From: Salinibacter altiplanensis
GTDB lineage: Bacteria > Bacteroidota > Rhodothermia > Rhodothermales > Salinibacteraceae
Length of the DNA stretch: 64,000 nt
Direction: 5' to 3'
Assembly: GCF_002894645.1 (NCBI RefSeq)
Contig: NZ_NCQY01000020.1
Location: 241,474-305,473 of the forward strand
Numbering within the stretch: position 1 is the first letter of the stretch; each line of letters starts with the position of its first letter. The translations under genes and the position numbers were made by a program. Shown here piece by piece: positions 1 to 64,000 of this stretch. Below the pieces are notes generated by a model. The model made no database searches. It had not been told where the DNA came from and saw only the letters and a list, made by a program, of their open reading frames with translations.

Positions 1-415
1 TGCCCGTCGTGCCGAGCGCCTCAATGAGGCGGTTCTGCACCGAGGGATCGCGCTCACGGCCCAGGGCCCGGAGCAGTGGGGACGCCGGGACCCCCGACGG
101 CATCTGGCCGAGTGCAAACGCGGCGTCGGTGCGGACGAGGGGGACGCCGTCGCTCAGCAGATCGAGGAGTCCTGAAATGGCGCTGGTGTCCCGGACGGAC
201 GCGAGGGCAAGAGCGGCCCGGGCCCGCACGTCGGCGTCGTCGGCCCCGATCTTTTTGCGCAACAGGGGGCCGTTTCGGTCGACCTGCGCCTCCACGACCG
301 CCTGGAGCGCAGGTCGCGTCAGCAGATCGTCGGACGGGCGCTCGGGCATCGGCTGGGCGGCCACGCCCGTGAGGCTCCACAGACAGACGAGGGGGAGGGC
401 AAGCCAAGTCCTCAT
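1..415 (-). CDS. HEAT-repeat exported protein, N-terminal part (runs off the window)
   Basis: The reverse strand is open from an ATG at 415 to the left edge without a stop, so only about 138 residues are visible. The protein begins with a signal peptide (MRTWLALPLVCLWSLTGVAA, cleavage expected near AAQ). From about residue 50 there are helical repeats typical of HEAT/PBS-lyase-like domains, for example around DADVRARAALALASVRD, followed by a second repeat containing VRTDAAFALGQM. Such proteins are scaffolds for protein binding; the partner cannot be told from sequence. The location is probably periplasmic or outer-membrane associated. It lies downstream of atpC in the same direction, separated by a likely terminator, so it is probably its own unit. 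The start is chosen because the signal peptide begins directly at this ATG. Confidence 0.75.
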   Translation of the reverse strand, partial: MRTWLALPLVCLWSLTGVAAQPMPERPSDDLLTRPALQAVVEAQVDRNGPLLRKKIGADDADVRARAALALASVRDTSAISGLLDLLSDGVPLVRTDAAFALGQMPSGVPASPLLRALGRERDPSVQNRLIEALGTTG

Positions 416-720
416 TGGGGGACAGGACAGCTGGGAAGAAACCGGGGACGGGCAAAAGCGGACGACGCGGCGCGTGTCTGCACGCTCGCGGCTCGGCCCT
501 CGCAGGGCCTCGTGTCCACGGCCCGGCGGCCGTCCCTCCATGATCGACTGCCGAAGCCATCATGGAGAGGGCGCTTCGGCACAGGGACGGTGGGAAAACC
601 GGTCGAGAGGGCCGATGGGGGCAATCAGGAGAAGGAACGCCGGAGAAGTGGAGACGGCGTCCCGATCCCACCAAAAAGACCTTCAAGGTGAAGGCACAGG
701 AGGGCGGCGCACGACGCCCC
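416..720. other. intergenic gap between atpC and the HEAT-repeat gene
   Basis: About 305 bases without a convincing gene. The open frames across it are arginine/proline-rich shadows of GC-rich DNA with no recognisable domain. It contains the atpC terminator described separately and presumably the promoter of the HEAT-repeat gene, which I could not place. Confidence 0.5.
673..694 (-). terminator. probable intrinsic terminator after atpC
   Basis: Read on the minus strand, a 6-bp perfect stem (CCTTCA / TGAAGG) with a 3-base loop is followed two bases later by a run of five T. It lies about 27 bases past the atpC stop codon, which is the expected place for a rho-independent terminator of the atpD-atpC unit. 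The stem is short, so efficiency is uncertain. Confidence 0.55.
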
Positions 721-1170
721 CTATGTCTGTTGCGTGCCGACCTTGCCCATGGCGACGCGCAGACGGTTGCGGGCCCGGTCGCGGGCGGACTCGTAGGTGT
801 CACGCTCCTCCTGCTGCAGGCCCTGCTCCAGGCGCTGTTTCGCGCGCTCCTTGGCGCTCTCGGCCCGGTCCACGTCGATCTCCGAGGCCGGCTCGACCGT
901 TTCGGCCAGCACGGTCACCTTGTTGTCAATAATCTCCAGGAAGCCCCCACTGGTGGCGAAGATGATGCGGTCGTTGTGCACGTCGGCATACTCGTGGGCC
1001 GCCTGGGTCTTCACGATCAGGGGTCCAATCCCGAACGCGGCGATCATGGGCGCATGGTCCTCGCGGACCTCAAACGAGCCTTCGATGCCGGGGGCACGAA
1101 CGCCGTCGGCCGGGCCCTGAAATGAGCGCTCGTCCGGCGTCACGATGTCAACGGTCAGTTCGTCGGCCAT
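721..1170 (-). CDS. atpC: F1Fo ATP synthase epsilon subunit
   Basis: Encodes 149 residues. The epsilon subunit sits in the central stalk of F1, couples rotation to catalysis and inhibits ATP hydrolysis. The N-terminal beta-sandwich (about residues 1-85) is recognisable by the stretch MADELTVDIVTPDE and by APGIEGSFEVREDHAPMIAA. The last 60 residues form the expected helical hairpin, rich in Glu, Arg and Gln (AKERAKQRLEQGLQQEERDT). It is slightly longer than the usual 130-140 residues because of an acidic C-terminus. It lies 87 bases downstream of atpD in the same direction, so the two are almost certainly cotranscribed. The other ATP synthase genes are not in this window, which fits the split atp arrangement seen in many Bacteroidota. 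Confidence 0.95.
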   Translation of the reverse strand: MADELTVDIVTPDERSFQGPADGVRAPGIEGSFEVREDHAPMIAAFGIGPLIVKTQAAHEYADVHNDRIIFATSGGFLEIIDNKVTVLAETVEPASEIDVDRAESAKERAKQRLEQGLQQEERDTYESARDRARNRLRVAMGKVGTQQT

Positions 1171-1257
1171 GGGGCGTCAAGGTCAAATGACGAAGTGCGG
1201 AGGTCGAATGCGCGTCGCACGAACGGTCCCGTTCGCCGCCCGCAATTCGAGGGTCGG

Positions 1258-2769
<1,512 letters not shown>

Positions 2770-3034
2770 TCAATTATTCGATGAGAAGAGGGGCCAGACG
2801 CTGTGGAAAACGGCGGCGCTTCGCCGAAGAATATCGGGCCGGATGTAGCGTATACACGATTAGAAATGTAAAGGGCGTCGATGGAAAATGCCCATGCGAC
2901 GGATGAGGATTCCACGGCTGCCCCGCAAAGAATCCGGAAATTCTATGTCTCTCGGCATTTCGGTTTCCATTGCGCCAATTCGTAGATTCTGAGCGGCTCC
3001 ACGTTCCACTCCCACACCCATCTGGCCTGTTCCC

Positions 3035-5623
3035 ATGCCTCCCGTTTTCAGTCACGCCGGGCCGCGTCTCCTCTGCGTCGTGCTTCTCGTGATCGCTGCA
3101 GTGGGGGGCATCACCTCTTCTGCGCTCGCGCAAGGGGCAGAGAAGGCCGCCCTTCCCACCATCGCCGAAAAGACGGAGGAGATGACGAAGATGGACGGCT
3201 ACGTGCCCGTCTACTGGGACGAGACGACGGGGCGGCTCTGGCTGGAAATTTCTCGGTTCGATACCGAGATGCTGTACGTCGGCTCACTTCCCACCGGGCT
3301 CGGCTCGAATCTCGTCGGGCTCGACCGCGGCCAGCTCGGCACGCAGCGGGTCGTCCGCTTCGAACGAACGGGGCCGAAAGTGCTCCTCGTGGCGCCGAAC
3401 CTCGACTACCGCGCCGCCTCCAAAAACGAGCATGAGCAAAAGGCCGTGCGGGAGGCGTTTGCGCCCGGCGTCGTATGGGGCTTCGAGGTGGCGGCCGAGG
3501 GGCCCGACGGTCGCGTGCTGGTCGACGCGACCGACTTCGTGGTGCGCGACGCCCACGGGGTGGCCCGTCGCCTCGAAAACACGGGGCAGGGCGCGTACTC
3601 GCTTGCCAAAGAGCGCAGCGTGCCCGTTCTCGAACACGTGAAGGCCTTCCCGGAAAACACAGAGCTGGAGGCGCGGCTCACCTTTACCACGGACGGCGAC
3701 CCGGGCGAGTACGTGGAGCAGACGGCGGCCGTGCCCCGGGCCGTCACGCTTCGGGTGCGCCACTCGCTCGTCGAGCTGCCGGACACGTCCGGGTACAGCC
3801 CGCGCCGCTTCGACCCGCGCTCCGGGCTCTTCTACGCGGACTACATGGACTTCGCGACGCCGATTGGGGAGTCCATGACGACCCGTCTTATCAACCGGCA
3901 CCGGCTTGCCTGTGCGGAGCCGCCTGGCGCGGACGGGCGATGCCCGCCCAAAGAGCCGATTGTCTACCACCTCGACCCCGGCACACCCGAGCCGGTGCGC
4001 AGTGCCCTGCTCGACGGGGCGCGCTGGTGGGACGAGGCGTTCGAGGCGGCGGGCTTCGAGGACGCGTACCGGGTCGAGGTGCTGCCGGACAGTGCCGACG
4101 CGATGGACGTGCGCTACAACGTGATCCAGTGGGTCCACCGCCGCACGCGGGGCTGGAGCTACGGTGCCTCCGTCACCGACCCGCGGACCGGCGAGATCCT
4201 GAAGGGCCACGTCACGCTTGGCTCCCAGCGGGTGCGACAGGACCACCTGCTGGCCGAGGGCCTGCTGGCGCCGTATCAGGGGGCCCACGCCGACGGATTT
4301 CTTCCGGAAAACGACCCGATGTTGGAGATGGCCCTCGCCCGCATTCGGCAGCTGTCGGCGCACGAGGTGGGGCACACGCTCGGTCTCGCTCACAACTTTG
4401 CCGGGTCGGTGAACGACCGCGCCTCGGTGATGGACTACCCGGCCCCGCTGGCCCGGGTGCGTGGCGACTCGATCACGCTGGAGGGGGCCTACGATGCCGG
4501 CGTGGAGCGGTGGGACGTACAGGCCGTTCAGTACGCCTATGCCCGCCCGGGCCCCGATCAGACCGAGGCTGCACTGCTCGATAGCCTCATTCGGGCGGCC
4601 GAGCGAGAGGGGCTCCGGTACGTCACCGACGCTGACGCCCGCCCGCCTGGGGCTGCCCACCCGATGGGCAATCTCTGGGACAATGGGCGCGACATGGTGG
4701 AGGCCCTCGACCGGGAGATGCGGGTGCGAGACGTAGCGCTCGACCGGTTTGGCGAGGCGGTCGTGAAGCGGGGCGCGCCGCTGGCCCGCATGGAAGAGGC
4801 CCTCGTGCCGCTCTACCTGCGGCACCGGTACCAAGTCGGGGCGACCGCGAAGCTGGTGGGGGGCGAAGCCTACGAGTACGCCACGCGGGGGGAGGCGGAC
4901 CCGCAGTTGGCCGAGCGCGTCCCGGCCTCGCAGCAGACGGCGGCCCTCGATGCCCTGCTCTCCACAATCACGCCGTCGGCACTGGCGCTGCCCGAAGCCG
5001 CCCGCACCCGCATTCCGCCGCGTCCGCCCGGCCACGCAGAGCACCGCGAGCTGTTCGAGGGGCGCACGGACCCGACGTTCGACCCCTACGCCCCGGCCGA
5101 GGTGGCCGCCACGATGGTCCTGGACGCCCTCACTCAGCCGGAGCGCGCCCTGCGCCTCGTTGAGCAGCACGACGCCAGCGCCAACCTCCCGGGCCTGCAG
5201 GGTACGGTGACACGAATCACCGACGCCGTCTGGAAGGCCGATGCGCCCACCGATGCGTATTCGGCCGAGGTGCAGCGAACGGTGCAGCAGGCCTGGACGG
5301 ACGTGCTGCTCGACCGCGCCGACGCTGAGGACGGGGCGCCGGCCGTACAGGCGCGTCTGGACCAGCACCTGCGCACGCTCCGGGACTGGCTCGCGGCCCA
5401 TCCGGGCGAGAGCACGGAAGCGGAGGCCCATCGGACCGCCATCCGGACGTCGATCGACCGGTACGTCGACCGGTCCCACGACGCAGCCTCGGGCCGCACT
5501 ACCGTCGACGCACCGCCCGGGTCGCCCATCGGGCAGGCCCCAGGGTACCATCGGCGCCACGTCCAGCGGCAGGCCTGGCTCGACCAGTGGACCCCGTTCG
5601 CCTGTGCGCGGCAGCGACCATAG
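3035..5623 (+). CDS. secreted zinc-dependent metalloprotease (DUF5117/DUF4953 type)
   Basis: Encodes 862 residues with a signal peptide ending near SSALAQG (about residue 33). The zinc motif HEVGHTLGLAH near residue 448 is a metzincin-type HExxHxxGxxH, followed by NFAGSVNDRASVMDYPAP, a plausible Met-turn region. The N-terminal 300 residues (YWDETTGRLWLEI, VGSLPTGLGSN) match the accessory domains typical of large Bacteroidota proteases of this class. The reader should expect a periplasmic or cell-surface peptidase; the substrate is unknown. No type IX sorting domain is visible at the C-terminus. It stands alone, divergent from atpD, with the Hpt gene about 240 bases downstream. The start was chosen because the signal peptide follows this ATG directly. 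Confidence 0.85.
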   Translation: MPPVFSHAGPRLLCVVLLVIAAVGGITSSALAQGAEKAALPTIAEKTEEMTKMDGYVPVYWDETTGRLWLEISRFDTEMLYVGSLPTGLGSNLVGLDRGQLGTQRVVRFERTGPKVLLVAPNLDYRAASKNEHEQKAVREAFAPGVVWGFEVAAEGPDGRVLVDATDFVVRDAHGVARRLENTGQGAYSLAKERSVPVLEHVKAFPENTELEARLTFTTDGDPGEYVEQTAAVPRAVTLRVRHSLVELPDTSGYSPRRFDPRSGLFYADYMDFATPIGESMTTRLINRHRLACAEPPGADGRCPPKEPIVYHLDPGTPEPVRSALLDGARWWDEAFEAAGFEDAYRVEVLPDSADAMDVRYNVIQWVHRRTRGWSYGASVTDPRTGEILKGHVTLGSQRVRQDHLLAEGLLAPYQGAHADGFLPENDPMLEMALARIRQLSAHEVGHTLGLAHNFAGSVNDRASVMDYPAPLARVRGDSITLEGAYDAGVERWDVQAVQYAYARPGPDQTEAALLDSLIRAAEREGLRYVTDADARPPGAAHPMGNLWDNGRDMVEALDREMRVRDVALDRFGEAVVKRGAPLARMEEALVPLYLRHRYQVGATAKLVGGEAYEYATRGEADPQLAERVPASQQTAALDALLSTITPSALALPEAARTRIPPRPPGHAEHRELFEGRTDPTFDPYAPAEVAATMVLDALTQPERALRLVEQHDASANLPGLQGTVTRITDAVWKADAPTDAYSAEVQRTVQQAWTDVLLDRADAEDGAPAVQARLDQHLRTLRDWLAAHPGESTEAEAHRTAIRTSIDRYVDRSHDAASGRTTVDAPPGSPIGQAPGYHRRHVQRQAWLDQWTPFACARQRP

Positions 5624-5861
5624 GAACGCATCCTCGGTTCCTCGCATGCTTCTTGCTCTGCAAAAACACAACGACGCATGCCTCGAGGCGTCCCTACACC
5701 CGGCGTTTCGGCCGGAAAGACGGAAGGGGTCGTGCTTCCGCCGTCGACGTGGAAAATACATCCTCCCGTCCGCACACGAGAACAGACAGGCGGACCCCGT
5801 CGTGTTGGGCACTCACGCCGTCGAGGCACCCACTGAACCGATTCAGCCGACCGGAAGTGCC

Positions 5862-6233
5862 ATGTCTACGCCCGCCGTTGACCGGGACGCCCTCGTTGAT
5901 CTGCTGGACGGGGACCCGGACATCATCGCAACCCTGATCGACTCGTTTCTGACGGACTGTTCAGACTACATGGACGCCATCCGGGAGGCGGTTGAGCGGG
6001 GAGACACCGAGACGCTGGAACGGGAGGCCCACGGCCTGAAGGGGGCTGCGGGAAGCCTCCGGGCGTCCCCGTCCAGCGGGGCGGCCCAGACGCTTGAGGA
6101 GATGGGCCACACGGGGGATCTCACGGGCGCCGAGGCGGCCCTGGATACGCTGGAAACCGAGATCGACCGCCTCAAGGACGAGCTGCGTGCCCTCCGGAAG
6201 GCGTGCCAGGAGGCGGCAGGGACGTTGGACTGA
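5862..6233 (+). CDS. Hpt domain phosphotransfer protein
   Basis: Encodes 123 residues, essentially one histidine-phosphotransfer four-helix bundle. The phosphoacceptor is His57 in the motif REAHGLKGAAGSL, which fits the HxLKGxxxxx signature. Such proteins shuttle phosphate between hybrid histidine kinases and response regulators. There is no kinase or regulator beside it, so the partners are encoded elsewhere; the sensor kinase at 49304-51277 lacks a receiver domain and is not an obvious donor. The open frame extends far upstream in phase, but that extension is arginine-rich shadow of the protease gene. The ATG at 5862 starts exactly at the Hpt fold. Confidence 0.82.
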   Translation: MSTPAVDRDALVDLLDGDPDIIATLIDSFLTDCSDYMDAIREAVERGDTETLEREAHGLKGAAGSLRASPSSGAAQTLEEMGHTGDLTGAEAALDTLETEIDRLKDELRALRKACQEAAGTLD

Positions 6234-6241
6234 GTGAGGGA

Positions 6242-7354
6242 CTACACCTGTGAGGCGGTTGCGGACGGGTCGTCGAAGTGGTCGAAGCCCCCGGGCTGAA
6301 GGGGGACATTCTCGCCGTGGGCGCGCTGAATCTTGATCGGGTGTTCGGGGGCGTCGGGCTCCACGATCTCGCCCACCACCGTGTACGTCTGCGGGTCGAG
6401 GGCCTCGAGCTCGTCTTCCGGAATCGTGAACACCAGTTCGTAGTCCTCGCCGCCGAACAGGGCGTAGATCGTCACGTCCTCCCCGAAGTCGGTGGCCGTG
6501 TTGCGGGTCTCCGGGTCAATGGGCAGGGCCGGCTCGTAGAGCTGGGCGCCAAGGTCACCGGCCTCGCAGATGTGGTGCACCTCGGCGGAGAGCCCGTCCG
6601 AAATGTCGATGAGGGCGTGGGGCTGCACCCCGGCGTCGTCCCACTCACGAATTGTCTTGAGCTGCGCCGGCGGGGCCAGGTGCCGACGAATGACGTAGGA
6701 GTACGGGTCGAGGTCCGGCTCGAAGTCCTCTTCCTGCTCCTGGAGGCGTTCTCGGTTCCGCAGAAGCACCTTCAGGCCTGCGTAGGAGGAGCCGATGTCG
6801 CCGGTCACGCAGATCTTGTCGCCCACCTGGGCCCCCGTTCGGTACACCACGGCGTCTTCGTCGGCAGCCCCCACGACGGAGATCGAGAGCGACAGGCCGT
6901 GGGACGCGTTCGTGTCGCCCCCTACGATGTGCATGTCGTAGGCGTCGCAGGCCTGCTTCAGGCCCTCGTAGACCGTGGTAATCATCTCGACGGACACGTT
7001 CTGCGGAATGCCAATCGAGACGGTCGCGTAGCGCGGCGACGCGTTCATCGCCACCACGTCGCTCACGTTGACCGAGAGGGCCTTGAAGCCGAGGTGCTCC
7101 ATCGGCATGAAGGCGCGGTCGAAGTGCACGCCTTCGATGAGCGTGTCCGTCGTCATCACGTGGACACGGTCGTCGTCCGTGCGGTACACGGCCGCGTCGT
7201 CGGCGATGCCCGACACGATGGTGTCGTCGGTCGGCTCGCCGAGCGTGTCGCGCAGGAGAGCAATGAGGCCGAACTCGCCGATCTCAGCGAGGGCCGTCTG
7301 GTCGGACTGCTGCTGGGATTCCATGGGGGCCGGGGCTTGCATTCGAAAAAGCAT
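6242..7354 (-). CDS. thiL: thiamine-monophosphate kinase
   Basis: Encodes 370 residues. ThiL uses ATP to convert thiamine monophosphate to thiamine diphosphate, the last step of TPP synthesis, in the cytoplasm. Family marks are the N-terminal EIGEFGLIALLRD, the metal-binding segment GIADDAAVYR, GGDTNAS near the middle, and the C-terminal LFGGEDYELVFTI. This is the PurM/AIR-synthase-like fold. The length is slightly above the usual 320-350. The start may be the ATG at 7354 or the one at 7324 (MESQQQSDQT); the family alignment begins only after that second Met. It is convergent with the Hpt gene, 8 bases apart. No TPP riboswitch was seen upstream. Confidence 0.93.
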   Translation of the reverse strand: MLFRMQAPAPMESQQQSDQTALAEIGEFGLIALLRDTLGEPTDDTIVSGIADDAAVYRTDDDRVHVMTTDTLIEGVHFDRAFMPMEHLGFKALSVNVSDVVAMNASPRYATVSIGIPQNVSVEMITTVYEGLKQACDAYDMHIVGGDTNASHGLSLSISVVGAADEDAVVYRTGAQVGDKICVTGDIGSSYAGLKVLLRNRERLQEQEEDFEPDLDPYSYVIRRHLAPPAQLKTIREWDDAGVQPHALIDISDGLSAEVHHICEAGDLGAQLYEPALPIDPETRNTATDFGEDVTIYALFGGEDYELVFTIPEDELEALDPQTYTVVGEIVEPDAPEHPIKIQRAHGENVPLQPGGFDHFDDPSATASQV

Positions 7355-7630
7355 TGACTGCCGAAATTCCTATACCCCGGCGGCACAGGCATGTTTGCCC
7401 GTCGAGGCAGCACAGGGGCCCTTTCGTCGGCTTTTTGGTTGACAGAGACGGGAGATGGTTGGCTACGGCAAGGGCATGTCCATGTCTCCGGGCGGTTGCT
7501 TTCCTAAAGCACGTCGGGCGGTGGGACCGCAGACACACTCACGGACCGATCGAGAAACGGAGGTGGGGGCGGAGAGACGGTTGCAACGCGGTGACCCCGG
7601 ATCGGATGTGGCGATCGGTCTAAGCGAAAG
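7355..7630. other. intergenic stretch upstream of thiL, no gene seen
   Basis: Part of a 448-base gap between thiL and anmK. I see no coding signal or RNA in these 276 bases. The promoter of thiL must lie here. The rest of the gap holds the sorting-domain remnant listed next. Confidence 0.4.
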
Positions 7631-7765
7631 ATGCTTCGTCCCTTGCGCCCGGCTGGGCGGCACGCGATGGCGATTGGGGGCAAGGGGCTGCCGAGCGGGG
7701 TGTACGTTGTCCACGTGACGGTCGGGGACGTGACGGCGACGTGTCGGCTCGTCGTGGTATGGTAG
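7631..7765 (+). pseudogene. orphan type IX secretion C-terminal sorting-domain remnant
   Basis: A 44-residue open frame with no body upstream: the frame is closed by a TGA at 7592. Its sequence runs AGRHAMAIGGKGLPSGVYVV, then HVTVGDVTATCRLVVVW and stop. This follows the pattern of type A sorting domains (CTDs) of the type IX secretion system: G-R-H, then the LPSGVYxxxL core, then a T-A-T-x-x-L-V-V-x ending at the stop codon. A complete CTD is about 70-80 residues and is attached to a large exported protein. Here only the last half survives, so I read it as the stump of a deleted cell-surface protein gene. That it is translated at all is doubtful. Confidence 0.6.
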
Positions 7766-7802
7766 CGGGACTCTCTGAACGGTGGGGCGGGGGACCGCCG
7801 CT

Positions 7803-8996
7803 CTATCGACCCGGCACGCTGATCGATCCCAGCACCGTTCGGGCCGAGGCGCCCGTGACCGACGGCAGGTTCGTGGGCACGCCGTTGACGGTCTCGTGGG
7901 CGAGGACGGCAAAGCAGAGGGCCTCCTTCGCGTCCGGGTCCACGCCGTAGTCCGCGGTGGAGCGGACCGGGATCGGGGTGAAGGCCTCCTCCAGCATCCG
8001 CCAGAGCGTGTCGTTGTGCACCCCGCCCCCGCTGACGATGAGTTCGCCGATGGACTGCTCCGGGCGTACGTACTGGGCGTACGCCTGGTAAACGGAGGCG
8101 GCCGTCAGGAGCGTCGCCGTCGCGATCGTGTCCTCGGCACTCAGACCGCGGGACTGGGCGGCGCTCAACAGACGGTCCACGTACTCCGGCCCGAAGTCGT
8201 CACGTCCGGTGGATTTTGGCGGTTCGCGGCGGAAGTAGTCGCCCTCCAGCAGGTCGGCAAGCAGGTCGTGGTCGGGGGTGCCGCTGGCGGCGTGCCGGCC
8301 GTCCGGGTCGTGGGACGCGTCAAAAAGGCGGGCGGCGAGGGCGTCGATCACCATGTTGGCCGGGCCGGTATCGAACGCTCGCACCTCGTCCGGCGCCCCC
8401 CCAGCGGGGAGCACTGTGAGGTTGGCGATGCCGCCGAGGTTGAGCAGCCCACGGGGCGCCTCGGCGTCGGTGAAGGTGACGACGTCGAAGTACGGCACCA
8501 GCGGGGCGCCCTGCCCGCCCAGCGCCAGGTCGGCCGCCCGGAAATTGCCGACGACGGGCACGCCCAGGTGGGTGGCGAGCGTCGACGAGTTGCCCAGCTG
8601 GAGCGTGGCCCGGACGTCCTCGCCGGCACAGTCCGTCGGCTCGGGGCAGTGGCACACGGTCTGCCCGTGGGCCCCCACGAGGTCGAGATCCGCGCGGTCC
8701 GCGTCGCCGTTCGCCAGCACGCGGTCGACGGCCTCCACATACGCTTCCGCGATTCGAGCGTCGAGGCGGGCCACGTCTTGGATCGACGACGAGTCGGGGA
8801 CGGTGGTCTTCCGGGTGAGGGCCCGGAGGGACTCGGAGTAGGGGACGTGGACGAACGCCTCGGCCTCCATCGTCAGGGGTGTGCCGCTGCCGTCGAGCTG
8901 GACGAGTGCGGCGTCGACCCCATCGAGCGAGGTGCCGGACATGAGCCCGACGACCAGTCGGGGAGAGGTGCGATGAAGAGAGAGGAGGGCGTCCAT
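7803..8996 (-). CDS. anmK: anhydro-N-acetylmuramic acid kinase
   Basis: Encodes 397 residues. AnmK phosphorylates and opens 1,6-anhydro-MurNAc released by cell-wall turnover, giving MurNAc-6-phosphate for recycling in the cytoplasm. The ATP-binding N-terminal signature VVGLMSGTSLDGVDAALVQL is clear. Other family marks are GAHGQTVCHCPE, GNFRAADLALGGQGAPLVPY with the catalytic Asp region, NLGGIANLTVLP and DTGPANMVIDAL, then VSGGGVHNDTL near the C-terminus. The start ATG gives a short lead (MDALLSLHRTSP) before the fold. It is 66 bases downstream of the TPR gene in the same direction, so they may share a transcript. Confidence 0.94.
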   Translation of the reverse strand: MDALLSLHRTSPRLVVGLMSGTSLDGVDAALVQLDGSGTPLTMEAEAFVHVPYSESLRALTRKTTVPDSSSIQDVARLDARIAEAYVEAVDRVLANGDADRADLDLVGAHGQTVCHCPEPTDCAGEDVRATLQLGNSSTLATHLGVPVVGNFRAADLALGGQGAPLVPYFDVVTFTDAEAPRGLLNLGGIANLTVLPAGGAPDEVRAFDTGPANMVIDALAARLFDASHDPDGRHAASGTPDHDLLADLLEGDYFRREPPKSTGRDDFGPEYVDRLLSAAQSRGLSAEDTIATATLLTAASVYQAYAQYVRPEQSIGELIVSGGGVHNDTLWRMLEEAFTPIPVRSTADYGVDPDAKEALCFAVLAHETVNGVPTNLPSVTGASARTVLGSISVPGR

Positions 8997-9062
8997 GCGG
9001 GACGACGAGTACTGCGAACGGCGGAACGGAGGGGCTTCGTCGAAGGCCCGTGAGGGGGCGGC

Positions 9063-9902
9063 CTACGACTCTTCGTCGGGGGCGTCGGCCTTCTTGCGCA
9101 TCTCATCGGCCTTTTCCCGAAACTCGTCGGCCCGGTCGGGCTCCTGCTCGGCCAGGGTGGCGTAGATGCGGGCGGCCTCCTGATGGTCTCCCTGTCCTTT
9201 GTGGATCTGAGCCAGGGTTTCCGAGACGATGTCTTCCGTGTCGTCCTCCTCGCGCTCCGGCCCGTCGTCGACCTCCGGGGGCGGGACATCGGGGTCGGCA
9301 TCCGGCTCCGGTTCGATGCGGGCCGACTGCAACTCGTCGATGAGGTGGTCGAGGTCGTCGGCGCCGCCCTCGTCTTCGAGCTGTTCGACCTGCTCCTCGG
9401 GGGTTGGTGGAGGGGTGTCGGGAGACGAGGGAAGATCCGACGACGGGGGCGCGTCGGACAGGCCGGGACGGGCCCCGCCCTGTCGGGCCTCCCGTTCGGC
9501 CTGGCGTCGCAGCTGGGCCAGGCCGGAGTCTGCGTCGGCCGAATCGTCCTGCGCATCGGCCGCGGGGGAGGCGTCCGGGTCGGTGTCGCGGCCAGATGGA
9601 GTCTTGAGGGACGAGGGAAACGCAAAGCTGAACGAGGGCCCGCTGTCCTCTTCCAGGCGACGGAGGACTCGCTGCGTGCCGGTCTCGGCGATGGGGCTGT
9701 TCGGCATCAGGACGCGCGCCTCCGCCCACGACTGCAGGGCCTCTTCCCAGCGCTCCTGGGACTCGTACGCGTGGGCCAGTAGCACGTGCGCTCCCAGGTG
9801 GGCCGGCAGGGCCGCCACCTTGTCGGTGAGCATCGCGATGGCGGCGTCGTAGTCCTCCTGTTCCAGCAGGGCGAGGGGCTCTTGGAGATCGGGCACAGAC
9901 AT
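9063..9902 (-). CDS. acidic tetratricopeptide-repeat protein
   Basis: Encodes 279 residues. The N-terminal 80 residues hold two TPR units (EDYDAAIAMLTDKVAALPAH and ERWEEALQSWAEARVLMPNS), and a third partial unit lies near the C-terminus (IHKGQGDHQEAARIYATLAE). Between them is a long acidic, Ser/Pro-rich linker containing many Asp and Glu (for example EPDADPDVPPPEVDDGPERE), probably disordered. There is no signal peptide. The protein is likely a cytoplasmic scaffold; its partner is unknown. The strong acidic bias is typical of salt-in halophiles. It precedes anmK and follows the GT2 gene, all on the minus strand. Confidence 0.75.
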   Translation of the reverse strand: MSVPDLQEPLALLEQEDYDAAIAMLTDKVAALPAHLGAHVLLAHAYESQERWEEALQSWAEARVLMPNSPIAETGTQRVLRRLEEDSGPSFSFAFPSSLKTPSGRDTDPDASPAADAQDDSADADSGLAQLRRQAEREARQGGARPGLSDAPPSSDLPSSPDTPPPTPEEQVEQLEDEGGADDLDHLIDELQSARIEPEPDADPDVPPPEVDDGPEREEDDTEDIVSETLAQIHKGQGDHQEAARIYATLAEQEPDRADEFREKADEMRKKADAPDEES

Positions 9903-10041
9903 GGCGGGCGGGTGAGGCGCGCTCGGGGGGGAGCGAGGGACAGGGACAATGAGGGACGCCCACGGGGGTTCCTGGCCCGGACGTGCGTGATGGGGGACTG
10001 TGTCCTCAGAGGGGCTACTGGGAATGGATAGAAGGGGAGAG

Positions 10042-11616
10042 CTAGGCGGCCGGGGACGAGGCGGGGGTGGAGGGGCGCCGCTGCGCCGTCAGGGCCTGTC
10101 GCAGGCTCGACGCGGTCACGAGCGCAAACCCGAGGGCGAACAGGGCCTGGAACGGAACGGCGGCCCACTCGCCGAGGCCGACCACGACGCCGAGGCCGAC
10201 GGTCGAGTAGAGGGCCAGTGCCATCTCGCCCCACACGACCCGTGGCACCTCGCGGATGGCGTAGCGGCTCTCCCACCAGCCGTCGCCGCCCCCGGCGCCG
10301 TACTTCGGCGTGCGGATGAATGCGGTGTCGGTGCCGCGGAGGGCCTGCCAGACGGCGTTCGTGTTGCTGATGGAGAGGCCCATGGTGCCGGCCATGAACG
10401 GAACGAAGAGACGGAGCCGTCGCCGCCAGTCAGGATGAAGGGCCCGCTGGGCGAAAAGCTGGGCGAGGAAAAAGCCGGCGAACCCGAACAGGCCGAACCC
10501 CATGACGGCGAAGTAGGCCTCCCCGGGCCCGTGCCCGACGCCCTTCAGCAGAAGAAGAGGGGCATGAGTGAGGGCGGCGAGCAGAATGAAGGGAAAGGCG
10601 AAGTGGGCGGTGAGGTGGAACGTTCCCGCTAGCTTCACCCGCCAGGGCTGCGTTGAGCGCCAGAGGCGCCCCGTGAGCTTGAGGGCCGTTTCGGCGCCGC
10701 CCTTTGCCCACCGAAATTGCTGGGCACGGAGCGCGTTCATGTCGGGCGGCAATTCGGCCGGGGCCTCCGCGGAGGGAAGATACGTGAGGGTCCAGCCCCG
10801 AAGTTGGGCGCGGTAGCTGAGGTCGAGGTCTTCGGTGAGCGTGTCGTGCTGCCACCCACCCGCGTCCTCGATGCAGGCGCGGCGCCAGACGCCCGCGGTG
10901 CCGTTGAAGTTGAGGAAGCACCCGGCCAGCTCGCGCACCCGCTGCTCGATCGCAAAGTGGGCGTCGAGCCCGAAGGCCTGCACCTTCGTCAGCAGCGAGT
11001 CGTCCCGGTTGAGGTGGCCCCAGCGGGCCTGCACCATGCCGAGGTCGGGGGCGTCGAAGAAGTGCGGGACGAGGCGCCGGAGAAACGACGGGCGCGGCAC
11101 GAAGTCGGCGTCGAAAATCGTGACGAGATTGCCCCGGGCGAGCTGCAGGCCGTTGGCGAGGGCGCCGGCCTTGTAGCCGGTGCGGTCGTCGCGGCGGACG
11201 TGGGTGATGTCCACGCCCTGGTCCTGCCAGTGGGCGACGCGGCGGGCCACCCGCTCGGTCGTCTGGTCGGTCGAGTCGTCGAGGACCTGGATTTCGAGCC
11301 GGTCCCGGGGGTAGTCCAGATCCACGCAGGCGTCGATGAGGCGCCGCGCCACTTCGGCCTCGTTGTAGAGCGGCAGTTGCACGGTCACGACGGGCCAGTC
11401 GTCGGTGGGGACTGGCAGGTCGTCGGGGGCCGGCACCGGGCCGTCGCGGAGCGTCTCGTGGTTGGCGTGGACGAGGGCCAGCCAGAGCAGGTTGCCGCCG
11501 TAGGCCGTGAGGACGACAATCGATACCGCGTAGAGCACCGGAATGGCGAGTTCGAGCGCCGCAAGCATCAGCGTTGCACGTTGAGATGTTGAAAGGGGAA
11601 CGGTGGGGGTGGGCAA
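10042..11616 (-). CDS. membrane processive glycosyltransferase, family 2 (cellulose-synthase-like)
   Basis: Encodes 524 residues. An N-terminal membrane helix (about residues 15-45) precedes a cytosolic GT-A domain. The catalytic motifs are in order: VLDDSTDQT, the metal-binding DAD in IFDADFVPRP, TEDLDLSYRAQ, and QQFRWAKG, the Q/RxxRW motif of processive enzymes. Several membrane segments follow (for example AHFAFPFILLAALTHAPLLL). The arrangement is that of CslA-like beta-mannan or glucomannan synthases and related bacterial enzymes, so it probably makes an extracellular polysaccharide or glycolipid. The exact sugar is unknown. A second possible start is the Met at the membrane helix (MLAALELAIPV). 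It follows the HMG-CoA reductase gene on the same strand. Confidence 0.82.
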   Translation of the reverse strand: MPTPTVPLSTSQRATLMLAALELAIPVLYAVSIVVLTAYGGNLLWLALVHANHETLRDGPVPAPDDLPVPTDDWPVVTVQLPLYNEAEVARRLIDACVDLDYPRDRLEIQVLDDSTDQTTERVARRVAHWQDQGVDITHVRRDDRTGYKAGALANGLQLARGNLVTIFDADFVPRPSFLRRLVPHFFDAPDLGMVQARWGHLNRDDSLLTKVQAFGLDAHFAIEQRVRELAGCFLNFNGTAGVWRRACIEDAGGWQHDTLTEDLDLSYRAQLRGWTLTYLPSAEAPAELPPDMNALRAQQFRWAKGGAETALKLTGRLWRSTQPWRVKLAGTFHLTAHFAFPFILLAALTHAPLLLLKGVGHGPGEAYFAVMGFGLFGFAGFFLAQLFAQRALHPDWRRRLRLFVPFMAGTMGLSISNTNAVWQALRGTDTAFIRTPKYGAGGGDGWWESRYAIREVPRVVWGEMALALYSTVGLGVVVGLGEWAAVPFQALFALGFALVTASSLRQALTAQRRPSTPASSPAA

Positions 11617-11651
11617 CGATCATGCCCGTGTGTCCATGTTCTCACGCCCGG

Positions 11652-13196
11652 TCACCGATTCCGGCCGTACGTCTCGTGGCTGGAGACCCAGTCCGACGAC
11701 GAGATGGCGGCGCCGAGCGACAGTTCGCCGGCGAGGGTGGCCGCCGCCACGATTTCGGCAAACTTGTGGACTTTTCCCTTGCCGTAGCACCCCATGAGTT
11801 CGAGGCACTCGCGCTGGGTGGGCAGCCCCGTGCCCCCGCCGTACGTGGCCACGATGAGGGACGGGATGGTGAGCGAGATGTAGAGGTCCCCGTCGTCGGT
11901 GAGGTCGGTGTAAAGGACGCCCGCGGACGACTCGGAGACGTTCGCCACGTCCTGCCCGGTGGCGATGAAGAGCGCGGTGATGGCGTTGGGCGAGTGGCCC
12001 CCGTTGTTGTTGGCGCCGGAGAGAAAGGCCCCCACGGTCGACACGTTCCAGTGATGGTGCAGGGCCTCGGGCTCCACCCGCATGTGCTGGGCGAGCGTGT
12101 CCCGGTCGATGGTCGCCTCGGCCGTCACGCGCTTCCCCCGGGTCTGCATCACATTGACCTGCGAGGCCTTCTTGTCCGTCGCGAAGTTCGACTCCAGGTA
12201 GAAGTGCTCGACGGAGCCCGGGTACTGGTCCATGATCCAGCCGCAGGCGGCGAAGGTGGCGCGGCCCACCATGTTCTGCCCCGCCGCGTCGCCGGTGCGG
12301 TAGTTGAAGCGCAGGTACGCGAAGTGATTTGACAGGTAGTGGTCGATGTAGAGCAGCTCCGCGACGCTGGAAGTTGCCTCCGCCTCCGCCCGGACGGCAT
12401 CCATGTGGTCGTCCACCCAGTGGGCGAAGTCGCGCGCCTCCCGGGCGTCGTTGAAGATGAAGACCGGGGCGCGCTGCATGCAGTCGCCGGACACGGTGGC
12501 CTTTACGCCGCCGCTCAGATTGCACACCTTGATGCCGCGGTTGTAGGAGGCCACGAGCGTGCCCTCGGACGTGGCGAGGGGGATCAGCACGTCGTCCTGC
12601 GCGTGCTCCCCGTGCACCGACAGCGGGCCGGCAACCCCGAGTGGGACCTGGGCGACCCCGGTGAAATTTTCGATGTTGCCGTCGGTGACCTCGGGGGCGA
12701 ACGAGTAGTGGGACACGTGGTCGAGCGAGGTGTCGCTGTAGTCCTCGACGAACTGCTGCCGCTCGTCGATGATGGCTTGACCATAATTGTCGTCCGGGTC
12801 TCGGGGGATGCGCGTCAGGGCCTCGTCCTGGCCGGAGATCGAGTCTTCGACCGAGAAGCTGAGCGTCCCGAACGGATCGGCCCGGAAGCGCAGCGTAAGG
12901 TCGTGCGTGCCGGTCTCGAGGGCCGGCCGGTCGGCCCGCACGTGAAGGGTGCGGCGCAGCGGAAAGTCGAGCGTGTCCTCCTCCGAGATCTCGTCGGCCG
13001 CGCAGGGCTTGCCCTCGCCGGTGAAGAGGTACACCCGTTCTGGTGGCACCGCGTCGCCGTTGATTTTGATGCCGAGGAGGCCGGTGAGCGTGGCGTCCTG
13101 GAGTCGGTTCTTGAGTGCGAACTCGACGCCCCGGTCGGTATTCTCGAGGCTGCCGAACGTGTAGAGCTGCTTCAGAAGGGTGTCGGGGACGGACAT
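11652..13196 (-). CDS. hydroxymethylglutaryl-CoA reductase, class I, with extra N-terminal domain
   Basis: Encodes 514 residues from the chosen ATG. The enzyme reduces HMG-CoA to mevalonate with NADPH, feeding the mevalonate isoprenoid route. The catalytic domain starts near residue 175 with VPLGVAGPLSV. Visible motifs are ATSEGTLVASYNRG (catalytic Glu), DKKASQVN (Lys), GQNMVGRAT, NNGGHSPNAITALFIATGQD and the C-terminal SSHETYGRN with the catalytic His. These mark class I. About 150 extra residues precede the catalytic domain and I do not recognise a named family in them. In-frame starts also exist at 13292 and 13343; the latter overlaps arsA, and I prefer 13196 because MSVPDTLLKQLYTFGSLENT looks like the start of the fold. 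Confidence 0.9.
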   Translation of the reverse strand: MSVPDTLLKQLYTFGSLENTDRGVEFALKNRLQDATLTGLLGIKINGDAVPPERVYLFTGEGKPCAADEISEEDTLDFPLRRTLHVRADRPALETGTHDLTLRFRADPFGTLSFSVEDSISGQDEALTRIPRDPDDNYGQAIIDERQQFVEDYSDTSLDHVSHYSFAPEVTDGNIENFTGVAQVPLGVAGPLSVHGEHAQDDVLIPLATSEGTLVASYNRGIKVCNLSGGVKATVSGDCMQRAPVFIFNDAREARDFAHWVDDHMDAVRAEAEATSSVAELLYIDHYLSNHFAYLRFNYRTGDAAGQNMVGRATFAACGWIMDQYPGSVEHFYLESNFATDKKASQVNVMQTRGKRVTAEATIDRDTLAQHMRVEPEALHHHWNVSTVGAFLSGANNNGGHSPNAITALFIATGQDVANVSESSAGVLYTDLTDDGDLYISLTIPSLIVATYGGGTGLPTQRECLELMGCYGKGKVHKFAEIVAAATLAGELSLGAAISSSDWVSSHETYGRNR

Positions 13197-13294
13197 GGGA
13201 GGTGGAAGTTCGACTCGGACGGGCGAGGCGTCGCTCTCAACGAGGAGGCCCCGAACGGGTTCGTCGATCGGGAAGGATCGGGTGCCTGACATAC

Positions 13295-14524
13295 TTACGC
13301 TGGGGAAGAGGCTCCATCCGGCGTGAAGCGGACGCGGAGCCATCCCTCGTCCAGGGTCGCGTTCGTCATTCGGTAGTAGTTGAGAAAGGTGGGGAGGAGT
13401 ACATTAGACCGCTGATTGGCGACCTGCACGACGAGCTGATCCCCGAGGTGGCGCACGTCAAGGTCGTCCTCCGCGGCGAACGTGAGACGGAGCTTCAACA
13501 CGTACGCGTCGCCGTCCTCCTGCACCGTGAACGTAGGCTCGTCGTAGAACACGTCCGTCGGGGCCCGCTTCGAGTACATCGCATCCCCGACGCGGCCCAG
13601 CCGCTCGGCCCCGAACACCTCTTCGCCCAGGTGCGGCACCTGTAGAATCGGGAGGGGCCGAAAGCTCTGCTCGATCTCCTCGAGGTATCCGCGCTGGCTC
13701 TCCACGTAGCCCTCGAAAAACGAGTTCTCCGGCACCTCCGCTTCCGGCAGCACGCGGTTCACGATGACGCTGTCCACGCCGTAGCCGTAGAGCTGCAGGT
13801 ACGTGAATGCCCGTCGGGCCTCCTCAATCACCATCTTCTCGGGGTTGGTCACGAGCCGGATGGAGGTGGTCGACGGGGTGGCGAGCACCTGTTGCACGCG
13901 CTCCAGCTTTTCAAAAATCACCTCTAGCTCCTCGTAGCCCTTGTCCAGGGGGATGCCGGTGGTCTTGCGGACGCCGAATCCAAGCGACTTGACGGCCAGC
14001 TCCTGAAACGGAAACGCCTTCGCGAGCCACCACTGCGTCACCTGCGGGAGGGTGAGGAGGGTGAGTGTCTCGCCGGTCGGCGCGCTGTCCACGACGACGA
14101 GGTCGTAGTCGGCCTCGCGGAGGGCCTCTTCGAGCCACAGCAGCACCGAGCCCTCATTCATGCCCGGCAGGGCCGCCAGCTCCTCGGCGGCGATCTGGTC
14201 GACCCCCTGCCAGCGAAAGACGGTGAGCATCAGCTCCCGCATGTTGCCCCAGTGCTTCCGCATCGAGTAGTAGAGGTCCACCTCCTGGGCGAAGAGGTCG
14301 TCGTGCACCTCTTGGGCCTCCGGGCCGAGCTCCTGGTCGAGCGCGTCGGCGAGGCTGTGGGCGGGGTCCGAGGAGAGGACGAGCGTCTTGTGGCCGTTGC
14401 GGGCCGCGCGGAGGGCTGTGGCGGCGGCACAGGTGGTCTTGCCGGTGCCGCCCTTGCCGGTGAAGAGGAGGATCCGGGGGGCGTCCTCGAAGGAAGGCTC
14501 GTCGTCGCCGGCGGGAAAGAGCAT
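13295..14524 (-). CDS. ArsA/Get3-family transport-energising ATPase
   Basis: Encodes 409 residues. The deviant P-loop FTGKGGTGKTTCAAATA and the switch region SSDPAHSLADALD place it in the ArsA/TRC40/Get3 clade of SIMIBI NTPases. VVVDSAPTGETLTLL is the Walker B/A-prime region and RLVTNPEKMVIEEA is also typical. It has one ATPase half, unlike the duplicated E. coli ArsA. The C-terminus ends in a small beta-rich domain (YVLKLRLTFAAEDDLDVRHL) like the HSP20-type tail found in many bacterial ArsA homologues. No arsenic genes are near, so a role in arsenite export is not supported. Function in membrane-protein handling or something else is open. It lies between folC and the HMG-CoA reductase gene. 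Confidence 0.85.
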   Translation of the reverse strand: MLFPAGDDEPSFEDAPRILLFTGKGGTGKTTCAAATALRAARNGHKTLVLSSDPAHSLADALDQELGPEAQEVHDDLFAQEVDLYYSMRKHWGNMRELMLTVFRWQGVDQIAAEELAALPGMNEGSVLLWLEEALREADYDLVVVDSAPTGETLTLLTLPQVTQWWLAKAFPFQELAVKSLGFGVRKTTGIPLDKGYEELEVIFEKLERVQQVLATPSTTSIRLVTNPEKMVIEEARRAFTYLQLYGYGVDSVIVNRVLPEAEVPENSFFEGYVESQRGYLEEIEQSFRPLPILQVPHLGEEVFGAERLGRVGDAMYSKRAPTDVFYDEPTFTVQEDGDAYVLKLRLTFAAEDDLDVRHLGDQLVVQVANQRSNVLLPTFLNYYRMTNATLDEGWLRVRFTPDGASSPA

Positions 14525-14562
14525 GGACGCAGGGGGAAACGGGGAGGAGCAGGGAGCGACGG

Positions 14563-15873
14563 TCAGTCGCGGAGCGCAGGGGGGAGCACGTCCACGAGCT
14601 TGTGCGAGCCGATGAGGAGCAGTCCATCCCCGGGGGCAGCGGCCTGTTCAAAGTCGTCGAGCGCGTCGGGGAGGGAGCGAGGATCGCGAGTCGCAACTCC
14701 CTGTGCCCGCAGCCGCTCGGCAATTTCACCGGGGGGAATGGCGCGCTTGGTGTCGATGGGGATGGGGATCACGACGGCCTCGTGGGCGGCAAGCAGGCGG
14801 GCGGTCGCGTCGAGCTGCTTGCCCCGCACCGCATTGAGGCACACGTGCAGCGTGCCGCCGCGGTTGGCCACGACGGGCGCCACCGTGTCGAGACTGGCGG
14901 CAATGGCGGGGGGGTTGTGCCCCACGTCGACCACGATCAGGGGCTCCTCCTGAAGCACGTCGAGCCGCCCGTGGAAGCCCGTGTGGCCCCGCACGTCGCC
15001 AAGGCCCTCCCGCACCGCCGCGTCGGCAGACGTATCGCCTTTGCCCGCCAGGAACGTGAGCTCCGCGGCCCGCACGGCGAGGGCGGCGTTGCGCTGCTGG
15101 TGCGGACCGGCAAGGGACAACGAAAGCCGATCGTAGTGGTGCGCGGGGGTGTCGAGGCTGAAGGTGCTCCCGGTGAGGTTCGACCGGTGGGGGGTCCAGG
15201 ACGTCTCGTCGTCGAGCCGGTGGAGGGGGGCGTCCTGTGTGGCGGCGACCTCGGCGATGGCGGCCCGCGCCTCGTCCGGGGTCACGGCACTGAGGGCGGG
15301 CGTTCCGGGCGTGATGATGCCCGCCTTCTCGCGGGCGATGGCGTCGAGGGTGTCGCCCAGCATGTCGGTGTGGTCGAATCCGACGTGGGTGATCACCGAC
15401 AGGGCAGGGCGGAGCACGTTCGTCGAGTCGAGGCGCCCGCCCAGTCCCACCTCAATCACGGCCAGGTCCACGTCCTGCTCGGCAAAGTACCGGAAGGTGA
15501 GGGCGACGGCGAGCTCGAAGAAGCTGGGCTGGACCTCGTCGATGAGGGCGCGGTGCGCGTCGAGCGTCTCGGCGAGCCAGTCGGTGGGCGCGGGCGTGCC
15601 ATCCACCCGCATCCGCTGGGCAACGTGCGTGAGATGGGGGGAGGTGTGGAGGCCCGTGCGCAGGCCCGCCGCGGTGGCGATGGCCGCGGTCATCGCGGCG
15701 GTCGAGCCCTTTCCGTTCGTCCCGGCGACGTGCACCGCCCGGAGCGCCTCGTGCGGATTGCCCATCCCGTCGACCAGGGTTCGCATCCGGTCCAGGCCCG
15801 GGGCGTAGGCGTCGTCGGCGACGTTGGCGTACTGGGGACGGTTCAGAAGAAGGTCGAGGGCGTCGTCGGGCAT
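14563..15873 (-). CDS. folC: folylpolyglutamate synthase / dihydrofolate synthase
   Basis: Encodes 436 residues. FolC joins glutamate to dihydropteroate or to folates using ATP, in the cytoplasm. The Mur-ligase-type P-loop is VAGTNGKGSTAAM near residue 50. Further signatures are VIEVGLGGRLDSTNV and GFDHTDMLGDTLDAIAREKAGI. In the C-terminal domain VVDVGHNPPAI and LIGSHKLVDVL are recognisable. The open frame continues upstream in phase, but that part is a shadow of tsaE and is arginine/proline-rich. The ATG at 15873 (MPDDALDLLLNRPQ) begins the conserved fold. It is 80 bases downstream of tsaE on the same strand. Confidence 0.93.
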   Translation of the reverse strand: MPDDALDLLLNRPQYANVADDAYAPGLDRMRTLVDGMGNPHEALRAVHVAGTNGKGSTAAMTAAIATAAGLRTGLHTSPHLTHVAQRMRVDGTPAPTDWLAETLDAHRALIDEVQPSFFELAVALTFRYFAEQDVDLAVIEVGLGGRLDSTNVLRPALSVITHVGFDHTDMLGDTLDAIAREKAGIITPGTPALSAVTPDEARAAIAEVAATQDAPLHRLDDETSWTPHRSNLTGSTFSLDTPAHHYDRLSLSLAGPHQQRNAALAVRAAELTFLAGKGDTSADAAVREGLGDVRGHTGFHGRLDVLQEEPLIVVDVGHNPPAIAASLDTVAPVVANRGGTLHVCLNAVRGKQLDATARLLAAHEAVVIPIPIDTKRAIPPGEIAERLRAQGVATRDPRSLPDALDDFEQAAAPGDGLLLIGSHKLVDVLPPALRD

Positions 15874-15953
15874 TCGCGGTCTGCGTCGAAGGAGAAAAGG
15901 TCGAGAGGGGCCGGGCCCAGCGGGAATGCCGCGTGGCGCGCGTCCGGGGGCAC

Positions 15954-16439
15954 TCACGCCTGCGAGGTCTCGTCGTCGGACGCGTCGGGGGCGCCGAGCG
16001 TGACCCGCCGCCTCGACGGGGCCACGTGGTGGAATTGAAGATGGACTGTGTCGGGCGGAAGGAGGGGGGAGACCCGTCCGGCCCATTCGATGCAGGTGAT
16101 CCCCTCGCCGTGCACGTACGTCTCGAAGCCGAGCTCCACGAACTCGTCGGGCGTCTGCACGCGGTAGGCGTCGAAGTGGTAGAGCGGATGCTTGCCCTCC
16201 TCGTGGACGGACAGAATCGTGAAGGTGGGGCTGCGCACCTCGGCGGGGCGGAGGCCGAGGCCGCGGGCGACGCCTTTGGCAAAGTGGGTCTTGCCCGAGC
16301 CCAGGTCGCCGTACAGTGCGAGGACGGCCCCCGGGGCGAGTATATTCACGATCCGGGCCCCAAGTGCCATGGTGGCCTTCACCGAGTCGGTCGTTTGGGG
16401 GAGGAGGTCCTGGATCGTGCTGCGTGTCGTTTCGGGCAT
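15954..16439 (-). CDS. tsaE: tRNA threonylcarbamoyladenosine biosynthesis ATPase TsaE
   Basis: Encodes 161 residues. TsaE is the ATPase that resets the TsaBD complex making the universal t6A37 modification in ANN-decoding tRNAs. The P-loop is LYGDLGSGKTHFAKGVARGL. SPTFTIL, LYHFDAYRV and CIEWAGRV are the other family signatures. The length is normal. The first about 20 residues and the acidic tail are variable. Its neighbour porX, upstream on the same strand, is often found next to tsaE in Bacteroidota genomes as far as I know, so the pairing is probably old rather than functional. Confidence 0.94.
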   Translation of the reverse strand: MPETTRSTIQDLLPQTTDSVKATMALGARIVNILAPGAVLALYGDLGSGKTHFAKGVARGLGLRPAEVRSPTFTILSVHEEGKHPLYHFDAYRVQTPDEFVELGFETYVHGEGITCIEWAGRVSPLLPPDTVHLQFHHVAPSRRRVTLGAPDASDDETSQA

Positions 16440-16547
16440 GGGGGGAGGCGTGACGCATCATGCGTGAGGAGGAGGCCGGTGTCGTTCGGCCATCACGTTT
16501 CACCCATCACGGGTCATCGGGCATGGATTCGTTGGACCGATCCAGGC

Positions 16548-18110
16548 TTACCCCTTCGGCTGGAGCGTCGCGACGGGCAGAATCATCTCCTGCATCGAGG
16601 CCCCGCCGTGCTGCAGGGTGTCCCGGTAGAGATTTTCGTAGTGGTGGAAGTTGGTAGGGTACACGAAGTAGTAGTCCTGCTTGGCGAAGAGGTAGGTCGT
16701 GTTCATCCCGTAGCTGGGCAGCCCGAACCGCTCCGGCTCCCGGACGAAGATGGCGTCGTCCTCGTCGCACTTCAGGTTGCTCCCATACTTGTAGCGGAGG
16801 GCCGTGGACGTCTCGCGGTCGCCGATCACCTTGGTCGACTGCAGGCTGCGCACGGCGCCGTGGTCGCTGGTCAAGACGACCGTACAGTCCGTATCGGACA
16901 GTGTCTTCAGCATGTCGAGGAGCCAGGAGTGTTCGAACCAGGTCCGCGTGAGGGCCCGGTAGGCCTCCTCGTCGGGGGCCAGCTCCTGCAAGACGTCCGA
17001 TTCGGAGCGGCTGTGGGCGAGGATGTCGATGAAGTTGACGACGACGGCACTTAGGTCGTGCTGCGTCAGGTTGGCCGCGTCCCGGGCCAGCTGCTGCCCG
17101 TCCTCGCTCGTAATCAGCTTGTCGTAGCGGAGGCTTAGGTCGTCGTGGTGATGCTGGTCAAGCTGGTGGCGGAGCAGGGCGTCCTCGTACTGGTTGCGGC
17201 TGTGCTCGCTCTCTTCGCCCGTCTGCCACGCCTTCGGAAAGCGATCCACGAGGTCGACCGGCAGCATCCCACTGAAGACGGCGTTGCGGGAATAGGGGGT
17301 GGCCGTGGGCAGGATGCTCATGTAAAAGTCCGTGTCGACGGCATAGTGTGGCCGAAGCAGCTCGGAAATCTCAAGCCACTGGTCGTACCGCAGGCAGTCG
17401 ATCACGAAGAAGACGACCGGCTCGTCGCCCGTCTCTGGCAGTACGAACTCGGGCACCACCTCGTGGGAGAGGACCGGGCGGTCTGCCCCGGGGGCCTCGT
17501 CAACGCGTGCCATCCAGTCCGGATAGCGCTCCTCGACGAACCCTCCAAATTCGCGGTCCGCCTCCTCAAACTGGTCCTGGAAGACCTGCCGGGCCCCCTC
17601 GTCGTCGGCCAACTCCAGGTCGTACTCCACGAGGGTTTGGTAGAGGTCAACCCACTCGTGAGAGGAGAGGGGGGTGCGGAGCCGTTGGGAGATTTGGTTG
17701 AACGACTGCAGGTACTGCTGGGAGAGGGCCTCCTGCCGAATCTGCGACTGTTCCAGAAGCCGCTTGCAGGTGAGAAGGATTTGGCTGGGGTTGACGGGTT
17801 TGGTGAGGTAGTCGCTGATTTGGTTGCCGAGGGCGGCCTCCATCAGGTCCTCCTCCTCACTCTTGGTCACGAGCACCACCGGCAGGTTGGGCCGCTCGCC
17901 CTTGATGGCGTCGAGGGCCTCCAGCCCCTCCATGCCCGGCATCTGCTCGTCGAGCAGCACTACGTCGAAGGGGCGCTGTTGCACCAGGTCCACGGCGTCT
18001 GCCCCGTTTGCCACGGTCGAGACCTCGTAGTCCCTCTCCTCCAGAAACATCACGTGGGAGCGAAGCAGGTCGATCTCGTCGTCGACCCAGAGAATCTGTG
18101 GCGGGCTCAT
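16548..18110 (-). CDS. porX: PorX-type response regulator with PglZ phosphatase domain
   Basis: Encodes 520 residues. The receiver domain (1-120) has the acidic pair D10/D11, phosphoacceptor D54 in LLDEQMPG and K104 in LTKP. A helical linker follows (about 130-215), then an alkaline-phosphatase-superfamily PglZ domain. In this domain D238 and T271 (in PTATPYSRN) sit where the zinc ligand and catalytic threonine of PorX lie, and VLTSDHGAV supplies further metal ligands. PorX controls type IX secretion and hydrolyses cyclic oligonucleotides in the Bacteroidota studied. An upstream in-frame Met at 18215 exists but the fold begins at 18110. No porY kinase gene is nearby. Confidence 0.92.
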   Translation of the reverse strand: MSPPQILWVDDEIDLLRSHVMFLEERDYEVSTVANGADAVDLVQQRPFDVVLLDEQMPGMEGLEALDAIKGERPNLPVVLVTKSEEEDLMEAALGNQISDYLTKPVNPSQILLTCKRLLEQSQIRQEALSQQYLQSFNQISQRLRTPLSSHEWVDLYQTLVEYDLELADDEGARQVFQDQFEEADREFGGFVEERYPDWMARVDEAPGADRPVLSHEVVPEFVLPETGDEPVVFFVIDCLRYDQWLEISELLRPHYAVDTDFYMSILPTATPYSRNAVFSGMLPVDLVDRFPKAWQTGEESEHSRNQYEDALLRHQLDQHHHDDLSLRYDKLITSEDGQQLARDAANLTQHDLSAVVVNFIDILAHSRSESDVLQELAPDEEAYRALTRTWFEHSWLLDMLKTLSDTDCTVVLTSDHGAVRSLQSTKVIGDRETSTALRYKYGSNLKCDEDDAIFVREPERFGLPSYGMNTTYLFAKQDYYFVYPTNFHHYENLYRDTLQHGGASMQEMILPVATLQPKG

Positions 18111-18367
18111 AGGGAGCGGGGAAACGTGTCGGGTGCCGACCGAGGGGAACGCGGTTGGGGGCGCCAGGGGCTGAGAGCAGCCGGGTACGGATGAGAATGG
18201 TTGTACCTGGGGCACTGCGTCACGTTCGCGCGGTGTGCCCCCTCCCGCGACGACCGGGTGCCCCCGACGGTACAGACGTTATGAAAGAGCCGCTGTCTGT
18301 GTCTACGGGGCGCGAGGTCAATGGTCCGTTCGCCCATGTCAGTTTGTACAGGCGCTCGCCCGTCGCC

Positions 18368-19213
18368 ATGCCCGAACCCGAGAACGCGTTCGATGAGCTT
18401 GCAGGCGTGCCCGTTCACTACGACCGTGCCCCGAACGCCGGGTACGGGACCCGCGGCATCGCCTACACCTTTCACTCCACAGAGCCTTTCGAGGACACCC
18501 TGCATGCGGCCGTCGAAGAGCTCTGGGCCGTCTGTCCGCTCGGGCCGGCGGAGGTCCTCACCTCGGCCGGGGCCTACGTGGACAAGGGTGGCATGCACGG
18601 GGCCGGGCGGGCGTTCGACATCGACGGCATTTTCTGGGCCGACAAGGCGTTCGTCGCGAACCGGTACCCGAGCGACCGGGCCTTCTACCTCGCCGTCGAA
18701 GCGGTGCTCCGAAAGCACTTCGGAACCGTGCTCAACTACAAATTTGATGCTGCCCATCAGGATCACTTCCACGTCTCCGGTCGGGGAGAGCCGGGGTTTG
18801 TGGCGGCCCACGAGTCGCGGGTCACGTACTGGCAGATGGCACTGACCCATTTGTTCGATCGCCCTGTGACGGTGGACGGCCTCACGGGGCCGGAAACCAA
18901 CCGGGCGTCCCGGGCGCTGCTCCGCGAACGCGGCGTCGCGGAGGCCGACGAGATGGCGACCGAGGCGGGACTGCACCGCGTGCTTGATCGCGCCTGGTCC
19001 GACCTCCTCGACGCGGCGAGAGAACAGGGATTCCGGGACATGGCGGACGCGACGAAGAAGACGCCGCTCCACCTCCTGGAGGCCCTCTACGCCACCGTCT
19101 CGGACGAGCTGGCGGGGCAGGCGAGCCGAAAAACCATCGAGAGTGCCGTGACCACGTTTGCCCAGCACCCCAAAACCGATGCCTGGCTCGACCAATTCCG
19201 CACCGACTCGTGA
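18368..19213 (+). CDS. extensin-like C-terminal domain protein (M15/LAS-type peptidase fold)
   Basis: Encodes 281 residues from the chosen ATG. The N-terminal 160 residues resemble the extensin-like C-terminal domain family, related to D-Ala-D-Ala carboxypeptidases. The putative zinc ligands are visible as HGAGRAFDID (HxxxxxxD) and DHFHVSG (HxH). The rest is helical and resembles a peptidoglycan-binding or regulatory tail with PVTVDGLTGPETNRASRALL. No signal peptide is seen, so whether it acts on the wall or in the cytoplasm is unclear. In-frame starts at 18281 and 18155 would add residues with no family likeness. It is divergent from porX. Confidence 0.7.
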   Translation: MPEPENAFDELAGVPVHYDRAPNAGYGTRGIAYTFHSTEPFEDTLHAAVEELWAVCPLGPAEVLTSAGAYVDKGGMHGAGRAFDIDGIFWADKAFVANRYPSDRAFYLAVEAVLRKHFGTVLNYKFDAAHQDHFHVSGRGEPGFVAAHESRVTYWQMALTHLFDRPVTVDGLTGPETNRASRALLRERGVAEADEMATEAGLHRVLDRAWSDLLDAAREQGFRDMADATKKTPLHLLEALYATVSDELAGQASRKTIESAVTTFAQHPKTDAWLDQFRTDS

Positions 19214-19383
19214 TTCGTCGCCCACAGTGCGCGACCGACCGGGGTAAGCAAGCCGATGCCGGTCCTGTTGTGACGGTGGATTCCGTGTGCGCACGTGCTC
19301 TCGGGGGTCAGATGACAGGGAACGTTGCCCCTGGTCCCTCATGCGGGCAACGCGCTTTCTTCCCACTGTCCATGCCTCCCACA

Positions 19384-20046
19384 ATGTCTACTCAGTCGAT
19401 TGGCCTGACGGACGAACTGCACGAGTATCTCCTGTCCACGTCCCTCCGCGAGCCCGAGGTGATGCAGCGCCTCCGGGCGGAGACGGCCGAGCATCCGAAG
19501 TCGAACATGCAGGTCGCTCCGGAGCAGGGACAGTTCCTGCAGTTCCTCGTCCGGTTGATCGCGCCGCGCCGCACGATTGAGGTCGGCGTTTTTACCGGCT
19601 ACAGCGCGCTCGCCGTGGCGTCGACCCTGCCCCCGACGGGCACGCTCGTCGCCTGCGACGTGAGCGAGGCGTACACGACGGTTGCACGCCAATACTGGGA
19701 GGAAGCAGACGTGGCCGACCGCATCGATCTTCGCATCGCGCCCGCCGAGGAGACCCTCACGGCGCTGATCGACGATGGGCAGGATGGGACCTTCGACTTC
19801 TCGTTCATCGATGCGGACAAGGCGAGCTACGACACCTACTACGAGCAATCGCTTCGGCTGCTGCGGCCCGGTGGCGTTATTGCCCTCGACAATGTGTTTC
19901 GCAACGGGCAGGTCGCCGACCCGGACGTGGAGGACGAAAGCGTGCGGGCCATCCAGCGCCTCAATGAGAAGATTCACGACGATGAACGGGTGGACCTGAG
20001 CATGCTCCCACTGGCCGACGGCGTGACCCTAGCGATGAAGCGGTAG
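19384..20046 (+). CDS. O-methyltransferase, class I SAM-dependent
   Basis: Encodes 220 residues. It belongs to the caffeoyl-CoA/catechol-type O-methyltransferase family (methyltransf_3). Motif I is TIEVGVFTGYSALAVAS, the acidic loop is VACDVSEAY, and the metal-binding region is FDFSFIDADKASYDTYY with ALDNVFRNGQV. Small-molecule phenols are the usual substrates of the family; the true one is unknown. An ATG 12 bases upstream (19372) is equally possible. The long N-terminal extension in the same frame is not conserved-looking. The gene stands alone before the TonB receptor promoter. Confidence 0.88.
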   Translation: MSTQSIGLTDELHEYLLSTSLREPEVMQRLRAETAEHPKSNMQVAPEQGQFLQFLVRLIAPRRTIEVGVFTGYSALAVASTLPPTGTLVACDVSEAYTTVARQYWEEADVADRIDLRIAPAEETLTALIDDGQDGTFDFSFIDADKASYDTYYEQSLRLLRPGGVIALDNVFRNGQVADPDVEDESVRAIQRLNEKIHDDERVDLSMLPLADGVTLAMKR

Positions 20047-20217
20047 CTGAGCGTGGAGGCCTCACTGCGGGCGAAGCCATTCCCCTCCGAACTCTTGCCG
20101 CCGGGCATTTCGCGAAATGGACGACAGTGAGTGGAGATCGTAATGTCTGTTTTTCGTAATTTCATACATTTTCGGGTTGTATCGTTTCTGCATCTTCGAA
20201 GTGTCGTTTCCAGAACA

Positions 20218-20248
20218 TTGACAGTAATGATGCCTGGGACTATATAAT
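20218..20248 (+). promoter_or_regulatory. probable promoter of the TonB receptor gene (TTGACA / TATAAT)
   Basis: TTGACA at 20218-20223 and TATAAT at 20243-20248 match the sigma-70 consensus exactly. Spacing is 19 bases, or 17 to the overlapping TATATA at 20241. It lies in a markedly AT-rich stretch (about 20130-20260) inside a GC-rich genome and is about 100 bases upstream of the receptor start. Bacteroidota usually use a different -7/-33 consensus, so the match is notable but the promoter is unproven. The remaining part of the 300-base gap from 20047 holds nothing I can name. Confidence 0.5.
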
Positions 20249-20347
20249 GTGGACCATCTTATGAGTCCCCCTTCTCTCGGACTTTGGAGAAGGCAGTCCA
20301 GTAGGGAAAGAATTCGCTTGTCTTCATCGACGCTCCCTCATCCCCCT

Positions 20348-23119
20348 ATGACGATACGCTACGCTTCTATCCTCCTGGTTGTCAGTTTTGCGTGGGGCCT
20401 CGTTGCGGGGGCGCCGGCGCACGCCCAGCAGGCCGCCACCCTGTCCGGACGTGTCGTAGGGCCGAGCGAGAATCCGCTGCCTGGGGCCAACGTCGTGTTC
20501 GTGGATTCGGACTACGGCACGGCGACCGGGCCCAATGGCTCCTACACGATCACGGACATTGAGCCGGGCTCCTACACGGTTCGTGTGACCTTCGTCGGGT
20601 ACGAGACCGTCGAGCGGGAGTTTGCGCTGGAGGCGGGCACGACGGCGCAGGGGCGATTTGTGCTTGAGCGGGCTCCCTTGCAGGGAGAAGGCGTGACCGT
20701 CACCGTTGGGTCGCGGGCCCGCGACATGGCCGCCGAGGACATGGCCACTCCGGTAGACGTGTACGGGACGGAAGAAATCCAGACCTCCGGGGCCTTCGAG
20801 ACCGGCCGGATTCTTCAGCAGAGTGCACCGTCGGTCAACTTTCCGCAGAACACGCTCTCCGACGGGATGGACGCACTTCGCTCTTTTACCTTGCGGGGGC
20901 TGAGCCCGGACCAGACGCTCGTTCTCGTGAATGGGAAGCGTCGCCACAAGTCGGCCCTTGTCAACCGGCTGGGGGCCGGGGTCTCAGGGGGGTCCAGTCC
21001 GATCGACCTGAACGCCATCCCGTCCAATGCCATCGAACGGATCGAGGTGCTGCGGGACGGTGCGTCGTCGCAGTACGGGTCTGACGCCATTGCGGGTGTG
21101 GCGAACCTGCGCCTCAAGGACGAGCCCCTGGACCCGACGGTGGAAACTCGGATCGGAGGGTATGTGACAAACCCCTATTCGAACGATGGGACCACCTACA
21201 GTGTCCGCCCGTCCTTCGGCGTAGAGCTGGGAGACGACGGCGGATTCCTGAACTTCTTCGGCGAGTACCGCCTTCGGACGCCGACCAACCGGGCCGGTCC
21301 GGCGGACTTCAACCTGGGGCCTGCCGGGCAGGGCGGAGATGAGATCGCGGGCCCGGACGAGGACGGACTGTTTGACATTGTCGACAAGAACAATTCGGTG
21401 GAGCAGCCGGCCTTCCACTGGGGGGATGGGCGGTCGGAGAACCTGCTGTTCTGGGCGAATGGGGCGTACCCCATCTCCGATCTCAACGCCGACCAGCCCA
21501 CCGAAATCTATGCGTTTGGGGGCTACAGCTACCGGAAGGGAAAGGGACAGGGCTTCTACCGGGAGGGCACCGACGATGGCAACTGGCCTCAGATCTACCC
21601 GGAGGGCTTCCTCCCGAACTTCGAGAACCCGATCAACGATGGCTCGGTGGTCGTGGGGCTTCGGGGAGTGCTCGACGAATGGAACTACGACCTGAGCGCC
21701 CAGACTGGATTTAACTACTTTCAGTACAACATTACCAATACCCTCAACGCCAGCTTTGGCCCTACGCAGGGGGGAAACCAAACAGAGTTCTACGCGGGGT
21801 CTGTGCAGCTTCAGAAGACCGTCGTGCAACTGGATGTGGATCGCGGGTACGAGGTGGGCCTTGCGTCGCCGCTGAACGTGGCGGCCGGGGCCCTCTTCCG
21901 CGCCGACACGTACGAGCTCGAAGCCGGAGAGGAGGCCTCCTGGGCGGGTTTTACGGAGGACGCGCCCTGGCAAATCAACCAGAATGGGGGCGTGCCTGCC
22001 CCGGGGGCCCAGGTCTTTCCGGGCTTCCGCCCCTCGCAGGAGGTCGACGAGACGCGCACCAACGTGGGGGCGTACGTGGACCTGCAGACCGACCTCATCG
22101 ACCCGCTCCAGCTGAACGTGGCCGGGCGGGTTGAGAATTACAGCGACTTCGGGTCGACCGTCAACGGAAAGGTTGCGCTGCGCTTCGAGCCGATCTCGCA
22201 GTTGGCCTTCCGCGGGACGGCCCAGACGGGATACCGGGCGCCGAACCAGGCGCAGAAGTTCTTCTCGAAGGTGTCCACGACATTCATCGACAACCAGCCC
22301 GTACAGACCGGCATCTTCCGCATCAACAGCGACATTGGGAATGCGCTGGGCATCCCGGACCTCGACGAGGAGCGGTCCGTCAACTTCAGCGGCGGCGTTG
22401 TCATCAAGCCCATCGAGCGGTTTCAGGTCTCGGTCGATTACTTCAACATCCAGATCGATGACCGGATTACCCTCTCGGGAGACCTTGGCGAGCCGGGATC
22501 GCCAGGGGAGGAGGCCATCAACCAGGTTCTCCGTGAAAACAACACGGGCGCCGAGTCCGCCAGCTTCTTCTCAAACGCCATCGACACGAACACGGAGGGC
22601 ATTGACGTCACCTCCAAGTTCTCGGCGCTCCTCGCAGATGGGGTGCAACTGCAGCTTCGCGGCGCGTTCAACTGGACGGACACCGAGATCACAGGCGGTC
22701 CGCGCAACCCGACGACGCTGAATGAGGACTTCAGCACGGTGATTCTGGCCCCGGACGACCAGCGGGCGTTGACGGACGGTGCACTGCCCGAAACGACGAC
22801 GAAGCTGACGGCCTCCCTCACGGCCGGCCCGGTGGACCTCACGCTCCGCGGCGCCCGCTACGGCGAGCTGCTGAACGCGGACGATGATGCCGACGACGAG
22901 TTTACGCTCGATCCGGAATACGTCTTCGGGGGCGAGCTTGGGTACAACATGTTTGACGATCAGGTCAGCCTCGCCGTCGGGGCACGCAACCTCTTCGACA
23001 ACTACCCGGACCTCGACCCGCAGAAGGGGACGTTCGACATCATTCTGCCGTACAACCGGGCCCACCCGATAGGCTTCAACGGCCGCTTCGTCTACAGCCG
23101 GCTCACGATCTCCCTCTAG
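20348..23119 (+). CDS. TonB-dependent outer-membrane receptor
   Basis: Encodes 923 residues. A signal peptide (MTIRYASILLVVSFAWGLVA, cleavage near AHAQ) is followed by a carboxypeptidase-regulatory-like domain (about 28-110, GRVVGPSENPLPGANV and GSYTVRVTFVGYETVERE). The plug domain (about 125-250) contains LRGLSPDQTLVLVNGKRRH and IERIEVLRDGASSQYGSDAI, and the beta-barrel runs to a typical outer-membrane end, FVYSRLTISL. It is an energy-dependent importer; the substrate is unknown (siderophore, sugar or vitamin). The order with a FAS1 lipoprotein gene 91 bases downstream suggests cotranscription. The in-frame extension upstream of 20348 lacks a signal peptide and overlaps the promoter. Confidence 0.93.
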   Translation: MTIRYASILLVVSFAWGLVAGAPAHAQQAATLSGRVVGPSENPLPGANVVFVDSDYGTATGPNGSYTITDIEPGSYTVRVTFVGYETVEREFALEAGTTAQGRFVLERAPLQGEGVTVTVGSRARDMAAEDMATPVDVYGTEEIQTSGAFETGRILQQSAPSVNFPQNTLSDGMDALRSFTLRGLSPDQTLVLVNGKRRHKSALVNRLGAGVSGGSSPIDLNAIPSNAIERIEVLRDGASSQYGSDAIAGVANLRLKDEPLDPTVETRIGGYVTNPYSNDGTTYSVRPSFGVELGDDGGFLNFFGEYRLRTPTNRAGPADFNLGPAGQGGDEIAGPDEDGLFDIVDKNNSVEQPAFHWGDGRSENLLFWANGAYPISDLNADQPTEIYAFGGYSYRKGKGQGFYREGTDDGNWPQIYPEGFLPNFENPINDGSVVVGLRGVLDEWNYDLSAQTGFNYFQYNITNTLNASFGPTQGGNQTEFYAGSVQLQKTVVQLDVDRGYEVGLASPLNVAAGALFRADTYELEAGEEASWAGFTEDAPWQINQNGGVPAPGAQVFPGFRPSQEVDETRTNVGAYVDLQTDLIDPLQLNVAGRVENYSDFGSTVNGKVALRFEPISQLAFRGTAQTGYRAPNQAQKFFSKVSTTFIDNQPVQTGIFRINSDIGNALGIPDLDEERSVNFSGGVVIKPIERFQVSVDYFNIQIDDRITLSGDLGEPGSPGEEAINQVLRENNTGAESASFFSNAIDTNTEGIDVTSKFSALLADGVQLQLRGAFNWTDTEITGGPRNPTTLNEDFSTVILAPDDQRALTDGALPETTTKLTASLTAGPVDLTLRGARYGELLNADDDADDEFTLDPEYVFGGELGYNMFDDQVSLAVGARNLFDNYPDLDPQKGTFDIILPYNRAHPIGFNGRFVYSRLTISL

Positions 23120-23210
23120 TTGCGTCGGCGGGGCCGGAGGCGACCCCCCGGCCTCGCTGCCCCGGATGGAAATGCCTCACCCCTCCTCGAACCGAACACC
23201 TTGTCCTCAC

Positions 23211-24176
23211 ATGATTGACGTTGCTACGTCTCTTCGCCGATGGGGCCGCCTCGGCCTCGGCCTGCTCGCCTTTGCCCTCGTCACGATGGGGTGTGACGCC
23301 TTCGTCGATCAGGACCTGGACGATTCGACGAGGCAGTCCCCCACGATTGCGGGGTACGTTCAGGAGGTGCCGGCATTGAGTTCCCTCGAAGGAGCTACGG
23401 CTGAGGCTGGCCTTGTCGAGACACTGGACACGGACGGTCCTTTCACCGTATTTGCCCCGACCAATGATGCCTTTTCGCCGGCCATTGACCCGTCGCTGAA
23501 CCGGCAGGTTGTCGAGAAGGTCGTGCGGCATCATGTCGTGGACGAGATAAATGAGGAGGCCGCGCTCCGAACCTTGGCAGAAAACGACAACGCACTGAGT
23601 CCCCTATCGGGAAAGGGACTTTCTTTTCGAATCGTCGACGAGGACAACCAGGGTGCTGATACCTTGAAGGTAAACAGAGCAATTGTGACGAATCCCGACG
23701 CGAGTGCGCAGAACGGCGTCGTGCACGTGGTCGATGGCTTCCTGGCGGATGCCGTGGACCGGACAACACTCACGCCGCGGTTCACGATCTTTGCGCGGCT
23801 GGTAAAGGAGGCCGGCTTGGCGAATGCCCTCCGAGAAGCCGGGGCGAATGACGGGCGTACCATTTTTGCCCCGACGAACGAGGCTCTTCTGGGAGCCCTC
23901 GACAGCGATGGCAGCGGCGAGATCGAGGCGGGCGAAATTCCCTCAAACGCCGGCGATATTCTGCAGCACCACGTCCTCGACAGCGTTTTCCTGGCGGCCG
24001 ATGTGCCGGAGTCTGAGACCTCCGTGCCCACGCTGGAAGGCTCAGACGTCACGGTCGTCCGGAGCGGGGACGAGGTCACGGTCAACCCGAACGATGAGGG
24101 AGCCAGCGTGACGACGCCGAATGTGGAGGTTGACAACGGGGTGATCCACGGCATCGACACGGTACTCCTTCCGTAG
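23211..24176 (+). CDS. lipoprotein with two FAS1 (fasciclin) domains and an EF-hand-like loop
   Basis: Encodes 321 residues. The signal peptide ends in the lipobox LVTMGC, giving a lipidated Cys near residue 27. Two fasciclin domains follow: the first has FTVFAPTNDAFSPAID, VVRHHVV and NGVVHVVDGFL; the second has TIFAPTNEALLGAL, LQHHVLDSVF and NGVIHGIDTVLLP. FAS1 domains mediate adhesion or ligand binding at cell surfaces. In the second domain DSDGSGEIEAGE (23901-23936) is a canonical 12-residue EF-hand calcium loop inserted after ALLGAL. The pairing with the TonB receptor suggests a surface-bound partner, but that is inference. An in-frame ATG at 23166 gives an extension that is not signal-like. 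Confidence 0.9.
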   Translation: MIDVATSLRRWGRLGLGLLAFALVTMGCDAFVDQDLDDSTRQSPTIAGYVQEVPALSSLEGATAEAGLVETLDTDGPFTVFAPTNDAFSPAIDPSLNRQVVEKVVRHHVVDEINEEAALRTLAENDNALSPLSGKGLSFRIVDEDNQGADTLKVNRAIVTNPDASAQNGVVHVVDGFLADAVDRTTLTPRFTIFARLVKEAGLANALREAGANDGRTIFAPTNEALLGALDSDGSGEIEAGEIPSNAGDILQHHVLDSVFLAADVPESETSVPTLEGSDVTVVRSGDEVTVNPNDEGASVTTPNVEVDNGVIHGIDTVLLP

Positions 24177-24347
24177 GGGGACGAGAGTTGCGGACGCTGC
24201 CAGGTCGGTTGTGCCAGCACAGTGCCGGGCGGTCCTCCGTGGGCGGCCCGGCGTGTCTACGTGAAGACAACGTGGAACGACGGGGCCAAACGGGCGGTAG
24301 CAGCAGATCCCAATCGCGTCGTCGCTCGCGCCCAACGGTCGTGATCC

Positions 24348-26465
24348 GTGTCGTTCATCAACCCCTTTGCGCTCCTCGCGATGGCGGCGGTGGCGGTGCC
24401 GCTGTTTCTGCACTTCTTCAACCTGCGCCAGCCGCGCACCGTCGAGTTTAGCTCGCTGGCGTTCGTAAAAGAGCTGCAGGCATCGGCAGTACAGCGGGTC
24501 CGCATCAAAGAGTGGCTGTTGCTTGCCCTGCGCATGCTGGCCATTGCCAGTCTGGGGATGGCGTTCGCCCAGCCCACGCTCACGAGTGAGCTTGGCGGCG
24601 TGGGGGCATCGGCGCCCACTGCCCACGCGGTCGTCGTCGACAACTCGCTCTCGATGTCGGCGGAGGGCCGGGGCGGGACGTACTTCGATCGGGCCGTTCA
24701 GAAGGCGCAGGGCGTGTTGGGGACGGTGGAAGAGGGCGACGAGGCGCTCCTCTGGCCGACGGCGCGGAGCGGGGCGCGGCGGCTGGAGCCGACGACGAAC
24801 ACGGGCGTCGTGCGGCAGTCGCTCGCGGAGCTGGAGCCGCGGGCCGGGGCCTCCTCGCTCGCGGCGGCCGTGGGACAGGCGGCCGACGCAGCGAGTCAGG
24901 CGGACGCGCCCCAGGCGGTCGTCTCCGTGGTGAGCGACCTGCAGGCCAGTACCCTCGGCGACTCGGTCGCGGTGGAGGTGCCCGACGGGGTGCAGGTGCA
25001 ATTGCTGCCCGTCGAGACGCGAAGTCAGTCCAATGTCAGCGTCTCGGACGTCACGGTTACCAGTCGCATCGTGGAGGTCGACCAGCCGGTGCAGCTGGAG
25101 GCCACCCTTACCAACCACGGCCCCGATCCGCTCGACGACTACGTGGCGAGTGTCTATCTCGCGGGCGACCGGGTGGCCCAGGCCACGGCAACGCTGGAGC
25201 CGGGCCTGGAGACGACGGTCTCCTTCACAGTTACGCCCCAGACGCGGGGCTGGCTGGACGGGGCGGTGGTGACGGAAGACGATGCCGTGCCAGTGGACGA
25301 CCGGCATCACTTTGCCCTGCACGTACCGGAGGAACGGCGCGTGCTGATGGTGCGGGGGGAGGGTCAGGACACGCGCTACCTTGACCTTGCCCTCTCGTCC
25401 GAGATGGTGGCGGACCGGATTGCGTTCCGTACCACCGCAATCGACGAGCGTGAGTTGGCCTCCGCGGAGCTGGGGCGCTACGACGCGGTGCTCCTCGCCG
25501 GGCCTCGGTCCCTGTCGAGCGGAGAGGTAGAGGCCCTCACCCGCTTCGTGGACCGGGGGGGCGGCCTGCTCCTCTTCCCGAACGCCCAGGCCCGCCCGGA
25601 GGACTACAATGCCCTGCTCGGAGGCCTCAACGCCGGGTCGTTCCGGGGGTTTAGCGGCGCCTTGTCGGGGGATCAGACTGTGGCCTCGTTCGAGCAGGTG
25701 GACCTGCAGCATCCGCTCTTCGAGAACATTTTCCAGAAACGGCGCCGGGAAGAGGCGTCCGTGGAGCAGCCGGACCTCTACTACATTATGAACATCCGTC
25801 CCTCGGGTCGGTCGGGGCAGACCCTCATCGAGCTGTCCAACGGCCGCCCGTTCCTCCATGAGGTGCGCCATGGAGGGGGGCGATTGCTCCTAACTGCCGT
25901 GGCGCCCACCCGGGCGTGGAGCGACCTGCCTGTTCGTGGGCTCTTCGTGCCGCTCCTCTACCGGTCGGTCTACTACCTCTCCGCGACCCCCTCCGTCGCG
26001 GGCGAGCAATTGGGGGCCGGCCGCCCGACCGAACTGCGCGTGAGGGGCGTCCCTCCCGAGGCATCGGTTCGCCTCGAAGGCCCGGACGGGGTCGAGGTCA
26101 CCCCCGAGCAGCGCACCCTCTTTGGGGCGACGCTTGTGCAAGTGGGGACCACACTGACAACACCGGGGCTCTATGACGTGCAGGCGGGCTCGACGCGGGT
26201 GCGGCGGGTGGCCGTGAACGTCAACCCGGCCGAGTCGAACCTCCGGGCAGCGTCCCCGGAAGACGCCTCGGAACGGCTGCGAACCGCGACGGGGGCGTCG
26301 GTACGGGCGCTAGCCGCGGCAGAGACCGACGACCTCGAAGAGACCCTCCGCACTCGGCGGGCAGGCACGGAGCTCTGGAACGTGTTTTTGCTTCTGGCAC
26401 TGGTCTTCCTCGCGGCAGAGATGCTCGTCGCCAGTCAGTGGGTGCCCGAGACGGCGTCGTCGTAA
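24348..26465 (+). CDS. BatA-like membrane protein with a von Willebrand A-like region
   Basis: Encodes 705 residues starting with GTG. The N-terminus has the BatA domain: a first membrane helix (FALLAMAAVAVPLFLHFFNL), the RQPRTVEFSSLAFVKEL segment and a second helix (LLLALRMLAIASLGMAFAQP). A VWA-like fold follows with VVDNSLSMSAEGRGG, a MIDAS-type DxSxS. The middle holds beta-sandwich and glutamine-amidotransferase-like segments (VLLAGPRSLSSGEVEAL), and a final helix closes the protein (VFLLLALVFLAAEMLVAS). Relatives are often linked to MoxR/Bat clusters in Bacteroidota, but none is near here. It is probably an inner-membrane protein with a periplasmic body; function unknown. Confidence 0.82.
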   Translation: MSFINPFALLAMAAVAVPLFLHFFNLRQPRTVEFSSLAFVKELQASAVQRVRIKEWLLLALRMLAIASLGMAFAQPTLTSELGGVGASAPTAHAVVVDNSLSMSAEGRGGTYFDRAVQKAQGVLGTVEEGDEALLWPTARSGARRLEPTTNTGVVRQSLAELEPRAGASSLAAAVGQAADAASQADAPQAVVSVVSDLQASTLGDSVAVEVPDGVQVQLLPVETRSQSNVSVSDVTVTSRIVEVDQPVQLEATLTNHGPDPLDDYVASVYLAGDRVAQATATLEPGLETTVSFTVTPQTRGWLDGAVVTEDDAVPVDDRHHFALHVPEERRVLMVRGEGQDTRYLDLALSSEMVADRIAFRTTAIDERELASAELGRYDAVLLAGPRSLSSGEVEALTRFVDRGGGLLLFPNAQARPEDYNALLGGLNAGSFRGFSGALSGDQTVASFEQVDLQHPLFENIFQKRRREEASVEQPDLYYIMNIRPSGRSGQTLIELSNGRPFLHEVRHGGGRLLLTAVAPTRAWSDLPVRGLFVPLLYRSVYYLSATPSVAGEQLGAGRPTELRVRGVPPEASVRLEGPDGVEVTPEQRTLFGATLVQVGTTLTTPGLYDVQAGSTRVRRVAVNVNPAESNLRAASPEDASERLRTATGASVRALAAAETDDLEETLRTRRAGTELWNVFLLLALVFLAAEMLVASQWVPETASS

Positions 26466-26627
26466 TCCCGGGGGGGGGCGTGCCGGCCACGAGGCCGGCC
26501 GTGGTCGTCTCCCACCTCTTCCGGGGAGCGGAGGGTCAAGAAAATTGTGTTCTCCCTGCGGCCTGTGTGCAACAACCGGACGCCAGGACAGATATGACTG
26601 TGTGGAATTCAATTGAACTAGGCACCG

Positions 26628-28058
26628 GTGCTCCCGGTGTCTGCAAGTCCCTCGCGCGCATTCTTCCCCCAGAAAGTCGCCTCTGCCGCATTGTTTACCC
26701 CTGAGCACAAAACCGAAGACGCCGAAACGGCCATCATCGTCGGGGTCATCACGCCGCAGGAATCGCGCTGGGAAGTGCGGGATCATCTCGACGAGTTGGA
26801 GCACCTCGCGCGCACGGCTGGGGCTGACGTGACCGACCGCCTGACGCAGTCGCTGAACAGCCCAAACCCGGCCACATTCATTGGCTCCGGAAAGGTGCAG
26901 GAGCTGGCGCGCCTTACGGAGGCGCGGGACTCCGACCTAGTGATCTTCGACGACGAGCTGTCGCCCGTTCAGGTCAAGAACATCGAAAAGAACATCGACT
27001 GCAAGCTGCTCGACCGAACGGGGCTTATCCTCGACATCTTTGCCAGTCGGGCGCAGACCCGAGCCGCAAAAACACAGGTTGAGCTCGCGCAGCTCGGCTA
27101 TCTTCGCTCCCGTCTCACGCGGCGATGGACCCACCTCTCGCGGCAGGAGGGGGGGATCGGGACCAAGGGGCCCGGCGAAAAGCAGATCGAGATGGACCGC
27201 CGCATCATTGACAAGCGCATGGCGAAGCTGCGCGAGAAGCTCGCCGAGATTGACCAGCAGCGCACGACCCAGCGCAAGGGACGCGAAGGATATACCACGG
27301 CTTCGCTGGTCGGCTACACGAACGCGGGCAAGTCCACCCTTCTCAATGCCCTGGCCGACGAGGATCTTGAGGCCGAAGACCGCCTCTTTGCCACGCTCGA
27401 TGCGACCACCCGCACCGTCGAGTTGGACTCGAACAAGGAGGTGCTGATGTCCGATACGGTCGGGTTCATCCGAAAACTCCCTCACCGCCTCATCGAGAGC
27501 TTCAGAAGCACGCTCGACGAGGTGCGCGAGAGTGATGTGCTTGTTCACGTGGTGGACGTTACGCACCCGAACTACGAGGAGCAGATGCGGGTGGTGGCCG
27601 AAACCTTGGGCGAGCTGGATGCCCGCGACAAGCCGACGCTTGTGGTGTTTAACAAGATCGACGCACTGGAGGACCGAACCCTGCTCCGCCGCCTCCGGCG
27701 CAACCACCCGGACGCAGTATTTGCGTCGGCCCTCCGCGGCATCGGCCTGGACACGTTGAGGGACGATCTCCTCGGCCTCATCGAGCGGGACTACGTGGAG
27801 CGGATGGCGTACATCCCGGTGAGCGAGCCCGAGGCCATCGCGCAGGTGCACCGTCTCGGCGACGTGATCACGGAGGACTACGCGTACGCCGAGAACGGAG
27901 GCCTGGAATCGCTAAACGGAGAGGTGAAGGGGGCACAGGCCGTGGCGTGCATTCACTTCCGCGCGGCCCCGCGTAACGACTCGCGTCTTCGGGCGATGCT
28001 GGATTCCCTCGGGGCGCTCCGGCCGGCCGGGGAGGAAGAACCGGTCCCGAATGCCTGA
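26628..28058 (+). CDS. hflX: ribosome-associated GTPase HflX
   Basis: Encodes 476 residues from a GTG at 26628; another GTG at 26637 is possible and no ATG is available before the fold. HflX splits stalled 70S ribosomes under stress. The N-terminal domain has NPATFIGSGKVQEL, followed by the glycine-rich linker GGIGTKGPGEKQIEMDRR. The G domain has G1 GYTNAGKSTLLNAL, the DTVGFI switch II region and NKID. The C-terminal 100 residues, with AYAENGG and a domain of unknown detail, are longer than in E. coli. It is preceded by about 160 bases of AT-richer DNA likely to hold its promoter. Confidence 0.95.
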   Translation: MLPVSASPSRAFFPQKVASAALFTPEHKTEDAETAIIVGVITPQESRWEVRDHLDELEHLARTAGADVTDRLTQSLNSPNPATFIGSGKVQELARLTEARDSDLVIFDDELSPVQVKNIEKNIDCKLLDRTGLILDIFASRAQTRAAKTQVELAQLGYLRSRLTRRWTHLSRQEGGIGTKGPGEKQIEMDRRIIDKRMAKLREKLAEIDQQRTTQRKGREGYTTASLVGYTNAGKSTLLNALADEDLEAEDRLFATLDATTRTVELDSNKEVLMSDTVGFIRKLPHRLIESFRSTLDEVRESDVLVHVVDVTHPNYEEQMRVVAETLGELDARDKPTLVVFNKIDALEDRTLLRRLRRNHPDAVFASALRGIGLDTLRDDLLGLIERDYVERMAYIPVSEPEAIAQVHRLGDVITEDYAYAENGGLESLNGEVKGAQAVACIHFRAAPRNDSRLRAMLDSLGALRPAGEEEPVPNA

Positions 28059-28199
28059 TCGGCCGAGGCCCTTCTGGTGCTGGGCGCCCTGCGGCCTGGG
28101 TAGAACGACGGGTTCGGCACGACAATTGTGGGAAAACAGACCGCTGCCCCCGCGTCCGTTTCCTCTGCTGTGCATCCCTTTCTCCAAGTCTCCGACGCC

Positions 28200-28859
28200 A
28201 TGAAAGTACGAGAGGCCATCCATTCCGCGACCCCCGCCCTCCAGAGCTCCGACCCGGTGGAGGAGGCCCTGGGACTGCTCATGGAGCACCACGTGCGCCA
28301 CCTGCCGGTCGTAGGCGACGACGGGCGGCTGGTCGGCGTGATTGCCGAGACGCGTCTCATGGACGCGGAGGGGCCCGACGCATCAATCGAGTCGCTACTC
28401 ATCGGGCGGCCCGTGAGCGTGCCCCCGGACGCGCACATCTTCGATGCGGCGCGTGCGATGGTGGAGCACGACCTCAGCACCGTGCCGGTGGCCGACTCGG
28501 AGGGGCAGTACCTGGGGCTGCTCCGCCGGCACGACATCTTTGACCAGTTTGCACAGATGCTGTCGACTCGCCAGCAAGGGGCCATCCTGGCCCTGGAGGT
28601 CGACGCCCGGGACTACGCTCTTTCCAAGCTCATCCACGTCATTGAGCAAAACGAGGCGAAGGTGCTGGCCGTGGCCTCGGAACTGCCGGAGAACTCGACG
28701 GACGACATCCGCGTCACGCTCAAGCTCAACGTGAAGGACACTGCCCGCGTCCGGCACGTCCTGGAGCACCACGACTACCACGTCGTGGCGGCCTTCGGGG
28801 AGGAAGACGGAGAGCTGGAAGAGCTGGTCGACGAGTTCGTGCGGTACCTGGAGGTGTAG
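28200..28859 (+). CDS. CBS-domain pair protein with C-terminal ACT-like region
   Basis: Encodes 219 residues. Two CBS units are clear: VEEALGLLMEHHVRHLPVVG with LVGVIAETRL, and FDAARAMVEHDLSTVPVADS with YLGLLRRHDI. Such pairs bind adenosyl nucleotides and act as energy sensors. Residues from about 130 on (LEVDARDYALSKLIHVIEQN, DIRVTLKLNV) look like an ACT-type ligand-binding domain. There is no signal peptide or catalytic domain. The in-frame GTG at 28128 would add a non-conserved 24-residue lead. It sits between hflX and a small unknown gene and may be cotranscribed with either. Confidence 0.83.
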   Translation: MKVREAIHSATPALQSSDPVEEALGLLMEHHVRHLPVVGDDGRLVGVIAETRLMDAEGPDASIESLLIGRPVSVPPDAHIFDAARAMVEHDLSTVPVADSEGQYLGLLRRHDIFDQFAQMLSTRQQGAILALEVDARDYALSKLIHVIEQNEAKVLAVASELPENSTDDIRVTLKLNVKDTARVRHVLEHHDYHVVAAFGEEDGELEELVDEFVRYLEV

Positions 28860-28952
28860 GGCTGTGAGGCGTGATGGGGCGTTCTCGTGCATCACGTCCC
28901 TACGGAACCCCCATACGTCGTGCTTTCCGTCATTCCTTCCCCCGTTTTTTCC

Positions 28953-29456
28953 ATGAGCAGTGACCTCCCCCCCGACGCCGCCGCCGTGCTGGAGTCCATG
29001 ACACTGCTGGCCAGCCTGTCGACCGCCGCAACCCTTCACGAGTCGGCGGTCCAGCGCCGGGCGGGCCGCGACCCGTCGGCGCAGGCCCCCATCGATCAGG
29101 CGGTCGCCCGTCTCCAAAATGCCGGGCAGACGCTCATGGACCTGCTCATGGAAATGGCCCTGAGTCGCGTGCCCCTTGAACAGCGTGACGAAGATCCCCT
29201 GCCGCACGCCGTGCGCCACTTCGACCTGCTCATGAAGATGCGCCGCGCCGAGCGCCTCGCCCAGGCCATGCACCAACATCTGCTGAGCCTCTACCCGGAG
29301 ATCTCGGAGGAGCTGGTGGAGGAGGCGCGCCGGACGCACGATGAGATCGAGCAGTTTGTGGACCACGCCCTGGCCGACGACGCCGAGGGCCCGCACCTGT
29401 CGGAGGTTCTGGAACGGGGCATGAGCCTCGTCGTGTGGACGCGGCACGAGGTGTAG
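28953..29456 (+). CDS. conserved-looking hypothetical protein, helical
   Basis: Encodes 167 residues that I cannot place in a named family. It is predicted almost entirely alpha-helical and acidic, with regularly spaced hydrophobics (AAVLESMTLLASLSTAATLH, ISEELVEEARRTHDEIEQFV). There is no signal peptide or membrane segment. The codon pattern is GC-rich at third positions like the neighbours, which supports a real gene. The ATG at 28953 was chosen; an in-frame GTG lies at 28887 but its lead (VHHVPTEPPYV) looks untranslated. It is convergent with the amylase gene 22 bases away. Confidence 0.6.
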   Translation: MSSDLPPDAAAVLESMTLLASLSTAATLHESAVQRRAGRDPSAQAPIDQAVARLQNAGQTLMDLLMEMALSRVPLEQRDEDPLPHAVRHFDLLMKMRRAERLAQAMHQHLLSLYPEISEELVEEARRTHDEIEQFVDHALADDAEGPHLSEVLERGMSLVVWTRHEV

Positions 29457-29477
29457 CGTCGCCCAGGCGAAAGTGCA

Positions 29478-31343
29478 TCACTCCCGAAGCTCCAACACCA
29501 TCGGGGTTCGGGCGGGCACCGTGAGGGAGTCGCCGAGGGCTACGGTGTCCCCACTGATCACGTCCCGGCCCGCCGTGTGGTCCTGGATGCGCTCCGCAAA
29601 CCGATCAAGGTCGAGGGTGCGCGGCGCCTCCGCGTTGTTGAGGACCACCATCACCGTGTCGTCGGCGTCGTGGCGGAAATAGACGTAGGTGTTGTCCTGC
29701 GGAATGAAGTGGGTAAGCGTGCCGTGGTGCACGACGTCCGCGCTCTCGCGCCACGTCGTGAGATTCGTCACGAAGGTGTGGGCCTCATTTTCGCGGGCGG
29801 TGCGGCCCTCCTCGGTAAATACGCTCCGCGAGTCGCCGGGCCAGCCGCCGGGCATGTCGGCCCGCTTGGCGCCGTCGCCCTGCACGTCCAGCATCGGCTG
29901 CATCAGCTCCGTGGCGTAGTAGACCTGCGGGATCCCGCGCGTGGTCATCAGGAACGTGTACGCTAGCCGGAAGGCGTTCTCGTCCGCGTCCACGACGGAG
30001 AAAAACCGGTCGAGGTCGTGGTTGTCGAGGAAGGTGACGAGCTTGTTCGGATCGGGGTACACGTGATCCTGTGTCAGCGTCCGGTAGAGGTCGTGGATGT
30101 CCCCATCGGGAGCGAAGGCGTCCCGCATCGCGAAGCTTAGTGGAAAGTCTGTGACGCTCGGCAGGTCCGAGTCGTAGCCGTCGGGGGAGGCCGGGAAGTC
30201 GTCTTGCCAGTAGGCCTCGTGGGACACGGTGGGCACCCAGCTCTCGCCCACGATGTTGAAGTCCGGGTACTCCTCCCGCACCGCTGACGTCCAGCGCGTC
30301 ATGTATGCCTTGTCGGCGTAGAAGTAGGTGTCCATCCGGATGCCGTCGATGCCGGTCGACTCGATCCACCAGAGCGTGTTCTGGATGAGGTAGGTGGCGA
30401 GCAGGTCGTTGTCCTGGTTGAGGTCGGGCATCGATGGCACGAACCAGGCGTCCGTGAGCTGTGCCCGGTCGCGCGCCGAGGCGTACGGGTCGATGACGGC
30501 GGCCCCCTCGTGGTTCGTAGTGCCGTGTGTGTCGAAGTCGTGGACCCAGTTGCTCGTGGGCGGGTCGTCCATCCACCAGTGCCGGGCGCCGATGTGGTTG
30601 TGGATCATGTCCATGATCACCTTCAGGTCCCGCTCGTGGGCGTCCTCTACGAGCCGCCGGAACGCGTCGTTGCTTCCGAAGCGCGGGTCCACCCGGTACA
30701 TGTCGGTGGCCGCGTAGCCGTGGTAGGCCCCGTAGTCGGGGGGCATGTCGTTCTCAAAGATGGGCGTCATCCAGAGAGCCGTCATCCCCAGGTCGTCGAT
30801 GTAGTCGAGGTGTTCGCGGATGCCGGCAAAGTCGCCCCCGTGACGCGCGTCGGGGTCGGAGCGGTCCACCCCCTCCAGGAAGCCCGGAATGGAGTCGTTC
30901 TCGGGGGCGCCGTTCGCGAACCGGTCCGGCATGAGCAGGTAGATCACGTCCTCGCTGGAGAAGCCCTGGGCGTACGGGTCGGTGCGCCGGGGGCGGAGCT
31001 CAAAGTCGCGGGTGAGCGTCCCCGCGTCGTGCCGGAAGTGGAGCGGGACCGTGCCGGGCGTGGCCGTGTCGGCGATGCGGAGGCGAACGAAGAGATAGTT
31101 CGGATTGTCGACCTCCGTCACCCGGTCCAGCGTTACGCCGGGGTGATCCCCAATCTCCACCCGCGTCGTGGCGAGATTCTCGCCGTAGACCATCAGCTCC
31201 ACGGTCGACCGTTCCATGTTGACCCACCAGAAGGGCGGGTCGATGCGGTCAATTTCGGGCGCCTGGGCGAATGCGAGGGCGGGGCCAGCGAGAAGGAGCA
31301 GGACGGCGGTGAGGATGCGTTGCATGGAGGAGAAGCCGTTCAT
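29478..31343 (-). CDS. exported alpha-amylase family enzyme (GH13, SusA/neopullulanase-like)
   Basis: Encodes 621 residues. A signal peptide (MQRILTAVLLLLAGPALAFA, from the internal Met at 31325) precedes an N-terminal beta-sandwich of the cyclomaltodextrinase type (about 25-120). The GH13 barrel follows with its four conserved regions: DMIHNHIG, GIDGIRMDTYF with the nucleophile Asp, NIVGESW with the acid Glu, and FLDNHDLDRFF. VIYLLMPDRFANG is typical of the SusA and neopullulanase subfamily. It should cut alpha-glucans in the periplasm or at the surface. No SusC/SusD genes are adjacent. Starts at 31343 and 31325 are both possible. Confidence 0.9.
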   Translation of the reverse strand: MNGFSSMQRILTAVLLLLAGPALAFAQAPEIDRIDPPFWWVNMERSTVELMVYGENLATTRVEIGDHPGVTLDRVTEVDNPNYLFVRLRIADTATPGTVPLHFRHDAGTLTRDFELRPRRTDPYAQGFSSEDVIYLLMPDRFANGAPENDSIPGFLEGVDRSDPDARHGGDFAGIREHLDYIDDLGMTALWMTPIFENDMPPDYGAYHGYAATDMYRVDPRFGSNDAFRRLVEDAHERDLKVIMDMIHNHIGARHWWMDDPPTSNWVHDFDTHGTTNHEGAAVIDPYASARDRAQLTDAWFVPSMPDLNQDNDLLATYLIQNTLWWIESTGIDGIRMDTYFYADKAYMTRWTSAVREEYPDFNIVGESWVPTVSHEAYWQDDFPASPDGYDSDLPSVTDFPLSFAMRDAFAPDGDIHDLYRTLTQDHVYPDPNKLVTFLDNHDLDRFFSVVDADENAFRLAYTFLMTTRGIPQVYYATELMQPMLDVQGDGAKRADMPGGWPGDSRSVFTEEGRTARENEAHTFVTNLTTWRESADVVHHGTLTHFIPQDNTYVYFRHDADDTVMVVLNNAEAPRTLDLDRFAERIQDHTAGRDVISGDTVALGDSLTVPARTPMVLELRE

Positions 31344-31549
31344 GGAAAGGGGACGAGGCCAGTTTCTCACGTGTAAAAACCATGACGGCGCACAATGTAG
31401 GGAGCGGCCCGGGCGGCGTCCACCGGCCCCGAACGAATTGAGGACGACTCCATGCGAGGCGTCCCCGCTTGACACCGGGGCGCTCCGGCGCTGGGTAGGG
31501 GGCGCACAGGCCGAACCATCAGCCAGTCCTTCCGTACGAACTTAACTAG

Positions 31550-33571
<2,022 letters not shown>

Positions 33572-33657
33572 GGCGTGTTGCGTGGTGCGCGGTGCGTAGG
33601 GGGGCGGCCTGCACGCGGTGCGCAGCGCGAAGTCCGCACTTCTCTGGATAGTGCCCC

Positions 33658-34692
33658 TTGGTCGTGGAAGCACCCGCTCCCCAACATTCTCCGCCCGATT
33701 CTCGGGACCCGGACCTGTCCATCGTCGTGCCGGCGTACGAAGAGGCCCGGTCGCTCCCCGAGCTTGCCGACGGGGTGCGGGCGGCGTGCGAAGAGGCGGG
33801 CCTCTCGTTCCGGCTGTGGATCGTCGACGACGGGTCGCGGGACGAGACGTGGGCGACGGTACAGGGCCTCTGTGAAAAGGATGCCCGTATCGCCGGCCTT
33901 CGTTTCCGCCGCAACTACGGCAAGTCCGCGGCCCTGGCCGTTGGGTTCGACCGGGCGCAGGGGCGCTACGTCGCCACCATGGACGCGGACCTGCAGGACG
34001 ACCCGAACGAGATCCCGGCCCTGCTCGATGTGCTCCGAGAGGGGGACCACGACCTCGTAAGTGGCTGGAAAAAGGACCGCAAGGACCCACTCAGCAAGAC
34101 CCTCCCCAGCCGGTTCTTCAATTGGGTCACGCGCCTCTTCTCCGGCCTGCCCCTGCACGACTTCAACTGCGGCCTGAAGGTGTACCGCCGTGAGGTGGTC
34201 AAGAGCATTGACGTCTACGGCGAGCTGCACCGATACATTCCCCTCCTCGCCAAGTGGGAGGGCTACGATCACGTTGCCGAAAAAGAAGTGCGGCATCATC
34301 CCCGCAAGTACGGCACCACCAAGTTTGGCGTAGAGCGCTTCGTTCAGGGGTTTCTCGACCTTATCACGGTCGTCTTCCTCACCCGATACGCCGTGCGGCC
34401 CATGCACTTCTTCGGCTCAATGGGCACCGGGGCGTTTGCCCTTGGCTTCTTGGTAAGCCTGTGGCTGTCGTTCGACAAGCTCGTGCTCGGGCACCCCATC
34501 GGGGACCGTCCGCTGCTGCTGTTCGGGGTGCTGCTCATCCTGTTCGGGTCGCAGATGTTCACCACGGGTCTGCTGGGCGAGATGATCATCCGTCCGCGGA
34601 TGGAGGACCCGTCGACCTACGAGGTGGCGGAGGCGGTTGGGCCAATTGAGGAATTGGCATCTAAAGACCCCTCAACATCTGTTGAGGGATAG
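33658..34692 (+). CDS. polyprenyl-phosphate glycosyltransferase-like GT2 with two C-terminal membrane helices
   Basis: Encodes 344 residues from a TTG at 33658; a GTG at 33664 is the alternative. The GT-A domain has LSIVVPAYEEARSLPEL, IVDDGSRDETWA and the DxD in TMDADLQDDPNE. KVYRREVVKSIDVYGELHRY is typical of the DPM1/ArnC/GtrB group that charges polyprenyl phosphate with a sugar. Two membrane helices follow (FFGSMGTGAFALGFLVSLWL and LLLFGVLLILFGSQMFTTGL). The final 17 codons (GPIEELASKDPSTSVEG) are AT-richer than the rest and overlap two hairpins, so the natural C-terminus may have been altered where the retron island begins. It ends 3 bases from the convergent reverse transcriptase gene. 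Confidence 0.88.
   Translation: MVVEAPAPQHSPPDSRDPDLSIVVPAYEEARSLPELADGVRAACEEAGLSFRLWIVDDGSRDETWATVQGLCEKDARIAGLRFRRNYGKSAALAVGFDRAQGRYVATMDADLQDDPNEIPALLDVLREGDHDLVSGWKKDRKDPLSKTLPSRFFNWVTRLFSGLPLHDFNCGLKVYRREVVKSIDVYGELHRYIPLLAKWEGYDHVAEKEVRHHPRKYGTTKFGVERFVQGFLDLITVVFLTRYAVRPMHFFGSMGTGAFALGFLVSLWLSFDKLVLGHPIGDRPLLLFGVLLILFGSQMFTTGLLGEMIIRPRMEDPSTYEVAEAVGPIEELASKDPSTSVEG
34641..34688. repeat. two adjacent inverted repeats at the GT2/retron junction
   Basis: GCCAATT-GAGG-AATTGGC at 34641-34658 is a perfect 7-bp stem with a 4-base loop. CCCTCAACA-TC-TGTTGAGGG at 34669-34688 is a perfect 9-bp inverted repeat (8 bp with a 4-base loop in practice). Both lie inside the last codons of the GT2 gene, just before the end of the convergent reverse transcriptase gene. 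They may form a bidirectional terminator or mark the island boundary. No long T run follows on either strand, so termination is uncertain. Confidence 0.55.
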
Positions 34693-34695
34693 CTC

Positions 34696-36438
34696 TTAAC
34701 TATCAACTCTCTCTTCAATCTCTGAGAGTAGGTCAAATATTCTAGCAAAAGGTTTGAAGTTAATATCATCAAAAGGTGGCTCTTCATTTAATATATATTC
34801 GGCAAAATCATTTTTTGAAAGAGAGATATTTTCATTTTCTTCGTTGAATACGCGATCATCTATAATTCTGTTTTCATCTCCAGTTTTGTTTAAGAGGCTA
34901 CAATTTATTTTGGCCTCTTCTTTGTGTTTTCCAGACGTTTTATGAAACTCTTGGCCTAAGAAAATTCTTCGGCTGTTGCCGTCTCTTTTTAAAAGATCAT
35001 CATCTTCGTAGTAAAGCTCAATAGAAATATTGACATCCTCTCTGTGTGGGGGAGGGGGTATAGCAGCTGAAAAAACATTATTTCCCCAGCTACGAAAAGA
35101 CTGATCGTCCTCCGTAACCTCTTGTACTTGGTTTGGTTGGTCCCTGTCGAATAAGAATACATGGGCGTGCTGATGCTGGCCCTCGGACTCTGAGGTGTGT
35201 CTACACTTTTCAAGTAACTCGTCGTCTCCTCTGTCCGACTCAGTCTCATTAAATTCGAGGTCAGGAAGCTCTGAACTCTGATTTACAGCAAGTTCTCGGA
35301 TGGCTCGTTTTAGATGCTTCCAGTCAGTCTTCCCTTCCGTGTACACTATAAGTTTTGAAGTATCATTTTCAGGTTCTTCTTGATTGTCAATATTGATGGG
35401 AGTATTGCTCAATCTGGAGTACTCAGTGAGGTATTTTTTGTAAATCTTGTCATCCTTTCCGCGCACCATAGAAAGAAACTCAAGCTTCCCGCGTATCACC
35501 CTCGAAAAGACCGGTTCCTCCTTCTCCGATTTCCTATTCTTCGTGTCGTACTCGCGAAGAAATTCTTCCTCAGCCGCCTCATAGCCGTGAGCCTTCCAGG
35601 CGTGTAGCATGGCGCGAATCTCCCGAACGAACTCTCTTGGCACATTTACCTTCTCATTCACAATGAGACCCGTCACCATCTGTCGGTAGTCTTCATGCTG
35701 TAGACGGGTTTTATCTTCGTTCAACTCAAATCCGTTTTTGTCCACTACTTCTCGCAATTCCTTACCGACCTTCACATTGCCATCCTCCCCCCCAGTCGCC
35801 AATTCGTCTGGAAACTGACGCATTGAAGTAGAGAAGGTGAGATCATCTGCGTAGCGGGTATAGATGCATTTGTTGCTTTCTGCGAGCCGGAGGAGTTCAC
35901 TATCCAGTTGCGCACAAAGCATGTTCGAGACAATGGGGGATGTGGGGGCACCCTGCGGCAGCCTGTTGTTGTGACAGCAAATTTGTGCGAGTACAGTTGC
36001 TACATCTTCCGGTAGTTCGTACGGCACTGCCTGAAGGAGTCCCCAGACGCGACCGTAATTAATTTCATGAAAGAAGTCCTTTAGGTCGACACAGAAGACG
36101 AAGCGCTGCTTTACGTGCTGTTCAGCATTTGTTCTGATATTTCGGTCGGGCAAGAAGCTGTGGACTGCAGCTTTAGGGGTGTAGACGGCCTGCAGGATCT
36201 GATTAAGCTTCTGCTGTATGATTTTTAGAGCAGAAACAGGCGCTGAAATTTCTCTTTCACCACCACCCGACTTGTCAAGGGTAAATGTTTTGTAGCGACC
36301 TTCTTCTGGAGATTCGCGAATATGATAAATTAGGTTGCTGGACTCAACATCCAGAAGGTCCGCTACGTCCTCAAGATCTTCGAGGTTATGGAAGTCATTC
36401 TGAAGCTCCTCTTCAGAAGCATCGAGAGATATGCTCAC
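34696..36438 (-). CDS. retron reverse transcriptase fused to a C-terminal TOPRIM-like domain
   Basis: Encodes 580 residues from a GTG. Retron-type marks are NAEQH at 104-108 (NAxxH), VDLKDFFHEI at 117-126, LPQGAPTSPIVSN at 160-172, the catalytic YADD at 196-199 and VTG at 255-257. After the thumb (about 265-345) a second domain starts: LIVYTEGKTDWKHL has E368 and VFLFDRDQP has D431 and D433, the E...DxD pattern of TOPRIM nucleases. The RT copies msd into a branched RNA-DNA; the TOPRIM part is the likely effector. E. coli retron Ec67 has, to my knowledge, the same RT-TOPRIM plan and similar length, and acts against phage. The gene is visibly AT-rich compared with its neighbours, a sign of transfer. 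The msr-msd-like RNA lies 42 bases upstream. Confidence 0.88.
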   Translation of the reverse strand: MSISLDASEEELQNDFHNLEDLEDVADLLDVESSNLIYHIRESPEEGRYKTFTLDKSGGGEREISAPVSALKIIQQKLNQILQAVYTPKAAVHSFLPDRNIRTNAEQHVKQRFVFCVDLKDFFHEINYGRVWGLLQAVPYELPEDVATVLAQICCHNNRLPQGAPTSPIVSNMLCAQLDSELLRLAESNKCIYTRYADDLTFSTSMRQFPDELATGGEDGNVKVGKELREVVDKNGFELNEDKTRLQHEDYRQMVTGLIVNEKVNVPREFVREIRAMLHAWKAHGYEAAEEEFLREYDTKNRKSEKEEPVFSRVIRGKLEFLSMVRGKDDKIYKKYLTEYSRLSNTPINIDNQEEPENDTSKLIVYTEGKTDWKHLKRAIRELAVNQSSELPDLEFNETESDRGDDELLEKCRHTSESEGQHQHAHVFLFDRDQPNQVQEVTEDDQSFRSWGNNVFSAAIPPPPHREDVNISIELYYEDDDLLKRDGNSRRIFLGQEFHKTSGKHKEEAKINCSLLNKTGDENRIIDDRVFNEENENISLSKNDFAEYILNEEPPFDDINFKPFARIFDLLSEIEERVDS

Positions 36439-36480
36439 GGAGTGAGGTCAGGTAGAGATGGGTGAGTGAGACATAGAAAA

Positions 36481-36689
36481 AGGGTCAGTGAGCCTGTTCG
36501 ACAATTCCCACCTATCCGGTCGCGGAGCCGAGGCAAATATGGGCCATCGTCGCGCCGGAAATGTTGAGAGTAGAAAATGCCAGGATTCTAATCTGGCTAT
36601 TCGGTGACGGAGCCCGTATGGCTACCCGTACACTGAATCGTCGCGTATCAACGACGAAAATCAATTGCCGCATCAGGCTCACTGACCCT
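36481..36689 (-). ncRNA. putative retron msr-msd RNA
   Basis: The region is bounded by a perfect 16-nt inverted repeat: AGGGTCAGTGAGCCTG at 36481-36496 and its reverse complement at 36674-36689. These fit the a1 and a2 arms that pair in retron primary transcripts. Inside, reading on the minus strand from a1, there is a 6-bp stem with an 8-base loop (plus 36638-36643 with 36652-36657). A second hairpin is built on AGCC/GGCT around 36609-36628. Then come a GCCA...TGGC hairpin near 36579-36597 and a longer stem CCGG-t-CGCG / CGCGCCGG (36516-36524 with 36551-36558). The first two suit msr and the last suits the msd arm. The branching guanosine cannot be fixed, though an AGC in a1 is a candidate. 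It is placed directly upstream of the RT gene, as in known retrons. Confidence 0.78.
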
Positions 36690-36747
36690 GATTCTCTACT
36701 AAGAAAATGTAAGAGGGTGTTGTGAGTTTCCTGATTCAATTGCCCTA

Positions 36748-37656
36748 TCAAGAAGCTGCCACTGTGCTAGGTAGTACTTTGAGAAGCGTCTCGACCACCG
36801 CGTTGAGGAGACGCTGCTTGTGCCGGCGCCGGGTCACGAAACGGACGTTCCGGGTGGGCGGAGGGTCAGCGAAGGGCACGACGAACGTTGCCCGCTCCGC
36901 CTCGGGCATGTGGTGCGTGGCGAGGCGGGGCAGAAGGGTCATGCCCCCGCTGGTCCGGACGAGGCGCACCAGCGTCTCCAGGGAACCGCTCTCGAACTGC
37001 GCGGCGGCCTGAGGGGCGGACGGGGCGCGGCCACACACCTGGAGCACCTGGTCGCGAAAGCAGTGGCCCTCGCTCAGAAGCCACAGGTCTTCGATGGAGA
37101 GGGCCGTGGGCCCCAGGGACTCGCGGTCGGCAAGGCGGTGGGACGGAGCGACGTAGCCGACGAAGGGCTCCGTGAACAGGACGCGGTCGTGAAGGCCCGG
37201 GCCGGCCTCGTCCGTGGCGATCAGGGCCGCGTCGAGCGCATCGGTCCGAAGCGCGTCCAAGATCTCGGTCGTGGGCCACTCGCGCAGGACGAGGGACACC
37301 TCCGGGTACGCTGTCTCCAACGAGGGGAGGACAAGGGGCAGGAGGTAGGGCGACAGCGTCGGGAGCATGCCGAGGCGAAGGGTGCCCGTGACCCGGTCTT
37401 TTACCTCCGCGGCGGTGGCGGCGAGTCGATCCCGAGCGGCGAGCACCTCTCGGGCCTCGTTCACGATGGACTCGCCGGCGGCCGTGGGCACCACCGGCTG
37501 GTGACTCCGGTCAATGAGCTCCACGTCCAACTCGTCCTCCAGCCGCCGCAGTTGGCCGCTGAGGGTGGGCTGGGTCACGTTGCACGCCGCGGCCGCGTCG
37601 CCAAAGTGGCGGTGCGTGTCGAGGGCCACGAGATACTGCAGTTGCGAGAGCGTCAT
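36748..37656 (-). CDS. oxyR: LysR-family peroxide sensor OxyR
   Basis: Encodes 302 residues. The N-terminal winged helix has LSQLQYLVALDTHRHFGDAA and NVTQPTLSGQLRRLEDEL. The effector domain carries the redox pair Cys199 and Cys208 in EGHCFRDQVLQVC, the same residue numbers and spacing as E. coli OxyR, so this is a peroxide-responsive activator rather than a generic LysR. Oxidation forms a disulfide and switches DNA binding. It is divergent from katG, and the operator at 37675-37711 lies just upstream of the start. The in-frame ATG at 37683 would put coding sequence inside the operator, so 37656 is preferred. Its 3' end lies about 60 bases from the retron RNA. Confidence 0.93.
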   Translation of the reverse strand: MTLSQLQYLVALDTHRHFGDAAAACNVTQPTLSGQLRRLEDELDVELIDRSHQPVVPTAAGESIVNEAREVLAARDRLAATAAEVKDRVTGTLRLGMLPTLSPYLLPLVLPSLETAYPEVSLVLREWPTTEILDALRTDALDAALIATDEAGPGLHDRVLFTEPFVGYVAPSHRLADRESLGPTALSIEDLWLLSEGHCFRDQVLQVCGRAPSAPQAAAQFESGSLETLVRLVRTSGGMTLLPRLATHHMPEAERATFVVPFADPPPTRNVRFVTRRRHKQRLLNAVVETLLKVLPSTVAAS

Positions 37657-37674
37657 CGGATGGGGGTCTTTCTG

Positions 37675-37711
37675 ATAGGGCAAACCTATTAAGAATATAG
37701 AGACGATCGAT
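37675..37711. promoter_or_regulatory. tetrad OxyR operator between oxyR and katG
   Basis: Four quarter-sites at exact 7-base spacing: ATAG 37675-37678, CTAT 37686-37689, ATAG 37697-37700 and CGAT 37708-37711. The E. coli consensus for oxidised OxyR is ATAG-N7-CTAT-N7-ATAG-N7-CTAT, so only one base differs. It is 19 bases upstream of the oxyR start and about 75 bases upstream of katG, suiting both autoregulation and katG activation. Confidence 0.82.
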
Positions 37712-37743
37712 TTGAATAATCAAGTCTGGGGCCGTACCTTTAG

Positions 37744-40035
<2,292 letters not shown>

Positions 40036-40078
40036 TACGGGTCGGTCTTCCGGACCTACTTCTCTACTTTTACAATAC

Positions 40079-40120
40079 AGCCCCTGGGTGCAGTTCTTGC
40101 TGCCCAGGGGCTTTTTGTTT
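40079..40120 (+). terminator. intrinsic terminator of katG
   Basis: A perfect 10-bp stem (AGCCCCTGGG at 40079-40088 with CCCAGGGGCT at 40103-40112) with an inner CAG/CTG extension is followed by TTTTTGTTT. This is a textbook rho-independent terminator. Confidence 0.92.
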
Positions 40121-40665
40121 GAGGGTACATGGGCAACGTTCCCCGTTGCGATTAGCGATACAGCTCTCGGCTGGTGCCGGAGATCTTCTACGCCGCCGCG
40201 CACCGATTTACCTCCAGTTCCCCCTTCCCTTCTGTCCTGTTTGGGGCCCTACCTCCAGAGAGTACAATGAGGCGAATAAATGGTATTCCCTCGCTGGCTG
40301 TTGCGGAACAGTGGACTCAGTGGTGGTCCATGTCCGTTGGGCCCGTCCTCAAAGTGGAGGCTGATCCGCCAGTTGTCGGACATGCCCGTGGTCCAGTGTC
40401 CTTCGAACTGCTCTTTCAGCGTGTGAAGTCGGTAGTCCGGCAGATCCATGTCCTGCGAGTTGGACGCTGCGTTGGAGATCGATAGAACTCGCTGGTCGCA
40501 GTGTGACCCGTATCGTACCGGGCGCGAGCCTCTTGGAGATAAGACGAGCTCCAATGGTGTGAGGGTGGCGGTCGTTTTTTCCGACGCAACAGCATGCCCG
40601 AGCGGTCGTAGGAATTGGTAACCTTGCTGATCCATGTTTTTGCTTCCCAAATTTGTCCACTCCCT
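40121..40665. other. gap downstream of the katG terminator
   Basis: About 545 bases without an intact gene. It contains a HigB-like toxin fragment on the minus strand (listed next) and is richer in AT than the flanking genes. I see no antitoxin gene and no repeat. The promoter of the aldo/keto reductase gene should be near its right end. Confidence 0.5.
40340..40503 (-). pseudogene. decayed HigB/RelE-type toxin fragment
   Basis: On the minus strand the frame reads SNAASNSQDMDLPDYRLHTL and then GHWTTGMSDNWRISLHFEDG. This follows the HigB killer-protein pattern, DLDLPGYRLHPLKGxRKGxW, NWRITFxFEDG. The family then continues with a conserved DVDYxDYH, which is missing here and replaced by GPNGHGPPLSP. 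The N-terminal 40 residues of a normal toxin are also absent in this frame. No HigA-like antitoxin follows. I read it as a relic of a toxin-antitoxin module. Confidence 0.55.
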
Positions 40666-41646
40666 GTGAACACGCGCACCCTTGGCGACCAGGGCCTCAC
40701 CGTTTCCGCTCTCGGCCTCGGCTGCATGGGCATGTCCGACTTCTACGGCACGCCCGATGAGAACCAGGCCATCAAGACCCTCCAGCGGGCCATCGACCGC
40801 GGCCTCACCTTCTTCGACAGCGCTGACATCTACGGCCCCTTCACCAATGAGAGGCTGTTGGGGCGTGTGCTCGGCATACATCACCACGAGGTGACGATCG
40901 CGACCAAGTTTGGCATCGTGCGGGACAAGGAGGGGGGCATGCACGGCCTCAACGGCCGCCCGAGCTACGTGAAGACGGCCTGCGAGGACTCCCTGCAGCG
41001 CCTCGGCGTCGACACCATCGACCTCTACTACCTCCACCGCGTGGACCCGGAGGTGCCCATCGAACACACGGTGGGGGCCATGGGCCGGCTTGTGGAGGAG
41101 GGAAAGGTGCGGTACTTGGGCCTGTCAGAGACTGCCACCGACACGCTCCGCCGAGCGAACGAAGAGCACCCCATTACGGCGCTCCAGACGGAGTACTCGC
41201 TCTGGAGCCGCGACCCGGAGGACGAAATTCTCCCGACGTGCCGGGAGCTGGGCATCGGGTTCGTGCCGTACAGCCCGCTCGGCCGCGGTTTTCTCACCGG
41301 CCGGTTCCAGTCGCCCGACGATCTGCCCGAGAACGACTGGCGCCGTCAGAACCCGCGCTTCCAGGGGGAGAACTTCCAGAAGAACCTGGACCTCGTGGAT
41401 GAGGTGAAGCGCCTGGCCGCCGACAAGGACGTGACTCCCGCGCAGCTTGCCCTCGCCTGGGTACTGCACCAGGGCGACGACATTGCGCCGATTCCGGGCA
41501 CCACGAACCCGGAGCATCTGGACGACAACCTTGGGGCGCTCGATGTCTCACTGTCCCGAGAGGAGCTCGATCGCATCGACGAGATTGCCCCGCAGGACGT
41601 GGCGGCCGGCAACCGCTACCCGGACATGAGCACGGTGAATCGTTGA
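40666..41646 (+). CDS. aldo/keto reductase
   Basis: Encodes 326 residues from a GTG at 40666. It is an NADPH-dependent TIM-barrel oxidoreductase of the AKR11/AKR13-type group that reduces aldehydes or ketones. The catalytic tetrad is visible: Asp and Tyr in [14 protein letters not shown], Lys in VTIATKFGI, and His in LYYLHRVDP. The cofactor-binding region near the C-terminus has [18 protein letters not shown]. The start yields [20 protein letters not shown], as in other members. Substrate unknown. The gene precedes a GT4 gene by about 65 bases but a functional link is not evident. Confidence 0.9.
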
Positions 41647-41711
41647 GTCAATGAGGCACTGGTGCATTAGATTATCGGGTCATTGGAAGCTTGCAGATTG
41701 GCAGGTGAACG

Positions 41712-42896
41712 GTGGACGCAAAGATGAGACAAGGGGGCAATGAACAAATGCGAATTGCGGTCGTCGGTCCGATGCACCCGTACCGGGGCGGGATTGCCCA
41801 CTTCACGGAGATAATAGTCACGGGCCTTGCGGATCGAGGGCACGACGTGCGGCCGGTCACCTTCTCGCGGCAGTACCCCAAGCTTCTTTTTCCCGGCGAG
41901 ACGCAGTACGAGCCGGAGAGCGAGGCGCCCCCGGCCGTCCGAGACGCGCCGCGCCCGCTTGACTCGATCAATCCGGTCTCGTGGTTCCGGACGGGATTGT
42001 ACCTCCGGGACCAGGTACCCGACGCGGTGATCTTTCAGTACTGGATGCCGTTCTTCGCCCCCGCGTACGGCGTCATCGCGCGGGGACTGCGGCGACACTA
42101 CGGCATCCCCTCGTTCGCCGTCGTCCACAACGCGCTGCCCCACGAACGGCACTTCGGCGATGCGCTTCTGAGTCGCTTCTTTCTGTGCGCCTGTGCCGGG
42201 CACGTCGTGATGTCCGACGCCGTGGCCACCGATACGCGCCGCCTCGCCGGGGCCGGCGCCTCCCTTGAACAGATCGAGCATCCCGTCTACGAGCGGTTCG
42301 GCGAGCCCGTCCCGGACGACGAGGCCCGAGCGGCGCTCGATCTCCCCGACGACGCGCCGGTGATTCTCTTCTTCGGCTTCGTGCGGGAGTACAAGGGCCT
42401 GCACGTGCTCCTGGAGGCACTGCCGGACGTGCTCGGCGACCGTCCCGACCTGCACCTCGTCGTGGCGGGGGAGCCGTACGACGATCCGGAGCGCTACCGT
42501 CGCCTTGTTCGCGCGCACGATCTGGGCGCCCGTGTGCACTGGCACGACGACTACATCCCGTCCAGCGACGTGCCCACCTATTTCGGCGCCGCCGACCTCG
42601 TGGTGCAGCCGTACGTCTCCGCCACCCAGAGCGGCGTCGCCCAGATTGCCACCCACTTCGAGACGCCAATGGTGGTGACCGACGTGGGCGGCCTCGCGGA
42701 GTCGATCCCGCACGAGGAGGCCGGCTTCGTCGTCCCGCCCGAGAATCCCGACGCCCTGGCCGCGGCCATCACGCGGTTTTTCCGGGAGGACTGGGCCGAG
42801 GAGCTCACGGATGGGGTGCGCAAGCGGAAGCGCGCCCAGCAGCCCGCCCGCCTGCTCGAGGCCATCGAACGGCTCGTGGCGAAGCACGCGGGCTAA
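41712..42896 (+). CDS. glycosyltransferase family 4
   Basis: Encodes 394 residues; the Met at 41748 (MRIAVVGPMHPYRGG) is an alternative start and begins the fold. A GT-B enzyme: the N-terminal Rossmann domain includes GPMHPYRGGIAHFTE, and the C-terminal domain has ILFFGFVREYKGLHVLLEAL and the nucleotide-sugar site ATHFETPMVVTDVGGLAESI. These are the usual marks of GT4. It probably adds a sugar in surface polysaccharide or glycolipid synthesis; donor and acceptor are unknown. No other polysaccharide genes are adjacent. Convergent with the S9 peptidase gene. Confidence 0.88.
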   Translation: MDAKMRQGGNEQMRIAVVGPMHPYRGGIAHFTEIIVTGLADRGHDVRPVTFSRQYPKLLFPGETQYEPESEAPPAVRDAPRPLDSINPVSWFRTGLYLRDQVPDAVIFQYWMPFFAPAYGVIARGLRRHYGIPSFAVVHNALPHERHFGDALLSRFFLCACAGHVVMSDAVATDTRRLAGAGASLEQIEHPVYERFGEPVPDDEARAALDLPDDAPVILFFGFVREYKGLHVLLEALPDVLGDRPDLHLVVAGEPYDDPERYRRLVRAHDLGARVHWHDDYIPSSDVPTYFGAADLVVQPYVSATQSGVAQIATHFETPMVVTDVGGLAESIPHEEAGFVVPPENPDALAAAITRFFREDWAEELTDGVRKRKRAQQPARLLEAIERLVAKHAG

Positions 42897-42924
42897 GTGA
42901 AGGGCTGCTCGGCATTCCGGACGT

Positions 42925-44958
42925 TTACTGTCGGTAGCGGTCGAACCAGCCAAGCACGTGGTCGGCCTTCGTGATCAGCTGGCTGGGCCGGTACGCAATT
43001 CCGTGAGAGGCGCCCGGAATCTCCACATAGGCCGCCTCCACGCCGCGCAGCTTGAGCCCGTTGTAGAGCTGCTTCGCCTGCCAGGGGGGCGTGCGGAGGT
43101 CGTCGCCGCCAACGATGACGACCGTCGGCGTGCTCATCGAGCCGAGGAGGGAGACCGGCGACACGTCCCAGTACTCCATCGGGTTCTCCCACGGCTGGCC
43201 GGGGTACCGGTACTCGGCGTAGCTGTAGTAATTATCCGCGGCCAGCGTCTTGCTGATCCAGTTGGTGACCGGCTTCTGCACGGCCGCGGCCCGGAACCGG
43301 TCGGTCTTGCCCGTGATCCAGGCGGCGGAGGTGCCGCCCGCGCTCCCGCCGGTCACGTACAGGCTGTCGTCCGCCACGTAGTCCCGTTTGACGAGCCGAT
43401 CCACCCCGTCCATGATGTCCTGATATTCGCCGCCCGAAAAGTCGTTGTAGAGCAGATTGCCGAATTCTTCCCCGTAGCTGGTGCTGCCCCGTGCGTTGGG
43501 GTAGAATACGACGTATCCGTCCGCCGCGTAGAGCTGAATCTCCGCGGAGAAGCGATCGCCGTAGTTGGAAATTGGACCGCCGTGAATCTCCACCATCAGC
43601 GGGTAGGCCCGGTCCGGGTCGTAGTTCGGCGGCGTCACCACCCAGCCGTGGATCTCGCGCCCGTCTTTCGAAGACGAATAGCGGATCTCCTCCACCGAAC
43701 CGAGGGTGCGGTCGTCGAGGAGGTCGCCGTTCAGGTCCGTGAGCTGCCGCGTCGCATCCTGGCCCCGGCGCGTGACTGCCAGCTCGGCAGGATGGGCGGG
43801 CGAGGTCTGGTTAAAGGCGAGGCGCCCCCCGTCGGACACGGAGAAGTGGCCGCCGCCGTACGGGCGGCCAATCGACGTGCCGCCCAGGTTCTCCGCCACC
43901 ACCGAGGGGGAACCGTCGAAGGTCGTGTGCCCCAGGGTCGTCGTGCCCTCGTCCTCGTACTGAACGTAGAGTCCCTCCCCGTCCTCGTCCCAGGCGAGGT
44001 CATCGATCGAGCGATTTAGGCCGAGGTCCACGGCCCGCTGGTTGGAGCCATCGCGGTCCATCACGTAGAGCCGGGTCACCTGGTAGGTCTGGACCTCGTC
44101 GTCGTAGCCGAGGAAGGCGATCTGCTCCCCGTCCGGCGACACGCGGGGCGTGTGGTCGGGGCCGAAGCGGTCCGTCAGCGGTGTGCTCTCTCCGCCCTCT
44201 ACCGGCACCGTGTAGAGCTCCGAGTTGCGGCGCTCTCGTTTCCAGTTGTCGTGGCGGTTGGCCGAGTAGATCAGCGCCTCGCCGTCGGGCGTCCACACCG
44301 GGCGGCTGGAGTGGTGGTAGTCGCCCGATGTGACCTGCCGGGCGCGCCCCCCGTCGGCCCGCACCACGAACAGATGGTCGTACCCGTAGTCCAGGACGCC
44401 GACTCCGTTGGCCTCGTGGTTGAGGCGCGTTTCCACGCGGGGCGGCTCGGCCCAGTCGGCGCCCTCCGGGGCTTCCGGCGGCGAGGCCAGCGTCGGCTCC
44501 GGGGCGGACACGTGGGCCGAGAACGCGAGGTGTGTCCCGTCGGGCGACCAGGACAGCCCGCTCGGGGCGTTCTCCAGCTGCGTGAGGCGGGCCGTCTTGT
44601 TCTCCTCGACCCAGTGGACGTAGATCTCGGTGCCGTGGTCGTCGCCCGAACTCGTGAACGCAATTTTTGAGCCGTCCGGGGACCAGCGGGGCGACGATTC
44701 GTCGGCGGTCCGGTTGGTTAGCTTCGTGTGCCCGGTGCCGTCCGCGCTCACGAGCCAGAGGGCCGAGGTGCGGCGGTCTTCCATAACGTCCATGCCCCGC
44801 CGCTGGTACACGATCCGGTTGCCGTCCGGAGACACCTGCGGACTGGCGACCCACTCCAGGTCAAAGACGTCCATGCGGGAGAAGGACGGAGCCTGACCGT
44901 GGGCCAGGAGGGGAACGATGAGTGCGAGCAGGGCGGCGAGGGAAACTCTGCGGGCCAT
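42925..44958 (-). CDS. exported S9 family prolyl-oligopeptidase-type peptidase
   Basis: Encodes 677 residues from the ATG at 44958, which opens a signal peptide (MARRVSLAALLALIVPLLAH, then GQAPS). The N-terminal half is a beta-propeller with WD40-like repeats of the TolB type (SPRWSPDGSKIAFTSSGDD, PVWTPDGEALIYSANRHD). The C-terminal alpha/beta-hydrolase domain carries the triad: Ser in VTGGSAGGTSAAW, Asp in IVGGDDLRTP and His in GASHGI. It is close to acylaminoacyl or dipeptidyl peptidases and likely acts on oligopeptides in the periplasm. The longer frame from 45015 adds a non-signal lead. Confidence 0.92.
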   Translation of the reverse strand: MARRVSLAALLALIVPLLAHGQAPSFSRMDVFDLEWVASPQVSPDGNRIVYQRRGMDVMEDRRTSALWLVSADGTGHTKLTNRTADESSPRWSPDGSKIAFTSSGDDHGTEIYVHWVEENKTARLTQLENAPSGLSWSPDGTHLAFSAHVSAPEPTLASPPEAPEGADWAEPPRVETRLNHEANGVGVLDYGYDHLFVVRADGGRARQVTSGDYHHSSRPVWTPDGEALIYSANRHDNWKRERRNSELYTVPVEGGESTPLTDRFGPDHTPRVSPDGEQIAFLGYDDEVQTYQVTRLYVMDRDGSNQRAVDLGLNRSIDDLAWDEDGEGLYVQYEDEGTTTLGHTTFDGSPSVVAENLGGTSIGRPYGGGHFSVSDGGRLAFNQTSPAHPAELAVTRRGQDATRQLTDLNGDLLDDRTLGSVEEIRYSSSKDGREIHGWVVTPPNYDPDRAYPLMVEIHGGPISNYGDRFSAEIQLYAADGYVVFYPNARGSTSYGEEFGNLLYNDFSGGEYQDIMDGVDRLVKRDYVADDSLYVTGGSAGGTSAAWITGKTDRFRAAAVQKPVTNWISKTLAADNYYSYAEYRYPGQPWENPMEYWDVSPVSLLGSMSTPTVVIVGGDDLRTPPWQAKQLYNGLKLRGVEAAYVEIPGASHGIAYRPSQLITKADHVLGWFDRYRQ

Positions 44959-45176
44959 TGGGGAGTGGAGGAGAGACGAAAACAAGTGAGCCACGTATGT
45001 GTGAAGAAAAGACACCGAGGCCGGGAAGACAATTGAGTCTGGCCGGAGGGACTGGTTTGCTGATGTTTGAGGTGTAGAAGGGCGACGGCGGATCCGTTCG
45101 ACCGGCGATCCATGTGGAGTTTCTGCGATTTAGGCGGTTTGTGCAACGCGCCTCGTGTCATCTCTCCCTCTCCTTC

Positions 45177-45193
45177 TTTAGAATCAATCTAAA
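45177..45193. promoter_or_regulatory. TTTAG-N7-CTAAA palindrome before the iron-transport operon
   Basis: A perfect inverted repeat TTTAGA-ATCAA-TCTAAA at 45177-45193, 35 bases upstream of the binding-protein start. The TTAG...CTAA pattern resembles sites of DtxR/IdeR/MntR-type metal repressors. Given the ferric transporter downstream, an iron-responsive operator is plausible. No regulator gene is in the window. Confidence 0.5.
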
Positions 45194-45228
45194 CAAATCC
45201 AACTCACCCAGACAACTGTCTACGTTCC

Positions 45229-46305
45229 ATGAAACGACTTCTCAGCCTCAGTCTCGTCGTTGTCCTGGTCCTGTCCCTGGTCGGATGCGGAGGGGAGCAG
45301 CAGGACGAACTCGTCATTTACTCCGGCCGCAGCAAGGCCCTCGTCGATTCGCTCGTCCAGCAGTACCGCCAGCAGACGGACGTGCCGGTTCGCGTGCGGT
45401 ACGGGACCGACTCGCAGCTGCTGGCCGCGTTGCAAGAGGAGGGCGACCAGTCCCCGGCCGATGTGTTTTGGGCCAACACGACCGGTGCCCTTGGCAACGC
45501 CGTCAACAACGGTCTGCTTACCGAACTGCCGGACACGCTGGCAGATCGGGCGACTCGCTTCACGCCCTCAAACCAGCGGTGGACCCCCGTCACGACTCGC
45601 TTTCGCGTGCTGGCCTACAACAGCGACACGGTGAGCCCGGAGGACCTTCCCGACTCGGTGCTCGACCTGCCGGAGCACGACGAGTTTGAGGGACGCATCG
45701 GATGGACACCGGCGTACTCCAGCTTCCAAGACTTTACAACGGCGCTTCGTGTGACGGAAGGGGAAGAGACGGCCCGCACGTGGCTGACGAATATGCAGGA
45801 GCTAGACCCGAACAGCTACACCTCCAACACGCCGATGGTGCAGGCCCTGGAGGCCGGTGAAATCGATGTGGCCCTGACAAACCACTACTACGTGCTGCGC
45901 CTCAAGCACGGTGGGGCCGAGGGTGAGTATGAGGAAGAAGAGCACGAAGAGGAGGAGCACGAAGAAGAAGAGGAGGCAGCGGCGCGGGCGTCCGCACCGG
46001 TGGAAACATACCACTTTGCGGAGAGGGATCTTGGCAATCTTGCCCTCGTAACGGGAGCCGGGGCTCTGCAGACGAGCAATCAGCCCGACGCTGCGAACCG
46101 GTTTCTGCGATACCTGCTCTCGGAGAAGGCACAGTCCTTCGCCGCCGACCGCGTGAACGAGTATCCGGTGGTGGCGGGCACGCCGGTGCCGGGCTACATG
46201 ACGCCGGCGGAGGAGGCGCTCCAGTTGAGTCCGGAGTTCGAGCTGCAGCGGCTGCAGGAGATGGACCCGACCCTTGAGCTGCTCCGTGACGTAGGGGCCC
46301 TCTAG
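45229..46305 (+). CDS. ferric-iron ABC transporter substrate-binding lipoprotein
   Basis: Encodes 358 residues. A lipoprotein signal peptide ends in LSLVGC. The fold is that of FbpA/SfuA-type binding proteins, with LVIYSGRSKALVDSLVQQY near the start. The iron-binding tyrosine pair is visible in TNHYYVLRLKHG, matching the NxYYxxR pattern. An unusual acidic and His-containing insertion, running from about 45922 to 45987 (GEYEEEEHEEEEHEEEEE), follows right after these tyrosines. It may bind or sequester metal. It is the first gene of a three-gene importer operon, 93 bases before the permease. Confidence 0.9.
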   Translation: MKRLLSLSLVVVLVLSLVGCGGEQQDELVIYSGRSKALVDSLVQQYRQQTDVPVRVRYGTDSQLLAALQEEGDQSPADVFWANTTGALGNAVNNGLLTELPDTLADRATRFTPSNQRWTPVTTRFRVLAYNSDTVSPEDLPDSVLDLPEHDEFEGRIGWTPAYSSFQDFTTALRVTEGEETARTWLTNMQELDPNSYTSNTPMVQALEAGEIDVALTNHYYVLRLKHGGAEGEYEEEEHEEEEHEEEEEAAARASAPVETYHFAERDLGNLALVTGAGALQTSNQPDAANRFLRYLLSEKAQSFAADRVNEYPVVAGTPVPGYMTPAEEALQLSPEFELQRLQEMDPTLELLRDVGAL

Positions 46306-46397
46306 CGTTCTGGCGCGGCAGTGTGCCGGTGTGCGGGAGCGCGCGGGCGACTCCCTGTGGACGCCCCCGGCCTTTCTCTTCGCCTTCGTTCGCAGAC

Positions 46398-48002
46398 ATG
46401 ACCGTTGCCCGCGTGCTGGACACAATTCGCCGGCGCTGGTACGTAGCCATTCCCGTGGCGGTCGTCGTGGGAGGGGTTCTCATCCCGCTGGTGTACCTTC
46501 TGCTCCGTGCTCTCCAGGCGGATCCGGGAACGCTGTGGGACCTGGTCGTGCGGGGCCGCACCCTGCAGCTGCTGGGGAACACGGTGGGGCTCACTGCGGG
46601 CGTGCTGGTGGGCACGAGTGTGCTGGCACTTCCGCTGGCCTGGCTCACCACCCGCACGGCCCTCCTGGGCCGAAAGGTGCTCACGCTGCTGGGGGTGTTG
46701 CCCCTCGCGGTGCCCGGCTACGTGATGGCGTACGCCCTGATGGCCACGACGGGCGAATACGGTACGCTCGCGCAGATGCTCGGCCTCGTGGTGCCCCGGC
46801 TGAGCGGCTACACCGGAGCCTGGATTGCGCTCAGCCTATCCACGTTTCCGTACCTCTTTCTGAACCTCCGCACGGCTTTTCTGGGACTGGATCCTTCCTT
46901 AGAAGAGTCGGCCCGGGCACTCGGGCGCGGCCGGTGGCAGGTCTTTGTGCAGGTGGTGCTGCCCCAGATGCGCCCGGCGTTCCTGTCGGGCGGGCTCCTG
47001 GTGGCCCTCCACGTGCTCGGTGACTTTGGGGTCGTTTCTCTCATGCGGTACGACACGTTCAGCTACGCGCTTTACATCCAGTACGCAGCCTCCTACGATC
47101 GGGTCTACGCGGCCTGCCTCGCGCTCATGCTGCTGATCCTGACGGGCGCGGTCCTGCTGCTGGAGGCGCGGCTGCTGAAGGGGCTTCTGTTCCACCGGAC
47201 GGAGAGCGGTACGGGCCGGACTGCCGCCCAATACGGACTGGGGCGCTGGCGCTGGGCCGGGTATGCCTTTGCGCTGGGCGTGGCGGGGCTGTCCGTGGTC
47301 CTCCCGGCGGGCACGGTGGGGTACTGGATGGCCGATTCCGCGGCGAGTGGAGTGCCCTGGAGCAGTCTGGGGGCGGCCCTCTGGGATTCGGTGTCGGCCT
47401 CCGCCCCGGCCGCCGTGCTCGCGGCCCTGCTCGCGCTGCCGGTGGCGTACCTGGGGGTGCGGCACCCGTCCAACTGGACGCGCGTCGTGGAACGGGTCGC
47501 CTACCTGGGCTACGCCACGCCGCCCCTGGCCTTCGCCCTCGCGCTCATCGTGTTTTCGCTCGGGGCTGTGCCGTTTGCGTACCAGACGCTGGGCCTGCTT
47601 GTGATGGCCTACGCGGTCCACTTTATGGCCGAGGCCGTGGGCCCTGTGCGGAGCGCGCTCTACCAGGCGCCGCCCCACCTGGAGGAGGCCGCCCGCTCGC
47701 TGGGCCGCTCCCCGCTCGGCGCGTTCGTGGGCGTTACCTTTCCGCTCGTGCGGCGCGGCCTGCTCGTGAGCATGGCGTTCGTCTTCCTCTCAGCCATGAA
47801 GGAGCTGCCCCTCACCTTCCTCTTGGCGCCGATCGGGTTCGAGACGCTCGCCTTGAACACGTGGAGCTACGCCGAAGAGGCGATGTTTGGGCAGGCCGCT
47901 CCCTACGCGCTCACCATCATGTTCGTCTCGGCCCTCTTCGTGGGCGTGCTGCTGCTCCGCGAGCAGGCGACCGAGCGCTCCGCGGCCGCGGAGCGCACGT
48001 AG
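46398..48002 (+). CDS. ferric-iron ABC transporter permease (fused two-domain type)
   Basis: Encodes 534 residues with about 12 membrane helices in two homologous halves, the FbpB layout. Each half has an EAA loop contacting the ATPase: EESARALGRGRWQVFVQVVL near residue 170 and EEAARSLGRSPLGAFVGVTF near residue 430. The N-terminal helix is YVAIPVAVVVGGVLIPLVYL. The start ATG at 46398 (MTVARVLDTIRRRW) is preferred over the in-frame GTG upstream, whose lead lacks likeness. It forms the membrane channel for the binding protein upstream and the ATPase downstream. Confidence 0.93.
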   Translation: MTVARVLDTIRRRWYVAIPVAVVVGGVLIPLVYLLLRALQADPGTLWDLVVRGRTLQLLGNTVGLTAGVLVGTSVLALPLAWLTTRTALLGRKVLTLLGVLPLAVPGYVMAYALMATTGEYGTLAQMLGLVVPRLSGYTGAWIALSLSTFPYLFLNLRTAFLGLDPSLEESARALGRGRWQVFVQVVLPQMRPAFLSGGLLVALHVLGDFGVVSLMRYDTFSYALYIQYAASYDRVYAACLALMLLILTGAVLLLEARLLKGLLFHRTESGTGRTAAQYGLGRWRWAGYAFALGVAGLSVVLPAGTVGYWMADSAASGVPWSSLGAALWDSVSASAPAAVLAALLALPVAYLGVRHPSNWTRVVERVAYLGYATPPLAFALALIVFSLGAVPFAYQTLGLLVMAYAVHFMAEAVGPVRSALYQAPPHLEEAARSLGRSPLGAFVGVTFPLVRRGLLVSMAFVFLSAMKELPLTFLLAPIGFETLALNTWSYAEEAMFGQAAPYALTIMFVSALFVGVLLLREQATERSAAAERT

Positions 48003-48075
48003 ACCCGTTCAATTGTCCCGTCGGCGATGGGCGAATGGGGAACGAGGGGGGGCGACGATGGGTGCCATTTTCGTC

Positions 48076-49164
48076 ATGAGCCCCCCGATCCTCTCCGTTC
48101 AAAACCTGACCAAGCGGTTTGGGCCCGCGGCCCCGCCCGTCGTCCACGAGGTGTCGTTTGAGGTGGAGGACGGCGAGATCTTCTCGATCTTGGGCCCCAG
48201 CGGCTGTGGCAAGACGACGACGCTCCGGTGCATTGCGGGCTTTGAGGCCGCCACGGAGGGGACGATTGCGGTGCGGGACCAGGTGCTCTCGGGGCCCAGC
48301 GTGCACGCATCGCCGGACACGCGGGACGTAGGCATTGTCTTTCAGAACTACGCCCTCTTTCCCCACCTCACGGTTCGCGAGAACGTGGCGTTCGGCCTCA
48401 ACGGGGCGTCGGAGGCGGCGCGGGCCCAAGAGGCGTTGGAGATGGTGGGGCTCGACGGCTTTGAGGGCCGGCGGCCCCAGCACCTCTCGGGCGGGCAGCA
48501 GCAGCGGGTGGCCCTCGCGCGCACCCTCGCCCCGGAGCCGGACCTCCTCCTGCTCGACGAGCCCTTTTCCAACCTCGATGCCCTGTTGCGACAAGAGACG
48601 CGACAGGAGGTGCGCGAGCTGCTCAAGAACAAGGGCATGAGCGCTGTCTTCGTGACGCACAACCAGGAGGAGGCGCTCTCGTTTTCGGACCGCCTGGCCG
48701 TGATGCGGGGGGGACAGCTCGACCAGATCGGCACGCCGGAGGACGTGTACTACCACCCCCGGACGCTCTTCGTGGCTCAGTTTCTGGGCCGCACCAACCT
48801 GCTGCTCTCGCGGGCCGCCGGCACCGAGGCGGACACGCCGCTCGGCCGGGTGGGACTTAACGAGGCGGCGGAGGGCACGGTGCTCGTGTCGATGCGCCCG
48901 GAGCACCTCGGGCTGGAGGCGCCGGAGACCTCGGACGGCACTGTCGGAACCGTCGTGGGCCGGGCGTTCAAGGGCCACGACATCACGTATCGGGTGTGCT
49001 GTGAGGGAAGCGAGTACCTCGTCCACACGGACAACCGGCAGTTCTACGAGCCGGGTGACACGGTGGCCGTTCGTCCCCTCGAACCGGCTGTCGTCCTGGA
49101 GAGCCGATCGACCCCCGCCGAAGTGCCAAGTGGGGCAACTTCGGAGCCGGAGCTGGGGGCCTGA
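48076..49164 (+). CDS. ferric-iron ABC transporter ATP-binding protein
   Basis: Encodes 362 residues. Walker A is LGPSGCGKTTTLR, the Q loop is VFQNYALFPHLTV, the ABC signature is LSGGQQQRVALAR, Walker B is LLLLDEPFSNLD and the H loop is VFVTHNQEEAL. A regulatory C-terminal OB-type domain (about 240-345) follows, as in FbpC/PotA. It powers the upstream permease. The ATG at 48076 opens MSPPILSVQNLTKRFG; in-frame ATG at 48058 is also possible. The open frame starts even earlier, inside the permease gene, but that part is shadow. It is convergent with the sensor kinase gene. Confidence 0.95.
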   Translation: MSPPILSVQNLTKRFGPAAPPVVHEVSFEVEDGEIFSILGPSGCGKTTTLRCIAGFEAATEGTIAVRDQVLSGPSVHASPDTRDVGIVFQNYALFPHLTVRENVAFGLNGASEAARAQEALEMVGLDGFEGRRPQHLSGGQQQRVALARTLAPEPDLLLLDEPFSNLDALLRQETRQEVRELLKNKGMSAVFVTHNQEEALSFSDRLAVMRGGQLDQIGTPEDVYYHPRTLFVAQFLGRTNLLLSRAAGTEADTPLGRVGLNEAAEGTVLVSMRPEHLGLEAPETSDGTVGTVVGRAFKGHDITYRVCCEGSEYLVHTDNRQFYEPGDTVAVRPLEPAVVLESRSTPAEVPSGATSEPELGA

Positions 49165-49303
49165 CCTCCTTGGGCGTGCCCCTGTAGATTGCTCCCGGTC
49201 ACGCCGTGGCGCACCTGGGAAGCGTCCGCTGATGGTGCGCCCCCCGATCCCCGAGGCCGTCCCCATCCGCGTTCGACGGGGAACGTGGCCCGCGACCCCG
49301 TTG

Positions 49304-51277
49304 TCACGGCCTGCTGGGCCGTTGGGGCTCGGCCTCATCGGCGCGCGGGAGCTGCACGACAAACCGGCTCCCAACTCCTTTCTCGGTCTCAACGGCGACC
49401 GTACCGCCCATTGCGTCGGCTGCCTTCTTCGTTACGGCGAGGCCGATGCCCGTTCCTTCGTGGGTCCGCCCGCGTCCCTCCGAGGCCTGCCGAAACGCCT
49501 CGAACAGCTCCTCGACCTTGCCGGGATCCATTCCGATGCCCTCATCCTCGACCTCCAAGACCACGGCGTCCGTTGCCTGCCGGACGCGCACCCAGACGCG
49601 GTCCCCGTCCTGACTGTATTTGATCGCGTTGGACAAGAGATTGCGCAGGACAATCTGTACCCCTCCCTCGTCCGCCTGCGTGAAGACCGGTTGGTTGGGA
49701 AGTTCCACGCGGAGGTCAATGTTGTCCTCGTTGGCCTTCCGGCGGAACTGCCGAGCACTGCTCCGAATCTCGCTGGCGAGGTCGATCGGTTGGGCGGAGA
49801 AGTCGACCTCTCCCGTTTCCAGCTTCGACAGGTTCAGTACTGCGTTGAGTGTGTTGAGGAGCCGGTGACCGCTGTCTCTGATGAGATGGGCAAACTGCAC
49901 GGCACGTTCTGTGGCGTCGTCCCTGGGCTCCTCTCCGATGGCCTCGGCAAATCCGATGATTGAGGTAAGCGGCGTTCGAATTTCGTGGCTCATGTTCGCA
50001 AGAAACACCGACTTGAGCCGGTTGGCCTCCTCGGCCTCCCAACGGGCCGTTTCGGCCTGCTGCTTTGCACGACGCAGTTCCTGCTCACGTGCCTTGCGCT
50101 CGGTTACGTCTGCAGCCAGGCACAGCCGGCGTCCCTCGTCCAGGTCGGTCCTCCACCACTCCGTCACGATCCGATCTCCTCCCTTCGTTCGCGGACGCGA
50201 TTCGAAGCGGCCTGTTGGGGGCCCGGCAACGAACTCCAGGGCTTCACGCCGATCTTCGTCGTCCGGATACAAGAGTGTCCATGCATCGTCCCGGGCCCGG
50301 AGCTCGCCTTCGTCCCACCCCAAAACCTCCTCGAACTGGTCGTTCACGCGCTCAAACCGGGCGTGCTCATCGAGGAGAATGATCATCACGGGGGCGCTTT
50401 CGAAAACGGACTCGAACAGTTTCCGCATGCGATCGCTCTGGCGCTTGGCCGCCTCCAATTGGCGGGTGCGGCGGTCGACGGCCCCCTGCAGGACGAGGCC
50501 CCACATCGTGGCGACTGTCGCCAGTCCGCCGAGAACGAACAGGGCGATGCGGATGTACTTCCAGGCCAGGCCGCTCTGGACGAGGTCCGACGCATCGCGG
50601 GGCTCGATTCGGTACTGGTCTCCGTGCTGGCCCACAATCCCCGTTGCTTCGAGGAGGTCTCCCGTCTCGAATCGGTCGATCCGAACCCGGTCTTCGTGGC
50701 GTTGGGGGACGAAGAGGGACAGTTGGGCCGGCGAGGATCCGTCGGGGCTTTCGAGCACAAGAGACTTTCCGGCCGACGTGTGGCGCTTGGCGACGACCCG
50801 TCCCCGCGTCCGGGCGAGCCAGCCCTCGTAGTGCTCTTCGGCGGCGGTGGGCACGGTGAGGGGGACCGGCTCCGGGGTGTACGAGTCGGTGGAGACGACG
50901 CGGTACTGGACCACATCGATCGCGGTGAGGCCCTTTTCTTCAACGAGCCGCCCCCGAACAAGAAGGCTGTCGCCCCGGTGGAGGGGCGGGTCGTCGGGCA
51001 GACGGATGTGGATCCCGTCGGTGTCGTCCTGGAGGGCGGCCACGCCGGGACGAACGTGGGCCAACTGGGTGTGGGACGCGGTTACTCGTCCACTGAGCGC
51101 CAGGGTGTCGCCGAGCCGGTCGGGCCTGCCGTTTCCCTCCCCATCCGCGAGTACGGCCGAGATCATTGGCGTCAGGTTCATCCGAAGGCTGTCAGTTGAG
51201 CCCGCGGCCGAACAGGCGGGAGGGGGAGCACTGAACAGACACGCGGCCAGAAGGAGAGAAGAAAGGACTCGATCCAT
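49304..51277 (-). CDS. sensor histidine kinase with N-terminal OB-like region and a PAS domain
   Basis: Encodes 657 residues. A signal peptide (MDRVLSSLLLAACLFSAPPP) precedes a periplasmic beta-rich part (about 35-230) with repeated strands such as DTLALSGRVTASHTQLAHVR, like OB-fold sensory domains. One membrane helix follows (IRIALFVLGGLATVATMWGL), then a coiled segment and a PAS domain (about 285-400, APVMIILLDEHARFERVNDQ). The kinase core has the H box MSHEIRTPLTS, N box LLSNAIKYS and G box DEGIGMDPGK. No receiver domain and no regulator gene lie beside it. The ligand is unknown. The start is the ATG at 51277. Confidence 0.87.
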   Translation of the reverse strand: MDRVLSSLLLAACLFSAPPPACSAAGSTDSLRMNLTPMISAVLADGEGNGRPDRLGDTLALSGRVTASHTQLAHVRPGVAALQDDTDGIHIRLPDDPPLHRGDSLLVRGRLVEEKGLTAIDVVQYRVVSTDSYTPEPVPLTVPTAAEEHYEGWLARTRGRVVAKRHTSAGKSLVLESPDGSSPAQLSLFVPQRHEDRVRIDRFETGDLLEATGIVGQHGDQYRIEPRDASDLVQSGLAWKYIRIALFVLGGLATVATMWGLVLQGAVDRRTRQLEAAKRQSDRMRKLFESVFESAPVMIILLDEHARFERVNDQFEEVLGWDEGELRARDDAWTLLYPDDEDRREALEFVAGPPTGRFESRPRTKGGDRIVTEWWRTDLDEGRRLCLAADVTERKAREQELRRAKQQAETARWEAEEANRLKSVFLANMSHEIRTPLTSIIGFAEAIGEEPRDDATERAVQFAHLIRDSGHRLLNTLNAVLNLSKLETGEVDFSAQPIDLASEIRSSARQFRRKANEDNIDLRVELPNQPVFTQADEGGVQIVLRNLLSNAIKYSQDGDRVWVRVRQATDAVVLEVEDEGIGMDPGKVEELFEAFRQASEGRGRTHEGTGIGLAVTKKAADAMGGTVAVETEKGVGSRFVVQLPRADEAEPQRPSRP

Positions 51278-51715
51278 CTCGCAGTGAGACACAGAAGGAC
51301 AAAACGACGGAGGCCCCCGTTTCCCCCAAACGCGAATCAGCCCGCTGGAGAAAGAGCCTCGCGTCCATGAGCGAGTGACTCGCCAGGACTGGTAAGAATC
51401 GACGGCCGCGGCCGTAAAGCCAAATTATGTTTTCTGAAACCACCTTCCTGGATTGCCTGACTTGAGTGTACGACATTGCTCTCGCCGGACACGGCCCCTG
51501 GTTGGCCTGCACGCGCGCCCGGGCTGCCCACGGAATGGTCTCGATCCCTTTGCCGGGGAGAGAAGAGCAAGGTGCTCGACCGGACCGGATTGCCTCGTTG
51601 TCGCCCCAGGTACCGAGGTCTCTGCACGCGGCGACGCCTTGTGTGCCAACGAGGGGACCCGCGGCCGTAACGGACCGTGCCGTCGGGCGACACAGCGTGT
51701 GCCACAATTTTCTGA
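51278..51715. other. intergenic gap between two divergent genes, no gene seen
   Basis: About 440 bases between the sensor kinase (minus) and the flavoprotein (plus). It must hold both promoters; a stretch around 51415-51445 is AT-richer. The small open frames here overlap in several phases and have no recognisable domain. Confidence 0.4.
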
Positions 51716-53203
51716 ATGAGTGAGTCCTCTCCTTTTATGACGACCGACTACGACGTCATTGTGATTGGCGGTGGGGCCGGCGGCCTCTCCGCAGCCGGCA
51801 TCGCGACCAACCTCGGCGCTAAGACCACCATGATCGAGCGCGACGCGCTGGGCGGCGACTGCACATGGACCGGCTGCGTGCCGAGCAAGACGCTCCTAAA
51901 GGCTGCGAAAGTGGTCCACCAGGCCCGGACGGCCAGCACGTATGGCCTGACCGACCAGCCGGTCGACGTCGATTTTGCGGGCGTCATGGACCACGTCCGC
52001 CAGGTGCGGCGGGACGTGTACGAGGAGGCCGACGCCCCGGAGATCTTTGAGGACCTCGACATCGACGTGCGACAGGGGAACGCGCACTTCATCGACAGCC
52101 ACACCGTGGCGGTGGAGCGGGAGGACGGGAGCACCGAGCAGGTGACGGGGACGTACATCATTGTCGCGGCGGGGGCGAGCCCGCTCGTGCCGCCCATCGA
52201 CGGCCTCCAGGAGGTGGACTACCTTACGAACGACAGCCTGTTCGAACTGGACGAGCAGCCAGAGCGCCTCGCGATCGTGGGCGCCGGGCCCATTGGGACC
52301 GAGATGGCACAGGCCTTCACACGCCTGGGCACGGACGTGGTCGTGCTCGACATGGCCGACCGCATCCTCTCGAACGACGCCGCCGACCTCACTGCTACGC
52401 TGCGCACCACACTGGAGGAGGAAGGAGTGAAGTACAAGCTGGGGGCCGCGGCAGAGCGGGTGGCACAGGAGAATGGAGCCATCACGGTGGAAACGGGAGA
52501 CGGAGAGACTGTTGAGACCGACGCGCTCCTCCTTGCCACGGGCCGCACGGCCAACGTCGATGGCCTCCACCTAAACACCGCGGGCATCGACTACTCCCGG
52601 AAGGGAATTACGGTCGACGACCGGTGCCGCACGAGTCAGGGCCACGTGTATGCCGTGGGCGACGTGACGGGGCGGTACCAGTTCACGCACATGAGCAATC
52701 ACATGGCGAAGGTGGCCGTCACGAATGCCCTTCTGAAGATTCCCTCCAAAATCGACGCTGACCACGTGCCGTGGGTCACCTACACGGAGCCGGAGCTGGG
52801 CCACGTGGGGGCCCACGCGTCCGACCTCGACGAGCAGGGCGTCTCCTACGAGACCTACCACTTCCCCTACGACCAGCTCGACCGTGCCATCACCGAGGGC
52901 GCGACGACCGGCCAGATCAAGGTGCATGCCACGTCGCTCACCGGAAAAATCCTGGGCGCGAGCGTCCTCGGCGAGCGGGCGGGTGAGCTTATCACCGCGT
53001 TTACCATCGCCATGCGCAACGGCGTCACGCTCCGCAACATCGGCGACACGATTCATCCCTACCCGGCCTACGGCGAGGGGGTGCGCCGCGTGGCCGACCA
53101 GTGGTACGTGCAAAAGCAGTCGGCCACCGTCACAAAGGTGCTGCAGACGGTCTTCGGCTACCGCGGGCCGGTGTTGGAGTACGGGCCGGACGAGATCGTA
53201 TGA
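51716..53203 (+). CDS. class I pyridine nucleotide-disulfide oxidoreductase (mercuric reductase / lipoamide dehydrogenase-like)
   Basis: Encodes 495 residues; an internal Met8 (MTTDYDVIVIGGGAGG) is an alternative start. FAD binding is shown by DYDVIVIGGGAGGLSAAG, and the redox-active Cys49 and Cys54 lie in GGDCTWTGCVPSK. The NAD(P)H site has LAIVGAGPIGTEMAQAF, the second FAD motif is HVYAVGDVTGRYQF, and the C-terminal HPYPAYGEG supplies the His-Glu dyad of the dimer interface. It lacks the N-terminal HMA domain and C-terminal Cys pair of true mercuric reductases, so that call is unlikely. Substrate unknown; a disulfide or quinone is possible. Confidence 0.88.
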   Translation: MSESSPFMTTDYDVIVIGGGAGGLSAAGIATNLGAKTTMIERDALGGDCTWTGCVPSKTLLKAAKVVHQARTASTYGLTDQPVDVDFAGVMDHVRQVRRDVYEEADAPEIFEDLDIDVRQGNAHFIDSHTVAVEREDGSTEQVTGTYIIVAAGASPLVPPIDGLQEVDYLTNDSLFELDEQPERLAIVGAGPIGTEMAQAFTRLGTDVVVLDMADRILSNDAADLTATLRTTLEEEGVKYKLGAAAERVAQENGAITVETGDGETVETDALLLATGRTANVDGLHLNTAGIDYSRKGITVDDRCRTSQGHVYAVGDVTGRYQFTHMSNHMAKVAVTNALLKIPSKIDADHVPWVTYTEPELGHVGAHASDLDEQGVSYETYHFPYDQLDRAITEGATTGQIKVHATSLTGKILGASVLGERAGELITAFTIAMRNGVTLRNIGDTIHPYPAYGEGVRRVADQWYVQKQSATVTKVLQTVFGYRGPVLEYGPDEIV

Positions 53204-53329
53204 TCCACAAGACCGTAAGCACCGGGGAAAGCCATCACGGCGACGGCCAGAGAAGACGGGAAACCTGGAGGAATGGGGCCTGTGGAAAGGGATTGTGAAT
53301 CTAGTTCCAATCCCTCTTCCGATCGTCTC

Positions 53330-55315
53330 ATGCTCCACGTCTTCACATCGTCCCGTCCCCTTCTCCCGGTGGGACTCTGGGCCCTTGCGGGGCTCGTGTT
53401 TGCCGTCACGCCCGTCCTAGGACAGTCGCTCGACATCGACCCGTCCAGCCCGACCCTTCAGGTCGGCGAGAGCCAGCAGCTGAGGGCCTTCTACGTTGGG
53501 CCCGATGGCGAGCGGCGGCGGGATACCACCGTGGTCTTTCTGTCCCGCAACGGCAATGCGGCTCCGGCGACGCGGGGCGGAGAGGTGACGGCCAACGAGC
53601 CCGGGACCCACGAAATTATCGCCCTGCGTCCCGGCACCGCCAATCGGGACCGGATCGTACAGCGGGTGTCAATCACGGTGCGCCAGGCGGCGGTGGGGGA
53701 GGTGGCGTTCGCCGAGGCGCCGGCGCAAATGTATGCCGGGACGACGGTGCCCCTCACTGTGGAGGCGCGGGCGACGAACGGACGGGTCCGCGACGACGTG
53801 GCCGTCGAGGTGAAAAGCGAGGACCCGGGCGTCGCTACAGTTGACCGGCTGCGTCGCGTCCACGGCGCCGCCCCTGGCACCGTCACACTCACGGCTCAGG
53901 CTGAGGGCCACGAGGGGACGACGACCGTCGAGGTGGTGGAGAATCCGGTCGCGTCCCTCGACCTGAGCGGCGGGGCGGACTCGGCCCGCACCGGCGACGT
54001 GCTCGACTTTGCGGCGACGGCCCGCAGCGAGGCGGGCACCGCGGTGGGGGATGTCCCGATCCGGTACGCCGTGCGCACGGGCCAGACCGAAGACATTGCG
54101 CCGGGCGCGGCCGCTGAGATTGGCCCCAACGGGCGCTTCGTGGCGGAGGACGCCGGGCAGTACACCGTCGTCGCCACGAGTGGGGCGCACACTGCCACTC
54201 ACACCGTCACGGTCACGCCGCGCGACCTCCCGGGCTCCATTGAGGTCGTCGACCACGCCCGCGTGTCGAACGTCCACACGTCCGACCTCTGGGTGTGGGA
54301 GGCGCCGGACGGCCGCGACTACGCCCTCACGGGCACCTGGGGCGGGGATGGCGAGGCGTACTTCTGGGACGTGACCGATCCCTCCGACATCACCCCCGTC
54401 GACACGGTCACCGTTGACGCCCGTACCGTTAACGACGTCAAGGTCAGTGAGGACGGGCGCACCTGCATCATCAGCCGGGAGGGCGCGTCCGACCGGAAGA
54501 ACGGAATGGTCCTCCTCGACTGCTCGGACCCCACCGACGTGTCGATCGTCACCGAGTACACGAACCGCCTCACCGGGGGCGTCCACAACCTGTTCATCTA
54601 CGAGGACCACGTCTACGCCCTCAGCAACGGCCGCCGCTACGAGATCATCAACATCGAGGATCGCGCCCACCCGAGGCGGGTCACTGACTTCGAGCTGGAG
54701 ACGCCGGGCCACTCCATTCACGACGTGTGGGTGGAGGACGGCATCGCGTACTCCTCAAACTGGGACGATGGGATCGTGATGGTGGACGTGGGCAACGGCG
54801 TGAAGGGCGGGTCGCCCTCGAATCCCGTCGAGATTGGGCGGTACGCCTACCCGAGCGGCTGGAACCATGCGGCCTTTCCGTACGACGACCCGGAAACCGG
54901 CAAAGACTGGGTCGTCGCGGGGGACGAAGCGTTCCCCAACGGCTTGAACACCGAGAATGAGCCGACCATCCCGGACGGCTGGCTCCACTTCGTTGACGTG
55001 TCCGACCCGCAGGCCCCGTCTGAAGAGGCGCGCTACCGCGTGCCGGAGGCCGGCTCGCACAACTACTGGGTGGACGGCGACACGCTGTACGTCGCCTACT
55101 ACAACGCCGGGCTGCGCGTGGTGGATCTCTCTGGCGACCTGAAGGGCAACCTCTACGAGCAGGGCCGCGAGATCGCGCACTTCAAGCCGCACGACCTGGA
55201 GGGCCGCATTCCCAACGCCGCCATGACGTGGGGCCCGCAGCCGCATAAGGGCCACATCTTCTTCTCCGACTGGAACTCGGGCCTCTGGGCGGTCGAATTG
55301 ACGCGTGACGAGTAA
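53330..55315 (+). CDS. exported LVIVD-repeat beta-propeller protein with N-terminal Ig-like domains
   Basis: Encodes 661 residues. A signal peptide (LLPVGLWALAGLVFAVTPVL, then GQSLD) precedes at least two bacterial Ig-like (BIG2-type) domains (about 30-300) with GTVTLTAQAEGHEGTTTVEV. From about residue 310 come LVIVD-type repeats (DLWVWEAPDGRDYALTGTWG, NLFIYEDHVYALSNGR, HSIHDVWVEDGIAYSSNWDD) expected to form a propeller. It is likely a surface or periplasmic binding protein. The next gene is another exported propeller protein, so the two may work together. A 14-nt tandem repeat begins just before the stop codon. Confidence 0.83.
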   Translation: MLHVFTSSRPLLPVGLWALAGLVFAVTPVLGQSLDIDPSSPTLQVGESQQLRAFYVGPDGERRRDTTVVFLSRNGNAAPATRGGEVTANEPGTHEIIALRPGTANRDRIVQRVSITVRQAAVGEVAFAEAPAQMYAGTTVPLTVEARATNGRVRDDVAVEVKSEDPGVATVDRLRRVHGAAPGTVTLTAQAEGHEGTTTVEVVENPVASLDLSGGADSARTGDVLDFAATARSEAGTAVGDVPIRYAVRTGQTEDIAPGAAAEIGPNGRFVAEDAGQYTVVATSGAHTATHTVTVTPRDLPGSIEVVDHARVSNVHTSDLWVWEAPDGRDYALTGTWGGDGEAYFWDVTDPSDITPVDTVTVDARTVNDVKVSEDGRTCIISREGASDRKNGMVLLDCSDPTDVSIVTEYTNRLTGGVHNLFIYEDHVYALSNGRRYEIINIEDRAHPRRVTDFELETPGHSIHDVWVEDGIAYSSNWDDGIVMVDVGNGVKGGSPSNPVEIGRYAYPSGWNHAAFPYDDPETGKDWVVAGDEAFPNGLNTENEPTIPDGWLHFVDVSDPQAPSEEARYRVPEAGSHNYWVDGDTLYVAYYNAGLRVVDLSGDLKGNLYEQGREIAHFKPHDLEGRIPNAAMTWGPQPHKGHIFFSDWNSGLWAVELTRDE

Positions 55316-55342
55316 CGCATGACGAGCGACGCGTGATGTCGT
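55301..55342. repeat. three imperfect 14-nt tandem repeats
   Basis: ACGCGTGACGAGTA (55301), ACGCATGACGAGCG (55315) and ACGCGTGATGTCGT (55329) follow one another without gaps. They cover the last codons and stop of the LVIVD gene. Related ACGC(A/G)TGA(T/C)G strings occur in other gaps, for example near 16448 and 28870. Confidence 0.6.
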
Positions 55343-55386
55343 GCATCCGAACCGTGCGATCCTCACTCCCCGCCCCCTCGTTTATC

Positions 55387-56454
55387 ATGGACACCTGCCG
55401 CCTTCTCTTCTGGGTCGCCGTCCTGAGTGTCTTGACCGCCGTCCCCGCGCGTGGGCAAAACTACTACGCCTACGTCGCGTCGGAGTCGGCCGACGAGGTG
55501 GCCCTGGTGCGGTTCAACGCAGACACCGAATCGGCGACCGTTGAGGAAACCGTCCCCGTCGGCTACATCGCGCCGGAGACGGAAGGGGCGCACGGCATGA
55601 CGGTGGCGCCGGACGGAGAGCACTGGTTCGTGTCCATCGCCCACGGCAAGCCCTACGGGCGCGTCGCCAAGTACGAGGCCGGCACGAACGCGAAGGTCGA
55701 CACCGCGCACGTCGGCATGTTTCCGGCCACGATGGAGGTCGCCCCGTCCACCGGCCTGCTCCACGTCGTGAACTTCAACCTGCACGGCGAGCCAACCCCG
55801 GGCACCGTCTCCGTGGTCGATCCGGAGACGATGACGGAGATGGACAAGGTGAAGACCGGCATTATGCCGCACGGCTCCCGCTTTGCGCCGGACGGCCGCA
55901 CGCACTACTCGGTGGGCATGATGGACGGCACGCTCTACGAGATCGACGCGCTGACGGGCCAGGTTACGCGCACCCTCACGACCGGTGAGGGGGCCCCAAA
56001 GCCGACGTGGGTGGACCCCCATCCCTCGCGGCCGCTGGCGTACGTGGCCCACAATGGGACCGACGAGGTGGCCGTGGTGAACCGGGACGACTGGGCGGTG
56101 ACGCAGCGATTGCAGACCGGAGAAGGGACCGCGCCGTACAATCTGGAGGTGTCGCCGGATGGCTCGACGCTCGTCGTCTCGTACAAGGGCACCGGCGAGA
56201 CGGGCATCTGGAACCTGGAGACCGGCGAGCGGGCGGCCCGCCTGCCAAATACGCAGTCCGTCACGCACGGTGTCGTGATCTCCCCGGACAGCCGCTACGC
56301 GTTTGTCTCGGCGGAGGGAAAGGGGGACGACCCGGGCGCGGTCGACGTGTTTGACCTCCGCACGAATGAGCGGGTCGCCTCGGTGGAGGTCGGGCCGCAG
56401 GCGGGCGGCATTGCGTTCTGGAAGACGGACGCGACGATCCCCTCCGCCCGATGA
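55387..56454 (+). CDS. exported YncE-type beta-propeller protein
   Basis: Encodes 355 residues. Signal peptide from MDTCRLLFWVAVLSVLTAVP with cleavage near ARGQ. The mature part is a seven-bladed-type propeller of YncE/cytochrome-cd1-like repeats: AHGMTVAPDGEHWFVSIAHG, HGSRFAPDGRTHYSVGMMDG, YNLEVSPDGSTLVVSYKGTG and HGVVISPDSRYAFVSAEGKG. No haem-binding CxxCH is present. It is probably a binding or scaffolding protein outside the cytoplasm. The stop overlaps the start of the next gene by 4 bases (ATGA), so the two are translationally coupled. It follows the LVIVD gene closely. Confidence 0.83.
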   Translation: MDTCRLLFWVAVLSVLTAVPARGQNYYAYVASESADEVALVRFNADTESATVEETVPVGYIAPETEGAHGMTVAPDGEHWFVSIAHGKPYGRVAKYEAGTNAKVDTAHVGMFPATMEVAPSTGLLHVVNFNLHGEPTPGTVSVVDPETMTEMDKVKTGIMPHGSRFAPDGRTHYSVGMMDGTLYEIDALTGQVTRTLTTGEGAPKPTWVDPHPSRPLAYVAHNGTDEVAVVNRDDWAVTQRLQTGEGTAPYNLEVSPDGSTLVVSYKGTGETGIWNLETGERAARLPNTQSVTHGVVISPDSRYAFVSAEGKGDDPGAVDVFDLRTNERVASVEVGPQAGGIAFWKTDATIPSAR

Positions 56455-56912
56455 CGGACGCGCCCGGAACGTACGCGCTTCTCTTGCGGGCCGACGAGGC
56501 CGGTGAGACTGAGATAGGGGCCCTGTCCGTGATGCCGATCCGGCCCGGCGTCTACATCTACGTAGGCAGCGCCTTCGGCCCGGGCGGGCTGCAGGCCCGG
56601 GTGGGGCGGCATGCGCAGGGCGACGGGGCGCTGCACTGGCACGTCGACTACCTCCGCGCCGTCACGACCCTGGAGGTCGTCTGGTACACCCACGATGCCA
56701 AGCGCCGCGAGTGCACGTGGGCCGAGGTGCTTCGGTCGCGTGCCGAGGCCACGGTGCCGGTCGACGGCTTTGGAGCGTCGGACTGTACCTGCCCGGCCCA
56801 CCTGGTTCGTCCAGACTCTGTCCCGTCCGTCTCTGCGTTTCGGACGCGTCTCCACGAACAATGCCCCGATCATGGCCCCGTGGAGCGGGCCGGGCCGAAC
56901 GATCTCCTGTGA
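56451..56912 (+). CDS. GIY-YIG-type DUF123 protein
   Basis: Encodes 153 residues. The family mark is the N-terminal GTYALLLRADEAGETEIGAL and RPGVYIYVGSAFGPGGLQAR, a degenerate GIY-YIG core with Tyr and Arg retained, followed by WHVDYLRAV and ECTWAEVL. The C-terminal Cys-rich stretch FGASDCTCPAHLV is typical of DUF123. The fold suggests a nuclease, but no activity is established for this group to my knowledge. It overlaps the propeller gene by 4 bases although the functions do not obviously match. Confidence 0.88.
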   Translation: MTDAPGTYALLLRADEAGETEIGALSVMPIRPGVYIYVGSAFGPGGLQARVGRHAQGDGALHWHVDYLRAVTTLEVVWYTHDAKRRECTWAEVLRSRAEATVPVDGFGASDCTCPAHLVRPDSVPSVSAFRTRLHEQCPDHGPVERAGPNDLL

Positions 56913-57425
56913 TCCCGTGGGGCGCGGCTGACTTTTCCATAGGTGCCGGTCCTGCTCTCGCGTGTTGCCGTGCGCTTCTTTCCTCCCAAATCTTCGTGCG
57001 CATCCCCGGCATCCTCCTCTGGGGCCTCTTTGGCAGCGTCTACACGGGCCGTGACGGGTGGGCATCCCGTTTGGGCCGCACTGCTTCGAGATCGGCACGT
57101 TCACGTTCCCGCCGTTTGGCCGCACGGCGGCGCGGCGCGGACGAGGAGTTCCTGTGGCGTGGGCGGCGCCGATCGTGCGTTTCGGGCCAATCCTGCGGTC
57201 GGACTCATCGAGCGTCGATCCGCAACGCCCCCGCAACATCTCCGTCCCAGCCCGCAGCACCCCCAGCCCATTGCGAAACGCCCACTCGCCCCAATGGTGT
57301 AACTTTCTCTATGGCCTTCGGCCCCTCACGCGCTACGATTCCCGCAATACAAAATACGGATTTTGAGGGGGCGCCGAGGTCTATAGATTGGAGTTTCCCC
57401 TTCCACGAAAACGGTCCGTCCCCGC
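56913..57425. other. intergenic gap before uvrA, no gene seen
   Basis: About 510 bases. Open frames here are Arg/Pro/Ser-rich in every phase and show no domain. AT content rises in the last 130 bases (from about 57300), which probably holds the uvrA promoter. No hairpin-plus-T-run or repeat was recognised. Confidence 0.4.
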
Positions 57426-60400
57426 ATGCCCGAGCACATCACCCTTCGCGGTGCGCGCGAGAACAACCTGCAGGCCATCGACCTCGACATTCCCCGCAAC
57501 CGGCTCGTCGTGGTGACCGGCCTGTCGGGGTCCGGCAAGTCGAGCCTCGCGTTCGACACGATCTTTGCCGAGGGCCAGCGGCGCTACATGGAGAGCCTGA
57601 GCGCCTACGCCCGTCAGTTTCTGGAGATGATGGAGCGGCCCGAGATCGACTACGTCGACGGCCTCTCGCCGGTGATCTCCATCGAGCAGAAGACCGTCTC
57701 CGGCAACCCGCGCTCCACGGTCGGGACCGTCACGGAGGTGTACGACTTCCTGCGCCTGCTCTACGCCCGGGCCGCCACGGCCTACTCCTACGAGACGGGC
57801 ACCCGGATGCGGCAGCAGAGCGACGACGAGATTGTGGACGGGATTCTCGACTTTCCGGAGGGCACCCGCCTGCAGATCCTGGCGCCGGTGGTCCGGGGGC
57901 GCAAGGGCCACTACCGCGAGCTCTTCGAGCAGACCTCCGCGCAGGGCTTTGAGCGGTTTCGCGTGGACGGCACGATGCGCGTTTACGAGGAGGACATGAA
58001 GCTGGAGCGATACGAGACGCACGACGTGGAGGTGGTCATCGACCGCCTCGCCATCAAGGACGGCATCCGCTCGCGGGTGGGCCAGTCCGTCGAGACCGCC
58101 CTGGAGATGGGGGGCGGCACGCTCATCACGGACGTGGTCGATGGGCCGGCGGGCGTAGAGACGGGGGACCACCTTTTCAGCCGCGACCTCGTCGATCCCG
58201 AGACGGGCCTGTCCTACGAGGAGCCCTCGCCCAACATGTTTTCGTTCAACACGCCGTACGGCGCGTGCTCGGAGTGCGAAGGCCTGGGCACGGCGAAGAA
58301 AATTGCCCCGCACCTCGTCGTTCCCCACCCGGAGAAGACGATCGACGAGGGCGCGCTGGCCCCGCTTGGGGAGCCGCGCGACATCTGGATCTTCAACCAG
58401 CTGGAGGCGGTCGCAGAGGCATACGGGTTCGACTTCGACACCCCGATCGAGGCCCTGAGCGACGAGCAGCGGGCGGTCATCCTGGAGGGGGCCGGCGACG
58501 AGCAGTTCGAGATCGAATACGGCTACAAGGGGCGTGAGGTGCAGTACAAGCACCGCTTCGACGGCCTCTACGACCACATCTGGCACACCTACGAGGAAAC
58601 GAGCTCGTCGAAGAAGCGGCGGCGGGCCGAGTCGTTCATGCGCGAGATGGACTGCCCGGCGTGCGGCGGCGGGCGCCTCAAGGACGAGAGCCTTCACTAC
58701 CGCATCGGCGACCGGTCGATCGCCGACCTGGCGCAGATGGACCTCACCCAGCTCCGCGACTTCGTGGAGGAGGTCCCGTTCGATACCGAGCGACAAACGC
58801 GCATCGGGGCGCCGATCGTAAAGGAGGTGCGCGAGCGGCTCGACTTCCTCATCGGGGTGGGCGTGGGCTACCTCACGCTCGACCGCCCGGCCCGCACCCT
58901 CAGCGGGGGCGAGAGCCAGCGGATCCGTCTTGCCACGCAGGTGGGCACGCAGCTCACCGGTGTCCTTTACGTCCTCGACGAGCCGACCATCGGCCTGCAC
59001 CCGCGCGACAACGACCGCCTTATCGAGAGCCTCGAAAGCCTACGCGACCTCGGCAACTCGGTGGTGGTGGTGGAGCACGATCGCGACATGATTGAGGCCG
59101 CCGATCACGTGGTCGACCTCGGCCCGGGGGCCGGCGTCCACGGGGGGCACGTCATCACCACGGGCCCGCCGTCCGTCCTGACGGTCGATCCGGCGGAACA
59201 GCCCAACGGGGCGGCGACCAACCGTACGGCCGAGCACGAGATCGAAGACAATGGCGTGGCGCGCCAGCAGGTGGCCGAGCGCGCCGCGGACTACGACAGC
59301 GACCACTACGACTTTGAGAGCTTTACCGCCGCCTACCTGCAGGGCGAGCGCGTCATCCCGCTGCCCGATACGCGCCGCGACGGCACCGGCGAGTCGATCA
59401 CGTTGAAGGGGGCCACGGGCCACAACCTGAAGGGAGAGGACGTGGACGTCCCGCTGGGCACATTGACCTGCGTCACCGGGGTCAGCGGCTCCGGCAAGTC
59501 GACCCTCGTCAACCAGACGCTCTTTCCGATTCTACACCGGCACCACCACAACGCCAAGACGGTGCCGCTGCCCTACGACCGCGTCGAGGGCATCGACCAC
59601 GTCGACAAGGTCATCGAGATCGACCAGCAGCCCATCGGCCGCACGCCACGCTCCAACGCGGCCACCTACACGAAGTTGATGGACTACCTGCGGGACCTCT
59701 TTGCCCAGCTGCCGGAGGCCGAGATCCGCGGCTACACCAAGAGCCGTTTCAGCTTCAACACGGACCCCGGCCGCTGCGACAAGTGCGGGGGCACCGGCAC
59801 GGTCACGCTGGAGATGAATTTCCTCCCGGACGTGGACGTCACCTGCGACGAGTGCGACGGTCGGCGCTACGGGCCCGAGACGCTGGAGGTGGAGTATAAG
59901 GGCAAGAACATCGCCGAGGTGCTGGACATGACCGTCGCGGAGGCGGTCGACTTCTTCGAAAACCAGCCGCGCCTCGTCCGCGCGCTGAAGACGCTCGACG
60001 CGGTGGGCCTCGGCTACCTCACCCTCGGCCAGTCGTCCACCACGCTCAGTGGCGGGGAGGCGCAGCGCGTGAAGCTGTCGAAGGAGCTTTCTCGCCCCGG
60101 CACCGGCGACACGCTCTACATTCTCGACGAGCCGACTACCGGGATGCACTTCGAGGACGTGCGTCATCTCCTCAACGTCCTGCACGGGCTCGTCGATGAG
60201 GGCAACACCGTGATGGTCATCGAGCACAACATGGACGTCATCAAGCAGGCCGACCACGTGATCGACCTCGGTCCTGACGGCGGGCGTGAGGGGGGAGAGA
60301 TCCTGTTTGAGGGCCGGCCCGAGGCCCTGGCCGAGGCCGACACGCACACGTCTGCCTATCTGCGGGAGGAACTGGAGCGCACCCGAACCGCGCAGACCGA

Positions 60401-60476
60401 CGCAGAGAAGACGGCCCCCGTGGGCGAATCGGGCGACGGAATCTCTTCGGGACAGCCAGAGCCGGCGGCAGAGTGA
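57426..60476 (+). CDS. uvrA: excinuclease ABC subunit A
   Basis: Encodes 1016 residues, longer than the usual 940. UvrA scans DNA for bulky lesions and loads UvrB. The first Walker A is GLSGSGKSSLAFDTI and the second GVSGSGKSTLVNQTL. Both signature motifs are present (LSGGESQRIRLATQ and LSGGEAQRVKLSKEL). Zinc ligands appear as CSECEGLG, CPACGGGRL, and the pair CDKCGGTG / CDECDGRRY. The first CxxC of the N-terminal zinc module is replaced by a DPETGLSYEEPSPNMFSFN segment. Extra length comes from an acidic insertion near 590-660 and a tail rich in Glu, Thr and Gly. It stands alone. Confidence 0.97.
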   Translation: MPEHITLRGARENNLQAIDLDIPRNRLVVVTGLSGSGKSSLAFDTIFAEGQRRYMESLSAYARQFLEMMERPEIDYVDGLSPVISIEQKTVSGNPRSTVGTVTEVYDFLRLLYARAATAYSYETGTRMRQQSDDEIVDGILDFPEGTRLQILAPVVRGRKGHYRELFEQTSAQGFERFRVDGTMRVYEEDMKLERYETHDVEVVIDRLAIKDGIRSRVGQSVETALEMGGGTLITDVVDGPAGVETGDHLFSRDLVDPETGLSYEEPSPNMFSFNTPYGACSECEGLGTAKKIAPHLVVPHPEKTIDEGALAPLGEPRDIWIFNQLEAVAEAYGFDFDTPIEALSDEQRAVILEGAGDEQFEIEYGYKGREVQYKHRFDGLYDHIWHTYEETSSSKKRRRAESFMREMDCPACGGGRLKDESLHYRIGDRSIADLAQMDLTQLRDFVEEVPFDTERQTRIGAPIVKEVRERLDFLIGVGVGYLTLDRPARTLSGGESQRIRLATQVGTQLTGVLYVLDEPTIGLHPRDNDRLIESLESLRDLGNSVVVVEHDRDMIEAADHVVDLGPGAGVHGGHVITTGPPSVLTVDPAEQPNGAATNRTAEHEIEDNGVARQQVAERAADYDSDHYDFESFTAAYLQGERVIPLPDTRRDGTGESITLKGATGHNLKGEDVDVPLGTLTCVTGVSGSGKSTLVNQTLFPILHRHHHNAKTVPLPYDRVEGIDHVDKVIEIDQQPIGRTPRSNAATYTKLMDYLRDLFAQLPEAEIRGYTKSRFSFNTDPGRCDKCGGTGTVTLEMNFLPDVDVTCDECDGRRYGPETLEVEYKGKNIAEVLDMTVAEAVDFFENQPRLVRALKTLDAVGLGYLTLGQSSTTLSGGEAQRVKLSKELSRPGTGDTLYILDEPTTGMHFEDVRHLLNVLHGLVDEGNTVMVIEHNMDVIKQADHVIDLGPDGGREGGEILFEGRPEALAEADTHTSAYLREELERTRTAQTDAEKTAPVGESGDGISSGQPEPAAE

Positions 60477-60667
60477 CGATGTCGGGCGGCCGTCTCATTC
60501 GCACGAGAGATTCTGAAATGTGGTGATCCTGTTAAATGAATGATCGGAAGCGGGTTCGGGTCTAGTGGGAGCGCTTTTATACAGGCCGACTTTTTGTGGT
60601 TTTAGGGGAGTATTGGTAGAGTAAATGGCGTAATCGTCGCCCATTACAAAAAATACTTCTCTTCGGG

Positions 60668-62041
60668 ATGCGAAAACGCCCTCTCCTTCTTTCCGTCGTT
60701 GGGCTTCTGCTCGTTCCCATCGGGGTCGACGCCATGCCGGCCTCGGATCCCACAAACGTTGCCGAGACGCTGCAATCGGCGGGGCAGACGCAGACGAATC
60801 TGAACTACGTCTGGACGATCCTCGCCGCGGCGCTGGTCTTCTTCATGCAGGCGGGCTTTGCGCTGCTGGAGTCCGGCTTCTCGCGGGCGAAGAACGCGGT
60901 GAACATCATCATGAAGAATGTGATGGACGCCTCGGCCGGGGCGCTGGTCTTCTTCGCGGTCGGTTTTGGGCTGATGTTCGGCCCCTCCTGGGGCGGCCTC
61001 ATCGGCACCGACGGCTTCTTCCTCACCGGCACGGGCGACCAGCCGCAGACCTGGGTCTATGCCTTCTACTTCTTCCAGGCGGTCTTTGCGGCCACGGCGG
61101 CCACCATCGTCTCCGGGGCAGTCGCCGAACGCATCAAGTTCAGCGGCTACCTGATCTTCTCCGTCACCATCACGGGGCTCATCTATCCGGTGTTCGGGGC
61201 CTGGGCGTGGGGCGGCCTCTTCAACGGAAGCGGCTGGCTGGAGGCGCTCGGCTTCATCGACTTTGCCGGGTCGACGGTCGTCCACAGCGTCGGCGGCTGG
61301 GCGGCGCTGGCCGGCGCGTTGGTCGTGGGGCCCCGAGTCGGCAAGTACGCGGACGACGGCACGCCGCGCAGCATTCCGGGGCACAGCCTTCCCCTGGCGG
61401 CACTCGGCGTGTTCATCCTGTGGCTCGGGTGGTTCGGCTTTAACGCGGGCTCCACGACGGCCGGGTCCCCCGCGATCGCCAAGATTGCCATGAACACGTT
61501 CGTCGCGGCGGGGGCCGGGGCGGTGGCGGCCATGACCATCACCTGGATCGACGGCGGCACACCGGACGCCACGATGACGCTGAACGGCGTGCTCGGCGGC
61601 CTGGTCGGCATCACCGCGGGGTGCGCGGCCCTCACGCCGCCGTACGCCCTCCTCACGGGGGCCATCGCGGGCGCCGTGGTGGTTTACGGCACCCGCGCAC
61701 TGGAATGGTACGTCGACGACCCGGTGGGGGCCATTGCCGTGCACGGGCTGGCCGGGGCGTGGGGGACCATCGCCGCGGGCCTGTTCAACTCCGCCGGCTT
61801 CAGCTTGTCGCAGGTGGGCGTGCAGTTCGTGGGCGTGGCGGCGGCGTTCCTGTGGACCTTTCCCGTGAGCTACCTCGTCTTCTCGGGCGTCGACGCCGCG
61901 ATTGGCCTTCGCCTCAACGGGAAGAAGGAGACGGTCGGGCTCGATCGCATGGAGCACGACATCGAGGCGTACCCGGAGTTCACGACGGATGGGGACCCTC
62001 AGGCCCCGGCGCCCGAGACGGACGAGGTGGTTGCCCGGTAG
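60668..62041 (+). CDS. amt: ammonium transporter
   Basis: Encodes 457 residues with a cleavable signal-like first helix and 11 further membrane helices, the Amt/MEP/Rh fold. Typical segments are FMQAGFALLESGFSRAKNAV, the conserved Asp region WAWGGLFNGSGWLEALGFID, DFAGSTVVHSVGGWAALAGA with one pore His, and VHGLAGAWGTIAAGLF with the second. The C-terminal tail (GLDRMEHDIEAYPEF) is the usual gating segment. It imports ammonium across the inner membrane. No glnB/glnK gene follows, unlike many amt operons. AT-rich DNA at 60480-60660 likely carries its promoter. Confidence 0.96.
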   Translation: MRKRPLLLSVVGLLLVPIGVDAMPASDPTNVAETLQSAGQTQTNLNYVWTILAAALVFFMQAGFALLESGFSRAKNAVNIIMKNVMDASAGALVFFAVGFGLMFGPSWGGLIGTDGFFLTGTGDQPQTWVYAFYFFQAVFAATAATIVSGAVAERIKFSGYLIFSVTITGLIYPVFGAWAWGGLFNGSGWLEALGFIDFAGSTVVHSVGGWAALAGALVVGPRVGKYADDGTPRSIPGHSLPLAALGVFILWLGWFGFNAGSTTAGSPAIAKIAMNTFVAAGAGAVAAMTITWIDGGTPDATMTLNGVLGGLVGITAGCAALTPPYALLTGAIAGAVVVYGTRALEWYVDDPVGAIAVHGLAGAWGTIAAGLFNSAGFSLSQVGVQFVGVAAAFLWTFPVSYLVFSGVDAAIGLRLNGKKETVGLDRMEHDIEAYPEFTTDGDPQAPAPETDEVVAR

Positions 62042-62221
62042 CGGCGCGGCCCCTCCACCATCCCCTCGTGCCCGGGGGGGAACGAGCGGTGTTTTCCTCC
62101 GGGGGGAGCGCTTGGCGATGCGGGGGACAGGCTCCCCAACATCACGGCAAACGCGACGGCCGCAGGGACGAACCCAATGGGGGCCTGGTCCTCGTGGACG
62201 TTTGTGTGGGGCTTGAAGAGA

Positions 62222-63484
62222 TCAGTATCCGTAGATCGAGAGGTCCTCGCGTCGCATGTGGGTGTTGAGGACGATGGCCAGCAGGGCCGTGTTCGCGAGC
62301 ATGGCCGAGCCCCCGTACGAGAGGAACGGCAGCGGAAGCCCGATGACGGGCAGCATGCCGGTGACCATGCCGATGTTGATGAAGATGTGGATCAGGTAAA
62401 CCCCCACGGCCCCCGCAGCCACGATGCTGCCGAACGGGTGTTTGACGTCTGCTCCCAGTTTGATCAACCGCAGCAGGAGGACGGCCAGCAGGCCCAACAC
62501 GAGCAGCGATCCCACGAGGCCAAACTCTTCGGCGACGACGCTGAAGATAAAGTCGGTCGTCTGCTCCGGCACGTAGGCGCCCTGCGTCTGGGGCCCCTGC
62601 ATGAATCCGGTTCCCCAGAGCCCGCCGGAAGAGAGGGCTGCCTTCGACTGTACGAGGTGAAAGCCCACGCCCTGCCGAAATTGTTCGGCCTCCGGGTTCG
62701 TAAACGACAACAGCCGCTCCACTTGATAGGGCTGCAGGACCTTGCGGAGCACAAACGAGACGACGGCGGTGATGCCGGCGGTAAAGGTGGCCGCCAGGAC
62801 GGCGATGGAGCGTCGGCCGGAATACATCCAGAGCCCGCCCGTGAGCAGGACGGCAAACGCGAGGGCGGCCGGGGTAGACACGAGTGCGAGGTAGCCCGCA
62901 ATGGGGGGCGAGATCATGAGCAGCAGAACAGAGAGGGACAAGCCGCTCCAGAAGAGCATGATGGGCACGAGGCCAAGAAAGACGAGGGCGGTGCCCAGGT
63001 CGTTTTGCAGGATGACGAGCACGGCCGGGACGACGATCAGGGCCGCGGCCTTCAGAGCAAACCGCAGGTCCTGTCCAGCTCGGGTGTGGCGCTCGGACAA
63101 GAGCTGTGCCACGGCGAGGACCGTCCCGACCTTCGCCAGCTCCGACACCTGTAGCCGCAGCGGACCGAGGGCGAGCCATGCGCGGGTGCCGTGCACCTCC
63201 ACCCCCATCACGAGAGACAGCACAAGGAGGACGAGCGTCGCGGCGTAGATCGGGTAGGCCGCGTACCGCAAAAAACGGACGGGCAGCAGGAGGGTCCCCC
63301 CAATCCCCACGGTCGACACGCCGATCCACAGGAACTGGCGAGCGAAGTTGCTCTGGGCGCCCTGGCCGATGTACTCGGCCGCTGGGCCGTGGGTGATGCT
63401 GTAGAGGGCCACGAGGCTGACGGCCACGAGCCCGATCCATAGCAGCAGGGTCCAGGGATCCAGTTTCCAGCTCGGAGCTTTCAT
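62222..63484 (-). CDS. rodA: rod-shape peptidoglycan polymerase RodA
   Basis: Encodes 420 residues with about ten membrane helices, a SEDS-family glycosyltransferase that polymerises lipid II in the elongation machinery together with PBP2. Marks are the N-terminal LDPWTLLLWIGLVAVSLVAL, the WLALGPLRLQVSELAKVGTV segment with the conserved Glu-Leu-Ala-Lys, LVLQNDLGTALVF-like VILQNDLGTALVFLGL, and the C-terminal LPFLSYGGSAMLANTALLAI. The start codon overlaps the stop of mrdA by 4 bases, so both are coupled. Convergent with amt. Confidence 0.95.
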   Translation of the reverse strand: MKAPSWKLDPWTLLLWIGLVAVSLVALYSITHGPAAEYIGQGAQSNFARQFLWIGVSTVGIGGTLLLPVRFLRYAAYPIYAATLVLLVLSLVMGVEVHGTRAWLALGPLRLQVSELAKVGTVLAVAQLLSERHTRAGQDLRFALKAAALIVVPAVLVILQNDLGTALVFLGLVPIMLFWSGLSLSVLLLMISPPIAGYLALVSTPAALAFAVLLTGGLWMYSGRRSIAVLAATFTAGITAVVSFVLRKVLQPYQVERLLSFTNPEAEQFRQGVGFHLVQSKAALSSGGLWGTGFMQGPQTQGAYVPEQTTDFIFSVVAEEFGLVGSLLVLGLLAVLLLRLIKLGADVKHPFGSIVAAGAVGVYLIHIFINIGMVTGMLPVIGLPLPFLSYGGSAMLANTALLAIVLNTHMRREDLSIYGY

Positions 63485-64000
63485 GGACGATCGCTCGGCG
63501 ATGAGGCGCTGGGGCGGGAGGAGTCAGGGGGCGTCGGGGCGGTAGACTGGGGGGCGGTTTGCACGGCGGGTGTCGGCTGGGAAGAGGATGGGGAAGACGG
63601 GGGCTTTTCCTCCGGGGTGCTACGCACTTCCTCGCGCAGGCGCCGTTTCCAGTATTGCCGCTCCCACGTGTCCGCAATCGTTCCCGTCAGGTACTTTTCG
63701 GCCATCAGGCTCGCGATGGGGGCCGCGGCGGTGGCCCCGTAGCCCGCATTTTCGACGACCACCGCAAGGGCGATCTCGGGGTCGTCGTACGGCGCAAACA
63801 TGATAAACAGTGAGTGATCCTCGCCGTGTGGGTTCTGGGCCGTGCCCGTTTTGCCGGCGCTGGGGATGTTGGGGATCTGGACCCATTGGCCGGTGCCGTC
63901 GGTCATGACGCGATGCATGCCCTCCTGCACGACCCCAAAGTGCGACGGATCGACCGGGATTGGATCCGGGGGCGGAAGCTCCGGGCGCTGAGACGCGCCC
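63481..64000 (-). CDS. mrdA: penicillin-binding protein 2, C-terminal part (runs off the window)
   Basis: Only the last 172 residues or so are visible; the reading frame continues past the right edge. The transpeptidase KTG box is seen as SAGKTGTAQNPHG, and LFIMFAPYDDPEIALAVVVE with APIASLMAEKYLTG is the usual end of the domain. A Pro/Ser/Thr-rich low-complexity tail of about 50 residues follows (PPSSPSSSQPTPAVQTAPQS). PBP2 crosslinks peptidoglycan in the rod system, and its position just before rodA supports the call. The catalytic Ser lies outside the window. Confidence 0.88.
   Translation of the reverse strand, partial: GASQRPELPPPDPIPVDPSHFGVVQEGMHRVMTDGTGQWVQIPNIPSAGKTGTAQNPHGEDHSLFIMFAPYDDPEIALAVVVENAGYGATAAAPIASLMAEKYLTGTIADTWERQYWKRRLREEVRSTPEEKPPSSPSSSQPTPAVQTAPQSTAPTPPDSSRPSASSPSDRP

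Follow-up and report, generated by a model that had tools for sequence, protein, structure and literature searches.

The sequence at 7645-7765 (+ strand) of the window, between thiL and anmK of Salinibacter altiplanensis, is quite probably an ectopic copy, now decaying, of the 3' end of a gene for a cargo protein of type IX secretion (T9SS), a piece of genetic debris within a lineage-specific insertion. All positions refer to the 64,000-nucleotide stretch of DNA that was analyzed, here called the window (G000:C15:241474-305473; G000 is the S. altiplanensis genome, 3.59 Mb in 30 contigs, and other G numbers designate the genomes compared with it). The source would be a gene for an S8 peptidase that lies on contig 29 in this genome, or one very close to it. 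An insertion of roughly 330 bp would have entered the thiL-anmK gap after the split from the closest sequenced congeners, presumably when a short duplicated piece was inserted illegitimately. Partial pseudogenes and ectopic gene fragments occur in bacterial intergenic DNA. The fragment resembles them in being truncated and lineage-specific, perhaps also in being under weaker constraint, and in having a fuller relative in the genome; here the frame is still open. The fragment is genuine, but of an ordinary kind, and by itself matters little. It does serve as a caution, in that a sorting-domain-like end near porX is not the mark of a lost local gene.

The open frame and its relationship to an S8 peptidase gene

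The list of open frames contains a 44-codon frame at 7631-7765 (+ strand), with an ATG start and adjoining anmK, as the initial annotation had described. That annotation called it an orphan sorting domain with the usual C-terminal end and no exported body, and proposed a check with sorting-domain profiles. The NCBIfam model of the type A sorting domain of T9SS, TIGR04183, scored 19 bits, short of its curated cut-off of 23 bits, with residues 19-42 of the frame aligned to profile positions 48-71 of 72. In Pfam the frame reached no threshold; the match was to a different family, MalQ_N (17.1 bits vs 24.1). A profile built from sorting domains of the genus (29 domains out of 30 loci returned, mostly the best-scoring, with L102 dropped for an internal stop) matched residues 8-43 at its positions 43-78 of 79, with E 1.2e-6. 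The best other stop-to-stop frame among the 1149 in the window had E 4.2 with this profile. The profile check was thus positive with the genus model and fell short with TIGR04183.

Comparison of DNA sequences identified the relative. Bases 7645-7758 were identical at 101 of 114 positions (89%, E 4.4e-36) to the 3' end of a contig 29 gene for an S8 peptidase (G000:C29:444816-446828, in L011), a 671-residue frame. In the product of this gene, unlike in the fragment, an S8 domain (PF00082) and a whole sorting domain both score over the cut-offs. Identity was 77% over 39 residues at the amino-acid level; the next protein match to the frame in the same genome was 46% identical, and no other place came near. 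Homology to the S8 gene does not extend to the first codons of the 44-codon frame; the fragment proper comprises the last 39 codons and the stop, corresponding to the second half of the sorting domain. The same stop codon ends the fragment and the S8 gene, directly after the sorting-domain end in each, and similarity past it was not above chance. Short pieces of the fragment also matched five genomes of other families (G031, G033, G035, G047 and G056) at 75-100% identity, which we read as probably other sorting domains sharing codons.

We considered whether a spurious frame in GC-rich DNA could resemble a sorting domain by chance. The frame is short and below the TIGR04183 cut-off, and two neighboring frames match nothing, as such a reading would have it. 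This reading has a negligible probability: it is refuted by the DNA match to the end of the S8 gene, and the frame is the best of the window's frames by about six orders of magnitude.

A whole sorting domain was also rejected, and with it part of the initial description. Homology to sorting domains is clear from both the DNA match and the genus profile, but less than half of a domain is present (36 of 79 genus-profile positions; TIGR04183 itself has 72). A complete domain is a seven-stranded sandwich of about 100 residues (the fold is that described in passages of PMC12618676 and PMC11285876). The first half, with its YPNP and YDxLGR parts, is missing, and none was found upstream with Pfam, NCBIfam or translated comparison. 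The fragment shares with TIGR04183 / PF18962 domains the C-terminal half, the GLPSGVY core, the immediate stop and DNA homology to a complete member; it is unlike them in being a half domain with a sub-cut-off score, three altered conserved residues, no cargo and no signal peptide.

The altered residues show that the C-terminal end is not the usual one. In the YFxR motif, the R found in all 29 sampled genus domains is H in the fragment and the F found in 28 of the 29 is V; the final residue, R in 24 of the 29, is W. The S8 copy retains all three. Among the 39 codons compared between the fragment and the S8 gene, 13 differ, nine with an amino-acid change and four without. The Nei-Gojobori (NG86) estimates were dN 0.124 and dS 0.222, giving a dN/dS of about 0.56; over 39 codons both dS and dN/dS are imprecise. 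For comparison, dN/dS was about 0.07 for thiL and 0.2 for anmK.

No full-length relative of the S8 gene was found in the 12 congeners, where the best matches had 37-39% identity over about 260 residues; source and copy would therefore both be peculiar to this lineage. Seven loci with relatives of the S8 C-terminus were found in species genomes (the S. altiplanensis genome perhaps excluded), at 28-41% identity and none of them close. A search for a mobile origin of the S8 gene gave 221 matching plasmid records, all below 60% identity and none covering 80% of the gene, and viral contigs contained no exact match of a 22-base piece. We also noted that the S8 frame is preceded, in frame, by a signal-peptide-like start and then a stop (L011, upstream of 10829, - strand, G000:C29); the stop may have arisen by a recent nonsense mutation or be an error in the sequence. 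A second sorting-domain protein (G000:C21:445-1050, L003), a 351-amino-acid frame near a contig end, is 32% identical to residues 467-670 of the S8 protein.

Extra DNA in the thiL-anmK gap

The gap that holds the fragment is flanked by an AIRS-domain gene at 6242-7354 (- strand; Pfam PF00586 and PF02769, AIRS and AIRS_C), which we take to be thiL, encoding thiamine-monophosphate kinase, and by anmK at 7803-8996 (- strand; anhydro-N-acetylmuramic acid kinase; PF03702, 337 bits). It is 448 bp long in S. altiplanensis, as compared to about 115 bp (G004), 118 bp (G003) and 118 bp (G010) in the three closest congeners. In the five other comparable congeners it is about 181 bp (G011), 102 bp (G009), 277 bp (G007), 190 bp (G001) and 190 bp (G012). 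This comparison used one genome per species and covers eight of the 12 congeners; in G002, G005, G006 and G008, thiL and anmK are on different contigs. All eight gaps are shorter and without such a gene end. Relative to the closest congeners, the extra DNA lies at approximately 7440-7785, with borders uncertain by tens of bases.

DNA searches agreed with these lengths. None of the 12 congeners matched the fragment part at E 0.001 (at most 11 candidates were scored per genome). With the gap DNA as query, matches in G003, G004, G010 and G011 were confined to the initial 68 bases, close to thiL, and eight congeners gave nothing at E 0.001. The extra DNA is thus specific to the S. altiplanensis lineage among the genomes compared.

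The initial annotation had proposed that a surface protein gene was lost at this place, and that this gap be compared in relatives for an intact gene. The eight comparable gaps (102-277 bp) contain neither an intact gene nor such an end, and the fragment closely copies the end of the contig 29 gene; loss of a local gene was accordingly set aside as the first choice. Because the congener gaps are short and without a match to the gap DNA beyond the thiL-proximal bases, an insertion would be the simplest history, rather than the loss of a resident gene. An insertion after the split from the closest congeners would also fit the dS of 0.22 between the fragment and the S8 gene, which is below the values between S. 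altiplanensis and G003, G004 and G010 (0.30-0.36 for thiL and 0.44-0.53 for anmK).

Under a different history, a modified form of the proposal in the initial annotation, a whole cargo gene of this sorting-domain subtype would have entered the thiL-anmK gap in this lineage, and a later deletion in place would have spared its 3' end and some 5' DNA. The homology runs up to the stop codon in common with the S8 gene, as this history predicts, and an end of homology near a stop codon would be unneeded for a random piece. In addition, about 205 bp of the insertion, upstream of the fragment, gave no convincing match and could be other remains, so that a larger lost gene is conceivable. Both points count against debris, but a gain and a large loss would be needed instead of one event, and no gene is present in any of the eight comparable gaps. 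Two neighboring + frames of 87 and 89 codons had no match to a Pfam or NCBIfam family, and the six frames of 7440-7650 had no convincing match to the loci compared, the S8 gene included. We therefore consider gain followed by deletion unlikely, and prefer the insertion of a gene-end fragment.

The remainder of the extra DNA (7440-7644) had no convincing match in the 60 genomes (its own and 59 relatives), in plasmids or phages, or among the other loci compared; the best values for those loci, E 0.12 with blastn and E 0.028 with tblastn, were taken as noise. Repeats of the kind left by mobile elements were short and mostly imperfect, with no convincing target-site duplication. A search of 7100-7900 with Rfam gave one sub-threshold match, outside the gap (7105-7239, E 0.39). 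One terminator-like site was found at 7477-7494 (mean of 0.3 in shuffled sequences).

In the part of the gap next to thiL, at 7390-7437 and upstream of that gene, the motif TTCGTCGGCTTTTTG and a preceding TGTTT motif are kept in the nine aligned gaps of the genus. The TTCGTCGGCTTTTTG motif differs by one base in G009, is unique in the window, and has no Rfam family match; the region is possibly a promoter or leader element.

Coding potential of the fragment

By inspection, the frame has no hydrophobic N-terminal stretch and no signal peptide, and no cargo domain was over the cut-offs of Pfam or NCBIfam, in agreement with the initial annotation that there is no exported body. A search for sigma-70-type promoter-like sites found none in 7200-7950. 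With signal peptide, cargo and the first half of the domain all absent, the fragment would make no secreted product. It is most likely non-functional, judging from the sequence, because these three parts are lacking and the conserved arginine is gone. One point does not fit debris well: the frame is still open to the stop codon even though 13 of its 39 compared codons have changed.

The open frame and its ATG start could also be accounted for if the frame were translated into a small peptide with a function, such as a decoy or a regulator of sorting-signal recognition. The part it keeps is the part that bears the signal, and this part is not meaningless, because green fluorescent protein (GFP) was exported in Porphyromonas gingivalis with only the last 22 residues of the HBP35 sorting domain, as reported in a passage of PMC4804311. 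We regard a functional peptide as very unlikely. T9SS effectors bear a Sec signal peptide together with the C-terminal domain (according to the relevant section of PMC12618676), whereas this peptide would be cytoplasmic; the conserved F, R and final R are changed; the promoter search was negative; and none of the 12 congeners has the sequence. The C-terminal motif of sorting domains is relevant for function, but no side chain proved indispensable by itself in earlier work with point mutations (both from a section of PMC11285876); therefore the residue losses in the fragment are suggestive of decay and are not proof of it.

Type IX components in S. altiplanensis and its relatives

The presence of porX at about 9 kb had been taken as a sign of present or past type IX secretion in this lineage, and our results support that view. 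The gene is at 16548-18110 (- strand; ATG read from the translation), 8.8 kb from the frame, and encodes a T9SS response regulator with a PglZ domain (686 bits with NF052313, cut-off 300, over the searched 16548-18122; PF00072 and PF08665). SprA/Sov was over the cut-off in S. altiplanensis, in 12 of the 13 genomes of the genus (the exception, G008, is 83% complete), and in 59 of 60 relatives. Sorting domains were found in 13 of 13 genus genomes, with 18 TIGR04183 matches at E <= 0.01 in S. altiplanensis. In the parts of two publications available to us, Salinibacter ruber is listed as positive for sorting-domain proteins (PMC5053529) and as having homologues of secretion genes, citing older work (PMC9606717).

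The survey of PorK, PorM and Sov that the initial annotation had suggested found Sov (SprA) and did not detect PorK (GldK) or PorM (GldM) in this genome. Judged from PorX, SprA, GldK, GldM and sorting domains, a complete classical type IX machine was thus not found in S. altiplanensis. GldM was not found there with TIGR03517, with the GldM-like protein of G009, or with a profile made from three congeners. TIGR03517 matched in six of the 13 genus genomes (G005-G009 and G011), all under the cut-off, and the G009 query matched in the same six. The three-congener profile matched in 16 of the 27 family genomes, in three of three of family f2, and in none of 30 from other families, a zero that may reflect the limit of the profile's reach. 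One weak match in G003 (E 0.006 over 76 positions) was not counted. Five further genomes of the family in which GldM was missing (G002, G020, G023, G024 and G026) have a completeness of 62-90%.

GldK had the same distribution as GldM. The gldK-like and gldM-like genes of G009 (L126:9322-11163 and 7519-8577) owe their names to NCBIfam matches below the cut-offs (GldK 229.8 bits vs 350; GldM 57.6 vs 180) and to the closeness of the two genes. GldL and GldN of G009 are presumably as named, from their position. GldK orthologues with 54-100% identity to that of G009 were present in the same six genomes, near gldM, and these six congeners thus carry gldK and gldM close together. In G002, a partial GldK match interrupted by stops lies at the end of a contig. 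G000 and G004 had a GldK match of 41% identity only, in the enzyme-like part. In S. altiplanensis this match covers query residues 273-532, the N-terminal part of the matched protein being non-matching, and no orthologue was found. G001, G003, G010 and G012 had no GldK match at E 1e-10.

As a result of these searches, six genomes (G000, G001, G003, G004, G010 and G012), each at least 98% complete, have SprA and sorting domains with GldK and GldM undetected. SprA is under purifying selection where it was compared (G000, G003 and G004): dN was 0.041 and dS 0.382 between G003 and G004, and 0.082 and 0.497 between G003 and the first part of SprA in G000. The SprA gene of S. altiplanensis (L125:603-8458, G000:C15:85602-93457) is split over two frames near the C-terminus. 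The split may be a recent break or an assembly error, because both parts are still conserved, with a dN/dS of about 0.13-0.17 relative to G003 or G004.

The stray gene end could be seen as a by-product of a remodeled type IX system in this clade, which would lack the GldK ring and GldM motor parts that six other congeners carry; SprA would then export cargo either in the absence of the known motor or with a substitute for it, and the system would be eroding in S. altiplanensis (broken SprA frame, stop upstream of the S8 frame, orphan gene end). We offer this wider reading tentatively and regard it as rather unlikely. SprA under purifying selection without detectable GldK or GldM in several nearly complete genomes would make motorless type IX export directly testable. 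The GldK and GldM survey matters more than the fragment and merits a look of its own.

Literature searches, with partial coverage, listed no paper whose title concerned the type IX genes of Salinibacter as a set, and the absence of GldK and GldM has perhaps been reported already. McBride and Zhu (2013) may have described the type IX genes of S. ruber. Neither type IX nor Por secretion is mentioned in the portion of PMC6767994 available to us.

The number of sorting-domain matches differed between the two kinds of genomes. There were 13-22 matches in the six genomes without detected GldK and GldM, as compared to 22-52 in four genomes with GldM (Mann-Whitney p 0.018), or 3.8-5.8 and 6.7-10.4 per Mb, respectively, with genome size and relatedness as confounders of this comparison. 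The four GldM-bearing genomes are at least 93% complete; the comparison left out G008 and G011, each 83% complete (15 and 18 matches, respectively), and the 62% complete G002 (11 matches). Among the six genomes without detected GldM, the PorX result covers that of S. altiplanensis only. By the identity of their ThiL and AnmK to those of S. altiplanensis, the six fall into two groups. Because this ordering puts GldM-bearing congeners between the groups, it suggests that GldK and GldM were lost twice.

What the first reader, a model, noticed from the sequence alone, without database searches (positions are those of the whole stretch)
36481..36689. Predicted msr-msd RNA with a perfect 16-nt a1/a2 pair
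The two arms at 36481-36496 and 36674-36689 are exact reverse complements, longer than many described a1/a2 pairs. Between them lie two short hairpins on the a1 side and a longer bulged GC stem (36516-36558) on the a2 side, as expected for msr followed by msd.
Basis: seen in the sequence. Interest (0 to 1): 0.7.

Follow-up and report, generated by a model that had tools for sequence, protein, structure and literature searches.

The report
Retron RNA beside RT-Toprim defence gene
This is the template RNA of a retron, a bacterial anti-phage system in which a reverse transcriptase fused to a nuclease-like domain copies part of its own RNA into DNA; it is a well-supported but fairly ordinary new member of a known kind.

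Summary
The 16-nt arms 36481-36496 and 36674-36689 are exact reverse complements, the longest such pair in the window. The minus strand between them folds far better than shuffles (z -7.9). The gene just downstream on the same strand (34696-36438) encodes a 580-aa reverse transcriptase fused to a Toprim domain, with every catalytic residue of the Retron-Eco2 (Ec67) Toprim conserved. A covariance model built only from 15 relatives, window left out, finds this interval as its single hit in 64 kb (E 2.7e-7). Three helices show compensatory change across relatives. So the msr-msd reading is supported, with corrections: the a1/a2 stem is about 24 bp, not 16; the priming G is probably 36662; three hairpins precede the GC stem, and some probably lie in the reverse-transcribed part. 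The RT groups outside the Ec67 clade, with RTs fused to protease, Mrr, Schlafen or nothing, and the Ec67 curated profile is not met. The cassette is a ~2.1-kb insertion missing at the same place in a sister species. It most likely works like Retron-Eco2: an RNA-DNA complex holds a Toprim nuclease in check until phage infection. RNA, msDNA and defence were not tested.

The parts
36674..36689 (-). a1, outer arm (16 nt)
   Evidence: exact reverse complement of 36481-36496; covarying helix 1 in relatives
36481..36496 (-). a2, outer arm (16 nt)
36663..36670 (-). a1, inner stem CGGCAATT
   Evidence: folded pairs; inner helix 2 conserved as NNATT/AATNN with four Watson-Crick pair types at one position
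36499..36506 (-). a2, inner stem AATTGTCG
36662..36662 (-). probable branching (priming) guanosine
   Evidence: inference: G directly after the inner stem and before ATTTT + hairpin, the place of rG15 in Eco2 (PMC12405507); same layout in most relatives, missing in L026 and L038
36639..36656 (-). msr hairpin 1, loop TTGATAC-like
   Evidence: fold; covarying helix 3 and conserved TTGATCC-like loop in relatives
36599..36638 (-). second, bulged hairpin containing TAGCCATA (36624-36617), the likely msr/msd border
   Evidence: fold; counterpart of the relatives' TAGCTTTA motif; border is inference
36579..36597 (-). third small hairpin, probably inside msd
   Evidence: fold
36515..36559 (-). long bulged GC stem of msd
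   Evidence: fold
36508..36616 (-). inferred msd template, at most about 109 nt
   Evidence: inference from the Eco2 layout (PMC12405507) and motif alignment; neither end measured
35404..36438 (-). RT domain (residues 1-345; NAxxH 104-108, YADD 196-199, VTG 255-257)
   Evidence: Pfam RVT_1 1.2e-21; motifs
34696..35361 (-). Toprim domain (residues about 360-580) and stop codon
   Evidence: E368, D372, D431, D433, S472, E474, K542 align with the Eco2 catalytic set; full-length fold match to Eco2
34641..36765 (.). approximate inserted cassette, GC about 0.33-0.53 against 0.6-0.7 in the flanks
   Evidence: absent at the same site in same-genus genome G004; composition

Best explanation
The interval is the msr-msd RNA of a retron whose RT and effector are one protein, RT-Toprim. 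Shown here: the conserved, covarying RNA, its fixed place upstream of the RT gene, and an RT-Toprim protein with intact catalytic residues. Inferred from Retron-Eco2: the two ends of the transcript pair over about 24 bp, placing G36662 next to the RT; the RT starts DNA synthesis from that G's 2'-OH and copies the template from about 36508 to about 36616; the resulting RNA-DNA hybrid stays bound and keeps the Toprim nuclease inactive. Phage attack that damages or removes the DNA releases the Toprim, which cleaves nucleic acid (RNA in Eco2) and stops phage growth.
For: Perfect arms beyond chance; fold z -7.9. Leave-window-out model hits only this interval in the window, E 2.7e-7. All 31 model hits in 81 sources lie on the RT strand just upstream of the RT gene. 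92.7% of cells paired against 35-43% when slid, 18 of 20 pairs with changes on both sides; the hand-structured alignment without the window gives the same picture. PADLOC RT-Toprim_I-C, E 3.2e-158 over residues 24-577. AlphaFold model (pLDDT 90.8) best matches Eco2, Z 34.0, 488 residues. Toprim catalytic residues conserved. Mechanism of Eco2: PMC12405507.
Against: No transcript, msDNA or phage data. NCBI's Ec67 profile scores 371 against a cut-off of 450, and the RT groups outside the Ec67 clade, so Eco2's trigger, substrate and trimer may not carry over. The RNA model does not match Ec67-group loci. Two relatives lack a G at the proposed priming place. The model-fitted alignment A6 leans towards its structure; A5 was trimmed on parsed arms. 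pTM is only 0.65, so the relative placement of the two domains is uncertain.
Confidence: 0.9

Rival explanations
1. It is a retron RNA, but the functional borders differ: only the GC stem 36515-36559 is reverse transcribed, and the first three hairpins are all msr.
For: The GC stem is the most msd-like single hairpin, and Eco2 has one long DNA hairpin (PMC12405507).
Against: The relatives' TAGCTTTA motif, which sits where Eco2 reverse transcription ends, aligns in the window at 36624-36617, upstream of the third hairpin.
Confidence: 0.3
2. The system is a decayed or silent retron: the parts are recognisable but no longer make msDNA.
For: Found in only one of 13 genomes of the genus; no consensus promoter found just upstream.
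Against: The 580-aa frame is intact with all RT and Toprim catalytic residues, and the 16-bp arms are perfect. The sigma-70 scan does not cover other promoter types.
Confidence: 0.08
3. The inverted repeat is not a retron RNA but an attenuator, terminator or mobile-element end that happens to lie before an RT gene.
For: Long perfect inverted repeats also occur in such elements; the cassette is a horizontally gained insertion.
Against: Homologous RNA with compensatory changes upstream of related RTs across phyla; the arms do not mark the cassette ends.
Confidence: 0.02

Closest known systems
Retron-Eco2 (Ec67), type I RT-Toprim, PMC12405507; PDB 9lm3, 9i2f, 9s1f
   Same: RT and Toprim in one protein of about 580 aa; same Toprim catalytic residues; layout a1 - G - ATTT - hairpin ... 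a2 in Ec67-like loci.
   Different: 24-29% identity in the fold alignments; RT in another clade; below NCBI's Ec67 cut-off; RNA not matched by our model; longer interrupted a1/a2 stem; more hairpins; inferred msd up to 109 nt against 67; priming G in TTGA, not CAGA.
PADLOC RT-Toprim_I-C profiles PDLC02965 / PDLC02968
   Same: Whole protein matches, E 3.2e-158, residues 24-577 of 580.
   Different: The profiles describe the protein only.
RT-Toprim of Herpetosiphon aurantiacus plasmid pHAU01 (L020/L026)
   Same: 44% identity over the full length; homologous upstream RNA.
   Different: Arms differ in sequence, shorter RNA, no G at the proposed priming place.
RT-Protease_XI and RT-TIR_XII retrons
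   Same: RT domain in the same broad clade; protease-fused L041 and L042 carry the same RNA.
   Different: Effector domain.

Membership tests
Retron | retron-type RT with YADD, NAxxH and VTG motifs | tested here: met
   Motifs at 196, 104 and 255; Pfam RVT_1; PADLOC retron RT profiles.
Retron | structured msr-msd RNA with paired ends a1/a2 next to the RT gene | tested here: met
Retron | priming guanosine at or next to the inner end of a1 | tested here: inconclusive
   G36662 fits and is conserved in most relatives, but L026 and L038 lack it.
Retron | branched RNA-linked msDNA is made | not testable with these tools
   Needs msDNA extraction and sequencing.
Type I-C RT-Toprim retron (PADLOC sense) | RT fused to Toprim, whole-protein profile match | tested here: met
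   PDLC02965 E 3.2e-158, residues 24-577.
Type I-C RT-Toprim retron (PADLOC sense) | Toprim catalytic residues (Eco2 E374, D378, D460, D462, S513, E515, K562) | tested here: met
   E368, D372, D431, D433, S472, E474, K542.
Type I-C RT-Toprim retron (PADLOC sense) | anti-phage activity | not testable with these tools
   Needs plaque assays.
NCBI retron Ec67 family (NF038237) | profile score at or above the curated cut-off of 450 bits | tested here: not met
   371.2 bits, best stretch residues 15-389.
NCBI retron Ec67 family (NF038237) | RT groups with Ec67 RTs | tested here: not met
   Ec67-like RTs form a group of 15 with 100/99 support, window outside it.
Rfam RNA families | match to any of 4227 models | tested here: not met
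   No match up to E 1 in 34500-37700.

The most novel reading that the evidence does not exclude
The RT and RNA here belong to a module separate from Ec67's: priming from a TTGA context off a long interrupted stem, with one RNA design serving many exchangeable effectors (Toprim, protease, Mrr, Schlafen, stand-alone). The Toprim would then have been gained apart from Ec67's, and the trigger and activity might differ from Eco2's. A single origin of the Toprim fusion is not ruled out by the tree.
Probability: 0.35. Interest if true: 0.5.

Novelty: new member of a known kind. Interest (0 to 1): 0.35.

Why it matters
It gives a specific RNA model, with testable pairs and a candidate priming site, for a retron lineage whose RNA is not in Rfam and whose members span the window's group, Balneolota, cyanobacteria and Chloroflexota. 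A conserved RT-RNA module carrying different effectors allows a direct test of whether effector control is portable. Otherwise it is a good example of a known defence type.

Tried and rejected
Rfam scan of the window and of eight related loci: no retron family matched. Single-protein scan of viral contigs: no relative found; the alignment query worked. DNA search of the RNA in plasmids: one chance match. The automated arm parser failed or gave poor arms for several distant loci (for example L027, L039, L044, L046, L049, L051-L056, L059), so these were not used to build the model. The model did not match Ec67-group loci, so Ec67 kinship of the RNA is argued from layout only. The Mestre 2020 classification paper is not held, so whether this lineage's RNA was already predicted there could not be checked. 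Searches for papers on retrons in Salinibacter and on I-C subtypes gave nothing useful. MAFFT of the window against the empty site misplaced the ends; the flanks were compared directly.

Full report
Observation. The arms 36481-36496 and 36674-36689 are exact reverse complements and the longest inverted repeat of span up to 300 nt in the window; first-order Markov random sequences gave about 0.017 pairs of at least 16 nt. The minus strand folds at -105.2 kcal/mol, z -7.9. The fold shows the 16-bp arms, then an 8-bp inner stem 36670-36663 / 36506-36499, three hairpins (36656-36639, 36638-36599, 36597-36579) and the bulged GC stem 36559-36515.

Surroundings. The next gene on the same strand, 34696-36438, encodes 580 aa. 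Pfam sees the RT; PADLOC matches RT-Toprim_I-C over residues 24-577 at E 3.2e-158; the closest solved sequences are Retron Ec67. The AlphaFold model, built with 47 relatives (mean pLDDT 90.8, pTM 0.65), matches Eco2 best by Foldseek and VIA-align (Z 34.0, rmsd 9.7, 488 residues). The Eco2 Toprim catalytic residues listed in PMC12405507 align with E368, D372, D431, D433, S472, E474 and K542; this is my reading of an alignment that contains Ec67-like proteins, not Eco2 itself.

Insertion. The cassette has lower GC than its flanks. In the genus, the glycosyltransferase gene on one side is matched in all 13 genomes and the LysR-type gene on the other in nine, while the RT is found only in the window's genome, apart from one weak RT match in G007. 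In G004 the two flanks lie next to each other without the cassette; in G010 and G003 the matched parts of the two genes are about 90 bases apart.

Relatives. Scans gave 80 loci from genomes and 80 from viral contigs. Inverted repeats of 9-16 nt lie upstream of many related RTs, with different sequences. Reading these regions showed a common layout: outer arms, a short linker, an inner stem ending in ATT paired to AAT, usually a G, about four bases, a hairpin with a TTGATCC-like loop, a TAGCTTTA-like motif, a variable part, then GAAT and the second arm.

Covariation. A covariance model was built from 15 relatives without the window. In the window it has one hit up to E 10: 36679-36489 minus, 41.3 bits, E 2.7e-7. 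In 81 sources it has 31 hits up to E 1, all on the RT strand and just upstream of the RT gene; the weakest are partial and near chance. Pair counts: 92.7% of cells paired against 35-43% when slid, 137 cells changed on both sides against 20-34, 18 of 20 pairs with such changes. The alignment without the window gives 89.4% and 53 cells against 37-47% and 11-20. A6 is fitted to the model, and A5 was trimmed on parsed arms, so both lean towards the structure; the leave-out hit in the window does not have that weakness.

Mechanism. In Eco2 the branching rG15 follows a1 directly and is followed by AUUU and a stem-loop (PMC12405507). The window has the same order: inner stem ...GGCAATT, G36662, ATTTT, hairpin. 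This makes G36662 the likely priming base, but L026 and L038 lack a G there, so G36671 in the small internal loop remains possible. Aligning the TAGCCATA motif with the place where Eco2 synthesis ends puts the DNA 3' end near 36616, giving at most about 109 nt. These ends are inference. Inhibition by msDNA and activation on phage infection are taken from Eco2.

Classification. The RT tree separates 15 Ec67-type Toprim RTs (100/99) from 51 others, among them the window; the window's exact place among those is unresolved, and one origin of the Toprim fusion is not excluded. NCBI's Ec67 profile scores 371 of the required 450, and the RNA model does not hit Ec67-group loci. It is therefore a retron by its protein and RNA, and an RT-Toprim retron in the PADLOC sense, but not filed in the NCBI Ec67 family. 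Rfam has no model for its RNA. Whether the Mestre 2020 or PADLOC RNA models cover it could not be checked.

Noticed in passing
L036:2983-4563: RT of this clade fused to a Schlafen AlbA_2 domain (Pfam E 2.3e-12), with the same upstream RNA.
   Followed up: partly
L035:3001-4581 and L038:2329-3903: RTs fused to an Mrr-type restriction endonuclease domain, with the same upstream RNA.
   Followed up: partly
L043:2989-4944 and L023:2405-4663: RTs of this clade with a C-terminal part weakly like methyltransferases (L043) or an AAA_5 ATPase (L023); both have an RNA model hit upstream.
   Followed up: no
L021 and L022: Cyanobacterial plasmids with a stand-alone RT of this clade, the RNA, a hypothetical gene and an ATPase gene in a row: possible multi-gene retrons.
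   Followed up: no
window 34669-34691: Inverted repeat CCCCTCAACA-TCTG-TTGAGGG between the converging glycosyltransferase and RT genes, near the left end of the cassette; the glycosyltransferase C-terminus differs from that in the sister genome.
   Followed up: no
window 36748-40035: Divergent LysR-type regulator and catalase-peroxidase-like gene beside the cassette, resembling an oxyR-katG pair; only the regulator was checked by profile.
   Followed up: no
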